DNA of 64,000 bases, taken from assembly GCA_000697665.1 (NCBI GenBank), contig KL197716.1, positions 954,922 to 1,018,921 of the forward strand. The letters run 5' to 3'. Both the position numbers and the translations under genes were made by a program. Under the pieces are notes generated by a model, which did no database searches, was not told the DNA's origin, and saw nothing but the letters and a program-made list of their open reading frames with translations. This DNA is from Jaapia argillacea MUCL 33604. Taxonomy: Eukaryota; Basidiomycota; Agaricomycetes; Jaapiales; Jaapiaceae. This document shows positions 1 to 64,000 of this stretch, in pieces (within the stretch, counting starts at the first letter, position 1; the number at the start of each line of letters is the position of its first letter).

Positions 1-339
1 ATGACTGTAACTCATTCTTGGTAAAGCACTGGACCTCTGTATATTTCTATCAGACTATCTGGAAGGTGTAGCTCTCAGATCTTTGTAGAAGTTGTACTCT
101 AGTTCTATTATAGTCTTGTAGAGACAGAAATAGTACTTTCTAGGACGCCTGAACCTTTGGGGTTCTTAAATAGTTCCGGAGACTGGAAATGCCTTCTATT
201 CGGGCATCTGACAGCATATTAGAGTGTCCTGTGAAAACAACCGTTCTCTAGGGGCTTCTTTGAGTCTAGATGTGACGTGGAAAAATAAGGTATTTCTAAA
301 AAAGGCTATGGGATCAATTTCCAGCCAGAACCGGTTTTC

Positions 340-1128
340 CTGATGGACCTCATTCCATTCAGACCTTCCCTACGTTGTACGTCTTCCTCCCTCACCTCCC
401 TGCTCCTCTCCAGTTGTAACCTCCTTTTCTACCCTCCAGCATTCTACGGAAGGTAAAATCAAAGAACCTAACTTAGCAGCTGAAGCTGGTCAAGGTCTCC
501 TCTCAGCCGTTACATCTTACACGAAGGGAGATAAAGGTGGAATGATGAAGAGTGCGATGGGTTTGGTGAAGCTTGCTACTGGCAGTCAGAAGGAGGCAGA
601 GAATTTCACGAGGGCTACAAGGACTAGTCCTGCTGATTGTGTGAGTGGATTTACTTTGAGGGGCCATGTTGCGAGGGTGTATATTGATTGATCTGGCCTT
701 TGGTTGTAGATCTCTTTTAGTGGATGTAAGGACTCTCAAACTAGTATGGGTGCTGTGGGGGCTGGGAAAGCTACAGGTGCTATGCCTTCAAGTCTTGTAT
801 GTTCCTCATCAACTCTAGGATGTTATACTTCATTGACACGCCTCATTATTTTAGGCGTTCATCTCTACTCTGAGTAAGAACCTCGTTCTTTTGTCCCTAA
901 GCTCACTAGGGAGAAGAAAGACACCACACTGACCGTCGTTTCATTATCTGTTCCCCTTGATAGGCCAGAACCCTCAGCAGAGTTATCAATGACTTCTAGT
1001 CAACCTTCAGCTCATGTTTCGTTTACCTTGCCCATGCGTGTGATGGGTTGAGTTCCTTTACTGTTGTAGCGAGATCTTGAGGGGCAAATATAATCAGAAA
1101 CCACAACTTTTGAGCTCTCATCCCATTG
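340..1128 (+). pseudogene. Metacaspase (caspase-like cysteine peptidase) 3' remnant
   Basis: Exon-like blocks at about 440-640, 710-796, 855-881, 963-987 and 1069-1125 read in order as the C-terminal part of a fungal type I metacaspase. The first has STEGKIKEPNLAAEAGQGLL, the second ISFSGCKDSQTS followed by ATGAM, the third AFISTLSKN, the fourth NPQQSYQ and the last EILRGKYNQKPQLLSSHPI. Splice-like GT and AG signals still separate the first three. The gene looks dead: a TGA stands right after NPQQSYQ, where the family continues with an acidic residue and LL, and the donor after STLSKN is gone. The part that should carry the catalytic His and the DCCHSG cysteine motif is not recognisable upstream; only DLPYV-like codons near 350-375 remain. 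The family assignment is from memory of conserved metacaspase motifs and is fairly secure; the extent of the remnant is approximate. Confidence 0.75.
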
Positions 1129-3873
1129 TATGTTCTTCTTGCTTAATCTGCCATGCGCCAATGAATACTTAGGTTTTCATGCAGCGTGGGATACAAGCCT
1201 CATGTTTGATTATTCCCGCTACTTTAGTAGTGGGTCTTGTAGTGAGGTACAGTTTGCAGAGCCCCCGCCATTTTTCAGCTGCTTATCAATCTGTGACTTT
1301 CTGTGACCTTACTCATCATGCCCGTTATGTTCATCGTCTCCAACACTTTCTCTTAGACTTCATCCCACTGTCTGTGACCCATCTGTGACGGTCTCCACTG
1401 GCCAGTCAAATACCCAAGCAAGTCTTGTCAATCTTTGTTTGCTCTGTCCCTCGCACCCATGATTTTTTTTAGCAGTAACAGCTGGGATATCGAATGGGCA
1501 CACCCTTCTGATGTCAATATTACCATGACCCCTACCTCGTCTTTCTTTATCTTCATATCGAACGAGTGTCTTTTGCACTCCTGGCATCCCTCACACCTCA
1601 GTAACAACTGACAAAAAATTAATCCTTGATGATCATGTCTCAATTGCCCTTAGCCAATCAACGCCAAACTGATACGATCCACAAGCAACTAAACCCCAGC
1701 AAAGCCTGCCATGGGCTATCATCTGCGAGCAAAATCTGGCTGTGCTTCTTTCACCTCACTTTTCATGATCACCATCTTCATATTCTGCCATGCCCAGTGC
1801 TCCATTTTTCAGAGCCTTGTCTACCACACAATCGCACCTGTGTACGAGCATGGATACTTTGCTGTGACCATGTACTTCTCAATATATACCAATGTTGTCG
1901 AAGAGTAGCAGGCTCTGCCGCTCATGTGGCCTTTTGCGTTATTCTATCACGCAGTGAGGTACGAGCGTAGGGATAGAATATGGACTTTGAGTCAGCGATT
2001 AGCACATCACACCTGTGACCTCGGTCTCTCGTCTCCTGCCACCACGACAAACGGCGCTCATTGCACGTTTCGTTTGCTAACTTTCTGGCTCGCTATTTTC
2101 TTTTCACTTTTCACTGGCTACTATGGCTTCTCCTCTTGTGGAGTGACTGACTACTTGTCAGCCCAAGAGGCGGGGCTTCAGCGACGCAATTTGCTACCTC
2201 CAACCATATTCACCCCAACAAGCTGCTTGCTCCTGCGAATGACGCGACAGCATCGATGCATCACCTCGCTAGCACTCGCTTTAGCCAAACAAGACCCCAC
2301 CTCGGACACCCTGCTGCTATCCCACAAGCTACCTCCCTCGACACCCTACACGCGAACATTTGCGCTACGACGACGACGACCCCTTGCTGTCCCTCACCCA
2401 TTCCTACCCCTGCAGCTACCCCATTTGCAACCCCAATCAAGATGCCACCACGTTCACTGACCCACCACCACCCAATGGACTACCAACACACAAGGTTCAC
2501 TACCACCCACGCACAACCACCATATCCACTTCCGTGCCCGCCGCTCCTCATACACCGCCAACACGCCACACCCTACCGCGACTGCCACCTCGTACACTGT
2601 TAGGGCAGCCTATTTGCCCCTGACGCCCGCAATATCCACATACTACCCTCCCGTTACGTGCTACTCCCTGCCACTACTACCTACGCTCCACGCTATACGC
2701 TACCGCTACCTCCTGCTACTTTCCTGCTACACACTACTGCTACTTCCATAGGTTACCCTCCCGCTACACCCTAACGTTCCCGATAGACCCTAATACCACA
2801 TATATGCTACTTCTACCCCTCCCCCCCCCTAAACTCCGCTACTGTGCGATATGCTACCGCTACTCGACATTGTACCCACCCACGGCCCTACCTTAACCTG
2901 TTAAGCCCCCAGGATTTAGATTTTAACACTTTGCTCAAACCACGGCTTCATCCTGTTCGGTGGGCATATATGCTCAGTCCCGTGTATCCATCTGGGTACA
3001 GTCAAGGAAAGTCCAGAGGGGGTGCCGGCCATAGGACTTGGCTCTATGTGGAATTCTGCCGTTGCAGGACATCGTTGAGCTTTTCAGCTCAATAAGAGGA
3101 ACTTATGTTCCTGCAGAATGAGAGGATTCTACAGTGACTACTGGCATCACACGTGCTGGCTGCGTCGCCGGCTCCTACTTCTTGGGTATCCTTGCCCACT
3201 TTGATGCGATGCTATTCTCCTACCACCTGGGTATCACAGCATACTTCGGATATCTCTCATAGTCCAGGACCTGTGTGCGGGGCCGGAGAGCGCTCACGCG
3301 CTTTCACCCGTATTGCTTGCTAAGCTACGCTAGCTTCCTACATTCCTTATTCATAAGTCCTTTCTATTACTCGTGCGACCAGTGCCAAGTCAAAGTTGTC
3401 TACTACATTTATTTTTGGAAATATCCTGATGTGCGTGGTTGGTGTTGGGAAGGTTATGTGTGCGTCATGGCTCATGTTGACATTTCTTGAATTATCAGGC
3501 TTCTTTGTATGCAAAGGGACTGGGGCAGGTATTGGTAGGAAGTACAACTTGTATATATAGGGTTGATCACTGCTGGACTGGAATGGTGTTTGCTATGTAG
3601 TTATGTAAATGTCGATGTGTGTTGTACTGAGAAGATCTTACCCTCGCAAGCTGCACTGCTCTATGACCCCGTGTCCATCGAACCTGGTTACAACTTCGTT
3701 GAGCAATGATTTGCGGTGAGTCACTTCTTGAGGATATCGATGCTTCCTCTTCTACAGTGAAGAAGTATTCCAGGTCTCTCATACATAAATAGCCCTTCCA
3801 TTTGTCACCCTGTATCACCAACTACATGATTATAAAAATACAGCTGGGCAGTACCAAGCGCGCTATGACAGCC
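1129..3873. other. Long intergenic stretch with a G-poor, pyrimidine-skewed core
   Basis: No open frame here has convincing coding character or splice structure. From about 2220 to 2880 the plus strand becomes strikingly poor in G and rich in C and T, with imperfect short units such as GCTAC, CTACC and CCACCAC. The open frames across it (for example 1924-2460 and 2256-2603) are products of that composition. The remaining sequence (1129-2200, 2900-3870) shows nothing I recognise. Confidence 0.5.
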
Positions 3874-5958
3874 CTAGAGAATGGTCTCGTACTTGATATG
3901 AGAAAACAGATTTCCGTTATTGTCGCAATCCAACCCGAGGTAAGTGTAGACATCTCCGGCCCTGGCTTGATGTCAGAAAAGTCGGAGGCGAGGTTTTAAG
4001 ATGGTATACTCACGGCATAATGATCGCCGTGGAGATGGAATTGAGCTGTTTATCAACTCTGTCGAAATTTGCGGGGGGCAAGTCGGCGAGCTGACCGAGC
4101 AGCGTATCAACGAGCCCAGCTATGTTGTGACTAAACAAACTAACCATAAAGTAAGGTAGAATCTAAAATCACCAAGGAAGATGCACCTACTCCATCACGA
4201 AGTCCACCCATGCCCAAGCTGTCAAATGTTTTCCTTGCGTCGTAGTCCCGGGGACATTCCAAGTTTGCTTCGTGACCGACCACTTCCCAGCTTCTGCGCT
4301 CGTTATAACAAGCTGGAAATCCCATTTAGTCTTCGCATCAACATACCCCTCATCAATGTTTCCAAGTGGGGTTGACTCTGTGGAGAATATGAGTATAAAT
4401 TGGGAAGCGACTATGAGCAAGTATTACGCCTCAGTTCCATCTTGTTATATACTTCACCGGTCACGTCGATAGTCACGTTTCTTTTCTTTCCGGCGGGAAT
4501 ATCTCCTGATGGTTGGTCTTGCAGGATGCTTCGATATGTTATGTTGACGGACGAATTACCTAGTGCGGAACAAATTAGGGATTCTCCAAAATCCAATAGA
4601 ATCTCGCGAGAACCTGAGAATCGGTGGTCATGGTACCCTTCCCAAAAACTCCCTTTCTCAACCCAATCCCCCGTCCAAGAGCTAGATCTTGATGCGGTGT
4701 TCGATCCTGTACCACCAGTAATAGTCGGACTTTGGAGCTTGTATTGGTTCTTATCGGCCATCTGAGGACCAATATCGAATGGGGTCAGGATGGTCGGTCC
4801 CAGCCACTGCCTGAAAAACAGGGCATCTGATACAGCGAAAACCCCGTCGCATTTCAAATTCTTCGCCCTGGTCTGATATACGTAGGGTGGGCTGAAGACA
4901 CCAGCGGAAGGGTTTTGCTGTGGATCGAGGAGAGGATCGCTCAAGTTGTGGTCATTTGCATTGATCATGCAAAGGTTTAGCGAGGCCTGCGAACCGTCGT
5001 CCTCCTTGGAAGGCGTGGTAGAGAAGATGAATTTGGAAGGACGGAATGCAGGTGTCCCGGTAACTGGATGTGGTATCTTCTGGGTAACCCCGTAGCCGAG
5101 AATGTACGGGTACTGCGTCTTGTCAATATGATTGTAGGTGGTGATGAGACTGTTCAGGAATGCGCCCGCCTGAGTACTATAGCCAGTTGTGAATTTGAAC
5201 ATCTTCGTAGGAAAAATATAATGAAAAACCTACTCGCTCTGGACATCAACGCCTTTTTCATCCGTCAGCTTGAATGAATTGGCGACCCGGATGCTCTCAA
5301 AAAGACAGAAGAGAGATGAGACAAGATAGTCCTCATGAGCAACTTCTTTCAAAGCATCTTGGATTGCTTTCTTCGCATTGGGATGCATCGCCTCTAGTGA
5401 TATGGACAAGCAACCGATCAACTTCTACCTACGCCAGTATGATATGAGTGCATTACCTTCTTCGATATCCTGTATATCTCTAGAAGCAACCTGTGCCACC
5501 CATGACACAGTCCATCCATCGACCGGGAGGGTGTCTAACTCCGGCTCTTCGCCAGAGGTATCCCAGTAAGTCAACGTGCCACTCGTCATATGGATAACGA
5601 GGCGAAGGCTCCGGTCATCGATGCCACCGCCGCCAATCTTGGTGAGCTCGACAGTCGGGCTGTCGATGCTAGCAGTCACGCCAACTTTATTCGGCACAAT
5701 TTTCCCTTGCTTGTTCCGAGCTCTGAAACGTTCATCAGTTCTTCGGGGAGACGACAACTAATGAAGAAACCATGAAAAGCCGCACAGATAACCCAGCTTC
5801 ATAACATTAGGAATTAGGTTGGGATCGCCGTCGTCATCCTTAGCTGGGTTTGTCGGATTCGGCGTGTTGAACAGGACGAGAAACTGGTTGTTGATGGCCT
5901 CCTCGGAGATGGAGAGTATCATGTCATACTCGGAGAGAGTTCCAGCAGTGGGTGCCAT
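3874..5958 (-). CDS. Unknown multi-exon protein, minus-strand partner of a divergent pair
   Basis: I do not recognise this family with confidence. The start is taken at the ATG ending at 5958, giving MAPTAGTLSEYDMILSISEE. An intron of about 48 bp near 5760-5808 leads in phase to LSSPRRTDERFRARNKQGK, then a block near 5425-5757 with KVGVTASIDSPTVELTKIGG and WTVSWVAQVASRDIQ. Further exons give EEAMHPNAKKAIQDALKE, MFKFTTGYSTQAGAFLNSLI and NPSAGVFSPPYVYQ, then WDFQLVITSAEAGKWSVTKQ. The C-terminus reads IIMPAGDVYTYLGLDCDNNG and ends at a TAG whose complement lies at 3874-3876. The mix of amphipathic beta-like segments and a late PAGDVYTY motif vaguely recalls TULIP-fold lipid-binding proteins, but that is a guess. 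No signal peptide or membrane segment is evident. It is divergent from the large gene starting at 7266. Confidence 0.6.
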
Positions 5959-6211
5959 GATGAAAGCGATTGGAGAAGTAAATAGGGGAGAGCAGATGCT
6001 TGCTAGCGGATTAAATATGCTCGGGGGGGGGGGATTCCTGACGTGATACAAAGGATGTCCCTCTTGCTCGCTTCGAATGGATTACAGAGACCCAAACTAG
6101 CGGAGCGTTGATGATGGATTACCAGAATTAAGACAAGGGAGTACAAAGTGTCCGAGCACCTCATCTTCGGAGGAGTGTGAGAAGTGTCTGTGGAGTCCAT
6201 TGCCGTCTAGC

Positions 6212-6600
6212 ATGGTGCTTGTCAGGAGAAAAGTAACCTGCGATTGGCCTGCTGTGCTTCCAACAGCAGAAGGGCCTGCCGATAGGTCGAGCGACCGAAG
6301 ATGACAGGGGTGAGCACCAGTCCAAGGTCATTATCACGGCATACGCTTGCAGGGTCGGACTCGGAGATGATTCAACACCGTATCCCTGGTTGCATTTCGA
6401 CGCAGAAGGGGTTCTGTCAGGAGAAAATTGCAACCCGGGACTCGGCTCTTGCTACAATTTGGACTCCAGGAGTGCCTGCTGATAGGTCGAGCGATTGAAG
6501 ACACGGACACGAGTGCCAATCCTTAGACATTGTGCATATGGAGTGCTGGCATATGTTTGCCGAGGACTCGGAGATCGCTCAACGCCGTACCCCTGAGTTG
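6212..6600. repeat. Two diverged direct repeats of about 180-190 bp
   Basis: Unit A (about 6212-6390) and unit B (about 6415-6600) share in the same order a TGTCAGGAGAAAA start, a TGCYGATAGGTCGAGCGA block (6275-6295 and 6477-6496), a GAGCACCAGTCC/GAGTGCCAATCC block, a GACTCGGAGAT block followed by CAACGCCGTA-like sequence and a shared CCCTG end. The copies are visibly diverged and carry small insertions. Confidence 0.65.
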
Positions 6601-6941
6601 GCCATGGCTGCAGCACGTTTATAGAATTGGTTTCGAGAGGTGATTGTGGGGTGACTCTGCTGCTGCGGGTAGTAATTGGTGGTAGGACCGAGACTGTCCT
6701 GTCACTGTGAGTTTCGCTCTGAGTTCAACTTACTTCGCAGATGATCAATCTCTTCCCACGTAAATGTTCTCACAGTTACATTGCACCGTTCGTCTCCTCA
6801 AGTCATGGTGGTGGCCATCTCAACGAATGCGATTGTATCCCTAATTCCCGGATGGTCGTCACTAGCGTAAACTCTTGTCTGTGGTGCCTTTCCATTCTGC
6901 CACCGAGCCGGGATTTGTCGATTTTGATTTATGCCCCCCGC

Positions 6942-7099
6942 AATCCTCGCAGTTTTGTCCATCCCGAACTCTGGAACCAAAGAGCAATGATATTGCGACC
7001 GAACTTTGAGGGTTCTTCATTGTCGAGCTTCTGCCATCCAACCGGTGCAATCCTCGCAGTTTCAGCCATCCCGAACCCGGCACCTGAAGAGTAATGAGA
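6942..7099. repeat. Pair of about 53-bp direct repeats 105 bp apart
   Basis: The segments 6942-6994 and 7047-7099 both begin GCAATCCTCGCAGTTT, continue with CCATCCCGAAC and end in an AGAG(C/T)AATGA block. They lie within 330 bp of the start of the gene at 7266 and could be repeated regulatory sites or a small tandem duplication. Confidence 0.7.
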
Positions 7100-7175
7100 G
7101 TCCCACACATGGTGACTTATTCCGTCAGTCCTGGAATGGGAGGTATGCAGACTCTTCGTCAACTTGTAGAGCGCT

Positions 7176-7192
7176 GATATATATTATATACT
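7176..7192 (+). promoter_or_regulatory. TATA-like element
   Basis: A run reading TATATATTATATAC lies about 75-90 bp upstream of the ATG at 7266, at a usual distance for a fungal TATA element once a short 5' leader is allowed. Confidence 0.4.
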
Positions 7193-7265
7193 TAATAAGC
7201 CATAGAATTGGATGCTATAAAGTGGGCCCCATCGACTCGCCTTCAAGCAACAACTCCTGTTCGCC

Positions 7266-10200
7266 ATGGACTCGGTTGCTAACCCAGAGCTCATCACTCC
7301 CAATATATCCTTCCAAACTGGCATTCGCCTCAAGGCTACAGATAGCTCTACTCCCCCCAACGCTGAGACCATCGTCGTCTCAGTATGTTCTGAGTTCACG
7401 ACCCACTCCATGCCTGCTACCACGGTCGACTCTAGGCATAAACTGGGCAGCGCATTGGGCTCAGACAATCAGCCGATCGTTTTCACAATAGGGAACGACG
7501 GGGTGAGCACGACGTACTCATCACGTGAAGTGTCCTCGTCCACTGACATGATGACCTTTGTAGCGCTTCTATTGTATCCAACATGTGACTGGACAGTCGT
7601 GGAAGGCTGTCGACATCACGCCGTATGGAAGCACGGCCAGCGCGGTGACGTTCGACGTGTATTATAGCTCGGGAAAAGTTGCAATCGGCGTAGCTGTCAA
7701 TCTTACATCTTCTTCTCTGCGCCCACACTCTATTTTGCCGGTCCTATCAGCATTACAAGTACTTTTAACCCGTCCGGTTCGTCTCCCTGGTTCACCTTCC
7801 TGCTCGTCGCTGATGTATCCTATTGCACGTTATTTGTGAACAGCCATCGCCTTCACTAAGATCAATAATGACCCATCAGTTCCTGTCGTGTCAATGACGG
7901 TCGCTGCGTCCGACTCAAACCTGAAGAAACCATTTTTCATGGTTATCGGGACGCAGGAAACTGCTTCTGACAGAGCGACGGACTACGTCGTCTCCACGGA
8001 CCCCTCCGAGAGTTCGCCTTGGAGCATCATCTCCCTACCAGAGAATGCGACCAGAGTCCTCAAAGTCGTCCCTATCACTCAAAGGATCCCATTCAATGCA
8101 TGTGTGGCTTCTCTTTACCAGCAGGTTGTTTCCGGCGAATCCCCTCCCCCAGATGTCGGGACCGCAGTGTCATGCCTCAGCCTTGAAAAGAGTCTTAACA
8201 TCGCCGTCGTGTTGGACAAAATTGGTGGCGGAAGAGACGTGTCGACGACCGTCACGGCCAAAGGTCTCTCCGATTTGTATGTCGCTGGTGTGAATGGAAT
8301 CGGGTACTATTCAAGCCAAATTATGGACCGAGACGTATGTGCTAGATTTTACCATGAGGATGCTAACGGCCGACTCTTTATTGACAGCCTGTCGTGATCC
8401 TCCCAGACGTCTCATTTCAACAGGTGGTGGCGTCCGAAGACAACCACAAGATCTCCATATTCGCTCTGTCCAAGTTCGGGGACCTGTATTATATTGAAGG
8501 CACAAGGAAGTCGTCGACGGGCACTCCGAAATTCACTGCGTCCACCTACCCAATCCGGAAGGGGGTCGGGATTCTGTCTACCCAATACAACGCAGCGGTC
8601 AATGCCTGCGAAGCGATGTACGTCGATTCCTCCAGTCAGCTCAAGCACCTATGGCGCGATTCCCAGACGGGGACGTGGTCTGAACAGACTATCCATGTCC
8701 CTACAAGCGGCAAGGCAATCTCGTGCGTTATATGGCCCTCTGTTCTATGAGGCCCCAGTCGACTTACTGTGTATTAGGTATCATGCGTTCGTGAGCCACA
8801 TACAGCTGCAGGGAAGCCGGGGCGCGTCCATTCGCGGCGGGCGTGAAATCGTGCGTTATGTACTAAATTCCTGTATCCGGTACTAATCAAGCACCTGTCT
8901 CTGTCCAGATACTTTCTGCAACTGAACTTGCCTATGTAATGATCAATGACGTGGCGCATAGGCTGGATCGAGACCCAGTGAAGCTCACCACCGACTCCGA
9001 TGGCCAGGTTCGTGTGGTGATACAAGCAGGTTCTCAGCTCGCCTCTCCGACCATTTCAGCCACTCTCGTCGGCGTCAGCGATCCCGATTTCTCATTTCGA
9101 GTCGAGTCACGCCAGCGCGTGCTGCGCAAGTGGGGTCGCATTCAATCCGGTTCAGACCTCAAGAATGCCAAATCTACTGCCGGGGATCCCGTCTTTCCGA
9201 ACACTACAATTCATGACGAGACGTTTGCAACCGCCGCCAACCTTCTAAGCAGGACTCCCGACATCGTCTCTCACGTTGATGGTTCTGCCTCCAAATTGAC
9301 AGGAAGCAATGCTTCTGCTAGCTTTGCGACAAGTTTGCCGCATTCATTCTTCGCCTCTGAAAGGACGACTTCCGGTCACAGCGTCACCTCTAAGCTTGAT
9401 TGGACTGCCGGCGCGGAGGACGCAGTCGACGCCTTGGGCGACTTCCTTGAGTCCGTGTGGCACGGTATGCTCAGTGTGGCCAAGTTTGCCATCAATGTTG
9501 TTGGAGATGTTGTCAACTTCTTTGCAGAGATCAGAGGCAAGGTATTGCGATGGGTTCTCGATACCGTTGGGAGTGTCATCCGCTGGTGAGAAACTCTTGG
9601 CGTTCCCCTTTTCCTGTACGCTTGCTTACCAATCCTTGTTGGCGAGCAGTGTTGCCACGTTTCTGAAGGACACGCTTGGCATCGACCCTACTCGGTTCCT
9701 CGCCTTGTTCGGGTTCCTTTGGGACTATCCCAATATTTTGAAAACGCAACAAGTAGGTGGAATTATTTTGCAACGAGGGATATTATCGACCCTCCCATAG
9801 ATCATCGTCAAGACGGTGCAAGATGGGTCTGCGCTTCTCCAGGATACCGTACAGGGGAACACTCCCTGGCTGAAGACCCATATCAAGGAACTTCGCCCTC
9901 TTATCTCACCGTTCATTAAAGACGAACGAGTTCCGGAGGCTAAAAACTTCGTCGCCGACGCCAAGGATGATCTGGAAAAGTCATTCCTTGGGAGGTTGCT
10001 GAAGTCAATACTCGATAACCCTATTGTCAAGGCGGTCTTACGCTATGCGTCTATGTGGATGCTCCAGGTCATTTCTCTCCTCGAAGATCAGATATCCTTC
10101 CCTGGCCTCGGAGACTTGGAAAATGTCTTGGATGAGAAGTTTAGCGCGATTCTGGAGAAATTGATGATCGACGCCGAAGATGGACTCTTCACCTTCGTCC

Positions 10201-11624
10201 GAGACATTTTCAACGGGATTGGGGAGGTTGTAGCAGGCACACGTAACATTGGTGATTTGTTCACCGTGATCTTTTCGGACGCCTTTTGGTCGATCTTCGA
10301 CGCCGCCCAGGACGTTGCTCTTTCCTTGGTCGACCTGCTCTCCGATCTGCTCGGTGGAATTCTCAAGATGGTCACCGGCCATATCAAGTTTCCAGGAACG
10401 TCTGCATTCTGGGAATCATTCACGGAGACCCCATTCTCCATTGTAGATGTCGGGAGCCTGATTCTGGCGCAGATCATGTACCTCGTCACGATGATGTGGC
10501 AAGAGAAGCTTCCATTCGATGTCATGACTCCGTGGTATCTTTTGCTGCCCGAAAAGGGTTCCATTCATTTCCCCCCCATCCAGGATAGAGGTGGAGGTGG
10601 CCATGCCTTGACCAAGCTTATGAAGCAAAAAGCACCTGACGTAGCTCTACAATCGGATAGTGGATCGGTAAGTAGTACGCTGCTCCGCGTCACTATCTGC
10701 GTCTAACGACGTCCGATGTTTGCAGGTCCTCACACATATGATGATCGACCTGTGCTGCTACGAGTTGTCATCTATTGCATCAATGATCGGCACTGCCGGC
10801 GAGCTCGCCATTCTCTCTCCGAAAACTCGGATGGAAGGGTTTGAATTGCACAATTTCGATGGGGAAGGCATTGGTGCAGCTTTCCACTCCCCTTCTTTAA
10901 TGCGCCACTGAACAACTCTACCTACTAGGATCTAGCTTCCCCGAGATAAAGGCCACGAGATCTGCGCTGCCTTTCATACGAAACCTGCAGATCGCCTGTT
11001 CTGGTGTTCAATTAACCATGCAGATCACTGTTCTGTGCAATGCACTCGTCCGCACTATCCCCCACAAAATCGCAGCGCGTGATGCAATTTTGGTGTGCAC
11101 ATTTACCTCCCTCTTATCTTGAGATAGTGGTTCAACGTTGTATATGCGCACAGCCATTGTTCAAGGTCGTTGCTATCGCGATGAACGGAATCACTCTCGC
11201 TGTCCGCATCAAACGCTTGGAAGCAAAATATCCGTGGGTTTCGTATCTTGCACCCGGGGCAAACATCCTCGCTCTCCCTGGAGGGATATGGTAGGCTGCA
11301 CTCTTCTCCCATCCGAAGCCGACCTACACACTCATACATATTTGTAGGTCCTTCATCGATTCCGACAAGACGAGTGGAGACTGGATCGCGTTCTCTGGTT
11401 CCTTGATTAACACGACAGCCGCAGGCTGCGACATTGCCACCACCGCCTTAAGCCAAATGGGTGAACAGAGATTGAAGTGGATTCCTTTCGCGGTTTCGGC
11501 AGGTTTGAACATTGCCCAGGCTGGAACCAGTGAGGATCAATTCTTTCTAACCTTGACTTCGTGTTTGATTGATGCGCGATCCATAGCCGTGTGGTACTAT
11601 TGCGATTATAAAGCGAATCATTGA
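7266..11624 (+). CDS. Large unknown protein: beta-rich N-terminal half, helical/hydrophobic C-terminal half
   Basis: I do not recognise the family. The start is MDSVANPELITPNISFQTG at 7266; many short introns follow and the last exon ends ...YYCDYKANH at 11624. The first half (to about 9.1 kb) is rich in short beta-type segments, such as RFYCIQHVTGQSWKAVDI, GLSDLYVAGVNGIGYYSS, FGDLYYIEG and LKHLWRDSQTGTWSEQTIHV, spaced like blades of a beta-propeller. The second half is mainly amphipathic helix, for example LGDFLESVWHGMLSVAKFAI, FLKDTLGIDPTRFLALFG and SLILAQIMYLVTMMWQEKLP, and near the end VSYLAPGANILALPGGIWSF. By hand the frame is not continuous near 7.70-7.74 kb; an intron I missed or an indel could explain it. 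No signal peptide is evident. It is divergent from the gene ending at 5958. Confidence 0.6.
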
Positions 11625-11895
11625 GGAGGAAGATTGGAAGATCGACAATATGTTATGTTGCCTTTGTCCGAGATCAGAATAGGACTGTTATTCGCAAATG
11701 GTTGGCAACATGGGCTTCAATCGGAAGCCCAATCGACGCCTCGAGGGTGTTTACGAACTGGACAAGCCAAGGAGGCAGCAACTCAACGAGGTCCAACCAA
11801 TAACTATTGAATGTATGTCACACCGTGACCGACATCAGGGTTAGGGCCCTAGGGTGCCTCCGCGCCGCTGCGACGGACACCAAGGTTGAAAGGTA
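11625..11895. other. Short spacer before the DUF4246 array
   Basis: 3' flank of the large gene up to the read-through end of DUF4246 copy 1. A GGGTTAGGG at about 11838-11846 is a single occurrence and not a telomeric tract. Nothing else is seen. Confidence 0.4.
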
Positions 11896-13670
11896 TCAAG
11901 ATATCATTGCAGGCCCACTAAAATACCAATACATTGGTGTCTTCCAGTTCCAGTATCCGGATGAGCGACCAGGAGATGAATTCTGCGTGTAATGTTCACA
12001 CATGTTGAACTCCATCTCGAATATCTCCCTGTTATGCACCACCCTAAAGTTGGCCCTCTCATCCATCAACTTTTGTCGCTCTTCCTTCGCCTGCTCCATC
12101 GTGATGATCCCACCCCTTCCATCAATCTCTCCAGCCAACTTGTCATTGATCATATCAAACAATTCCAGAGGCAGCGCAGTGAGGGAAGGGGCTTTGCCGA
12201 ATTCCCGGAGATACCACGCGTGTTGTTGAGGTACTTTGGAAGTCGAGAGAATTGTTATGGTGGGATCGACGAGGAAGAAGCAGAGGATCTTTCGAAGGAC
12301 TGGTTTGGTGGGATCGACCAAGTCGAATGGCGAGACTCGATGTTGGTAAATGTTGAGGAAGGCGAGACACTTGTCCTCCTTTGTGATGACGGTACCAAGC
12401 TCCTGGTTCAAGAAGCCACTGTCACCGTCGATACCATATGCAGCCATGTAGCCCTGGTTGTCGCTTTGTTTATATGGGATGTCCATTCCTTGATCGCCAC
12501 CACCCACGGCTTTACGGAAACCCAACTTCGATTCCGATATGTTGGAAGAATGGTAGTAATATAAACCAGTCGAGACGATTCGCTCGTTCTCCATGCCTTC
12601 AACGTGCCACGAACCACCTTCGTATTTTGGGTTCTCGGGGGTCAAAACGATGTTGGCCATCTTGACAATGACCTGAATCTTGCGACCTTTCAACGTGAAG
12701 TGGACTTCGTCTTCAGTGGGGGGCGGAGTGAAGGGAAGAGGATCGGGGATGAGTGGCCACCTCACTTCGTTCTTGTATTTATCCTAGGCAAGGTGATATG
12801 CGTTTGTATCTAGATCTCCATTGCTTTTGTAATCCTGGTAATACGGCTCTTGGTCGTTTACATGTTCGTACCAACCGAATGAATCTGGTCTAATGACCAG
12901 ATGTTCCGGGCTGAGAGTCGCAGAGAGGACGCGATCCCATAGTGGGATGAACTGTTGGGGGATGGAAGTGATGGTGGCAGTGAGAGGTTTGTATAGGTCG
13001 GGATGGAGGTTGTTAATGTACCCAAGGGAGGTGACCTCGCCCGTCGATGATACGTCGAAATCGGTTGGGAGCCATTGGTGTTGAGTCGACACTGAAAACG
13101 AGACGCAGGAGTTGGCGTAGTCGATGTCGGGCCGTTGTTCCATATATTCCTCCTCGGTTGGGACATAGAACGTACCATCATCATTCTTTACGAGAGACTT
13201 CCCAATGCGAAAGCAAAAAAGAGAGGGATGGACGAGATCGAGGACCCGACTGTTGGTACCTGGATGCCAATCCTTCTCTGCTTCGGGGACCGACTCGAGA
13301 GCAGACGCTCCATTGATGAGAGCGGCTTTGAGGTTCGAAGGGATGAGCTCGAGGGATTCGTAGACTCTATTGATCCCAGTGGCCTACCAGAACCCGTAGA
13401 ACCATCAGAGAATTCTAAGGGAGAGGAACATAGTGACTGTCATACATGTATCCCGGTGTTGGCATCCCTTTGCTCTGCCAACCACCTGAGATTATCGAAG
13501 ACATAATCCAACTGTACTTCATTAAGTGGGGCCCTCGGCCATCGCTTTCTTCGAAACTCCTGCCAGTTGAATTCATCGTGATCGCCAGCCAAGGCTAACG
13601 CTGCGTTGATCTCCCGCTCAGTCTTGATTCTCCACATCGTCTTAACCATCTCTGCATCTTGGTCGATGAA
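11896..13670 (-). pseudogene. DUF4246 family gene, copy 1 (broken)
   Basis: The leftmost copy keeps most of exon 2 (start 13384, ATGINRV-like) and part of exon 1 but cannot make a full protein. Its 5' end is deleted: homology to the first exon of copy 2 stops at 13670 and jumps straight into sequence matching the 5' leader of copy 2, removing about 60 codons with the start codon. An in-frame TAG stands near 12786-12791 where copies 2 and 5 have a sense codon before the (N/Q)EVKWPLIPDP block. The family stop codon after NMCEH is TAC here, so the frame runs on about 30 codons to 11896. The core still shows GGSWHVEGMENERIVSTGLY and YQHRVSPFDLVDPTKP. A transcript from the retained leader could still exist. 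Confidence 0.85.
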
Positions 13671-13743
13671 ATCCTATGTGGGGTGACTCGGAGCTGAATT
13701 CTGGACGGTGGGGTTGAAATCTGGCTCAATTGGCCCTCCTGTG

Positions 13744-13750
13744 CCACGTG
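13744..13750. promoter_or_regulatory. CCACGTG motif upstream of copy 1
   Basis: CACGTG is the palindromic core bound by fungal bHLH factors. The same CCACGTG lies upstream of copies 2, 3 and 4 within otherwise homologous flanks, which argues that it came along with the duplicated promoter. Confidence 0.4.
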
Positions 13751-13844
13751 TGAGTTCTATCCGTCGTCCAGAAGCATTAAGAAGACATCGAGAGGCTCTA
13801 CATCACCATCATTCTACGTCCATGAACATACCACTACATTGATG

Positions 13845-14153
13845 TAGCGGCGCGGGAGCGCCAGAGTCCCCGACTCTGATTTATACCCCACTCCTCCATC
13901 CATCCCCAGCATTTCTTGTTCTTCAAGTTCCCTTACTTATCTTTTTCTCTTATCTCTTTATCATTATCTTGTCCAAATCTTGTCAGTAGTTACATATTTA
14001 CTTGAGGTATTCGAAACGTCACATCCACGCGATGTTCGAGCGAGACCAGAACGTTCTTGAAATGCGACGTCATTTTCCCACGAGGACGAAACTAACCGCG
14101 TGCCTGACGTTTGCAGGTATCCAAACCCTCTCTTCACTTCGTTCAGAGTCGGG
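13845..14153. mobile_element. 309-bp insertion with GATG target duplication, LTR-like
   Basis: Compared with the 3' flanks of copies 3 and 4 (ACATTGATGCCTTCCAG-like), the flank of copy 2 is interrupted after ACATTGATG (GATG at 13841-13844) and resumes at GATGCCTTCCAG (GATG at 14154-14157). The inserted segment starts with GC-rich TAGCGGCGCGGGAGCGCCAG and a pyrimidine-rich stretch ending in CAGTAGTTACA near 13994, a layout that recalls the LTRs of fungal Ty3/gypsy elements. A 4-bp duplication also fits LTR elements. No coding part is present. Family assignment is weak; the insertion itself is well supported by comparison among the copies. Confidence 0.55.
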
Positions 14154-14212
14154 GATGCCTTCCAGTTCCAGCATTCGAACAACGGACAAAGCGATCAGGA
14201 GATGAACTTTAT

Positions 14213-16071
14213 CTAATGTTCACACATGCTGAACTCCATCTCGAATACCTCCCTGTTATGCTCGACCCTAAAGTCAGCCCTCTCGACCATCAGCTTCTGC
14301 CTCTCTTCCTTCGCCTGCTCCATCGTGATGATCCCGCCCCGACCATCAATCCCTCCGACCAACTTGTCATTGATCATATCAAACAATTCCAGAGGCAGAG
14401 TGGTGAGCGAAGGGACTTTTCCAATTTCCCGGAAATACCATGCGTGTTGTTGGGGAGGTACTTTGGAAGTCGAGAGAATTGTTATAGTGGGATCAACAAG
14501 GAAGAAGCAGAGGATCTTTCGAAGGCCGGGTTTGGTGGGATCGACCAACTCAAATGGCGCGACTCGATGTTGGTAAATGTTGGGGAAGGCGAGACACTTG
14601 TCCTCCTTTGTGATGACGGTGCCAAGCTCCTGGTTCAAGAAGCCACTGTCACCGTCGATGCCATACGCAGCCATGTAACCCTGGTTGTCACTTTGTTCGT
14701 ATGGAATGTCGGCTCCATCACCGCCATCCCCAACAGCTTTACGGAAACCCAACTTCGATTCCGAGATGTTGGAGGAATGATAGTAATATAAACCGGTCGA
14801 GATGATTCGCTCGTTCTCCATGCCCTCAACGTGCCACGAACCACCTTCGTATTTTGGGTTCTCGGGGGTCAAAACGATATTGGCCATCTTGACGATGACC
14901 TGGATCTTGCGACCTTTCAAGGTGAATTGGACATCGTCCTCGACAGGAGGCGGAGTGAAGGGAGGGGGATCTGGGATTAGTGGCCACTTCACCTCGTTCC
15001 GGTAATGATCGTCGGCGAGCTGGAATGCTGCGTCATCGTGAATTCCTTCGCTGTTTTTGTAATCGTCGTAATCCGGCTCCTCGTCGAGGTGTTGGTACCA
15101 ACTGAATGGATCTGGGCTGATGACTAGAGGATCCGGGCTAAGGGTCGCAGAAAGGACGTGATCCCATAGTGGGATGAAGCGTTGGAGGATGGAAGTGATG
15201 GTCGTAGTGAGAGGCTTGTGTAGGTCGGGATGGAGGTTGTTAATGTACCCGAGAGAGGTGACAGCGCCCGTCGATGATACGTCAAAATCGGTTGGGAGCC
15301 ATTGGTGCTGGCTCGATACTGAAAACGAGGAGTCGGCATCTTCGATGTCGGGCCGTTGCTCCAAGTATTCCTCCTCAGTTGGTACATAGACCGTCCCATC
15401 GTCTTTCTTGACAAGTGACTTCCCAATGCGGAAGCAGAAAAGAGAGGGATGGACGAGATCGAGGACTTGGTTGTTGGTACCTGGGTGCCAATCCTTTTCT
15501 GCTTCGGGGACCGACTCGAGAACAGACGCCCCACTGATGAGAGCCGCCTTGAGGTTCGAAGGGATGAGCTCGAGGGATTGATAGACCTTACTGATGCCAG
15601 TGGCCTACCAGAACCCGTAGAACCATCAGAGAGTTGTAAGAGAGATGAGCATAACGATCGTCATACCTGTATCCCGGTATTGGCATCCCTTTGCTTGGCC
15701 AACCATCTCAGATTATCGAAGACATAATCCAACTGTACTTCGTTGAGTGGGTCCCTCGGCCATCGCTTTTTTCGAAACTCCTGCCAGTCGACTTCGCCGT
15801 CATCGCCAGCCTCAGCGATGGCTGCGTCCGTCTCCTCCTGAGTCCTGTCTCTCCACATCGTCTTGACCATCTCTGCATCTTGGTCGATGAACTCGTTCCG
15901 CCATTTGGCTATGATAGTCTCGTCGTGAACCTTTTGCCACCAGTTCGGTTTCTCAAGGATCTGGGAAGTTAGGGCTCGCAGCCGGAACTCCTTCAACGTG
16001 AGGAAGTTCATGTCATCGACAACACTGAAGGGCGAGGGGAATTCCACATCCTCGGTAGGAGGTTGAGTCAT
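14213..16071 (-). CDS. DUF4246 family protein, copy 2 (intact, 598 aa)
   Basis: Two exons, 16071-15667 and 15604-14213, with a 62-bp intron (GTATGAC...GGTAG), give 135 + 464 codons. The start MTQPPTEDVEFPSPF matches copy 5; an in-frame ATG far upstream is not shared between copies and was not used. Exon 1 carries FLTLKEFRLRALTSQILEKP and NEVQLDYVFDNLRWLAKQRD. Exon 2 carries STQHQWLPTDFDVS-like sequence, WPLIPDPPPFTPPP, the core KIQVIVKMANIVLTPENPKY, GGSWHVEGMENERI, YQHRVAPFELVDPTKPGLRK and a C-terminal EQAKEERQKLMVERADFRVE block. DUF4246 is a fungal family of unknown function. H-x-E after GGSW, then a distant H and R, resembles a 2-oxoglutarate/Fe(II) oxygenase site (inference). No signal peptide or membrane segment. 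Confidence 0.9.
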
Positions 16072-16726
16072 CGTATGTGGGGTGAACTGAGTCCTGGATG
16101 GTGGGGTTGAAACCTGACTGAGTTTTCGATTGGAACTGGGCAGCAAAGAGTTTTCTGAGGTGAAAGGATGGCGAATCTGGGGAGAACAGACACAACGTTT
16201 AAGGATCCCTGCGCGCCTCCCGCTATTCCAATCGGGGAAAGGAAGTGGGACACGCCTCATGTTGACTCTACACATCATCCCCATGTGGAATCTGGTCAGC
16301 TTGGAGTCAACTTCCGCACAACGTGATTATATGCAGCGCCGAGAGACCACTAAGAAATGGGCGGGCGAGATGGACGCTCAGCGCCCAGTCATCATACCAA
16401 GATCACGTTGGTCGTTGTTGCGAGTCAAGACGGGCCAACCGCGTCGGCATTTACCAAATTTAGTAATCCAACGACGCCTTCACTCAGCCGCAGGCTCTCC
16501 GGCGGCGGTCTGACCTGGTACGACGTTCGGCGCTTGAATACCGTGAGTCATGTTCTGGTGTTCAATACGTACAGAAACTGACTGGGATTGTGGAAGAGGA
16601 TGAGGATGAATAGTGGTCGTTGGATTATCGCTCAACTTTTTTGCGCCACGTGTGCTGTTTTTACCAAGATTCCAGTTCGTCGCATCTGTCGCATTTATCA
16701 CCATGTCAATGCGCTGTGCCCGGGGA
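16072..16726. promoter_or_regulatory. 5' flank of DUF4246 copy 2, duplicated promoter region
   Basis: This flank shares ordered blocks with the flanks of copies 3 and 4: a GAGACCACTAAG/GAACCACTGAG(C) block, a TTTACCAARTTTAGTA block followed by CAACGACGCC, a CAGAAACTGACTGGGATTGTGG block and CCACGTG (here 16646-16652, about 575 bp before the start codon). The duplicated unit therefore included regulatory sequence. Confidence 0.55.
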
Positions 16727-17480
16727 GGCCAATTTACTAGCGTTGCCACGAGCCGCCAGGACAAAGCTGTCAAAAACTGTCATGTCAGAATCGTAAGGGA
16801 CCTCTGGGACTGCGCAAGCATCAACTGGCGTATGGCAGGCATATCCTAGAGTGGAAATGGCCTTCCTCGTCGTGGCTGACAGCGACAAAGTCATTTCACC
16901 GACAAAGATTACGTAATTATCCCAAAGAGGCAACATTTTCCGCCGGCAATATCCGTTTCGACACCGAACCTTCGCGCTCGTCGTTGCCGACAATGTTGAC
17001 GCACGTTCTCTTGTTGTTCGCTAAAAAAAAAAAAAGAAGTCCTGGGTTTGTTTTGGTCTGAGTGACCTCACTGAGTCTCAGAAATGATCCTTACCACAGC
17101 ATGTAGCACGCCCCATAAATTCATATATATTGACTTGCATCTTCTCGAAGAAGTTGCTGTGAGCAATCTGAATTATTTTCTGAAATTTCACGAATTTTCA
17201 AAACATGGGTAGTGACTATAGTGTCCCGTCACTGTCCATGACAGTGAGCAGCGTGCGGCGACGGCGGAGGCACACATTTTGGGCAGAATTACGTAATCAG
17301 TATCGGCGAAACTGGCTTTGTCGCTGTCAGCCACGACGAGGAAGGCCATTTCCCCTTCAGGATACGCCTGCCATGTGCAAGTTGACGCTTACGCAGTCCC
17401 AGAGGTCCCTTATGATTCCGAGACGACACCTTCATCCAGCTTCATCCTGGCGGCTTATGGCAACCATACAATTTACTATT
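16727..17480. repeat. Long imperfect inverted repeat (foldback) between copies 2 and 3
   Basis: The left arm, about 16727-16960, matches in reverse complement the right arm, about 17255-17480. The best part is GACCTCTGGGACTGCG followed by GGAAATGGCCTTCCTCGTCG and TGGCTGACAGCGACAAAG, then ATTACGTAATT. Arms are over 200 bp and are separated by about 300 bp that includes an A13 run near 17023. Open frames in the two arms (16706-16993 minus and 17318-17575 plus) are related to each other because of the palindrome. It may be a foldback element or an inverted duplication; clear terminal duplications were not found. Confidence 0.65.
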
Positions 17481-17708
17481 CCAGTCACCGAACCTCTCTG
17501 CCAGTTCCGCCTGGATTGCACGATGATTTGCGTTGGGTCCTCCCACGTCTTCTACAGATACGATTGATTTGTTGACGAAGTATTTCTGCTCTGAGTCTGA
17601 GGGTCATCTAGGTTGAGAAGATCAAGATGTCATTGATTCATTCCATGTACATTGATGCCTCCCAGTGTCCGGACTGGAGACAAAGCGATCGCGAGATGAA
17701 TTCGGAGT

Positions 17709-19565
17709 CTAATGTTCACACATGTTGAATTCCATCTCGAATACCTTCTTGTTATGTTCGACCCTAAAGTCAGCCCTCTCGACCATCAACTTCTCCCTCT
17801 CTTCCTCCGCCTGCTCCAAGGTAATCATCCCACCCCTTCCATCAGTTTCTCCAACCAACTTGTCAGTGATCATGTCAAACAATTCCAACGGCAGCCCGGT
17901 GAGCGAAGGGGCTTTTCCAATTTCCCGGAAATACCATTCGTGTTGTTGAGGAGGTACTTTGGAAGTCGAGAGGATTGTTACGGTGGGATCGACCAACTCG
18001 AATGGCGCGACTCGGTGTTGGTAAATGTTGGGGAAGGCGAGACACTTGTCCTCCTTTGTGACTACGGTGCCGAGCTCCTGGTTTAAGAAACCGCGGTCAC
18101 CATCGATGCCATACGCAGCCAAGTAGCCCTGGTTTGTCACTTTGTTCATACGGAATGTCCATTCCCATATCACCATCCCCGACGGCATTACGGAAGCCCA
18201 ATTTCGACTCCGATATGTTGGAAGAATGATAGTAATATAAACCAGTCGAAACGATTCGCTCGTTCTCCATGCCTTCAACGTGCCACGAACCACCTTCGTA
18301 TTTTGGGTTCTCGGGAGTCAAAACAATATTGGCCATCTTGACGATGACCTGAGTCTTGCGGCCTTTCAAAGTGAATTGGACTTCGCCCTCGACGGGAGGT
18401 GGAGTGAAGGGGGGAGGATCTGGGATGAGTGGCCACTTCTCTTCGTGCATATATTTATTGTAGGCAAGCTGGAATGCTTGGTGATCGTGAATTCCATTGC
18501 CATTTTTGTAATCGTCGTAGTCCGGTTCCTGGCCGCTAAGGTGGGAGTACCAACCGTATGGATCTGGTCTGATGACTAGACGCTCCGGGCTAAGGGTCGC
18601 AGAGAGGACGTGATCCCACAGAGGGATGAAGCATTGGAGGATGGAAGTGATAGTCGTAGCGAGAGGTTTATGTAGGTCGGGATGGAGGTTGTTGATGTAC
18701 CCGAGTGAGGTGACCGCACCCGTCAATGATACGTCGAAGTCGGTGGGGAGCCATTGGTGTTGCGTCGAAACTGGCAAAAAGCGGCCCCAGTTGGGCTTGA
18801 TGTCGGGCCGTTGCTCCATGTATTCCTGCTCGGTTGGGACGTATAACGTCCCATCGTCTTTCTTGACAAGGGACTTCCCAAAGCGGAAGCAGAATGAGAG
18901 ATGGATGGACGAGATCAAGGACTTGATTGTTGGAACCCGGGTGCCAATCCTTTTCTGCCTCGGGGACCGACTCGAGAACTGAGGCCCCACTGATCAGAGC
19001 GGCTTTGAGGTTCGAAGGGATGAGTCCGAGGGATTGGTAGACTCTATCGATCCCAGTGGCCTACCAGAATCCGTGGAATTATTACAGGTTCTTAAGGGAG
19101 AGTGGGTGGCGAGTGTCGTACCTCTATCCCGGTGTTGGCATCCCTTTGCTCGGCCAACCATCTCAGATTATCGAAGACATAATCCAACTGTACTTCGTTG
19201 AGTGGGTCCCTCGGCCATCGCTTTCTTCGAAACTCCTGCCAGTCGACATCGCCGTCATCGCCAGCCTCAGCGATCGCTGCATTGATGTCCTCCTGAGTCC
19301 TGACTCTCCACATTGACTTGACCATCTCTGCATCTTGCTCGACGAACTCTTTTCGCCATTTGGCTATGATAGTCCCATCGTGAACCTTCTGCCACCAATT
19401 TGGTTTCTCAAGGATCTGAGAGGTGAGGGCTCGTAGTCGGAACTCCTTCAATGTTAGGAAATCCAAGTTATTGATAGGCATGAAGGGCGAAGGGAACTCC
19501 ACATTCTTGGCGAGGAACTCCTTCGGTGTTAAGAAGTCGAAGTCGTCGATAGGTTGCCAAGCCAT
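17709..19565 (-). pseudogene. DUF4246 family gene, copy 3 (broken)
   Basis: Exon 1 (19565-19122, start MAWQPIDDFDFLTPKEFL) and the intron (19061-19121) look sound; exon 2 is damaged. Compared with its sister copy 4 it has one extra base near 18896 in the LVHPSLFCFR stretch and one extra T near 18133 in the EQSDNQGYLAAYG stretch. It also has an in-frame 48-bp deletion near 17990 that joins the two VDPT motifs, taking out the KPGVRKILCFFL segment. The deletion end points coincide with an 11-bp direct repeat, GTCGATCCCAC, still double in the other copies. The family stop is kept at 17709. The two shifts make a full-length product impossible. The flanks and the N-terminal extension show it is the closest relative of copy 4, so the damage is recent relative to that duplication. 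Confidence 0.88.
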
Positions 19566-20354
19566 GGTATGTGGGTGAGCTGAGTCGTGGATGGTTGAAA
19601 CCAGAATGAGTTTTCTGAGCAGACATAACGTTTAAGTAAGTATCCCTGCGGGCCTGCCAAGATCCCTGGACGCTGCCGCTATTCCAAACGGGGAAAAGAA
19701 ATGGGACACGCCTCAGGAACCACTGAGCAGAGGGCGAGCGTGATGGGCGCTGGGCCGAGTCAACGTATCAGGTCACGTCGAGGTCATGGGTACGTCGGTG
19801 TGAGTCAAGCGATGCCCGCCGCGTCGGGATTTACCAAGTTCAGTAATACAACGACGCCCCTGGCCCAGTCCGATGTTCTGCGCTTCAGCCTCGTGAGTCG
19901 TCTTCTGACACAGAAACTGACTAGGATTGTGGAGGATAAGGGTGATTCAGAAGAGCGGTTGTCGGACTATCCGTTTCTGCGCCACGTGTGTTGTTCCGTA
20001 CACTTCGTGGCGTCCATCTCAGAATTTTTATTTTTATTTTTTTTGGTGGAGCGTTTAGATCCATCTTAGGGTTACAATCCGCTGTACCGTGCATAAGTAC
20101 CCAGCCACTGGCCGCGTTATCCCAACCACCAACTATGCAATTTCACGATGACTCGGACCCAACATACTATGTATCATCCCACGTCTGTCACGGATATGGT
20201 TTGCAGACTACCATTGCTATGAAGTCTTGAAGATCACTCGTGTTGAGAAACATCTGTACCATCGGTTCATTCTGCGTCCACAAAGATACCAAATACATTG
20301 ATGCCTTCCAGTGTCCGGACTGGAGACAAAGCGATCGCGAGATGAATTCGTAGT
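19566..20354. promoter_or_regulatory. Spacer: 5' flank of copy 3 and 3' flank of copy 4
   Basis: The 5' flank of copy 3 repeats the block order seen upstream of copies 2 and 4, with CCACGTG at 19982-19988 about 417 bp before the start codon and a T-rich run near 20029-20045. The left part of the spacer toward copy 4 contains ACAAAGATACCAAATACATTGATGCC, the uninterrupted form of the flank that carries insertions beside copies 2 and 5. No gene is seen. Confidence 0.5.
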
Positions 20355-22257
20355 CTAATGTTCACACATGTTGAATTCCATCTCGAATACCTTCTTGTTA
20401 TGCTCCACCTTGAAGTCAGCCCTCTCGACCATCAACTTCTCCCTCTCCTCCTTCGCCTGCTCCATCGTGATGATCCCACCCTTTCCATCAGTTTCTCCAA
20501 CCAATTTGTCAGTGATCATGTCAAATAATTCCAAAGGCAGCCCAGTGAGGGAAGGGGCTTTTCCGATTTCCCGGAAATACCACTCGTGTTGTTGAGGAGG
20601 TACTTTGGAAGTCGAGAGAATTGATATCGTGGGATCGACGAGAAAGAAGCAGAGGATCTTTCGAACACCAGGTTTGGTGGGATCGACCAACTCGAATGGC
20701 GCGACTCGATGTTGGTATATGTTGGGGAAGGCGAGACACTTGTCCTCCTTTGTGACTACGGTACCAAGCTCCTGGTTCAAGAAACCGCGGTCACCATCGA
20801 TGCCATATGCAGCCAAGTAGCCCTGGTTGTCACTTTGTTCATACGGAATGTCCATTCCGTATGAACAATCTCCGACGGCATTACGGAAGCCCAATTTCGA
20901 CTCCGATATGTTGGAAGAATGGTAGTAATATAATCCAGTAGAGACGATTCGCTCGTTCTCCATCCCTTCAACGTGCCACGAACCACCTTCGTATTTTGGG
21001 TTCTCGGGGGTCAAAACGATGTTGGCCATCTTGACAATGACCTGAATCTTGCGACCTTTCAAGGTGAATTGGACTTCGCCCTCGACGGGGGGCGGAGTGA
21101 AGGGGGGAGGATCTGGGATGAGTGGCCACTTCTCTTCGTGCATATATTTATCGTAGGCAAGCCGGTATGCTTGGCGATCGTGAATTCCATTGCTATCTTT
21201 GTATTCGTCGTAGTCCGGTTCCTGGACGCTGAGGTGGGAGTACCAACCGTATGGATCTGGTCTGATGACCAAACGCTTCGGGCTAAGGGTCGCAGAGAGG
21301 ACGCGATCCCACAGAGGGATGAAGCATTGGAGTATCGAAGTGATGGTCGTAGCGAGACGTTTGTGTAGGTCGGGATGGAGATTGTTGATGTACCCGAGTG
21401 AGGTGACCGCACCCGTCAATGATACGTCGAAGTCGGTGGGGAGCCATTGGTGTTGCGTCGAAACTGGCAAAAAGCGGCTCCAGTTGGGCTTGATGTCAGG
21501 CCGTTCCTCCATGTACTCCTGCTCGGTTAGGACGTATAACGTCCCATCGTCTTTCTTGACAAGGGACTTCCCAAAGCGGAAGCAGAAGAGAGATGGATGG
21601 ACGAGATCAAGGACTTGATTATTGGTACCTGGGTGCCAATCCTTTTCTGCTTCGGGGACCGACTCGAGAGCTGAGGCCCCACTGATCAGAGCGGCTTTGA
21701 GGTTCGAAGGGACGAGTCCGAGAGATTGATAGACTCTATCGATCCCAGTGGCCTACCAGAATCCGTGGAATTATTAGAGTTTTTTGAGGGAGAGTAGATG
21801 GCGAGCGTCGTACCTCTATCCCGGTGTTGGCATCCCTTTGCTCGGCCAACCACCTCAGATTATCGAAGACATAATCCAACTGTACTTCGTTGAGTGGGTC
21901 CCTCGGCCATCGCTTTCTTCGAAACTCCTTCCAATCGACTTTGCCGTAGTCGCCAGCCTCAGCGATCGCTGCGTTGATGTCCACCCGAGTCCTGATTCTC
22001 CACATTGACTTGACCATCTCTGCATCTTGCTCGACGAACTCTTTTCGCCATTTAGCTATGATAGTTTTGTCGTGAACCTTTTGCCACCAATTTGGTTTCT
22101 CAAGGATCTGAGAGGTGAGAACTCGCAGTCGGAACTCCTTCAATGTGAGGAAATCCAAGTTATTGACAACACTGAACGGCGAGGGGAACTCCACATTCTT
22201 GGTGAGGAACTCCTTCGGTGTTAAGAAGTCGAAGTCGTCGATAGGTTGCCAAGCCAT
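20355..22257 (-). CDS. DUF4246 family protein, copy 4 (intact, 613 aa)
   Basis: Exon 1 is 22257-21814 (148 codons), the intron 61 bp, exon 2 21752-20355 (466 codons with stop). The start is MAWQPIDDFDFLTPKEFLTK. This N-terminus is longer than in copies 2 and 5 and looks like an internal duplication: DDFDFLTPKEF followed about 20 residues later by NNLDFLTLKEF. The rest follows the family: NEVQLDYVFDNLRWLAEQRD, ATGIDRV at the exon junction, STQHQWLPTDFDVSLTGAVT, WPLIPDPPPFTPPPVEGEVQ, GGSWHVEGMENERI, YQHRVAPFELVDPTKPGVRK. The segment after the tail of exon 1 has KPNWSRFLPVS, shared only with copy 3. The whole frame is open, which I checked through the region where copy 3 is shifted. Confidence 0.9.
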
Positions 22258-22960
22258 GGTATGTGGGTGAGCTGAGTCGTGGATGGTTGAAACTAGAATA
22301 ATGAGTGTTCGAGCACACTTGGACAGCAAATAGTTTTCTGAGCAGATACAACGGTTAAGTATGTATCCCTGCGAGCCTGCCAAGATCCCTGGACGCTGCC
22401 ACTATTCCAAACGGGGAAAAGAGGTGGGGCACCTCAAGAACTTCCGTACAAAGTGACTGGATGCAGCGCCGAGCGAACCACTGAGCAATAGGCGATCGTG
22501 ATGGGCGCTCGGCCGAGTCAACGCATCAGGTCACGTTGGGGTCATGGTCGTTGGTGTGAGTCAAGGTGATACCCGCGCCATCGGGATTTACCAAATTTAG
22601 TAGTACAACGACGCCGTTGACCTGGTCTGATGTTCTGCACCCTTGGTAGTCGTTTTCTGACGCAGAAACTGACAAGGACCGCGGAGGATGAGGGTAAAGA
22701 GCGGCTGTACATGCCATTGGCGATCGTTCATAACTTTTCTGCACCACGTGGGTTGTTCACCCCACCATCCTTGCATCATCCCAGCATGAATTGCATGATG
22801 ACTTGGACATGCATCATGATACCTACACTACCATCCCACGTTTGTTACGAATATGATTGGTTTGCGGACAGCTTCTGATGTGAAGTCTTGAAGATCATCC
22901 ATGTTGAGAAGCATCTGAATGTAGATAATATTGGTTCATTCTACGCCTATAAAGATGCCA
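22258..22960. promoter_or_regulatory. Spacer: 5' flank of copy 4 and 3' flank of copy 5
   Basis: Carries the duplicated promoter blocks, including GGGATTTACCAAATTTAGTA near 22582, CAACGACGCC near 22606 and CCACGTG at 22744-22750, about 487 bp upstream of the copy 4 start. No separate gene is seen. Confidence 0.5.
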
Positions 22961-23036
22961 AGTATCTCCAGCAGAACAGAAAGAGCTTGATGCCTTCCTA
23001 GAGGAACAGCTTCGCAAAGGGTACATCAGACCCTCC
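22961..23036 (+). mobile_element. 76-bp fragment of a Ty3/gypsy reverse transcriptase
   Basis: The plus strand reads VSPAEQKELDAFLEEQLRKG followed by YIRPSK, the well-known stretch just before the ASPFFFVKKKDG region of fungal Ty3/gypsy reverse transcriptases. It interrupts the 3' flank of copy 5 at a place where copy 4 reads continuously, and only this short piece is present. It is a fossil fragment, with neither LTRs nor other element parts around it. Confidence 0.75.
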
Positions 23037-23098
23037 AAATACATTGACCCCTTCTGGTATCCGAATGGGAGACAGTCGTTACGACGTGGGTTTCACGT

Positions 23099-24961
23099 CT
23101 AATGTTCACACATGTTGAACTCCATCTCGAATATCTCCTTGTTATGCTCAACCCTAAAGTTGGCCCTCTCATCCATCAACTTCTGCCTCTCCTCCTTCGC
23201 CTGTTCCATAGTGATGATCCCGCCGGGTCGCTCCGGCGCTTCCATCAACTCATCATTCACCATGTCGAACAACTCCAAAGGCAACGCACTAAGGGAAGAC
23301 GGCTTGCGAATTTCCCGGAAATACCATTCGTGTTGCTGGGGAGGTACTTTGGAAGTTGAGAGAATAGTTGTAGTGGGGTCGACGAGGAAGAAGCAAAGAA
23401 TCTTTCGAAGGCCAGGTTTGGTTGGATCGACCAATTCGAATGGCGCGACTCGATGTTGATAGATGTTGGGGAAGGCAAGACACTTGTCCTCCTTTGTGAC
23501 GACTGTGCCAAGTTCCTGGTTCAGGTAACCGCGGTCACCATCGATACCATACGCAGCCAAGTAGCCCTGGTTGTCGCTTTGTTCATATGGGATGTCCATT
23601 CCTTGATCGCCACCACCCACGGCTTTGCGGAAACCCAACTTCGACTCCGATATGTTGGAAGAATGGTAGTAATATAAACCAGTCGAAACGATTCGTTCGT
23701 TCTCCATGCCTTCGACGTGCCAGGAGCCACCTTCGTATTTTGGATTCTCGGGAGTCAAAACGATGTTGGCCATCTTGACGATGACCTGAATCTTCCGACC
23801 TTTCAGGGAAAAATGGACGTCGTCATCGACGGGGGGCGGAGTGAAGGGAGGAGGATCTGGGATGAGTGGCCATTTTACTTCCTGCTTGTATTCGTGGAAA
23901 GCAGTGTTGTATGCTTTTATATCAAGGATTCCGTTGTTTTTGTAATCATTGTCATCCGGTTCTTGGTCGTTGATGTGTTCATACCAACCGTATGGATCTG
24001 GTCTGATGACTAGATGTTCGGGGCTGAGAGTCGCAGAGAGGACGCGATCCCATAGTGGGATGAAGCGTTGGAGGATGGAAGTGATGGTCGTAGTGAGAGG
24101 TTTGTGCAGGTCGGGATGGAGGTTGTTGATGTACCCAAGAGAGGTGACCGCGCCGGTTGATGATACGTCAAAATCGGTTGGGAGCCATTGGTGTTGGGTC
24201 GACACTGAAAAAGAGTCGGCGTCGTCGAAGTCGGAGAGTCGCACCAGGTATTCCTCCTCAGTGGGGACGTATAACGTGCCATCGTATTTCTTGACAAGGG
24301 ACTTCCCAATGCGGAAGCAGAAAAGAGAGGGATGGACGAGATTGAGGACTTGGTCGTTGGTACCTGGATGCCAATCCTTCTCTGCTTCGGGGACCGACTC
24401 GAGAACTGACGCCCCACTGATGAGAGCGGCTTTGAGGTTGGAAGGGACGAGCTCGAGGGATTGGTAGACTCTATTGATCCCAGTGGCCTGCCGAAAACCG
24501 TGGAACCGTCAGAGAGCTGTAAGGAAAAGAGGCGTAGGCTAGTATCGTACCTGTATCCCAGTGTTGACATCTCTTTGCTCGGCCAACCACCTCAAATTAT
24601 CGAAGATATAATCCAACTGTACTTCGTTGAGTGGGTCCCTCGGCCATCGCTTTCTTCGAAACTCCTGCCAGTCGACTTCGTCGTGACCCCCAGCCGCCGC
24701 CTCGGCTATCGCTGCGTTGATCTCTTCCCGAGTCTTGACTCTCCACATTGTCCTGACCATATCCACATCTTGGTCGATGAACTCCTTTCGCCATTTGGCT
24801 ACAATGGTCTCGTCATGAACCTTTTGCCACCAGTTTGGTTTTTCAAGGATCTGAGAGGTGAGGGTCCAGAGCCGAAACTCCTTCAATGTGAGGAAGTCCA
24901 TGTCGTTGCCAGCAGTGAAGGGTGAGGGGAATTCCACATGTTTGGCGTGAGGTTGAGTCAT
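23099..24961 (-). CDS. DUF4246 family protein, copy 5 (intact, 599 aa)
   Basis: Exon 1 24961-24551 (137 codons), a 63-bp intron, exon 2 24487-23099 (463 codons with stop). The start MTQPHAKHVEFPSPF resembles copy 2. Conserved blocks are FLTLKEFRLWTLTSQILEKP, NEVQLDYIFDNLRWLAEQRD, STQHQWLPTDFDVSSTGAVT, WPLIPDPPPFTPPPVDDDVH, GGSWHVEGMENERI and YQHRVAPFELVDPTKPGLRK. Where copies 1-4 read (M/L)EQRPDI or similar, this copy has LVRLSDFDDADSFS, a local divergence of about ten residues. Near the C-terminus it carries PERPGGIITMEQAKEERQKL, as in copy 6 (PERPGRI), so copies 5 and 6 share a subtype. It lies at the upstream end of the tandem array with respect to transcription. Confidence 0.9.
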
Positions 24962-25545
24962 TGTACGCGGTGGAGTCCTGGATGGTGGGTTGAAACCTGA
25001 GTGAGTTCGTACTGAAGTGGGTAAGTATGCGAGGAGATGTTGGACACACTAGCAAGGTAACCAACAGTCTCGTGGGGTAGTGGGATGGCGGGTTAACCGA
25101 ACTGAGCCAACATTTATGTATCCATGCATACCTCCCACATTTCACCAACTGGGGAAAGGAAGCGGGGCGCTCTGCACGCGATCCCCACTTGGCGATGATC
25201 GACCCGCGTAATGATGCCGACCGACCAATTGAAGTGAGACGCCGAGTCCATGACAATCCGAAAGGTCATCAGGTCGTCGGGACAGGGTGTGTCGGCATAT
25301 ACCAAAAGCAGTAACCACCGACGCCTTGCCATGACTCCGTCGTCGCGGCACTTCTCGTCGCTGCGAGTCACCGGACCGAGGCCAATCCTTGGCTTTTCTG
25401 TACAAATTCTGCAATGACTCAGAGCTTCGCCAGCGTGCCTCTGTGGCAACTCATTCTTTTGTCCTCAGCTGATTGCGGTCACCTTTTACGAGGGTTCACA
25501 AGGAACAGACGGGGAGTGTGGAGGAGTGGTCGTGACTCGTTGAGT
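24962..25545. other. 5' flank of copy 5
   Basis: It has the TACCAAAAGCAGTAACCACCGACGCC block corresponding to the flanks of other copies, but I do not see the CCACGTG motif. No gene is seen. The foldback element begins immediately beyond. Confidence 0.4.
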
Positions 25546-25547
25546 TA

Positions 25548-26546
25548 TTACAGCCGTTTGCAGAACTCAAGGCGCGACGCGGAAATTCCAAATTTTGCTG
25601 GAATTTTGTCGATATCTTACGCAGCCTGTATCTCACTCAATACATACGCTGCACTTCTGAAAATATGACCATTCAAACGGTGTTTTGAACGCGGAGGGCA
25701 TCATCGCTTTCAAATGCGAAAACATGCGCTTTTTCGGGTTGCCAGATATTCGACCCCTCCACCAGCAAACAGAGAATCTCTCGACCGCAATTCAACGCAG
25801 CAGTCTGAAAATTAGATAGCGAGAACGGCATGGTCAATCCGCAGGGCCTCATAATTTTTTTGTGTTCGAAGGTGGATTCTTTTTTGTCGACATCTATCGT
25901 ACTTCCGGAAAGTGTTGCCTGCGCTCTTCTCTCAACCACGTCTTCATTTGCAACACATCTGTAGTCTACGAAAGACCTCATAGAAGGAACCCTGCTCCCC
26001 GCCCGCAAGCTTATCATCGCGATCGCAAGGGACAGCTCATTCACCAGGTGTACCCTCTCGGGATGTCTAGCACACAGGCCACCATATCACTTGACATACC
26101 TGTCTGAATTGTCTAGTGTGTCTTGAGAATGTGGAGGGAAATTGGGGAGGTATGTAAGGACAGGATCCGACTGGGGTGGGCACCCTTGATGGCCCCCAAT
26201 GCTGTCAGAGTATGTGCTCAACCTTTGAATAGAAAAAAATGATGAGGCCCTGCGGGTTGACCAGGCCATTCTCGCTATCTAATTTTCAGGTCGCTGCGTT
26301 GAGTTGCAGTCAAGAGATTCTCTGTTTGCTGACGGAGGGGTCGGATTTCTGACAACCCGAAACACCGCGTTTTTTTGCATTTGAAAGCGACGATGCCCTC
26401 CACGTTCCCAACGCCATTCGAATGGTCATATTTTCAGAAGTGCAGTTTATGTATTGAGTGAGATACAGGCTGCATAAGATATCGACAAAATTCCAGCGAA
26501 ATTTTGAATTTCCGTGCCGCGCCTTGAGTTCTGCAAACGGCTGTAA
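25548..26546. mobile_element. 999-bp foldback/MITE-like element with 314-bp terminal inverted repeats
   Basis: The left arm 25548-25861 begins TTACAGCCGTTTGCAGAACT and the right arm 26233-26546 ends with its reverse complement. The arms match along their whole length with scattered substitutions, including ATTTTGTCGATATCTTA, CAGCCTGTATCTCACTCAAT and GAAAATTAGATAGCGAGAA. TA lies on both outer edges (25546-25547 and 26547-26548), as expected for a TA-target element of the Tc1/mariner type or a derived MITE. The centre (25862-26232) has no transposase-like frame. It would need a transposase supplied from elsewhere. A non-autonomous DNA element is the best reading; a simple inverted duplication is less likely given the TA edges. 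Confidence 0.85.
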
Positions 26547-26563
26547 TATTGCGTTGCTTTACC

Positions 26564-26875
26564 ATGCCCGCGGACCCTCTTGATCTGCTTCCATCGATGC
26601 CTTCATCTTCAACACGTCTGTCACGTCGAAGCCTATCATTGCCTATCTTTATCAGTGTACCTCAGAACTTGCTGAGAAATTCGCAAAGTTCTTCATCCAC
26701 TGACGACACGTGCAAAACGAGGTTGAAATTCGAATTCTTGAAGCGGAAGTTGGTTCAGAATGTTATGTTACAGTTGAAGCAGTTCTCCGATATTCGAAAG
26801 CGACGTCTGCATCCTCACCGCAATCCCCTCCGACTTGCAGCCCATCCACTCGTTGAAACTCGAAACTTGGATCAG
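26564..26875 (+). CDS. Possible small hypothetical protein (about 104 aa)
   Basis: An ATG just outside the foldback element opens MPADPLDLLPSMPSSSTRLS, a Ser-rich stretch, then KTRLKFEFLKRKLVQNVMLQ and a basic tail ending ETRNLDQ. There is no recognised domain, no signal peptide and no splice evidence. It could be a chance frame or the first exon of something not seen. Confidence 0.2.
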
Positions 26876-27527
26876 TGACCCATCCGACTCTTGGTAAGAT
26901 GACTGGCGGGATTTTGCATGTACCCCGTCAGCCCCCGAGGGCCGATATCCGCACCTGCACTTACTCTATCGTCCTTTGGTTGTTGTCGGCAGGAAAACTT
27001 CTGCTCACTTTCCCATGCCGAATTTATATTTGGCTTCAAGATGTCACTCCTCGGCCAGCCATCCTTTCCACGAGGCATTCATTGATGTTTCGGCCAACAA
27101 CCCATCAGGCACAAGAGGTGAAGCGCCTTCCTTTTCAGCTGCTTGTCTCCCCTTCTTTACCTCGAGGGGCGCTTCAAATGCGCAATGCCTCCCCGGCCGT
27201 CGTATTCCAATTGAATGCTAATCTCGTTCATCGGCGGCCCGCTCTTCCCGCCTCCACATCATGTACCTTTTCTCCGTCTTCCCGTCACCTGAACCTCTTC
27301 CACCTCAAGATTCTCGCCTCGAACAGGCTAGCATCGGAGAAACCCCTCGCTTCCACCCCACACCGGATCTGGGGCCGAAGGGAGAGAGGGGAACAGGGTT
27401 GACGACATCCACCCCGCACCGTCGGGTTCTTTTTCCCGGGCGTGCCTTCGATACCTTTTAAGAACCTCACGAACCACCCACTCACAGACACCGAGACACT
27501 CCCCACATCCCACTTGGACTTTTCAAG
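26876..27527. promoter_or_regulatory. Upstream region of the sugar transporter gene
   Basis: About 650 bp with a long C/T-rich stretch near 27230-27520, typical of the leader region just before basidiomycete genes. Open frames such as 26875-27402 have no coding character I trust. Confidence 0.35.
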
Positions 27528-29883
27528 ATGGCTATAGGCGCTGCAGCTGGCGGAAACACTCACACAGCTGAACTTCGAAGGCAGTTGGCTGGGCAGTCGG
27601 GATGGGTGAGTTTAAAGTTTTTGGATTCAATTAGCGTCGTGGCGCTAATGAATGCACCGCCTTCTGTCACGTTAGGCCGGTCTTGTCCATAACCGAAGGG
27701 TGTTTGCCATTGCCATCTTCGCTTCATTGGGTGGCTTGTGAGTAGCGCTTCATCTCGCTTTGCTAAATTCGCAGTTAGAGTCCCCGTACTGACGAATGAG
27801 TCAGGCTCTATGGATACAACCAAGGCGTTTTTTCTGGTGTGCTTGGGTCAGTTTTGTTTGTGCAGAATATTCGTTCCGCCGTCTAAACTTTCGTTATAGA
27901 ATGCAATCGTTCAATACACGAATGGCGTCCGCCGTCAATGACTCCACTACAAAGGGCTGGCTAGTGTCCATCCTCGAACTCGGTGCTTGGTTTGGTGTAC
28001 TCGTCACTGGGTATCTCGCGGATAAGCTTTCACGAAAGTATACCATTGTTACTGGTCATTCCCCTTTCTTCTGAGCAGCCACCCAACTGGAATTCACGCG
28101 TTTTGAGTTTTTAGCCGTCGTGGTCTTCTGTGTCGGAGTTGTTGTCCAGTCGGCTGCGTACAAACCTGCATCTATCTATGGTGGTCGATTTATCACTGGT
28201 ATGGGCGTTGGATCGCTGTCTATGGCGGTTCCCCTCTACAAGTTAGGCTTTTCTTGCCCTCCCCCTGCGCCGTTCTGACGTCCTTGAATACGTTGCTTTA
28301 CAGTGCCGAACTCGCTCCACCAGAAGTTCGTGGTTCACTCGTAGCTCTTCAACAACTCGCCATCACATTCGGTATCATGATCTCCTTCTGGATCGATTAT
28401 GGTACCAACTACATCGGTGGCACCGGTGCAACGCAATCCGAGGCGGCTTGGCGAATTCCCCTCGCTCTGCAACTTGTTCCAGCTCTGATTCTCGGAGTTG
28501 GTATCTTGTTTATGCCGTTCAGTCCCAGATGGCTTGTCAATCAAGGCAGAGACGACGAGGCGCTCCAGGTGCTGAGTATGGCCAGGAAGTTACCGGTTAA
28601 TGCTGAGCTGGTGCAGATCGAGTTCTTGTAAGTGTTTGTCTGTTTCAGAATGTAAGGATAAGATATTGATGAAAGGGTTAGGGAGATCAAGGCTCAGTAT
28701 TTGTTCGAGAAGGAGACCCAAGCTATCAAATTCCCACAATTCCAAGACGGGTCGTTTGTTTCTAACTTCAAACTTGGGTTTTATGACTACCTCAGTCTCC
28801 TACGAAATCGTAGCTTGTTCTACCGTGTCGCTGTCGCTACCTTGTGAGTGTCCCTTGTCCGTCGACACCCCTCGGCGGAGCATGCTAACACGAGTCTCAG
28901 GACGATGTTCTTCCAACAATGGACCGGTGTCAACGCTATTTTGTATTATGCACCCTCGATCTTCCAGGCCTTGGGCTTGACTGGAAATACTATTTCCCTG
29001 TTGGCCACCGGTGTTGTCGGAATTGTGTAAGCTCGTCTCCCTCATTCTCGTCCAATTTTGTGTACTTATCCATGTTTTGTAGGATGTTCCTTGCCACAAT
29101 CCCCGCCGTTATTTGGGTTGACAATCTTGGCCGAAAGCCGGTTTTGGTCTCCGGTGCTTTCATCATGGCAGGATGTCATTTAATCGTCGCTGTCCTGACT
29201 GGATTGTACCACAATTCGTGGCCGGACCATACTGGTGCTGGTTGGGTTGCTTGTGCCTTCGTTTGGGTCTTCGCGATGGGTAAGTTATCTATCCGGTGTT
29301 TTGTTAGGTTCCGAAGCTGATGCTGTGCTATAGCGTTCGGCTACAGTTGGGGTCCATGTTGTTGGATTTTGGTGGCTGAGATTTGGCCGTTGAGTGTACG
29401 AGGAAAGGGTGTTTCCATCGGTGCTTCGTCCAACTGGGTATGTCGAATATATTTGGTCAAGTCAGGTTCAGTTTATCATAACCGCTCTGCAGATGAATAA
29501 CTTCATCGTCGGCCAAGTCACTCCCACTATGTTGAAAAAGATTGGGTTTGGGACATTCGTGTTCTTTGGAGTGTTCTCGTTTTTGGGAGGGCTGTTCATC
29601 TTATTCTTCGTACGTCTGTTCTCGCTCTCATTCAGTCGGCCTCTTTGCTTACTCCGTGGATTTTTCTTAGGTACCTGAGACAAAGGGTCTTACACTCGAG
29701 GAGATGGATGAGTTGTTCGGATCCGAAGCTCTGGCTGTTGTGGACCAAGAACGACATGCCGCCATCAGTAAGAGGATTGGATTGGACCAATACGCTGCTG
29801 GTGTTGCTGGTGGGCCGACGAACGGAAGGCGGAACGGTTCGCCCACTGAAAAGTATAACGATGATTTGAAGGAGGGGGCTTGA
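27528..29883 (+). CDS. MFS sugar (hexose-type) transporter, 568 aa
   Basis: Twelve exons: 27528-27605, 27676-27737, 27805-27846, 27900-28054, 28115-28241, 28304-28627, 28682-28843, 28901-29026, 29083-29279, 29334-29437, 29493-29609 and 29671-29883. All 11 introns are GT-AG and the codon phases join, giving a plasma-membrane proton/sugar symporter of the SP family. Marks of the family are [16 protein letters not shown] in TM1, [11 protein letters not shown] between TM2 and TM3, [99 protein letters not shown] and the closing [17 protein letters not shown]. Twelve hydrophobic helices fit the usual length. The substrate cannot be fixed from sequence; glucose, xylose or another monosaccharide is likely. 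Confidence 0.92.
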
Positions 29884-30092
29884 TGCATTTTCATGGTTAT
29901 TGAACGCAACCCGAACGAGGAGTAGATTGGGATGCTTGGATTTATCCATTTTGCTTACAGTACTCTTTGCTACGTTTCCACGTTGGTTTGGTCCCTAGGC
30001 TCATTTGTATTTTTACTCTTTTATGTCAATCATGACTGCAACCCTCCAACATGGACCGTAGTGCAAGAGAGTATAACCTCAACTGGAGAGTC

Positions 30093-30100
30093 TATAAAAG
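30093..30100 (+). promoter_or_regulatory. TATA-like element upstream of the helicase gene
   Basis: TATAAAAG about 185 bp before the ATG at 30282. The same stretch contains short GTGACC and CGTGAT repeats (30160-30212). Confidence 0.3.
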
Positions 30101-30281
30101 TAGTGTTGTGATCGCCTTCAATTCGTAGTGATGGAGGAGGATGAAGACTGATGAAGGAAGCGTGACCGTGACCGTGACGTTCTAATGCGTGATCGTGATC
30201 GCGACGCGTTATAACTTGAACTCAACGCGTCGTGGCTGTCTGGAGGTTGAATCGCCAACGTTGGGTTACCAGACTGGTACC

Positions 30282-33200
30282 ATGGATCCTGACTATTTAG
30301 CGTCTCTAAATCCAGCTCAGCGACAAGGTATGCCACCCATCGGTATGTGTCTTGACTGAAAACCCTGATTCTCCCTGTCGCAGCGGTGCTGCATCCACCA
30401 GATATCCCGCTCCAGATATTAGCTGGCCCGGGAAGCGGGAAGACAAAAGTGAGCACCTTCTCGCACGATTCTACCTTTTTACACTGTGGATTGATGGATG
30501 AAGGTCTTGACAACTCGAGTCGCGCATCTCATCCTCCACCACAACATCTCACCGTCATCAATATGCGCTGTCACCTTCACCAATAAAGCTGCTAAAGAGA
30601 TGCGTGAGCGGTTGAAGAAATTGATTGGAAAGGATGGCGTGGCACAACTGAAGATGGGGACCTTTCATGCGTTGTGTGCGAAGTTTCTGAGAGTCTACGC
30701 CGAGTTAATCGGGCTGGCCGGAAATTTTACTGTGTGTGATGCGGATGAGAGGTGATCTCGTGTCTTCACCTCATTTGGGAAGTGCTGAGCTGACTGTTGG
30801 TTTCCCGTTACTTGCGCGTGAAGCAAGAAAATTCTCAGAAAGCTTCTGGAACCCCACAAGGAATTCCTTGCTGAGAGGAACCTGACTCTCAAGGAGGCCA
30901 CAGTTGCGACCCTGATCTCACAGGCCAAAGCCAAAGGTCATAATGCCGCTGATTACCTCTACGATATCACCCACACCTACAAGGTCCACCCTGTAGCCGT
31001 GGTGAAACCAGACGACATTAAACTGGTCGTGGCAGAGATTTTCAAGGAATACGAACAACTCCTCCGTCACACTAACTGCTTGGATTTCGATGACTTGTTG
31101 GTGTTTGGTGTGCAACTTTTTCGTGAGCATAGTAGAGTGGTGAGCTGGTGTAGGCATGTGTTGGTCGATGAATTGTGCGCCCTTCTCCTGTCTCGACTTT
31201 CCCTCCATTCTGATTTTAACAAAAGTCAGGACACGAACATCATGCAATATGACTTGATGAAATATCTAGCCACTGCTCATGAATGTGTGACCATTGTGGG
31301 CGATCCTGACCAGTCGAGTACGTTCGGTAACCTCCTACCTACTCATACATTGCTGACCGTCATGTGTCAACGTCCAGTCTATGGTTGGCGATCTGCCGAG
31401 GTCAAGAACTTGGGCAAAATGCAAGACGGTCTGTTTCTCTTGGTTTCTCCGTGACCACACACAATTGATAATTTCCCAAATGTTCACCAGACTTTTATGA
31501 GACTCGTCAGATATTACTCGAGCAAAATTACCGTTCAACAGGGTCCATCCTCTCTGCTAGTATCGCCATCGTTTCTCAAGGTGATTCTGAAGGCTCTATT
31601 GCACTATTCACGAATTCCTGAACGTCTCCTAGATAAACGCCGCATTGTCAAGCGTCTTCTCAGCACACATTCAAAGGGAGTGACTCCTCTACTTGACGAA
31701 CACAGCTCGGAACTCGACCAAGCGATAAATATTGCCACAGAGATCAAGCGCATCGTAGCCTACACCGGGGGGATGCTAGGATACAATGACTTTGTCATCT
31801 TGTGTGAGTGGTTATATCTTCGCTCTGTGTGGAGACTCTACAGCTAAGGGCTGGTTGAACGGGATAGTGAGGTTTAATGCTCTATCGCGTACGCTTGAGC
31901 AGGCATTGCAGAAAAGCGGTATCCCCTGTAGAGTGCTAGCCGGTCATAAGTTCTTTGAGCGCCTTGAGGTAATGTGAAATCTAAAAATTCCCCGGAAGTG
32001 GGTTAACTTTTATCGTGTAGATCAAGGACCTTCTGGCATATCTTCAGGTCGTGGACAACCCAAAATTCATACCTGCCTTTTCACGAATCATCAACGTGCC
32101 TGGAAGAGGTATCGGTGAGAAGGTCTGTCTCATATTTTCTCGTTTCTACCCTGCTATTCGCTCACGAGAACGATTGCGACGTGTAGACTCTGAAGGGGGT
32201 GCTTGCGAAAGCGACGGCGATGAAGCTGACGCCTATGGAGGTTATCGAAGGGATATATGATGGCGAGATCAGCGATATCAAGCCTCCTGTCAAGCGAAAG
32301 GTCGGGTCATTCGTCAAGGCTATACGAACATTGCGCAAATTGGATAATGACGTGAGTTCCATCAGTGGCTTTCTCGGCGACCGCCTAACAAATGATATTG
32401 GTTTCGAAACAGGATACTCCTCCACCCGAACTAATTAGACGTCTCATCGATCTCGTCCAATACGAGGACCATCTCAAAAAGACACAGCAGGATTGGGAGA
32501 CGAGATGGGAAAACGTGCAGGAGTTGATCAATTTTGCCAGCGAGGTGGAGACGGATATGAGTTTTGATCGTGTTATGGAGGACTTGGAAAAGCGTGTGGG
32601 TGGGGAGGTTGACTGGCAGGATGAAGGGAGGGCGTTGGAAGAGATGGAGCTGGATGAGGTTGGGTTCGTGGTGGATGATGGCAGGACGAAGGGGAAAGAT
32701 AAGGGAAAGGAGAAGGCGCAGTCGGAGAAACGGGACAATGTGTAAGTCGGTCAGATGTGGATGATTTTTGTGAAGCACTGACAGATTCATAGCACTACAC
32801 CGCTCCGAGCGTTCCTCGAGGCGTCTATGCTGTCTACCGACGTCGAAGACCAGAATGGCGAATCCAAAGACATAAAAGAAGTGAAAGAGGTCAGTCAGTA
32901 CCTGCTCACCACCCTTCAATATCTCATCTGTTGTTTAGAAAGTGACCATTGCAACGTGTCATGCTGCGAAGGGGTTGGAATGGCCAGTAGTGTTTGTTCC
33001 CTCTGGTAAGCCGTGCTTATGCGTCTAAGTTATATCAGCTCATAAACGCCGTCGTTGTCAGTCGAGAAAGGCATTTTCCCATTCTCCCGATCAGAAGATG
33101 TCGACGAAGAACGGTGCGTACTCTCGTCCTGCGCATCTTACTTGCAAAATCTGACTGATAAATTGGATCACAGGCGACTCCTATACGTTGCGTGCACAAG

Positions 33201-34901
33201 GGCTCAGGGGCTGCTCGCCCTGTCATATTGTTCAGAACGGATGGTAGCTGGGGAAAAAAAGGCGACAGAATTGTCACATTTCATCTTGAGGGTCTTGAAA
33301 GAAGCACCTGTGAGTGTTTCCCCGCTCTCCGTTAACTATACGAAGTTTCCAGAGACGGGAGATACGAGACTAAATACGATCGATAGGGTACTTTCACGCC
33401 CGAGCCACCTCAACTGGATTATTCCAAGGTTGTTGAACTGGCGGAAGTCCTTCGCCGACCGCCCCCGTCTCAAGCTGATGTTACGGCCAAGGTTGAAGAA
33501 TAGTACGTTAATCTCCTTGTCCTCCACGCTGGTTCTCATGACCGATTCCTTCTACGACTCAGTAAACGCAAATTACAAGCTGCCTCAAATCCTGAGCCCG
33601 GTGCTGAGCCAACTCAAGGATGGAAACGCCCTCAGGCGGTCGTCCCTCAAAGCACGTTCGTCGGGGCAGGCAATCTGCTTCAAGAGTCCCAGTCCCATCA
33701 ACCTGCTCTAGCTGGTCAACTGGTGTATGGAAGACCTCTTGCACCCGTTCCGGGTCGTACGAATGTGGAGGTGCCTGGCCAGCGTCCCTCTTCGTCATCG
33801 GATGTGTGGGTGAAGAATCCGCCTTTGGTGGAAGGCCAGACACAACCGGTTCGGAGAACAGGAGAAGGAAGTTCTGCTCGCCCTCTCCGACTTCCCCCAA
33901 CTCCGGACATCGTTGACGCGACGCCACCGCCCTCGGCCTCCAGGCCATCGACTAATACACCGTCGAAGGCAGGACCGTCTCGGATTGAAGCAACTGGACC
34001 GCGTTACAGTCGCCCTGCAACTTCCCAGACTGCAAGTGCTACCGCCTGTGGAAGGCCTTTGAGCCCTCCTTACTCTTCATCTCCATCCTCGACATTGCCG
34101 GCGATCACCCCTGCAAAGAAAGGGCCACCTCGCACAGACGCAGCGAGATCAAGTCACGGGCGTTCCATCAGTTCACATGCCACCTTTGCAAAACCTCTCA
34201 GCCCTCCATCCTCTTCCTTCTCGTCTCCCGCACTACCGACTTCGCTGAAGGTAGGACCGTCTCATACAGAAGCAGGATCGAGCAGTTATGCCCGTCGTCC
34301 TGCATCTTCTTCAACAACCTTGGACAAAAGCACCACGAAGTCTGCCAACCTTCCCTGCGCTTCCGCCCCATCCTCCACGACGACGCCAGGGAAAGCGGGA
34401 CCCTCTCGCACAAGTCTAGCAGGAACAAGTTACGACCGACTTGCGACACGACATTCGCCAACCGTGGGTGCTAGCTTTGCGAAGCCTGTTAGCCACCCAT
34501 CCTCCTCCTCGTCTTCGTCCTTGAGGGGGAGGGCAGTTTCAAATACCGGTCACCCATCTCAGGATAGCCGGATGGATGTTGAATCACCGAGCTCTGCGCA
34601 ACCTAGGCGGGTTCAGCCTCAGGAACAACTCAGATCTATTCCCGTCTCTGTTGCACAAGCCCAGTCGTCCTCAAGGTTGGCGACGAGTCCTGTGGGTGTC
34701 GTGTCGGCATCTAATCGTGCTCCATGCGTTCTACCTCAGGCGCAAACAAGACCGGCTCCTGTTTCTACTCCGGGCGTTCAGTCGTCGTCGATGAGCCCTG
34801 TGGGTGCGACATCAAGTTCGGGTACGGGGAAGAGGAGGTTGGGGATGGGTAGGAGTGTTGTGGGGTACCCGAACAAGAAGTTCAAAACGCCTGGAGCTTG
34901 A
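30282..34901 (+). CDS. SRS2: UvrD/Rep-family 3'-5' DNA helicase, Srs2-like
   Basis: Start MDPDYLASLNPAQRQAVLHP. Superfamily 1A motifs appear in order across many short exons: Walker A LAGPGSGKT, AVTFTNKAAKEM, MGTFHALCAKFLR, CLDFDDLL, Walker B VDEFQDTN (exon join near 31160-31229), VGDPDQSIYGWRSA, LLEQNYRSTGSI, VTIATCHAAKGLEWPVVFVP and EERRLLYVACTRAQGLLALS. Srs2 is the nuclear anti-recombinase that strips Rad51 and works with PCNA at stalled forks. After the helicase core comes an unusually long Ser/Pro-rich, probably disordered tail (about 33.5-34.9 kb, more than 400 residues). This holds four degenerate repeats around PxKxGPSRT and AKPLSPPSSS, and ends in GKRRLGMGRSVVGYPNKKFK. The tail is in the same frame as the last helicase-side exon. 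An alternative name would be a PcrA/UvrD-like helicase of another subgroup, but fungal Srs2 fits the length best. Confidence 0.85.
33957..34535 (+). repeat. Four degenerate protein-level repeats in the Srs2 tail
   Basis: Units start near 33957, 34107, 34239 and 34383, each about 45-50 codons. Their heads are TPSKAGPSRIEA, TPAKKGPPRTDA, TSLKVGPSHTEA and TPGKAGPSRTSL. Units 1, 2 and 4 end in RPLSPPYSSS, AKPLSPPSSS and AKPVSHPSSSS; unit 3 ends in ASAPSST. The DNA is diverged, so the repeat is old or under selection for composition. Confidence 0.7.
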
Positions 34902-36062
34902 GCTGGATCAGTTTGTTGTTATATATATGGTGTATTTTTATTGCTCGAAGTCTAATGATCTCGGCCATGGGGAATAGACTAGATGTTAGAACTTGGGCAG
35001 TGTCTCCTCTCCCGGGCCCGGCAACGACCACACAGACACGAAGCGAACAACTGGTTATTACTCCGAGGAAATTGCAAGTGCATGAAACTAGGTGAAATCT
35101 GGAAGAAGAAATGGTGGTTAGTATCTTCGATGGCAAACGGTAAAGAGGGAGGAAGTGTCAGCGTCGGAAGTTGTCCTCTGAACCCGAAAGTTTTGGAAGT
35201 CTAACATGCTATTGACGTGATGGCACGAAGCCCATCATCCACAGAGGGAAGAGAACTGAGGAATATCACTCACAGTGTAGCTGGGAACGTCAGGACGGGA
35301 ACTGTACATGGTGGGCAAGGAAAAGTGGCAGGAAAAAAAGTTGGAAATTCCTTTTCGGATTGGCTATGGCTGGACGTGAAGATGCTGACTTGTGGGTTTG
35401 CTGAGATGGCTATGTTGCAGATTTATCGTTTTTTATTTCTATCCTTTGGAACATATGCTCGGTTCACTCCCGTTGGCTGTTGAATGCTGCATCCAAGCTG
35501 GATCTGAAACTGTTCGCTGTGCTCAGCTACCTTGCTGTTACAGGCGTCCCGCACCTTGTTTTCTCACCATAACGATCAAATAACGATGCATTGACAGTTC
35601 GGTCCGTTAGGAGACACATGTTGTAAACAACGTGATAGCCACACGCAACGTGTTCCTACAATCAGAGTTTGATATCTCCGCAGACAGTGGCGAATGGGAG
35701 GCTGGGCGAAAAAGGCAGGTTTGGGTTGGACAATGTGACTTTTGAGGCTCCAAGAGTGCGCAGCTTTCATTTTCTGGGGTCGGCGACATCGCCACTAGTG
35801 CAATCCAACAGCCTCGGTTCCCGAACCAACACCGCACAAGCGCCCTGCCCTTCTTATAACTTGGTTGTTATTCGGTCTCTGTTTTGCCTCGCGGCCAGCA
35901 CCCTCCTCCCTTGGATCAGCTAACATCCCCTTGTATGGATAAAGATCTCGTGGGAGAAGGCGCTCTATTTTTCCTTTCATCGGCCTAAATCTGCATAACA
36001 CACACCCATCTACCAAATCCCAAGATCTACCCACCCCAGTACGACCATCCGACTCCCTCATC
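34902..36062. other. Intergenic region between SRS2 and the Hsp20-like gene
   Basis: About 1.16 kb with no convincing gene. Open frames near 34898-35204 and 35217-35483 lack splice or domain support. Confidence 0.4.
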
Positions 36063-37066
36063 ATGAGACGCGCAGAAATTCCTTCACGACCTTATGGCCT
36101 CTTGGACCGGGGAGCAGTAGGAGGAGGTTATGATGACGATTACGATGAATCTCCTTCCGTCACTCCAATCATGTTTCCACTGGATTACGCAGACGAGATC
36201 ATCGAGCATGAAAGACCTATGGCTCCCGAACCTTGGACACCTCGACAATCATCAGATGAATCCCTTGGCCCTGCTACTCCTCCAGAGTTAACAGCTTTGG
36301 ATGACTTGTGGAGGGATGTGAGAGAGGCGAAGGAGAGAGGGTTCAAGAAGCCTGTTGTCGTTCCTGGTGGTGGTGTGGGCGTGGCGACTTCGTCGAGACA
36401 TCACCCTTTGCCCACTCCCCCACCTTTGGCCCTGCCACCGCCACAGCACATTCAGAATCCCCATTCTCATTCGCGATCACATCCAAATAAGAAAGATACC
36501 AAGTAAGACTCTGCCTTTTCCCCCCACCTTTTTATCTGATCACAATCCCCACCCCCAGTGTCATTTTTCGAGAGTCTTCAGATGGTCGAACCGTACGTTC
36601 CACTACTCGCTTTCGCTTACGGCCCTCTGCTTAACGTGCTTGCCTGCAGGTTACGGCAATCTTTGCAATGGACGGCGTTCGTAAAGAAGACATGCATGTC
36701 AGTTTTCACCCATACAACCTCACAGTCACCTGGCACACGATCACGATAGTGGACGAGGACGAGGGCGAGAGGGTCATCAGGGAACGAATTGAGAAACATT
36801 ATTCCCATTCCATACCTTTGCCCGAGGGTACAAAGGTGTGTCCCTGCTTCGTCGCCGTGGGCTTGTGGAGTCGCGAGCTGACGAAACCTCTTGGTGGTCT
36901 GTGATAGTTTGAAGAAGTCAGAGCATCAAAGGACGCGAGAAGGTTGACCCTCAAGTATCCTAGCATGCGAATGGCGCAACCACGTACGGAGCGACGACCC
37001 GTTGATCGGACTCGTAGAACGGACAGCTCGAAATCTGCCGAACAGCGTCTTCTTACCAACGCTTGA
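36063..37066 (+). CDS. Hsp20/alpha-crystallin-like protein, 272 aa
   Basis: Four exons: 36063-36502, 36559-36592, 36650-36835 and 36908-37066 (440 + 34 + 186 + 159 = 819 bases). The N-terminal 147 residues are low-complexity, with DDDYDESPSV, a Pro/His-rich stretch and a DDLWRDVREAKERGFKK helix. The C-terminal half is a small heat-shock/CS-type beta domain: NVIFRESSDGRTVTAIFAMD, GVRKEDMHVSFHPYNLTVTW, VIRERIEKHYSHSIPLPEGT and KFEEVRASKDARRLTLKYP. IPLPEG and the final beta strand are typical of fungal Hsp20-like proteins. The usual I-x-I/V tail for oligomer contacts is not seen; the tail is instead basic (ERRPVDRTRRTD). It probably acts as a cytosolic chaperone-like or adaptor protein. Canonical heat-shock elements were not evident by eye. 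Confidence 0.8.
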
Positions 37067-37364
37067 CCCAGCCCTTGATCAAGCGCTCTTGGACATTTGC
37101 TTTACCTACTATCTCCTCTCTCACGGTGCATTTGTTTCCGACTGTCTCTCGCACATCTATAGACTTATTGTTGCTGTATCTCTTATTGCCGTATTGCTGT
37201 AACTTACCTCATCACTTGTTCTTTGCTCCCTGTTGTAATCACCACTCGTCGTCGTCGGAAGTCATGGCATTTACGCACACTTGGTGCGGATTCTGAACAA
37301 AGTTGGCCATATTTCATCAATGATACATGCCGGAGCTGCGGGCATATAAATGGGACATGTTTCT

Positions 37365-39742
37365 TCACATCGACCACAGTCCAGCAAATAGGTCTACGCC
37401 ACTTTCGAGAGAAGGAGGGTTGTAGTCTTCATGTAGATTTGGTGGTTCCTCGAGGTTGTCATTCGGGTAGGATAGCATGATTCGGGGACTGTGCGCTAAG
37501 AGCATCAGGACGCTTGAGGAGTCTTTATTGAAAGGTGCTGGACGAGCGGGCAGGACAGGTCGCAGCGTTGGGAAGAGTTGCATATCGTCCCTCGTTGCTA
37601 CCGAGAGTGGTTGTACGATCGATTCGGCCCGAGAATATTTGGACGGGGAGGAGCAGAGGGTAGAATCATCTTGAAGGGGTTGTTTGTGGGTAAATGGTGA
37701 ACTTCGACGTGAAAGACTCTTCTTGGACAGAGGGGACGAAGCATAACCTGCCGGTAACCGATTTGGAAGGAGAGAAAGCGACTTCATTGGCATCCAGATT
37801 TTATTCGAATCATGTCCAGCTACTGAAGAAGGGAGGTGAGCCGACCTCGGAGACGATAGCGTTTGGGGGTGAGCCAGATACGATGGAACTCCAGCGCTCT
37901 CATGCGCAGATCGAGGCTGATACGGCAATGGAGAACGAGGTATTGGCATTGATGAGATGGTTCGCAAACGAGAGGATTTCACGGCAGAAGCTCCAATTTT
38001 TTTGGACTCTGAACGAGAGTTGACGACACTTGATGGTTTCGGTCGTCGGCCCGAGAGATTGCGTCTCGAGGCGCTTCTAGTGGATGATGATTGCAGTTGG
38101 GTTGCTTGCCTGGCAGTTTCTCTGAACTGGTCGAGGAAAGAAGCTAATGTCTTCAGGGGCTTTTGAGAGGCTGAGACGGGGATATGTTCTTGACAAATCT
38201 GGGGAGATGGCAGAGACGGAACTTGGTCTTGTAAAGTTTGAGGGTCAGAGCGATGGATTTCGGATGTGGGAGGACCGATAGAAAGAGCAAGGTTCTTGGC
38301 AGGTAGGCTCGATTTGGGTGTACATGGGAGGGTTTCATCGTTGAAATGCGATTTCGGTACCGCTGGAAATTCGAGGGCATCAAGAGGTAAGACGATATCG
38401 AGAGAAGGGACAACAGGGTCGTCTCCAAGAACTGATGATACATGTGTTGAGACGGCGGGCACGGGAGTACCAGCATATGTAAAGGGTAAAAGAATGGGAG
38501 CACAGACGGGGGAAGAGAATCGGACCTGTTTCGCTGACCGTCCATGGTTAGAGGGTACTTCATCCAGCTTTCTGCGTATATGCGCGCCTACGGACGATGG
38601 AGTATAGAACTGTATTTGCCGCCGCGATGATTGTTGGGGAGGGGTACGGACAATTGGTGTTCTAGAGAATTATGATGAGATTGTCATATGACTAACAAAA
38701 GCATTTATACATGCCTGATGGACGTCTGCTTCTGGGCGACGACCTTTTCGAGTTCTTCTAGTGGCACGAATTGCAAGGGCAAGCAACCACGGCGCAATTC
38801 GGTCGCGACCTTTTTTGCCGGCCCTGAAGATGTTTTCGTGCCTTGAAGTGAACTTTGGGCGACACGTTGCCAAACTGTGACCGGTTGTAGTCGCCTCCCA
38901 AGCGGAGACGGAGTGCGACCCTGGCAACCATAAAATCCGGAAGGGGCACGAAAGAGTGACTTTGTACGACGTGCTACCAGAGCTGTTTGACTTGGTCCGG
39001 AGGTTTTTGTAGGTGTTGTTTGCATCTCGACAGGGAAAAAGGATAGAGGAAGCCGATTTGGATTGAGTGCCTCTTGCGGAAGGACTGGTTGAACCTCGAC
39101 GTGGGACAGGAGAGCCGCACGTTGCATACGATCTGCCAGAGGGCGCCCCTGTTTTTTTCGACGTCGAGGCGGGAAGTCTTGTTGGGGTAGCTTTCGACCA
39201 CCGGAAACTGAGATGTCCGCACCAGACCAAGTATCCTCCCTTGAATATCGTCTTCGCCGCTTGCGAGGTGGTAGGGAGACCTGACAGTTTTCTTCTCCCG
39301 AGTCTTGGAGTTCGTCCTGGGGATAATCGTGAAGGTCGACAACCGCCGGACGTCTACGCCTGTCATAGCGAGTCAACTTCCGGGTAGAAACATTTGCGGC
39401 TTTGAGAAATTCCTCGACGGTAACGACCCTCGGCAGGTCGTGGTCTCGATCACCGAAGGTTTCTTCAAGACGAGAATGGGAGGAGTCTGGCAGTACTAGC
39501 GGCGCCTTCTTTGGCGAGGGCGGTGGTGGTGGGCTCGGTAGCACCACAGCAGGGTCAGATTTGAAGACTCTTCGTGGAGTTGGCTGAGGATGCCCTGGTA
39601 TGATCGATGGTCCGTTACCGACGTTGCCGCCCGGTTGAACTAGTGGCTTTGGTGAAGAAGGGAAGGTATAGACACCCAAACACGGATCCACAGGCTGGCG
39701 AGAGCGTTTTCTCCGTTTCGTGACGGCAAGTTCAAGGGTCAT
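37365..39742 (-). CDS. Hypothetical basic, disordered protein (about 774 aa), GC-AG intron
   Basis: Exon 1 39742-38715 begins MTLELAVTKRRKRSRQPVDP; exon 2 38661-37365 ends GVDLFAGLWSM. The only phase-compatible join I found uses donor AG|GCATGT at 38714 and acceptor CTCTAG at 38662, a 53-bp GC-AG intron; a GT donor six bases away gives the wrong phase. The protein is rich in Pro, Ser and Arg, with nuclear-localisation-like clusters (TKRRKRSR, PPRKRRRRYSR, PPRRRKKQGR) and PPPPPSPKKAPL. Near the middle are LQFVPLEELEKVVAQKQTSI and IQFYTPSSVGAHIRRKL, and a motif LASFLDQFRETARQATQLQ that could form a helix. No known domain. A nuclear role is suggested by composition only. Confidence 0.6.
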
Positions 39743-40012
39743 CTGGACAGAGATTTAGCGGAGTCAGATCTACAGACTCGGGTGATCATAAGAGGTGGTC
39801 GTGATAGCGCTGCAGAGTGACGCAGAACAGGAAAACAAAAGAGGAATACGACGGTCCCCAAATCTGCGCAGGTTGCAAGGGCAAGGGCAAGAGACCAAGA
39901 TCACCTTCCCGCTCATTTACATAGCACGACTTCAATTGCGGGAATTATCAGACCAATTTCTCGTAGCTGCAGGACAAGGACATAGCGATATATAGTACAA
40001 GTACACTCGTGC
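39743..40012. other. Spacer between the hypothetical gene and MetRS
   Basis: Upstream of the hypothetical gene and downstream of the MetRS stop; it holds short GGGCAA repeats near 39877-39892 and no gene. Confidence 0.35.
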
Positions 40013-42805
40013 TCAGGATTTCTTCTTGAGCTCTGCAAGCTCTTCCTTCAGCTTTTTCAGCACCTCAACAGCAGCGGATATCTCGGCCTCTACCTCCGGA
40101 GTCTTAGGATTACGCGTCTTAGCCTCGCGCACCACCTGCCCTTGATCTGCCACCTTTTGCTCCCAAGCAAGCACCTCTACTGACTTTGGCCCAGACTCAT
40201 CTTCAGCTTTGGTCGCAGCCTTCTTAGCCGCCGCTACCTTGCGTTTCGACATTCCAGGCGCGATATGGGTGGCATCACCATTCACAGCTGCTGGAGTTGT
40301 CGTTCCTGATCCCGCGAACTTGTTCCTCCAGATTTCGGCCATCTTCTCGTCGATCCTCTTGAATAGATGCTCTGGTTTGCCGATGTGATGGCCGGGAAGG
40401 ATATCGATGGAGAGGACGTCTGGAACAGAGCGAGCTGGTGCGTTGATTTGAACGAGAATTGCTTCGTCGGTTGCGGGCATGAAAGGATGGATCATGGCGG
40501 ATAGAACATAAATGACGTTGATCGCCCGTGTGACTACCTGTGCGCAACGAGTGGGGTCTTTTGTCAACAATTCCTTGTCGAGCCCAGCCGTTTGCAGGTA
40601 TGCGTTCGCCCGACTCGACAATGCCATGACTGTCTGTAGGCCAGCACGAATTTTGACGGCATCCATGTTGTCGTTATACTCCTTGATCAAAGCATTCGCA
40701 TCTGTGATGAAATCGCTGTCGACTTTGTCGTTGGGCGATAAGGGTCCCGGAGCATCGCCACCATCAGGGACGACACTGTCGTATTGAGAGGATATAAACT
40801 TGAGGAGTCGATTCACAAAGTTGCCGAAGCTGTCGAATTGTTAGTGTACGATGTAATGGCAAGATGATTTGGCTCACTTCTTCAAAAGAATGTTGTTATT
40901 GGCAATGATCTGAGAAATGGGGTGAGATAGTATCAAACAACGATGGTAAATCGCCGTACACAGTCGTCCCACGAGAACATGGCATCGGCCGTCTCAGGGC
41001 GGATGGAAAGGAGGTAGTAACGCCAGACGGCAGCGGGTATTTGAGTTTCCTTGGCAGCAGGTCCAAACACACCACGATTCCGGCTCTTGGAGAACTTTCC
41101 ACCCTCGTAATTGAGGTATTCTGGACAATCGAAAAATCAGCTCATGGGTTGTCGGGATGACGGAAACCAGAACTAACCAGTGGTGGAAAGGTGGTGAAGC
41201 GTTGTCCATGGTCGGCCGTCACCCAACTGGACGGACGGGAAGTAAATTGTGTGGAAGTAGACGTTATCTTTACCCATGAATTGGTAAAGTTTAACGTTCT
41301 CTTCGTTGAACCACCATTGCTTCCATTCTGGGGTATAGTTGGAGGTGATACTTGGGTATCCGATCGGTGCGTCGAACTATGAAAAGGCTCGCATCTCATT
41401 CTCATGATGATGAATCGCATGCTAGACGTACCCAGACGTCTGCGCAGTATTGTCAGGCCATTATCAGATAAAGGTAGGGGAGGAACTTACATAAGACCTT
41501 TCCTTTCATCCCGTCGTCGTCCTCTCCCTCTGGGCAAGGAACCGGCACTCCCCATTGCAGATCTCTAGTGACGGGACTTGGATGTAAACCCGACTTTAAT
41601 CTGGTATCAACGAGTTCACCCTCGGCGTTGATGACCGAGTTTGGTGACCATTTGCCTGCTTTGTAAGATTTTCTAATCCATTCTTCTGTACGTGCTTGTA
41701 GAGAATCTAGGCGGATGTACATATGTTCGGAATGGCGAGTGGTGACATGGTGGGTCTTATCGACGAGACAGCGAGGTTTGATAAGTTCGACGGCGTCTAG
41801 GGTGCGACTGCAGGCGTCGCATTGATCGCCACGGGCGTCCTAGGTAATACAATGTTAGGAAATGATGGATGAATGGGTGGATTGGATTCTTACATCCGCA
41901 CCACAATGAGGACAGGTACCCTCCACGAAACGGTCGGCCAAGAACCTAGAATCAAGATGAGACTAGATCCACAGAGTGTCGGGCTCTAAAGATATACTTT
42001 TGGCAACCCTCACAGTAGGTCTGCTCTTTCGTCTGCTTGAGCAAAAAACCATTCTTCTTCAGATTCGAGTAGATTTCCTGAGCAATTCTGGAACGGAAGA
42101 AATTCAGCTGGTCACCTGAAGTTGAAGCTGGAGACACATACTCGGTATGATGGGGGGTCGATGTCCGACCGAAGAAATCGAAGCTACGGGGGATGGGAAG
42201 CGTGGAGATACACGAATAACTCCCTTGACTCACCCAATTTCGAACCATTTGTATGTTTCCTTGTGAAGTTCGTTATATTTGTCACATAGTTGCTTGGGAG
42301 TAATGCCTTCCTTGAGAGCCTGTGTCTCGGTCGCAGTACCATATTCATCGGTACCACAGATGTATAGGGTGCGTCGGTTTCTTGTCCCTGAGTAACGGTG
42401 AATTAAATTGATCCTGCGGCGATAGAGGGAGGTGTGGAGCTACACGTACGATTGTATCTGATATGAACGAGTCAGAGCGCTCGTTGGATACACAGAGCAC
42501 AGGGACTCACCTGGCAAACACGTCCGCACTTAGCGTACTCCCGATGATATTTCCTGCAGGCGTGATTGAGGTGAGATCAAAGTCCAATCAACGAAACAAT
42601 CGAAACGAACCGAGATGGGGGACGTTATTGCAATAGGGCAGGGCAGATGTAATCAAGACGTTCTTTTCACCGTCCTTGGGCAAACTAACGTGGAATCAGG
42701 ATTCGAAAGGATGAGGGATACGCAGAATGTTTGCACCAACATTGTTTCGCCAGGAGCAGGTATATCTCGGAGAAGTCCATCCGCCGGCCTGATTTTCTGA
42801 GCCAT
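40013..42805 (-). CDS. MES1: Methionyl-tRNA synthetase, cytosolic, with C-terminal WHEP-like tail
   Basis: Charges tRNA-Met with methionine. The start is taken at 42805 ([20 protein letters not shown]); an in-frame ATG at 42859 is an alternative. After a first intron come [20 protein letters not shown] and VPHLG (the HIGH region), [33 protein letters not shown] and a zinc-knuckle exon near 41820-41940 with CxxC pairs. Next are [54 protein letters not shown] and KFSKS (KMSKS motif) near 41080. The anticodon-binding exon 40816-40013 has [16 protein letters not shown]-like sequence. It closes with [20 protein letters not shown] and [20 protein letters not shown], a WHEP-type helix-turn-helix. 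The GST-like N-terminal domain of yeast MetRS is absent. Confidence 0.92.
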
Positions 42806-43088
42806 CGATGAGCAGAGCCGGAAGGATATAGCAAAGTCGGGGGGTCGTATATGGTACAAAGCAGAGATAAAGGCCCTAGATTGAAACAGATTGGCGAACT
42901 TTTAAAGCAAGAAAGGCGCCTTTTAATTTTGACTCGTCTGACTCGAAGTAGCCAAAGTTGAAGGGATCAGGTTATCAGCCTCCTGGGCCACGTGGCAATA
43001 ATGTCATTGCTTCTCGTAAACCGTTCACTGGGAACATCTTCGTCTTCCACGGTCACTGCTTGTCCTCGTCGGTCTCGGTTTTTTGGAC
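42806..43088. promoter_or_regulatory. Bidirectional promoter between MetRS and the OPT gene
   Basis: Fewer than 300 bp separate the two divergent starts. A CCACGTG-containing stretch, GGGCCACGTGGC, lies at about 42985-42996. Confidence 0.4.
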
Positions 43089-45752
43089 ATGGTTTTGTTC
43101 GCATGGATGAGGTATGGGTGCATCGATTCTCCCATCGTTTTGACCTCTCAATCCCCGGATTTCAAGAGCCCAACTCAGGGAGACATCTCCTGATCGTAGC
43201 GCGAACTCCGAATTCACCGTCAGTCTATTTACCTCCTGACCCCATAACGATATCTGAGTCCATCATGCTCTTAGCTTATTGCGGTTGTCCTGGGCCTATT
43301 GATTGGATGTCTACTATGTTTCACAAACCTATACTTTGGATTGCAGACGGGCTGGATTAGTATGTCAGTTACGTTTCATGCACCGCATTGACGAATCTGA
43401 ACGGAGAGCGATAGGATGTCTCTTCAGTCGGCCTTGATAGGGTTTTTGGTTTCAAAGTTACTCCCCAGACCCATCACACCCCAAGAGAACATCGTTGTGC
43501 AAACCACTGCGGTGGCGACTGGGACCGTATGTCGGATACAACTTATGTTCTAGGATTGGACTCATATTCTCGGGCGATGATAGATGCCTCTCGCAGCTGG
43601 ATTCGTAGGTATCTTGCCTGCGCTTGGTCTTCTTGACCCAGAACGAGATGGTATGGCACCCCTGCATCTCACATGGCTATCGACTGTTGGATGGTCGTGC
43701 GCCGTTGCTTTCTTCGGGTACGTGGAAACACATCTGTACATTTATCAGCCACTAAGAGGCGCTACAGGGTCTTTTTGTCTCCCCCTATCCGGAAGCAAGT
43801 CGTAGGTTTACTCTAAACCTTCCTACCTTCATAATTTTCATTAATGGGCGCCAGATCATCGAAGAACAACTTGCCTTCCCATCAGGGACTGCTACAGCTC
43901 AATTGATATCTGTCCTTCACCGGTTACCACCTCCAGACACCTCTATCCGACAACGTAGAGGTTACAGAGCACTTTCGGTAGAGGAAGCCGAAGAGGAGAA
44001 CCATCTCACGGAAACTCATGTTGTCCACGAAAGTCCTCTCGAAGTGGAATCTGAAGAACCTGAAATTGCTCGCAAAGAAAGCTGGTCTGCGTTGTTGTGG
44101 AGTTTCCTTGCTTCTGGAGTTATGACAGTCAGAGATATTTCCACTCAACCTCGTTCTCCAGTATTACTGATGTCTCCTGTCAGCTCGCTGCATATTTCTT
44201 TCCAATTGTCTTCTCGATACCTTTGTTCGGGAACTACCTCGCGAAGGAATGGTTATGGTCCTTCACGCCCAGTCTATCATATGTCGGACAAGGTCCGTTA
44301 TTTGCCTACTTTGCTGTTCGTCGATAATAAGATTGATCTCAGGTATCATCATGGGTTTCCCAACCACCTTGAGCATGAATCTAGTACCATTTATTTTCTC
44401 CTACTGATTCTCGTCCACTAATGAATGTATTGACAGGGAATGTTAGTTGGTTGGGGTGTCCTTTCTCCCCTCTCCAAATTGTATGGATGGGCCCCTGGTC
44501 CAGTTGGTGATATGACTTCCGGGGCTCGTGGTTGGATCCTCTGGACGTCCCTCGCAATCATGTGTGCAGACAGCTTCATCTCTCTCCTACCCGTCATCGC
44601 CGAGTTTGTCGACAATCAGCTCCGGCGGCGGCGAATATTGCTTCCCCGTGATGGCGGCTCAGATGATGGTGATAAGGAAGATAATGAAGTTGAGACCGAG
44701 GATAGACTTGTTCCCAATAGCTGGGTTTTATGGGGACTTGGCGTCAGTGTGGTATTAGGTGTTGCCCTCGTTTGGCTGGTTTTCGGGAACGAGGGGATTA
44801 AGCCTTGGGCCACCGTCATCGGGTTCGTTTTGGGAGGGTTGCTCAGCATCCTTGGGTTAGTCGTAATCAATTCTTCCCCCAATTACACTCTAAATTGACT
44901 CGCTTCCAGTGTCCGAGCCTTGGGCGAAACAGACTTAAACCCCGTCAGCGGTTTAGGGAAGATCAGCCAGTTGGTTTTTGCTCTGGTGGCCCCGGGAAAC
45001 ATCGTGGCGAACATTATTGCCGGTGGTGTGGCGGAGGCTGGTGCTCAACAGTGAGTTGTTTTCAGCTCTGCCCCTCAGTTTTCTAATGCCAACTCATTAT
45101 AGAGCTGGCGACCTCATGCAAGATCTTAAGACAGGCCATCTGATTCGTGCATCTCCTCGAGCGCAATTCTATGGACAACTCATCGGCTCGTCTCTATCGA
45201 TCCTTGTGACGAGTACGGCTTATACACTGTATAGCCGAGCATATACAATCCCGGGACCTTCATTCCCTGCACCGACAGCGTATGTTTGGCTTAGTCTGGC
45301 CCGACTTCTTCGTAAGCCCATTTGCTCCGCCCGTGATCAATTGTTTGCTGATTTTTTTTGCAGGGGATGGGCAGCTCCCTGACAAAAGCGGTATCTTCAT
45401 GCTCGCTTTCGCCTTGCTGTTTGGTACAGTGTCGGCCTTGAAGATACACGCTGTACGGAGACAGCTTCCCTACGCCAAGTGGATACCATCCGGTGTTGCC
45501 TTTGCAATAGGTTTTCTGAACACACCCTCATTCTCGCTAGCGCGTCTCGTTGGAGGTGTCCTGGACTATGTCTATCGCACCCGGATTGCAAAGGATGGCA
45601 ACGACATTCGGTTGATCGTGATTGCAAGTGGATTTGTATTGGGCGAGGGTGTCGTCAGTGTCATCTCGTTGGTGTTGAAGACGTGTGGCGTATCAGTGGC
45701 GAGTTGTTGGGGATGTGGCCATGGTTTATGTGCTGGCTGTCCTGCATCGTAG
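43089..45752 (+). CDS. OPT-superfamily transporter (YGL114W/YSL-like)
   Basis: Multi-pass membrane transporter of the oligopeptide-transporter superfamily; the YGL114W branch is near plant YSL metal-chelate carriers. Blocks in order are EFT then LIAVVLGLLIGCLLCFTNLY, FGLQTGWISMMSLQSALIGF, TPQENIVVQTTAVATGTMPL, AAGFVGILPALGLLDPERDG and EEQLAFPSGTATAQLISVLH. Later come FFPIVFSIPLFGNYLAKEWL, SLSYVGQGIIMGFPTTLSMN, LGMLVGWGVLSPLSKLYGWA, AGDLMQDLKTGHLIRASPRA and YAKWIPSGVAFAIGFLNTPS. An acidic cytosolic loop (VEEAEEENHLTETH) follows the third block of helices. The first exon is uncertain: ATG at 43089 with a phase-2 intron fits best. The last exon join near 45315-45364 restores LLRDGQLPDKSG. The ending at 45752 follows GEGVVSVISLVLK. 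The substrate is unknown. Confidence 0.85.
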
Positions 45753-46230
45753 AGTAGTCTTGATTATATTTAACCCGATTTTTGATGGATGGTCGGCTCC
45801 ATGTCTGGTAGTAGAGTGTCAGTGCAGCGAAAGCAAATGGGATGCATTGTGCGATCATGACGTGGTTATTAGATTACTAAGTTTGGTAAATCCCGACTGG
45901 ACTTATCCCGACATCCCCCATGACCTCGTCGATTGTCGTCTGACTCGACACCGAGCACATATCCAGCTTCCATCCAGGCCTAATTGATCGGTCGGCGCTG
46001 CACCGAATCATTTTATGTGGCCGATCGTCACTAGAGCGATGTCGTGCAGACTCCGGGGCCCGTTCCTTTCCCCTTGTTGAAGGTGTGCATTGGATACATA
46101 AACGTTGATAGACCCCTTCGTAGATTTGGCATACCGCTGCAAGTCCCCTATGTCCCGACGTCGCCTCCCACATCATGATTCACAGGACTCGGAGTACGAC
46201 CCAACCCCACCATATGGCAGGACTCATCAT
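45753..46230. other. Intergenic region before DUF4246 copy 6
   Basis: No gene seen. An in-frame ATG at 46150 would extend copy 6 by 27 residues (MSRRRLPHHDSQDSEYD). Confidence 0.4.
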
Positions 46231-48108
46231 ATGCCGCATGCGGTGGCTCAACCTCACACCGAATATGTGGAATTCCCCTCACCCTTCATGGCCGCCAGTA
46301 CCCTGGACTTCCTCACTCTGAAGGAGTTCCGACTGCGAGCTCTGACCTCCCAGATCCTTGAAAAACCGAACTGGTGGCAAAAGGTTCACGACGAGACTAT
46401 CGTTGCCAAATGGCGTCAGGAGTTCGTCGACCAAGATGCAAAGATGGTCAAGACGATGGGGAGAGTCAGGAGTGAGCCGGAGCTCAACGCAGCGTACGCT
46501 GTGACTCGCGATCAAGACGAATTTTACTGGCGGGAGTTTCGAAAAACACGATGGCCGAGGGACCCACTCAATGAAGCGCAGTTGGATTATGTCTTCGATA
46601 ATCTGAGGTGGTTGGCCGAGCAAAGGGATGCCAATACCGGGATACAGGTTAGACACTCGCTGTGTCCCTCTCCCTTACAACTCTGATGGTTCTACGGGTT
46701 GTGGTAGGCCACTGGTATCAATAAGGTCTATCAATCCTTCGAGCTTATCCCTTCGAACCTCAAGGCCGCTCTTATCCGTGGAGCGTCTGTTCTCGAGTCC
46801 GTTCCCGACGCAGAAAAGGATTGGCATCCAGGTACCAACAACCAAGTCCTCGATCTCGTCCATCCCTCTCTGTTCTGCTTCCGCATTGGGAAGTCCCTTG
46901 TCAAGAAAGACGATGGGATGCTATACGTCCCCACCGAGGAGGAATACATGGAGCAGCGGCCCGACATCTACGGCGCCTACTTCTCAGTGTCGACCGAGCA
47001 CCAATGGCTCCCAACTGATTTCGACGTATCATCTACCGGCGCAGTGACCGCTCTCAACTACATCAACAACCTCCATCCCGACCTACACAAACCTCTTATT
47101 AATACCATCACTGCCATTCTCCGACGGTTCATCCCACTATGGGATCGAGTCCTCTCTGCGACTCTCAGCCCGGAACACCTAGTCATCAAACCGAATCCAT
47201 TCCGTTGGTACGAACATGTCAAGGACAAAGAACCGAAGTACGACGATTACAACATCGATGGGGTTCGGGATAGGGCAGCGTACCGGATTGCTCACGCTAA
47301 ATACCGGAGCGAACTGAAGTGGCCACTCATCCCAGACCCTCCTCCCTTCACTCCACCTCCCACTGAGGACGAAGTCCGATTCACCCTGAAAGGTCGCAAG
47401 ATTCAGGTCATCGTCAAGATGGCCAACATCATTTTGACTCCCGAGAACCCAAAATACGAAGGTGGCTCCTGGCATGTCGAAGGCATGGAGAACGAGCGAA
47501 TCGTATCGACTGGTTTATATTACTACCATTCGTCGAACATATCGGAGTCGAAGTTAGGTTTCCGTCAAGCCGTGGGCAGTGGCGATCCACCACACGGTAA
47601 TCCAGCCTACGGCATCCCATCCGAACAAAACGACGACCAGGGATACATGGCCGCGTATGGTATTGATGGCAATCGCGGTTTCTTGAACCAGGAGCTTGGC
47701 ACCGTCATCACAAAGGAGGACAAGTGTCTCGCTTTTCCCAACATTTACCAACATCGAGTTGCGCCATTCGAGTTGGTCGATTCCACCAAACCTGGTGTTC
47801 GAAAGATCCTCTGCTTCTTCCTCGTCGATCCCACGATCACGATTCTCTCGACTTCTAAAGTACCTCCTCAACAACACGAATGGTATCTTCGGGAAATTCG
47901 CAAACCTTCTCCGCTCACTGCGTTGCCTTTGGAATTGTTTGAGATGATCACCACCAGGTTGATGGAAGAGCCGGAGCGACCCGGTAGGATCATCACGACG
48001 GAGCAGGCGAAGGAAGAGAGGCAGAAGTTGATGGATGAGAGGGCCAACTTTAGGGTGGAGCACAACAAGGAGATTTTCGAGATGGAATTCAACATGTGTG
48101 AACATTAG
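46231..48108 (+). CDS. DUF4246 family protein, copy 6 (intact, dispersed and inverted)
   Basis: Exon 1 46231-46647, a 60-bp intron, exon 2 46708-48108, giving 605 aa. The chosen start MPHAVAQPHTEYVEFPSPF aligns with MTQPPTEDVEFPSPF of copy 2. Core motifs are complete: STEHQWLPTDFDVSSTGAVT, WPLIPDPPPFTPPPTEDEVR, KIQVIVKMANIILTPENPKY, GGSWHVEGMENERI and YQHRVAPFELVDSTKPGVRK. It has a private insertion GSGDPPHGNPAYGIPSEQND where other copies have a shorter GGGDQGMDIPYEQSDN, and shares the PERPG subtype near the end with copy 5. It is on the opposite strand, 21 kb from the array with unrelated single-copy genes between, so it moved or the array arose from it. Intron position and phase are identical to those in the array. 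Confidence 0.9.
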
Positions 48109-48700
48109 ACGATTTATGACTTGGAATGGCATCTTGATGTTTCTCACCTCACCTTCGACACTACTTATCGTGAGCAAACCAACAATACGCGTAACGGCGG
48201 TGACATGGACCACTAGTCACAATCTTTGTAGACGAATGGAACTGCTAAAGAGTTAATGTCAGAGACGCGGGTGGCCGGCAGCTTCCTCATGCCCTTCCAT
48301 TACCAGCAATCCTCAAACCTCGCAGTGCGATCCGAGCGCGGTCGACAAAAAAGGTCAAATCGCGACCTCCCTTTTACGTCCATAAAGCACAAAGATCCCT
48401 GCGACCAACTTCGTACCTCACTAAGCCAGTGGACCATCCAGTCCTGTCTTCAAGTTTCCGAGCGTCGAGCTTGTCCTGCACCAAACGCGAGGCTACAAGG
48501 CTGGGCCAAGAAAGAGTCCACATACACTGTCATACAGTACATCCTGTGTTGTGCTGCTCTGGCTTCAGTCTTCCGACTGGCCCCGCAATCCGACACACAA
48601 GTGAGATATTTCGTCCGAAGTGCACAGTGCGCCATTGACCAGTCCAACAGTGAACCGACCTCGTCGCAATGTCCCCAAGAAGTCCTACGCAGACGAGCTT
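48109..48700. other. Intergenic region, possibly with the 5' end of the SET gene
   Basis: The frame NRPRRNVPKKSYADEL just before 48701 is open and basic, and could be coding if an upstream exon with the true start exists in this interval. I did not find one that I trust. Confidence 0.35.
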
Positions 48701-49733
48701 ATGGGAGCATATCCTGACTGTCCCCCCTCCACCCCTGCAGAGAAGAGGATCCACCATCCGAACATGCAATCATTCCCAAGCAAATCATTTGCTCATATCG
48801 ACGACCTGCTATTCCATTGCTTATGTGCCACCAAATCCAAGCCAAAACATTACTTGGCTCTAACTCCCGGTCTCGTTGGATCTGACGACATCAACAAAGA
48901 TCTTGCATTTAGATTGACTCCAATTCTGAACCAAGACCGGACTGTGGAGGGGGTGGGAGGGATAGTTAAGAAGATCATGCAGGACCTTTCATCGGAGTTC
49001 AGTACCCGGGACGAGAAGATCATAGAGCAGTAAAGTCGATACTATCCCTATCTTTTGGTAGTCACTCATCCCTCCATGATCTCTGGGTATGCAGTCTGTT
49101 ATACAGGTACCGTTTGCTCTACAGTCCCGAGAGTAATGTGCAAATCGACAAGGTATCGTTCAATGGTGTCTGTGCAGGGATCAGGGCAGCCACACCCATA
49201 GGAGCTGGTGTATCACTCTTGACACTGTGTGTGTCATTGTCATCAGATCCAATCCCAGAGGGAGGACCATATGTGATCCAACCCCATCCAAGTATGGCAG
49301 GAACACAGGGACCTCGCATGATGTTTGGACCTGGGAGGCTTGTCAACCACGACTGCAACCCCAACTCTCAGGTGAGTTGTGTTCATAACATCAGACCTGA
49401 AGCAAAGGTAGAAGCCTGACTGATCTGTACTTATCTCAGCTACGCCACATCCCAAAGACACACTCGTACCAATTCATCACCATTTGCCCCATTGCCTTGG
49501 GAGAGAGTATCACAGTACAGTACACTGCTCAGGGTGGATTTGGAAGTAGTGGCACTGCACCTGAAGGAACAAAGTGTTTGTGTGCAACATGCAATCCCAC
49601 AAACCCTCCCACTCTCAAAAGGAGATCACCGCCACCTCCACTGGTTTCGGCCAAACTGAAACCTACTAGGAGGATGAAGAAGAGGCTAAAACGGTTGGTG
49701 GATACCCTATCTGAGTTGTTGGCTGATGGTTGA
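48701..49733 (+). CDS. SET-domain protein (lysine methyltransferase-like)
   Basis: Exons 48701-49029, 49107-49371 and 49440-49733 join in phase (295 aa); the true start may lie upstream. The first exon is helical, with NKDLAFRLTPILNQDRTVEG and VKKIMQDLSSEFSTRDEKII. The SET core follows: VSFNGVCAGIRAATPIGAGV, then the AdoMet-binding GPGRLVNHDCNPNSQ, and HSYQFITICPIALGESITVQ with Y kept at the catalytic position. A post-SET-like cysteine cluster, GTKCLCATCNP, closes the domain. The pattern NHDCNPN plus CLCxTC recalls the Set9/Suv4-20 branch of histone lysine methyltransferases, but a non-histone substrate is equally possible. A basic KPTRRMKKRLKRLVDTL helix ends the protein. Confidence 0.75.
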
Positions 49734-50235
49734 TATTCAATCAAAGTCTCAGAGAAGCAGAGATGGAAACGGAGGGCAGGGATGAAAAAAGGCAGTGTGG
49801 GGATAGTGAAATGGGGGAAGTGGGTGGGGAAGTGGGTCTGAGAGGTAAAGATGAAAATGTCCACCAAGAGGAGGGAGATCCAAGTCAACCGGAGATCGAA
49901 GAAGGTGAAATCATTGAGGAAGGTGATATTATTCCACAAGACGGTGGCATGCTGTGACGAGGAAGCCTTGAGATACTGTAGACACAAGGCGGACTGTAGA
50001 GCTCGAGATACAGAGGGTCACGTAACAGCTGCACCTGGGTGTCTCCATAATATACAAGCATACATAGGTAGTCTAATACCTGGTAAGATATTGCAGTAAG
50101 CATCGTCGACCCCTGAGGAGAGCGACGTGTCAAGTGCGTGTCAACAGCTCATCCAGATCTCAAACTGACACTGGCAATGACTGCGGCTCCTCTTTCCATT
50201 GCTATATCCTGGGCCTAAACAAGATTCATTCGCCC
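49734..50235. other. Intergenic region with an acidic open frame
   Basis: An open frame at 49730-49957 encodes an acidic stretch (QEEGDPSQPEIEEGEIIEEG) right after the SET stop. It could be 3' untranslated sequence or an alternative 3' exon; there is no splice evidence. Confidence 0.3.
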
Positions 50236-51304
50236 ATGTCTCGCATTGCTTTGACCAGCATCCCAGCCTTGACTTTCTACAAGGGCTCGCTCACCGAGTC
50301 GCGAAGAACAAGCCCCATCGCACAACTGAAATGCATCGGAGCACCTTGCAAACTCTACACCCCCGAAGTGGTCCGCTGCGTAAATTTGGGCGGAAGCGGC
50401 ACCGAAGTTGATTGGAAGTGCGAAGCCGACCTTCCTGAGACGTTGAGGTTCGGGAGGGTTGAGGTTTCTTGCGAGGGTTATTCGAAACCTGGTGATCCTT
50501 ATGTTCTCAAAGGTATGTCCGGGGCCTCGTTGGTTCTTCGGATAGTATTCTGACTGCATAGGTTTCATGTAGGTTCTTGTGGACTAGAGTATCGCCTGGT
50601 AGAGATACCTCGAGCTCTTCGGAACGAGGATACCTTCACTAAGTCTCCAATCACGAATTGGTTCAGCAGTATGTCTCACCCCTGAGCTTTGCATCAACAT
50701 CACTAACTAGAACCTATAATTCTTCGCAGAAGACAACATTGGCGCCACAATCTTCACTATTTTGTGGACCTCTTGTCTGTTATTCATTTTGTATCACTTC
50801 CTCAAGTCTTTGTTCAGCGGACCCTCCACCGGCACAACTGGTACCCCCCGTCCTCCTCGTCCTCCAGGTTCCACCCCAGGTCATTTCGGCTGGTCCCACG
50901 ACGATTCACAGGGCGGGTACGGCGCTCGAGATCCTCCCCCTCCATACACCAAGAGCTCCTACCAATCATCCCCTGCATCTTCTCAACCTGGTTGGTCGAA
51001 CTGGCAACCAGGATTTTGGTCCGGTGCGGCCCTAGGTGGATTAGCTGCAAGCATGTGGGGCCGAAGTAATAATCGGGGACGAGAGGCTGAGACGACGAGG
51101 ACTCGAGCTTATGACTGGGAGAGGGAACCTGTGGGTCGCGCCTCTGGATCTGGATCGACTTTTGGCGGATTGTTCTCAGGAAGCGGGGCGGCTTCTGGTA
51201 GTAGGCGGACCGATCAGAGCAGAGATGATGATCGTGGGGAGGGGTCGTCGAATTTAGGGGCTACGAGACGAAGTACCGCGTTTGGTGGTTCTTCTGTACG
51301 GTGA
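50236..51304 (+). CDS. SARAF-like ER membrane protein (TMEM66 family), about 315 aa
   Basis: Exons 50236-50512, 50573-50668 and 50730-51304. The luminal cysteine-rich domain is clear: IPALTFYKGSLTESRRTSPI, LKCIGAPCKLYTPEVVRCVN, LGGSGTEVDWKCEADLPETL, FGRVEVSCEGYSKPGDPYVL and GSCGLEYRLVEIP. One membrane helix, IGATIFTILWTSCLLFILYHF, is followed by a Pro/Gly/Ser-rich cytosolic tail with GFWSGAALGGLAASMWG, matching the GFWTGLGTGGILGYLFG box of human SARAF. In animals SARAF restrains store-operated calcium entry through STIM/Orai; in a fungus the partner must differ (inference). The chosen ATG lacks an obvious signal peptide, and an ATG at 50134 gives a longer but also unconvincing leader, so the 5' end is unsure. 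Confidence 0.85.
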
Positions 51305-51566
51305 AGCGTTGGACAATACGTTGACTTCTTGGGGCTGTTTGTACGTTGGTTTGCCTGTATCTTCCATAACATAGCGTAAAGTATATCTGCATGTATTCTA
51401 TTCAAGAAAGAGCGTGAAATAATACGCATAGAGTACGATAATCGACCCCTACTGCCTCAATCTACACCCACCACGTCCACATCCCAGACGGGTGATTACC
51501 CATAAAACGAAGCAGAGTCTAATGTACAGACACAAATACAAAATCTATATACTCACCACTCAAAGT

Positions 51567-54041
51567 CTATCTACTCGAACCCGAACCCGAACCAGAGCCA
51601 GACGGTGGGCCGGGACAAACTGGTCTGCTGATACTCCGTCTCCCAAGGTCCTTGCTCACCCTCGACCTACCCCGCTCAATGTCGATCTCCAACCTCGCCT
51701 TCTTCATCTTGCGAGTGTTTGGCTTTGCTTCACCCCCAGGTCGGACGAGGAGGACAAAGGAAACGGAGACGAGGCAGAAGGCTCCTGCACAAGTGAAGAT
51801 GGCCTTGGGGAATTGAGCGACTGTCTCACTGTAGATCAACCCGAACATCATTGGCTATACCCAAGGAAACCATTATCAGAACACTGTTTGACGAGTATAA
51901 CGAAAAGGCGAAAAGACTGACCCCGACAATCATTTGTGCAACTGCTTGCAGCGAAGCGAGAGCGCCAAATAGTTTCCCGGCACCTGCATCATCTCCATTC
52001 ACCTGCATGATGCATAGCGCCAAGCTCTGAACGGCGGGTACGACGGATGAGCCAAAGCAGCTTATTAAGGTGAACCCAACGAATAGAGCTTGGGAGGAAG
52101 TGGAAGGGTCTGTGGGACCAAATGTGACGAGGGTGTGGGAGAGGATCTCGAGGAAGAGAGCTGCGCGGAGGAGGAATAGGTCAAAGTTGATTGCATGGGC
52201 TAGTTGGGCGAGAGTAGGTTTGGGTTTCTTGGTTGTGGTGGTTGTGGTAGGGGTGGGGTCGGTAGAGGTGGATGAGGATGAGGGTGAGGGTGGTGTGCCC
52301 TTGAACGTGGCGATGACGACTATTCGGCCATGTTACGGTCAGGTGAAGGAAGAAAAGGATGATGATCGACTTACATGGAGTGATAAATAGGAGGTTGAGA
52401 GCTCGACTACCACCAGCCGCGGAGATGTAGTAACTCAGCTAGCGAAAACACGTTTCATTACTCCATACCACGCATTCCCAAAATCAAGCGAACGCTTACC
52501 TGCTCGGCATCCCAACCAAAGACATGTTCAGCGTAAAGATACTTGATCTGAAAGATTCCCTGGCGATTTCCAAAGAAGGATGATGAGATAGATACACAAG
52601 ATATGTGGACGACGAGTTGACGTACTGCAGCCAATAAATAGAGGAACAAAGAAACGGCGACCCAAGTCAAGTTCCAATTCGCTCTCTTTCCTTCTTTCTT
52701 GTACGGCAAGAAAATGGCCAGTGGGCTCAAGAAATTCCTGATGATGGTCATCACACCTCCACTCGATTTGCCCGAAGAACCGGTATTCTCTTCCTCGAGG
52801 TCATTCCCATCGGTATCCCTTTGTTTCCCAGCAGCATTCCGTTTGGCCCTTGTCAAGGATTCCGGAAAGACGAAAATGACCAACAAGACGTTCACAAACT
52901 CAAACAAGACGGATATCCAAAAGACAGTGGCGACAGTTGGAGTGGTATGTAATTTAGCGTCCCGAACGGCTATGATTGGGTGTCTGATGAAGAATGCGCC
53001 GATGATGGGACCTAGGGCTGAGCCTAGGAAGTAGACGCCGTTGAATCTGGATAGGATTGAGGAACGGGAGCCGTCAGAGGTGCAGTCGGAGATGTAAGCC
53101 CAGGTTGCGCCTTGGAGAGTTGTCCAGCCACCGAGGAGGCCTTCGATGAAAGGTGAGACTAGGAGGAGCTTGTGGCCGTGTCCAGCGAGGGGGTTGTGTG
53201 GAGTGGAGACTAGGATGAACATCACATCCCTGGGTGGTGACGTTAGTAACGGAGTGAAAGAAAGTAGGGTACCTGGGTTAGTTGACTCACGTGAGGAGAA
53301 GACCCAAGGTCGCAAAAGCTAGAACACGAGTGCGACCATGCTGTTCGCCAAAATGGCCCCACCAACCTGTGGTAAGTGCAGAGAGTGTACCAGAAATGAC
53401 GGTGATGGTAGTTTGCAGCTTTGCAGCTCGAGATTGAACTGCGGGGTCGGAGAGACATTGTTTGGAGGGTAATCGTCGAGGGTCTTCATATGGATCTTCG
53501 TCATCCGTTTCTTGGTCGAAAGTGACGATGGTGCTTGTGTGGGTATTACGAGGGTGGGTGGATAGGTATTGGAGGGAGAGGGTGTCTAAATGTGGGCCGG
53601 CAGGGTCGAGATGGTAATATGTCGATGATTGCAGGGTAGTGGTGTTTGGGCTGGGGGGTAATTGGGAGTAGTGGGGAAAGGTTGTGTGGTTGTAATGATC
53701 GTAAATTGCTGCGCAAGATAATTGGGTGTAGACTTGGACACGTGGTGCAAGGGTCATTCCTCGCTGGTAAAGAGTCAGGGTGTGGTGTACCTAGGAAGAA
53801 GGCAGAGACATACGGCCAATGAAGCGATGACTGCAAAGGGGACCAGCCTGAAGGAGGGAGAGGCGAGTATTTCGAGTTCAGAATATGATATGTAGGGAAT
53901 ATCCCAGAATGGTTCGCGGGAATGATAAGGACATGATACATACCAGAGAGGTCTGGGACGGTAGAAAGGCTTCTTCAAGGGGACAGAAGAACCCAGCAAG
54001 GGATCCGTCTCAGTCGCAGAACCGAGATCATTGCGAGACAT
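51567..54041 (-). CDS. MFS transporter, drug/proton antiporter or SLC46-like
   Basis: Starts MSRNDLGSATETDPLLGSSV with an acidic/dileucine-type DPLLG and ends in a basic, Gly/Ser tail (RSISRPVCPGPPSGSGSGSG). Membrane blocks are VPFAVIASLAVCLCLLP, ITVISGTLSALTTGWWGHFG, EQHGRTRVLAFATLGLLLT (motif A region), LLLVSPFIEGLLGGWTTLQG, RFNGVYFLGSALGPIIGAFF, VFWISVLFEFVNVLLVIFVF and WNLTWVAVSLFLYLLAA. Then come ALFVGFTLISCFGSSVVPAV and LFGALASLQAVAQMIVGPMM. Two long hydrophilic loops occur: one after TM1 with YSQLPPSPNTTT and TFDQETDDEDPYEDPRR, one in the middle. The layout is that of MFS carriers in the tetracycline-efflux/proton-coupled folate branch. Several short introns break it. Substrate unknown. 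Confidence 0.8.
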
Positions 54042-54970
54042 TGAGGAGTATAGTATAGAGTGTCGAGTAGTCGCGTGAGATAAGGATGGACGAGGCGGAG
54101 GAACAAATGTGCAGGGACAACAGGGTCGGCTGTGATACTAATACGCGAAAATTCACAGCGAGGCAACGGCGTGTACTGTGGGGCTGTTGTTGATCTCCTC
54201 GAGGGGTCCAGTCGAGGAGGGGAACAAAAGTTGGGAATGGAAGGATGTTGACTCTTGCCTGGCATTACACTGTCACTTTCCTTGCACTTTCCCGTCTCAG
54301 TCATCCACGTATGGACCATGTGCATCAGGCGTGGAACGAGTACCTAATGCCGTCGGCCTCACTTATCACTCGTTCTTATCTTATTTGGGGACCAAAGATG
54401 GGGAGTAAAGAGGGACGAATGAAGATGGAGACTAGCCAAAGACTAGCTCATATCAAGGGACACAGGCTATGCACGGCTACGCTACAAAGTATCACCGGCG
54501 CCAGGTCCATCCACTTGTCCATCCTCGGGTGCCCACTAACTACAACCCCTTTTGATCGTCAAACATTAGATGCACCATGAAAAGCCCTGTGTTCCAAACT
54601 AAGAATGCATTCCAACAATAGCAGTACTGAGTACGACCAAGAGGGTTAAGTTAGCTGTCTTGTGCTCGCTCACACATGGTCTCGAATGCTGACAGAGGCC
54701 AGTCAAACCAAGTCAAACGCACAAAGGATGAACGGCTCATTGCGAGAGCAGCAAAGACATAACCACCGAGTTGACAGGTACCCGACCCGTGAATATTTGA
54801 ACGATGACACGGTGTCGCGTATCGCACGATACTTGTCGAAATACCGGGAAGGGTGCGGAGATAGGTTTTGGGGTCAAGAATGGGCGCCCTTGGACCATAG
54901 CCTATAGAGAATAAACTTGAGGTCCTCGAGTCAATTGTCGACAAGATACAAGGGCAGAGCCGAGTGATAA
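54042..54970. other. Intergenic region between the MFS and Mediator genes
   Basis: Two divergent genes start at its ends. No convincing gene lies inside; the frames at 54245-54580 and 54662-54907 lack support. Confidence 0.4.
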
Positions 54971-56600
54971 ATGAAGGAACAGAATGGAGGAGGGCAGAAT
55001 CACACGGTTGAGGCAGAGACAGACACGGCAACTGCCGGTGGCTTTCCTGTGTTCTTGTCATCCCCACCGCCGCCCCCGACGACCCCGTCGCCGCTCATTT
55101 CTGTCATGGACGTCGACGACCCTCCAGTCCTCCCATCTTCATCCTCCCCGCCAAACGCTATCGCTGGCCCCTCAAATCTTTCCCAAAATATTCCCCTCTA
55201 TCTTCCCCCTCCAGGTCTTTTCTCCTCCACTCTATTTCCCTCCTTTTTCTGATCTCCCATCTCTTTTTTCCTCGTTTTTCCAGCACAACCTCGTCCTCGG
55301 TCCTATTTCACGAGCACAGACGATCTCCTGTCGCGCTTTCACCTCCTTCCTGCATACGACCAATACGTTCGCCCTTACGCGGCTCCCATCTCCAAGGACC
55401 TAGCCACTTCGCCATCCGCCACAACTACAGACAAGGGAAAGGGGAAAGAAAAGGAGGTTACGACTCCGGCGGCCGCATCCACTCCAGGTGGCTTGCAAGA
55501 TGGTGATGATGACGAGTCTAATGAGAGAAAGAAGAAGAAAAATAATTATCGCCATTTAATAAAGGGCATTCCAGGTTCGTCCCTCGTGTTCTTGCCTTCG
55601 GCGCTCCTACTTATTTATCGCCTGGCGACTGTAGGGAAGCATTCAATGAAGAAGGATGATTATTTAACGACGATGATCCAAGTTCCGCCAAAGCAGAAAG
55701 TAGCCATCACTCCATTTGACGTCAAGACTCAACGAGACGCCTTTGCCGTCAGTTTGGACGGGATTAAAGGAGTGCGTTCCTTTCGATTTTAGTCCCCGGC
55801 GTGTTCTGACTGGTTTGTAGTGGAATATCAATACATTGGTGGAGGAATCACCGCAAGCCCGTGAAGATAGGAAGAAACGGGTCAGTCTTGACCTGCTTTC
55901 TGGTCGACCACTACTGACGCTATCATTAACACCACCAACAGAAAGAACTCAAGAAACTCGGGAAAGTACAAGCTGTCCCGACTCCAGCTCCGTCGGGGGC
56001 TGTTTCCACCCCTGGACCCTCCCACACGGTTCCAACCCCAGCCTCGACATCCGGTGTGCCCGTTCACAGAAGTAATACACCGAGACCGGGAGCACTCCAC
56101 CCCGGCACAGGTCAACCTCCGGGGCGAGTGGCCACGCCAGCATCAAGTAACACCCCACGTCCCCAACCCACGTCATCACACCCTCTACCAACCATCCCAG
56201 CCCCCATCGCACGTCCTCCAGGTATCAACCAACATGCCTCAACGCCTTCCTCAAACTCCACCGCCGCTCGTGCCACGCCTGACCCTTTCAATCGCGGCAA
56301 GAAACGCGAACGTGACGAGTCATCAACTCCCGTGGTTCACTCGAACCAACCTCATCCGGGCTCGGGGGTCCCATCTCTACAAAACGGTACAACCGTTAAT
56401 GGTACTGGACATAATGCGAAACCTATCGTCAGCGCCAGAGCCGGTGTGCCGGGTGCGAGACCCAGACCCATCAAGAGGCAGCGTATGGTGGGTCGTCCGT
56501 TCCCCTTTTGCGTTTGGTTTTGCTTATCTCCGAGCGCGCTCAGGAGCATGGGCAGTCCAATCAAGTTCCTGTCCAGCAACCCACACCTCAAGGTGTATAA
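54971..56600 (+). CDS. MED19: Mediator complex subunit 19 (Rox3/Med19)
   Basis: Nuclear RNA polymerase II co-activator subunit. After a Pro-rich start (MKEQNGGGQNHTVEAET) and a first intron, the conserved region reads YFTSTDDLLSRFHLLPAYDQ then YVRPYA, later KKKNNYRHLIKGIPG, KHSMKKDDYLTTMIQVPPKQ, TPFDVKTQRDAF and GWNINTLVEESPQAREDRKK. LLxRFxLxPxYDxxVRPY and YRHLIxxxPGK are the Med19 signature. The second half is Pro/Ser/Thr-rich and ends with a basic RPRPIKRQRM and, after the last intron, EHGQSNQVPVQQPTPQGV. Five introns fit in phase (for example PPPA, PGKHS and KGWNI junctions). Length and disordered tail fit basidiomycete orthologues. Confidence 0.82.
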
Positions 56601-57027
56601 AGGATCCAATATCTATTTCATGTGAGACAATTTCAGATTGACACGAGACTGTCCCCACAACACACCATCCTTTTTCACTTTCGGCCACCTGTCCACTTGT
56701 ACATCATTTCTCCTCCACATACCGATCATGCTCGCTCGTCCCTGCCGTACAACGCACATAATCCCTAGAACTCACACGCATTAGTCAAGTAGCCCGCATT
56801 TCTCCCCCGCAATTCATTTACCCGCAGATTCCACACATTGCATTTCCTTTTTGTAGTCCGGTGATCCTGTCAGCATCTTTTGACTGAAATGGAGAGTTTT
56901 CTGGTCGTACTTGTTTTGGGGTTCGTCAAAGTCTCCATTCCCGAATAAGATCCAAAAAAACAACCATAGCAACAAGTGTACAGAATATATATAAAATCAT
57001 AAGCTATAGCGGGTATACGTGAGGGCA
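56601..57027. terminator. Convergent 3' ends of MED19 and the BAR-like gene
   Basis: Tail-to-tail spacer. ACAGAATATATATAAAATCATAA-like A/T-rich sequence at 56979-57002 may serve polyadenylation of one or both genes. Confidence 0.35.
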
Positions 57028-59877
57028 TTATCGTCGGCCAGGCGTCGCAGAACTACGGTTCCCGATGCCGCCTGACGGATCTTTGTAGAACGTCCGAGTC
57101 GCAAGCCTCCCGTCCTCATCCGCAACACTATGTCGTGAATTTGCCGTAGACGCAAGACTTGTGCTACTCGTGTTCTTCTTTGAGTCCAATGAAAAAGCCT
57201 GCCCGACAGGCATGCTCAAACGCCTAATCCACCCTTTTGGCTTCTCTGGTCGCAGTGTTATGGGCGGTTCGGGAGGACGAAGGTCACGGGGAGACGGAGC
57301 GGGATTGGGGGATTTATACTTTGCCACTGAGCATGCAGCGCAGCCGCAATATGGTGCGTGATCGGATGGGGCCGTGGTATTTGGGGTCGTGGGTCTTGAA
57401 CGGGAGCGTTGTTGTGAAGAAGGCCCGGAGTTAGAGGGAGGCGGGACAAGTTGAGTAGTGCTAGAGGAGTAGCGTGTTTGAGAAACGACGGGTGAGGGGA
57501 ATTCGTACTGCGGGGAATGGGACGATGGCCCTCGGTTGGAAGAACTGAACGACGTGTCGGTCTTGTACCCATCAGCTTTCATGCCCCGAGCGGTGAGGAT
57601 GTGTGCTCGGTCTCTTTCAAGCTCGCGAGCTCTGTGCTCCAAATCTCGTTCTCGTTCTCTAAGCTCCAACTCGTTCTCGCGTCGTTCCAACTCTTCAAGT
57701 TGTTCAATGCGCTGGCGGCGACGCACGAGATCATCAGACTCGGTTGACCGAAGATGGGGTGATGTAGACCCTCGGCCGTCGGGACGATGGCGTTCATTAG
57801 TGCGTCGCGGATCGCTCTCAGTAACGCTAGTTGTGCGGTCTGCAGGGGGGGAGATCGCCCTTTGGCGTGGTGACGTAGGGGTCTCCTCCGGTTTCGTGTA
57901 ACGATTGGCGAGGTCCGATACACTCAAAGCCAAACGAGGCAAATCCCGTGGGGGAGGAGATGATGGGCCAGTCTGGCACCAAATGTAAGCACAAGAGGAA
58001 TGGGAAGATAGCATAGACCCACAGCTCGATAACGGTTTCGCATAGCAGCTACAATGCTGCCGCTACTAGTCACAGATTCGCTTCGCTCGATCCCTTGCTG
58101 CTTCTTAGATGCATCAAGGCTCCTCGTCCTCGCTTCCAATACACCATTCCGATCTACGCCAACCTCGCGATCACCTGCAATATCCGCTTTCCGATCCTCT
58201 AAGTAGTCGCCTCTGAGGTGGGTACCGATAAGAGAAGCAGATTTTGAACTCGAGGGAGCCTTCTCGTTGTCTTGCTTGGAGTGGACCTCGGGCAAGGGAG
58301 CCGGGACTGCTTGTTGGACGGTGGAAGTTTCACCATCATCGCCACGGTGAGGGGAGTCAGTGATCACGGGATCTGACGTACTTCTTGGAGGCTGGGGTGG
58401 GCTTGTTGGACGAGGTGGTATGGTATCGGATCCATTTGTGGGTGGAAGGTCCGGCAATACCTCTTGGGGTGATTCCGTCAAAGGCGGAAGTACCTCAACG
58501 CCAGGATGGGAATCGGCAGGTGGTTGATGAGACGGGGGCTGCGACTCTTGAGTTTCAGAAGTCCTTCCCAAAGATGAAGCAACGGGAGAAGACTGAGAAG
58601 CGGAGAGGTGCCTGTCACTAAGCAGTGGCAGTGGGAAGTGCGTAGGTGGGGAAGGGAAGGATGAGAGTGAAGCCATTGATCTAGTCGAACCGTCTCTGCC
58701 ATCTTGTATGCCACCTCCCCACTCAGAAGTACTTTTCCCTGGATTTGAAGATGGCGTCCCTGTAGATTGAGGAGGGGTCAGTTGATCGACAGGATGCCCT
58801 GAGGGTGTCCCTAGGCCTTCTGGTGTTTCGAATCCTACGTCCGGTGTGGGGGTACCGCTATCATCGAAGTGACGAGGGGGCCAAGGGCTTCCAGAAAGTG
58901 TTCTATCTTCTTGATCCCAATCCGACCTAAGTTCTGGAGGTCCTTGTTCTTGAACACCGAGATCGGGCAAGTCCTTGGGCACCGGCCTCGACCAATTCGC
59001 TTCGCACAACGTACGCCATTCACCCACTGAACCAATGGCAGGGGAGGCCCGCCTCAGAACTTCGCAGGTCCGTAGCCAATGAGCATCCGCAATTCTTGCT
59101 AAACAAGCGGCGACACTGTATGTGGTAGCAGTGTGTCGTTGAGTTACAAGCAAGGCATGGTTACTGCGAAGAAGATAGGTTTAGCACCAGTGCAGAGGAA
59201 GAGGACGAAGCACTCACTACTTCTCCTGAGAGAGTTCGGGCCCAAGGGTATTGATAAGGTTGACGTATCGAGCATGTTCCTCACTGGCGTCGTGCAGATT
59301 CCTCTTCGACTTCTTCTCGTATATCTGGCCTTCACAGCGACCTCAGAATACATGTGGGGACGACGGTGAGACGGTCATACCAGCTGATTTGAGTCTGTAA
59401 TTGGCGGTGGCTATTCGTTCGTCGTGAGCCCTCTCCTCTTTCTAGCAAGACGACGTCAGTTGCCAGGTCCAAATGTGAGGACAGGAATGAAGTCACCGCC
59501 AGTTTCTTGAACCACTTCTTTACATCCGCGCTGACAGCATCACATTCCTTATCCACAAGCTTCGCGAACTTGGAATCGACTTCGAAGAGGGCATCAAAGA
59601 TGGTAGCACTTGCGTTCAGAGCATTCGCTGGGGAATGTTCGAACCTTGCCTGATACCCATTGAAGATACGTTATCACTCACTGGCAATATGGGCCGTGCA
59701 TTTCAATCCAGCAGTCTCTCTGAGCGCCTTCGTTAACTTCTTTTGGAGTGTAACCATTGCACTAGCCGCTTCGCAGTAATCATTGAGGACATTGACCAGA
59801 GTCTCGAGAGCCTTGCAACCCTTGTGTATTTCGCTCCGGTCAGCAATGATAGGTGCTGTTGAGGGGCTCGTCGCCAT
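57028..59877 (-). CDS. IVY1/BAR-domain-like protein with long disordered tail
   Basis: Start MATSPSTAPIIADRSEIHKG at 59877. The N-terminal quarter is a helical bundle: CKALETLVNVLNDYCEAASA, MVTLQKKLTKALRETAGLKC, ANALNASATIFDALFEVDSK, FAKLVDKECDAVSADVKKWF, YEKKSKRNLHDASEEHARYV and VTQRHTATTYSVAACLARIA. This spacing is that of fungal IVY1-like phospholipid-binding BAR proteins, which sit on vacuolar/endosomal membranes. The rest is Ser/Pro-rich with a predicted coiled coil (RRRQRIEQLEELERRENELE, LRERERDLEHRARELERDR) near 57.6-57.7 kb, then HAPYCGCAACSVAKY with three close cysteines and KGWIRRLSMPVGQAF. Family assignment is by recollection of the helical region. A GRASP/F-BAR protein is the main alternative. 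Confidence 0.6.
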
Positions 59878-60119
59878 ATAAGAACCAGAACCAGAATTAG
59901 CGAGGGTATAGTGATATGCGCAGCGCACAGGTCAAGAACATAATTAGGGGCGAAACCAAAACATCCCCAAGCACCCAACACCGCCAAATTAGGAAGGATG
60001 GTATCATGTTTCGTGTTCATCGAGTGAAATCAAATGTATCTCCATTCCCTGGAACACATACATCCAAACGTACATCCCTAAACATACTGCCTTCTATCTC
60101 TGCTTTTCCTCAGATGTGT

Positions 60120-61947
60120 CTAGCCACCAGACTTCCAGTATGCAATATCTCCATCGATCACTGACGAGGCAAAGTGGTCGGTCAATTTCACGTCATAAAT
60201 GCTGAACAAGAACTTACTCTCATATGGCTTGCCTTGCTGCCTCAGCTTACCGGCAGCCTTGACAGCATTTTCACTTCCATGCTCCTTCAAGTCCTCGTAG
60301 GACATGATTTCTCCACAAATGAATTTGTTCTCAAAGTCGGAGCTGAAATGGACGTCGGAGACTGGAGGAAGCATGGCAGGGAAACAACACACTGGATAAC
60401 ACCAGCAGCCTGCGGTGCCTTGGTGCCCTTTCGAATCGTCCATGCACGGACTTCATCAGGTCCGCAGGTGAAATAACGAATGAGCTATGGAGTAATAGAT
60501 GCTCAGCGTATTTCTCCGATACTCAAACGGAGCCACTCACGTCAAGCATCTGATATCCTGCATTTGTTATCTTCCCGAGAGCACTGGTAGCACCGATCTT
60601 CTTCTGCTCTTCCTCTTTATCTTCTGGTGACATCGGAGCAAGCCGCTCTTCTAACGAGACGGAGAATGGGATAAGGGGATCGCCCGGGTTGTGCTCGTCA
60701 ATCCAGGCTTTGATCTTCGGTAACCTGCGGAGATTGCAAGGTTTGCATTGGAACAATGGGTATGCGTCAAGGGTCTTACCACTTGTTCTTCTTACGAATG
60801 TAATCTTTCTCGCTCAGATTGACCAAGTAGGTAACGGGCTTGGCGGTGAGAAGTTGTAAGCCGTTTACAACGTCGATCTGAGATGGAGAAAGTGTGAGCG
60901 TCGGCAGTCTAAAACGAGGAGCGCAAGGAATATGAATGATGAAGGTCAGAATAAAAACTATCTCATAGGACTAGGGCGTTACTCCTGCCTCAACGAGCTG
61001 GGTTAAAGTTCGAGCCTTAAGGCTCTTTATCATCACACAAGCATGCACGAATGAAGGAGAAAAAACATCGAGGATAAAGACAGGTGAACTGACCTCTTTA
61101 TTCGACCATTCGGCCTTACGAACGTCCCTACCTTCCACTGAGATGACCTTTAAGACCTTCTCTACTGTGGCCTTTTCAATCATCAGCCCTTCGACTTCCA
61201 CAACAGGGAGGACTGGACACGTACCAACTCTTCCTTCTTGGCTCGATCTGCCAGAGAATTGCTGCCAAGCGAGCGAGAAGTCTTCTTCATGGCCTCCAAA
61301 GTCTTTTCAACCCACTCAATGTCCTTTAAACGGAGCTCGGTTTGAATGATCTCCATGTCTCGAAGGGGATTGACGTCTCCCTCAACGTGGATGACCTCAG
61401 CATCGTCGAACGCGCGGACGACTTGGAAGATGCCATCGACGGCACGGACATGGGACAAGAAAGCATTCCCGAGACCCGCTCCTGTTGAGGCACCCTATGA
61501 TGAAGGCATTAGGGTGTAAGGGGAACCAAGCAGATGGATAAAACGTACCGCCGTCAGACCCGCGATATCGATGCAGGTAAGAAACGCAGGAATGCGACTG
61601 ATAGGTTTGTATGATTCACAAAGCCATTCAAAGCGTGCGTCGGGAACGGGAATACGCGCTTCCTCTGGATTTATCGTGGCATACGGGAAGTTGGCAGCTT
61701 TCCCGAGATCTGGACGGCGATTTCAGAAACAGCGTATAGTGTAACGACAGGTACGCACCGGTGTCGGACAAGACGTTAAAGAAGGATGATTTGCCAACAT
61801 TGGGCAACCCTGTAGGAGGAAAGTATGAGAGTTAGATCATGTGAGATATGAGGACTCGAACAAACCTACGATGCCGACCTTGAGATTGTTGGATGGTCGA
61901 CCAAGGAGAGTTTTCTTCTCCTGAACCGGGGCCTTTTTGGGGGGCAT
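60120..61947 (-). CDS. OLA1: Obg-like ATPase 1 (OLA1/YchF family)
   Basis: Cytosolic ribosome-associated P-loop ATPase. Start [20 protein letters not shown] at 61947. G motifs read [20 protein letters not shown] (exon join near 61790-61870), [40 protein letters not shown] and VNLSEKD in place of NKxD, the change that gives YchF/OLA1 proteins ATP rather than GTP preference. The coiled-coil insert is [20 protein letters not shown]. The C-terminal TGS domain has [34 protein letters not shown] and [20 protein letters not shown]. The last intron (donor GAG A|GTAAGT near 60218) gives the ending [16 protein letters not shown], with the stop complement at 60120-60122. Confidence 0.93.
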
Positions 61948-62248
61948 TCTTTTCTTCGCTGCAAGGCTTATGGAGACAGAGAAATGCCTGGCGAATACGA
62001 GAGATGAACGAGCGAGAGACAATCGATAGCAGACACGGAATCCATCTATCATCGAAAAATTATGGAAACAAAACCAGATTTGGTGTCGGACATTCAATTT
62101 ATTTCCTGCCATGCGCGTCACAAAGGTTGTCACAGGTGACACCTGTGACCGCCTCTAAAATGACATCACACTGCACGCAGTCAACCTCCTGGTCACGGCC
62201 AGTTTTCAACAGCATCGGAGTTCTCGCCGCCACCGACAACAACTCGGA

Positions 62249-62958
62249 ATGCGAAATCTGATCCTCATTTTCTGTCTCTATGTCTTGTATGCTTGCCATG
62301 TCGCCGCACTGACCACTACAGTCGTCAATCCGTCAGTATCAATGTCCGATATCTCCATAATTTCATTCGGCTTACCACACACCCCTTAAGTGTTGGGCAG
62401 ACCGTTGTCGAAATCATCACTACCGGTGCTGCGGGACTTACAACAACATCCACTATGTAAGCCATGGAGTATGCGCCATCTATTGCATCTCCTCTGATCT
62501 GGTTCCCATAGATCAACCCTGACAACTTCCGCACCCACTACCACTGCGGTAGTCACAACACCTTTGCCAGGTCAACAGGGTCCTGTCGGCCAGCCAGGTG
62601 CCAGCCCTCCTAACGGAGCAATTCCATATTATTGTGCGTGGTCTCGAGGATTTGAGGATTTTGAGTCCTAATCGTGCAATACTATTTAGACACCACCACG
62701 AATGCTGCAGGCAACACCATAGTTGTTGAAGCGACGTTTACGCCCTCATTCCCCGCCACCCAAGCCCCACCACCTCTCTCGACGACTGGTACCATCCTCC
62801 AGTATTCCGACTGGTTGACTGTCATTGGCTCGAACACGGCAGCAGCCAACCCAACCCAGAATAGCAGTGCCTCGTCAAGATTCCACCCATCATCCCAGGG
62901 GCCCCTCGCTTTTTTGGCGGTAGTTCTCGCGAGTGGTGTGTGGCTGGTTTTGAGTTGA
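62249..62958 (+). CDS. Small secreted, probably membrane/GPI-anchored Ser/Thr-rich protein
   Basis: A signal peptide MRNLILIFCLYVLYACHVAA starts at 62249. Four exons then give VVNPVGQTVVEIITTGAAG, LTTTSTISTLTTSAPTTTAV, a GPVGQPGASPPNGA spacer, YYYTTTNAAGNTIVVEATFT, TILQYSDWLTVIGSN and a hydrophobic end GPLAFLAVVLASGVWLVLS after a Ser-rich stretch (QNSSASS). Such short Thr/Ser proteins with a hydrophobic tail are common in Agaricomycetes and are likely cell-wall or plasma-membrane attached. Function unknown. All three introns (for example AT|GTAAGC and T|GTGCGTG) join in phase. Confidence 0.7.
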
Positions 62959-63428
62959 GCTCATGGACTGTACACGGTGTGATCATGATTGGGCTGACGC
63001 TGAACTGGATATTATACCTTACTTTACGATGTAGCCTCTAGATGACATGTTCGCAGTTAGTATGTCCAAAGAATGGGATGTCGATGTTGTAGTATTTCTT
63101 GAAATTCTTCCGCAGATGCGGTGGACGCCAAATAATGTGACCCTTGAATGCCCACCCGAACTATGTACAAACCCGGACTGGATCACATGCCATAGGATGG
63201 TTGAACGTTCGGAACGACCATGGTTTCGTGTCACAACAATTATTTTGCTAAAACAACACGACTACGTGCACAGCATACATCCAACACCGTCAATCACCAA
63301 GACATAGTAGGGACAGACATTTTCAACCACAATCGTCCTTGAGTTTCATAATAAGACAGCAATCGGAAGAAAGAGTGAGTGATAAGAAAGAACGAATGTC
63401 CGAGCAAAGACCCAAGAAAACCGTCAAA
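62959..63428. other. Intergenic region
   Basis: Tail-to-tail spacer between the small secreted protein and the minus-strand gene at the window edge. Open frames here lack support. Confidence 0.35.
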
Positions 63429-64000
63429 TTAAAGAGCCCCGAGAAAGATGGGGGTCAAAAACGACACAAGCACCATCACGTTCCACCCGCCAGGATGGCG
63501 TTCCACAAGTCCACCACTCTTCACGACGCCACTGCCATCGATCGCTTTTTGGAGGTCGGCTGGGACTGGAGTGGCTTTCACCAACTGCGTGTAGTTGACG
63601 TTCGTCGGGAGATGTCCCTGAGCAGAATAATATGACTCGATCTTGGGGATGTTAAACGTCGGGACTGCGGACGCTGCCATGACAAGGGTGCCGGTCGAGG
63701 CAGGTATCAAAGTCTGAAGGGATTTATCGATGTAGCTGGCGGTGGTACTGGGAGCATCGCCGGCGATGATAAAACATTTGTGCACGCCCTGATCAAGCTC
63801 CGGTATAAATGGGAGCGGATCCTCCCAGAAGGTATGCTCCCAATCTTCGGAGGGAATCGACCTGAAGCTGGAAGAGCCCAAGGTAAACGATGCTACTGTG
63901 GTGAGATTCATACTGGCTTCGAGAGAGAAAGCAACATCGAAGCTTTCGAAATCGTCGTCGCCGATCGGGTTGCACTCGCGGTTGACTTGCGCGACCACAG
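63429..64000 (-). CDS. 3' end of a secreted/GPI-anchored protein, cut by the window edge
   Basis: The frame is open from the right edge to a stop at 63429. It reads VNRECNPIGDDDFESFDVAF, SLEASMNLTTVASFTLGSSS, LDQGVHKCFIIAGDAPSTTA, LVMAASAVPTFNIPKIESYY and ends WNVMVLVSFLTPIFLGAL, a hydrophobic tail preceded by PGG, like a GPI-attachment or membrane signal. NLT and NYT are possible N-glycosylation sites. No intron is needed over 570 bp. I do not recognise the family; start and upstream domains lie outside the window. Confidence 0.6.
   Translation of the reverse strand, partial: VVAQVNRECNPIGDDDFESFDVAFSLEASMNLTTVASFTLGSSSFRSIPSEDWEHTFWEDPLPFIPELDQGVHKCFIIAGDAPSTTASYIDKSLQTLIPASTGTLVMAASAVPTFNIPKIESYYSAQGHLPTNVNYTQLVKATPVPADLQKAIDGSGVVKSGGLVERHPGGWNVMVLVSFLTPIFLGAL

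Follow-up and report, generated by a model that had tools for sequence, protein, structure and literature searches.

The window, which is the whole 64,000-nucleotide stretch of Jaapia argillacea MUCL 33604 DNA (Basidiomycota, Agaricomycetes, Jaapiales) that was analysed, covers positions 954,922 to 1,018,921 of contig C8 in a genome of 43.7 Mb and 95 contigs, and it carries at 11,896 to 24,961 a head-to-tail run of five DUF4246 copies (A to E) on the minus strand, which start 2.2 to 3.5 kb apart and share a common plan of two exons with an intron of approximately 60 nt (Table 1). The mapping of ORFs, exons and damage sites bore out the first-pass annotation in that three of these copies, B, D and E, are open two-exon genes and two, A and C, are broken, and the sixth copy that it had counted (F) was found to be present and intact outside the array.

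Table 1. Coordinates of the DUF4246 copies and other elements in the window
Feature	Position	Strand	Remarks
Copy A, broken DUF4246 gene	11989..13680	-	exon 1 remnant 13673-13446, exon 2 13383-11992
Copy B, intact	14213..16071	-	exon 1 16071-15667, 62-nt phase-0 intron, exon 2 15604-14213
Inserted element, B-C spacer	16742..17464	.	723 nt, terminal inverted repeats of approximately 185 nt
Copy C, broken	17709..19565	-	two single-base insertions, 48-nt deletion
Copy D, intact	20355..22257	-	exon 1 22257-21814, exon 2 21752-20355
Copy E, intact	23099..24961	-	exon 1 24961-24551, exon 2 24487-23099
Fold-back element upstream of copy E	25546..26548	.	arms 331 nt, 89% complementary
Copy F, intact, in the opposite orientation to the array	46150..48108	+	public protein P0005 (JAAARDRAFT_33923)

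In copy A the 5' part of exon 1, equivalent to codons 1 to 59, is gone, an in-frame TAG stands at 12784-12786, and the normal stop position (11989-11991) is no longer a stop, so that the frame continues to 11896. The insertions in copy C lie near 18.89 kb and 18.12 kb and its deletion, near 17.98 kb, removes the strand with the equivalent of R497 (copy B numbering is used throughout); the public model of this copy, P0004 (JAAARDRAFT_192720, 569 aa), bridges the damaged sites. The public protein of copy B is P0002 (JAAARDRAFT_192719, 598 aa), with a 100% match in exon 2, and that of copy E is P0003 (JAAARDRAFT_33915), with a match of 96.6% over a stretch that includes the copy E intron, while exon 2 of copy D is 94% identical to P0001, which corresponds to copy G outside the window. 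Copy F lies 21 kb from the array and is intact, as the two stops in its profile-search match fall between its exons. The exon 2 protein identity to copy B was 84% to 85% for A, D and E and 80% for F, which is far beyond chance.

The PF14033 profile search of the genome returned 19 matches, which were counted as 15 loci, and seven of these lie within approximately 76 kb of C8, namely A to E, copy F to the right and copy G to the left (C8:926,719, 39 kb from the array and, like F, inverted). The remaining loci were found on C8, C9 (two pairs), C29, C43 and C44. The neighbours in the window, as identified by Pfam, included a sugar transporter, a UvrD-type helicase, a methionyl-tRNA synthetase, an OPT transporter, SARAF and an MFS protein, and no pathway-suggesting cluster was found in Pfam scans of 40 other window ORFs, drawn from the 107 ORFs of at least 110 aa outside the array.

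The first-pass annotation had described the duplicated flanks as complete, a point corrected by the flank alignment, which showed patchy and partial sharing: pieces of approximately 60 to 450 nt at 69% to 97% among B, C, D and G, the strongest being 333 nt at 86% upstream of D and G, and, where A, E or F is concerned, short pieces only (less than 80 nt). An inserted element lengthens the B-C spacer; it is bordered on both sides by CAATTTACTA, has six full-length genome matches (73% to 100% identical, own copy included), and is probably a non-autonomous DNA transposon. The fold-back element has one full-length place elsewhere in the genome at 90% and another that covers 3 to 830 of its 1003 nt at 91%, along with weaker or shorter pieces.

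The synonymous distances, which the same annotation had proposed for dating the duplications, gave dS values of 0.16 to 0.58 among A to G, with the lowest values for C-G (0.157), C-D (0.184) and D-G (0.211) and values of 0.38 to 0.58 for the other pairs, in comparison to 1.4 to 2.2 against the C44 copy. This divergence disposes of the assembly artefact that had been named as a possible refutation of the array: with a minimum of 0.157 between any two copies and 0.184 to 0.58 for the others, and with damage and spacers that differ from copy to copy, it is extremely unlikely that the array is a product of assembly, of alleles or of haplotypes. In the tree of copies G, C and D were joined (100/100), as were E and F (89/94), with A and B unplaced, and the array is thus not self-contained, as the outside copy G groups with C and D. 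In a FastTree tree of 323 proteins, in which copies A and D were absent as rows, B, C, E, F, G and the C44 copy formed a Jaapia-only set of six (100).

A further question is whether gene conversion, rather than birth-and-death, keeps the copies alike. The mosaic test (10000 shuffles, with mutually non-independent triplets) showed segments that switch allegiance between copies, and 14 of the 105 triplets passed the Bonferroni threshold at all sites and 4 of the 105 at third codon positions; even so, the closest copies still differ by 6% in coding sequence and two copies are decaying, and concerted evolution in place of birth-and-death is therefore rather unlikely. Conversion is partial, and both processes probably act. 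Judging from the tree set, the divergence of the copies and the exchange of segments, the array probably arose within the Jaapia lineage, where copies were duplicated both inside the row and outside it, exchanged in part and lost, and it is a case of ordinary birth-and-death evolution; the earlier proposal of birth-and-death in a lineage-specific array is thus supported by the Jaapia-only set, the dS range, dN/dS values of 0.16 to 0.27 among A to G, which are low for open and recently broken copies alike, and the breakage of two out of five copies. Unequal or ectopic recombination between copies would have given rise to the array and would yield variants of a single enzyme in dose and in sequence.

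DUF4246 is composed of a helical N-terminus (PF21666) and a catalytic part (PF14033), and copy B scored 381.5 and 43.2 bits against the respective cut-offs of 26.7 and 27.4, both of which were likewise exceeded by P0003 (E), P0001 (G) and P0005 (F). The N-terminal helical part spans 1-125. The AlphaFold2 predictions, of which the first model is copy B, contain a double-stranded beta-helix core, and the metal triad H393-x-E395 plus H481 was present in 309 of 333 rows, from Actinomycetota to basidiomycetes, while R497, where the last core strand begins, was kept in 304 of the 309 triad-bearing rows. The motif WHVEG was found in 119 of the 120 best-scoring proteins of the first search, with one outside the pattern. 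The features of the superfamily, i.e., a predicted double-stranded beta-helix, the HxD/E...H triad residues and a basic residue after the distal His, which in the superfamily binds the 2-oxoglutarate carboxylate, were thus found. The top Foldseek matches of both models were 2-oxoglutarate (2OG) enzymes, in loose alignments with TM scores by query length of 0.10 to 0.30 and many rmsd values above 10 A. Weak profile matches to PF13759 were obtained in 11 of 57 members, the best E among the 57 being 0.004. PDB sequence searches with DUF4246 gave no useful match, and no curated oxygenase assignment was found, as Pfam gives DUF4246 and NCBIfam nothing.

The triad is wholly or largely lost in two sub-lineages, a C43-type set and a Jaapia pair with L-x-Q, and a few further single rows are without it. 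A replacement of HxD/E by HxA or HxG is the mark of Fe/2OG halogenases, and the HxA of the Jaapia C43 gene was considered in this light and rejected; it is read as erosion because its relatives vary freely at that place, showing HVE, HVK, RVE, RVA, QVE, QVQ and RVQ.

A further conserved feature is found at the C-terminal end, which is Cys-Glu-His (CEH) in 118 of the 120 best-scoring proteins of the first search and in all 80 bacterial proteins kept, both sets being the top-scoring portions of larger ones. CEH was present in 287 and absent in 22 of the 309 rows with the triad (3 of these 22 carry it slightly before the end), in comparison to 3 present and 21 absent among the 24 rows without the triad, and none of the 21 proteins of the C43-type set (P0121-P0141) ends in CEH, while 5 keep the triad. 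When corrected for kinship, the coupling between CEH and triad came down to 8 independent pairs, with a mean of 4.2 in the same direction, 0.0 against and 3.8 with no difference (p of approximately 0.125, not significant), and shared descent accounts for much of the association. The nearly invariant CEH, with its free C-terminus on a flexible tail, may close over or touch the active site; we treat such a lid as a working hypothesis because the tail was predicted at low confidence in both models (pLDDT of approximately 45 and 52) and the corrected coupling was not significant.

The first protein search scored 3692 relatives, and in a prokaryote scan with one genome per species 220 of 295 pattern matches were confirmed, of which 80 were kept, all Actinomycetota by title and mostly Streptomyces, 38% to 41% identical (best segment) over almost the full length. 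In the tree, which carried long-branch warnings, 90 bacterial rows fell together with two ungrouped rows (99). Three plasmid records bear a DUF4246 gene. When 853 predicted ORFs at the 80 bacterial loci were clustered (with an ORF picker that recovered the DUF4246 gene itself in 70 of the 80), no substrate pointer emerged, the commonest cluster being found at 10 of the 80 loci only, and two annotated Streptomyces plasmid loci showed no obvious common partner gene; this lack of constant neighbours suggests that the bacterial DUF4246 enzyme acts alone. Relatives from giant viruses are present in the predicted-structure library, and of 20 pattern-matching stretches in viral contigs none was found by tblastn to encode a relative. 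The description of DUF4246 as a fungal family is therefore too narrow, given the many actinobacterial homologues and the predicted giant-virus relatives. Grouping in other fungi was also observed: in Heliocybe five proteins come from contigs 1,540,913 bases long and in Epithele six come from contigs 732,800 bases long, each set being counted as one contig on the basis of same species and equal contig size, and locus numbers were consecutive in Rhizoctonia and Ceratobasidium (four pairs).

Taken together, we consider it rather probable that the array represents a birth-and-death cluster, specific to its lineage, of 2-oxoglutarate/Fe(II)-dependent oxygenase genes, with the following predicted mechanism. 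Fe(II) would be held by H393, E395 and H481 and 2OG by R497; with O2 activated to Fe(IV)=O, the enzyme would oxidise an organic small molecule and release succinate and CO2. From the predicted structures and the conserved residues, the label of unknown function can be narrowed to a probable 2OG-Fe(II) oxygenase.

A metal-bearing double-stranded beta-helix may carry the same triad and work without 2OG, as a cupin-type dioxygenase, decarboxylase or isomerase does, and in one Foldseek search the 23 matches below 0.001 did include a cupin-type sugar isomerase, at rank 16 (E of 2.8e-4) and again at rank 23 (7.7e-4), while cysteine dioxygenase, hydroquinone dioxygenase and oxalate decarboxylase appeared at 1e-3 or weaker. 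The acidic ligand here is Glu, which is less usual than Asp. However, the best matches for both models were 2OG enzymes, R497 is kept in nearly all triad-bearing rows, and the weak profile matches recur on PF13759 (2OG-FeII_Oxy_5), all of which make the cupin assignment unlikely. Loss of catalysis, with the old oxygenase fold now serving in binding or regulation, would explain the triad loss in the C43-type set, in the few single rows and in the Jaapia L-x-Q pair, whose dN/dS is still 0.27, but it is very unlikely for a family in which the full triad extends over the great majority of rows from Actinomycetota to basidiomycetes.

As to what the putative oxygenase acts on, an amino-acid-derived or xenobiotic small molecule is possible, as a guess. 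Among the closest solved folds, HrmJ and BelL act on L-6-nitronorleucine and TqaL on L-valine (PMC10764440). This is a weak pointer to an amino acid, since prolyl hydroxylases follow close behind in the fold matches. Jaapia lives on wood, and an expansion confined to its lineage may point to a function where the fungus meets variable chemicals, for example wood extractives. A more far-reaching reading, which we regard as doubtful, is that DUF4246 forms a large branch of its own among the 2OG-Fe(II) oxygenases, common to Actinomycetota and fungi, whose CEH participates in the active site, serving as a gate or an additional ligand and so permitting chemistry beyond plain hydroxylation, and that wood-dwelling fungi multiply it in arrays as they would a detoxifying enzyme.

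Text searches of the literature library found no paper about the DUF4246 family, for which we take IPR025340, PTHR33119 and IFI3P to be the identifiers; the text matches to PF14033, whose titles concern Plasmodium, related parasites or enzyme profiles, were judged by title and set aside as presumable locus-name coincidences. The value of the present analysis is that thousands of proteins filed under a domain of unknown function may become an oxygenase family open to testing, with an odd C-terminus that is conserved. The stand-alone member in many Streptomyces makes DUF4246 chemistry testable in the laboratory, and the C-terminal Cys-Glu-His offers a specific mechanistic prediction that is cheap to test, with the array as a source of natural variants.

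Among known systems, HrmJ and BelL are Streptomyces 2OG-Fe(II) cyclopropanases (PMC10764440), and TqaL is a fungal aziridine-forming 2OG oxygenase. HrmJ and BelL were solved at 206 to 230 residues, in comparison to approximately 500 to 600 for DUF4246, with 9% to 15% identity in structural alignment, and their PDB chains were absent from two DUF4246 profile searches (A1 and A3) at E up to 10; DUF4246 differs from them in its N-terminal helical part, long inserts, conserved C-terminus and lack of recurrent neighbour genes. TqaL and the isoleucine dioxygenase IDO likewise have little sequence identity to DUF4246. PF13759 shows a weak match over the distal-His strand in one Streptomyces member, which at 12.4 bits lies below the curated cut-off of 27, so that this case is not a member by that test. 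In isopenicillin N synthase, the precedent for the proposed lid, the penultimate Gln330 binds the metal when substrate is absent and the tail encloses the substrate (PMC5637899); the likeness is that a non-haem iron enzyme has its very last residues conserved, but the residues are unlike CEH and, with the DUF4246 tail at low confidence in the models, it is a resemblance only. For the array itself, the closest parallel is with the birth-and-death families of cytochrome P450s, which belong to another enzyme class and share with it tandem duplication, loss and lineage-specific expansion (PMC8670302).

The C-terminal Cys-Glu-His of DUF4246 proteins is nearly invariant, and it is absent from the two paralogues on contig C9 (L011 and L012), in which the metal motif W-H-V-E is replaced by W-L-V-Q. 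Both look like pseudoenzymes. The dN/dS between the two was 0.27, and one member of the pair carries an in-frame TAG. The divergent sub-family represented by the C43 locus (L015) and the public proteins P0121-P0141, which is spread across Agaricomycetes, likewise has no Cys-Glu-His ending, and its metal triad and 2-oxoglutarate (2OG) arginine are undergoing erosion by many different routes.

Locations of the features discussed (window positions unless a contig is named)
Feature	Location	Description
Open frames directly left of the DUF4246 array	7840-10703	plus strand
Inserted element	16742-17464	723 nt; inverted ends of about 185 nt
Broken copy C	17709-19565	public model P0004
Fold-back element	25546-26548	arms of 331 nt
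L011	C9:702551-703714	DUF4246 paralogue
L012	C9:710909-712000	DUF4246 paralogue
L015	C43:124428-125628	divergent sub-family, with P0121-P0141

Within the array, broken copy C has been entered publicly as an ordinary protein (JAAARDRAFT_192720), in a model which skips over the damage and lacks the strand carrying the 2OG arginine. The N-termini of copies C (from 19565), D (from 22257) and G (locus L009) are extended by about 15 residues. This extension includes a FLTPKEF-like piece (FFTPKEY in G) that is similar to the FLTLKEF just after it. The likeness perhaps reflects a small internal duplication; if so, it would support a common origin of the three copies.

The inserted element occurs at full length in six places in the genome and is bounded on both sides by a 10-base direct repeat; it is probably a non-autonomous DNA element, presumably of the Mutator-like class. 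The fold-back element has a few relatives elsewhere in the genome, and a search for a target duplication at its ends gave none that was clear. The open frames to the left of the array are long, and a Pfam scan of three of them returned no match.

Outside the fungi, P0189 of the bdelloid rotifer Adineta ricciae (999 aa) combines DUF4246 and fumarase-type domains in a single gene model, which is either a true fusion or an annotation error. The DUF4246 model was also matched by proteins of Tupanvirus, Pithovirus and Yasminevirus (BFVD A0A6N1NNB3, A0A481Z543 and A0A5K0U7T6, respectively) over 488 to 633 alignment columns, with E values of 8e-20 to 7e-32 and 22% to 28% identity, which suggests gene transfer involving giant viruses. 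The Yasminevirus protein is already named as a Fe2OG dioxygenase-domain protein.
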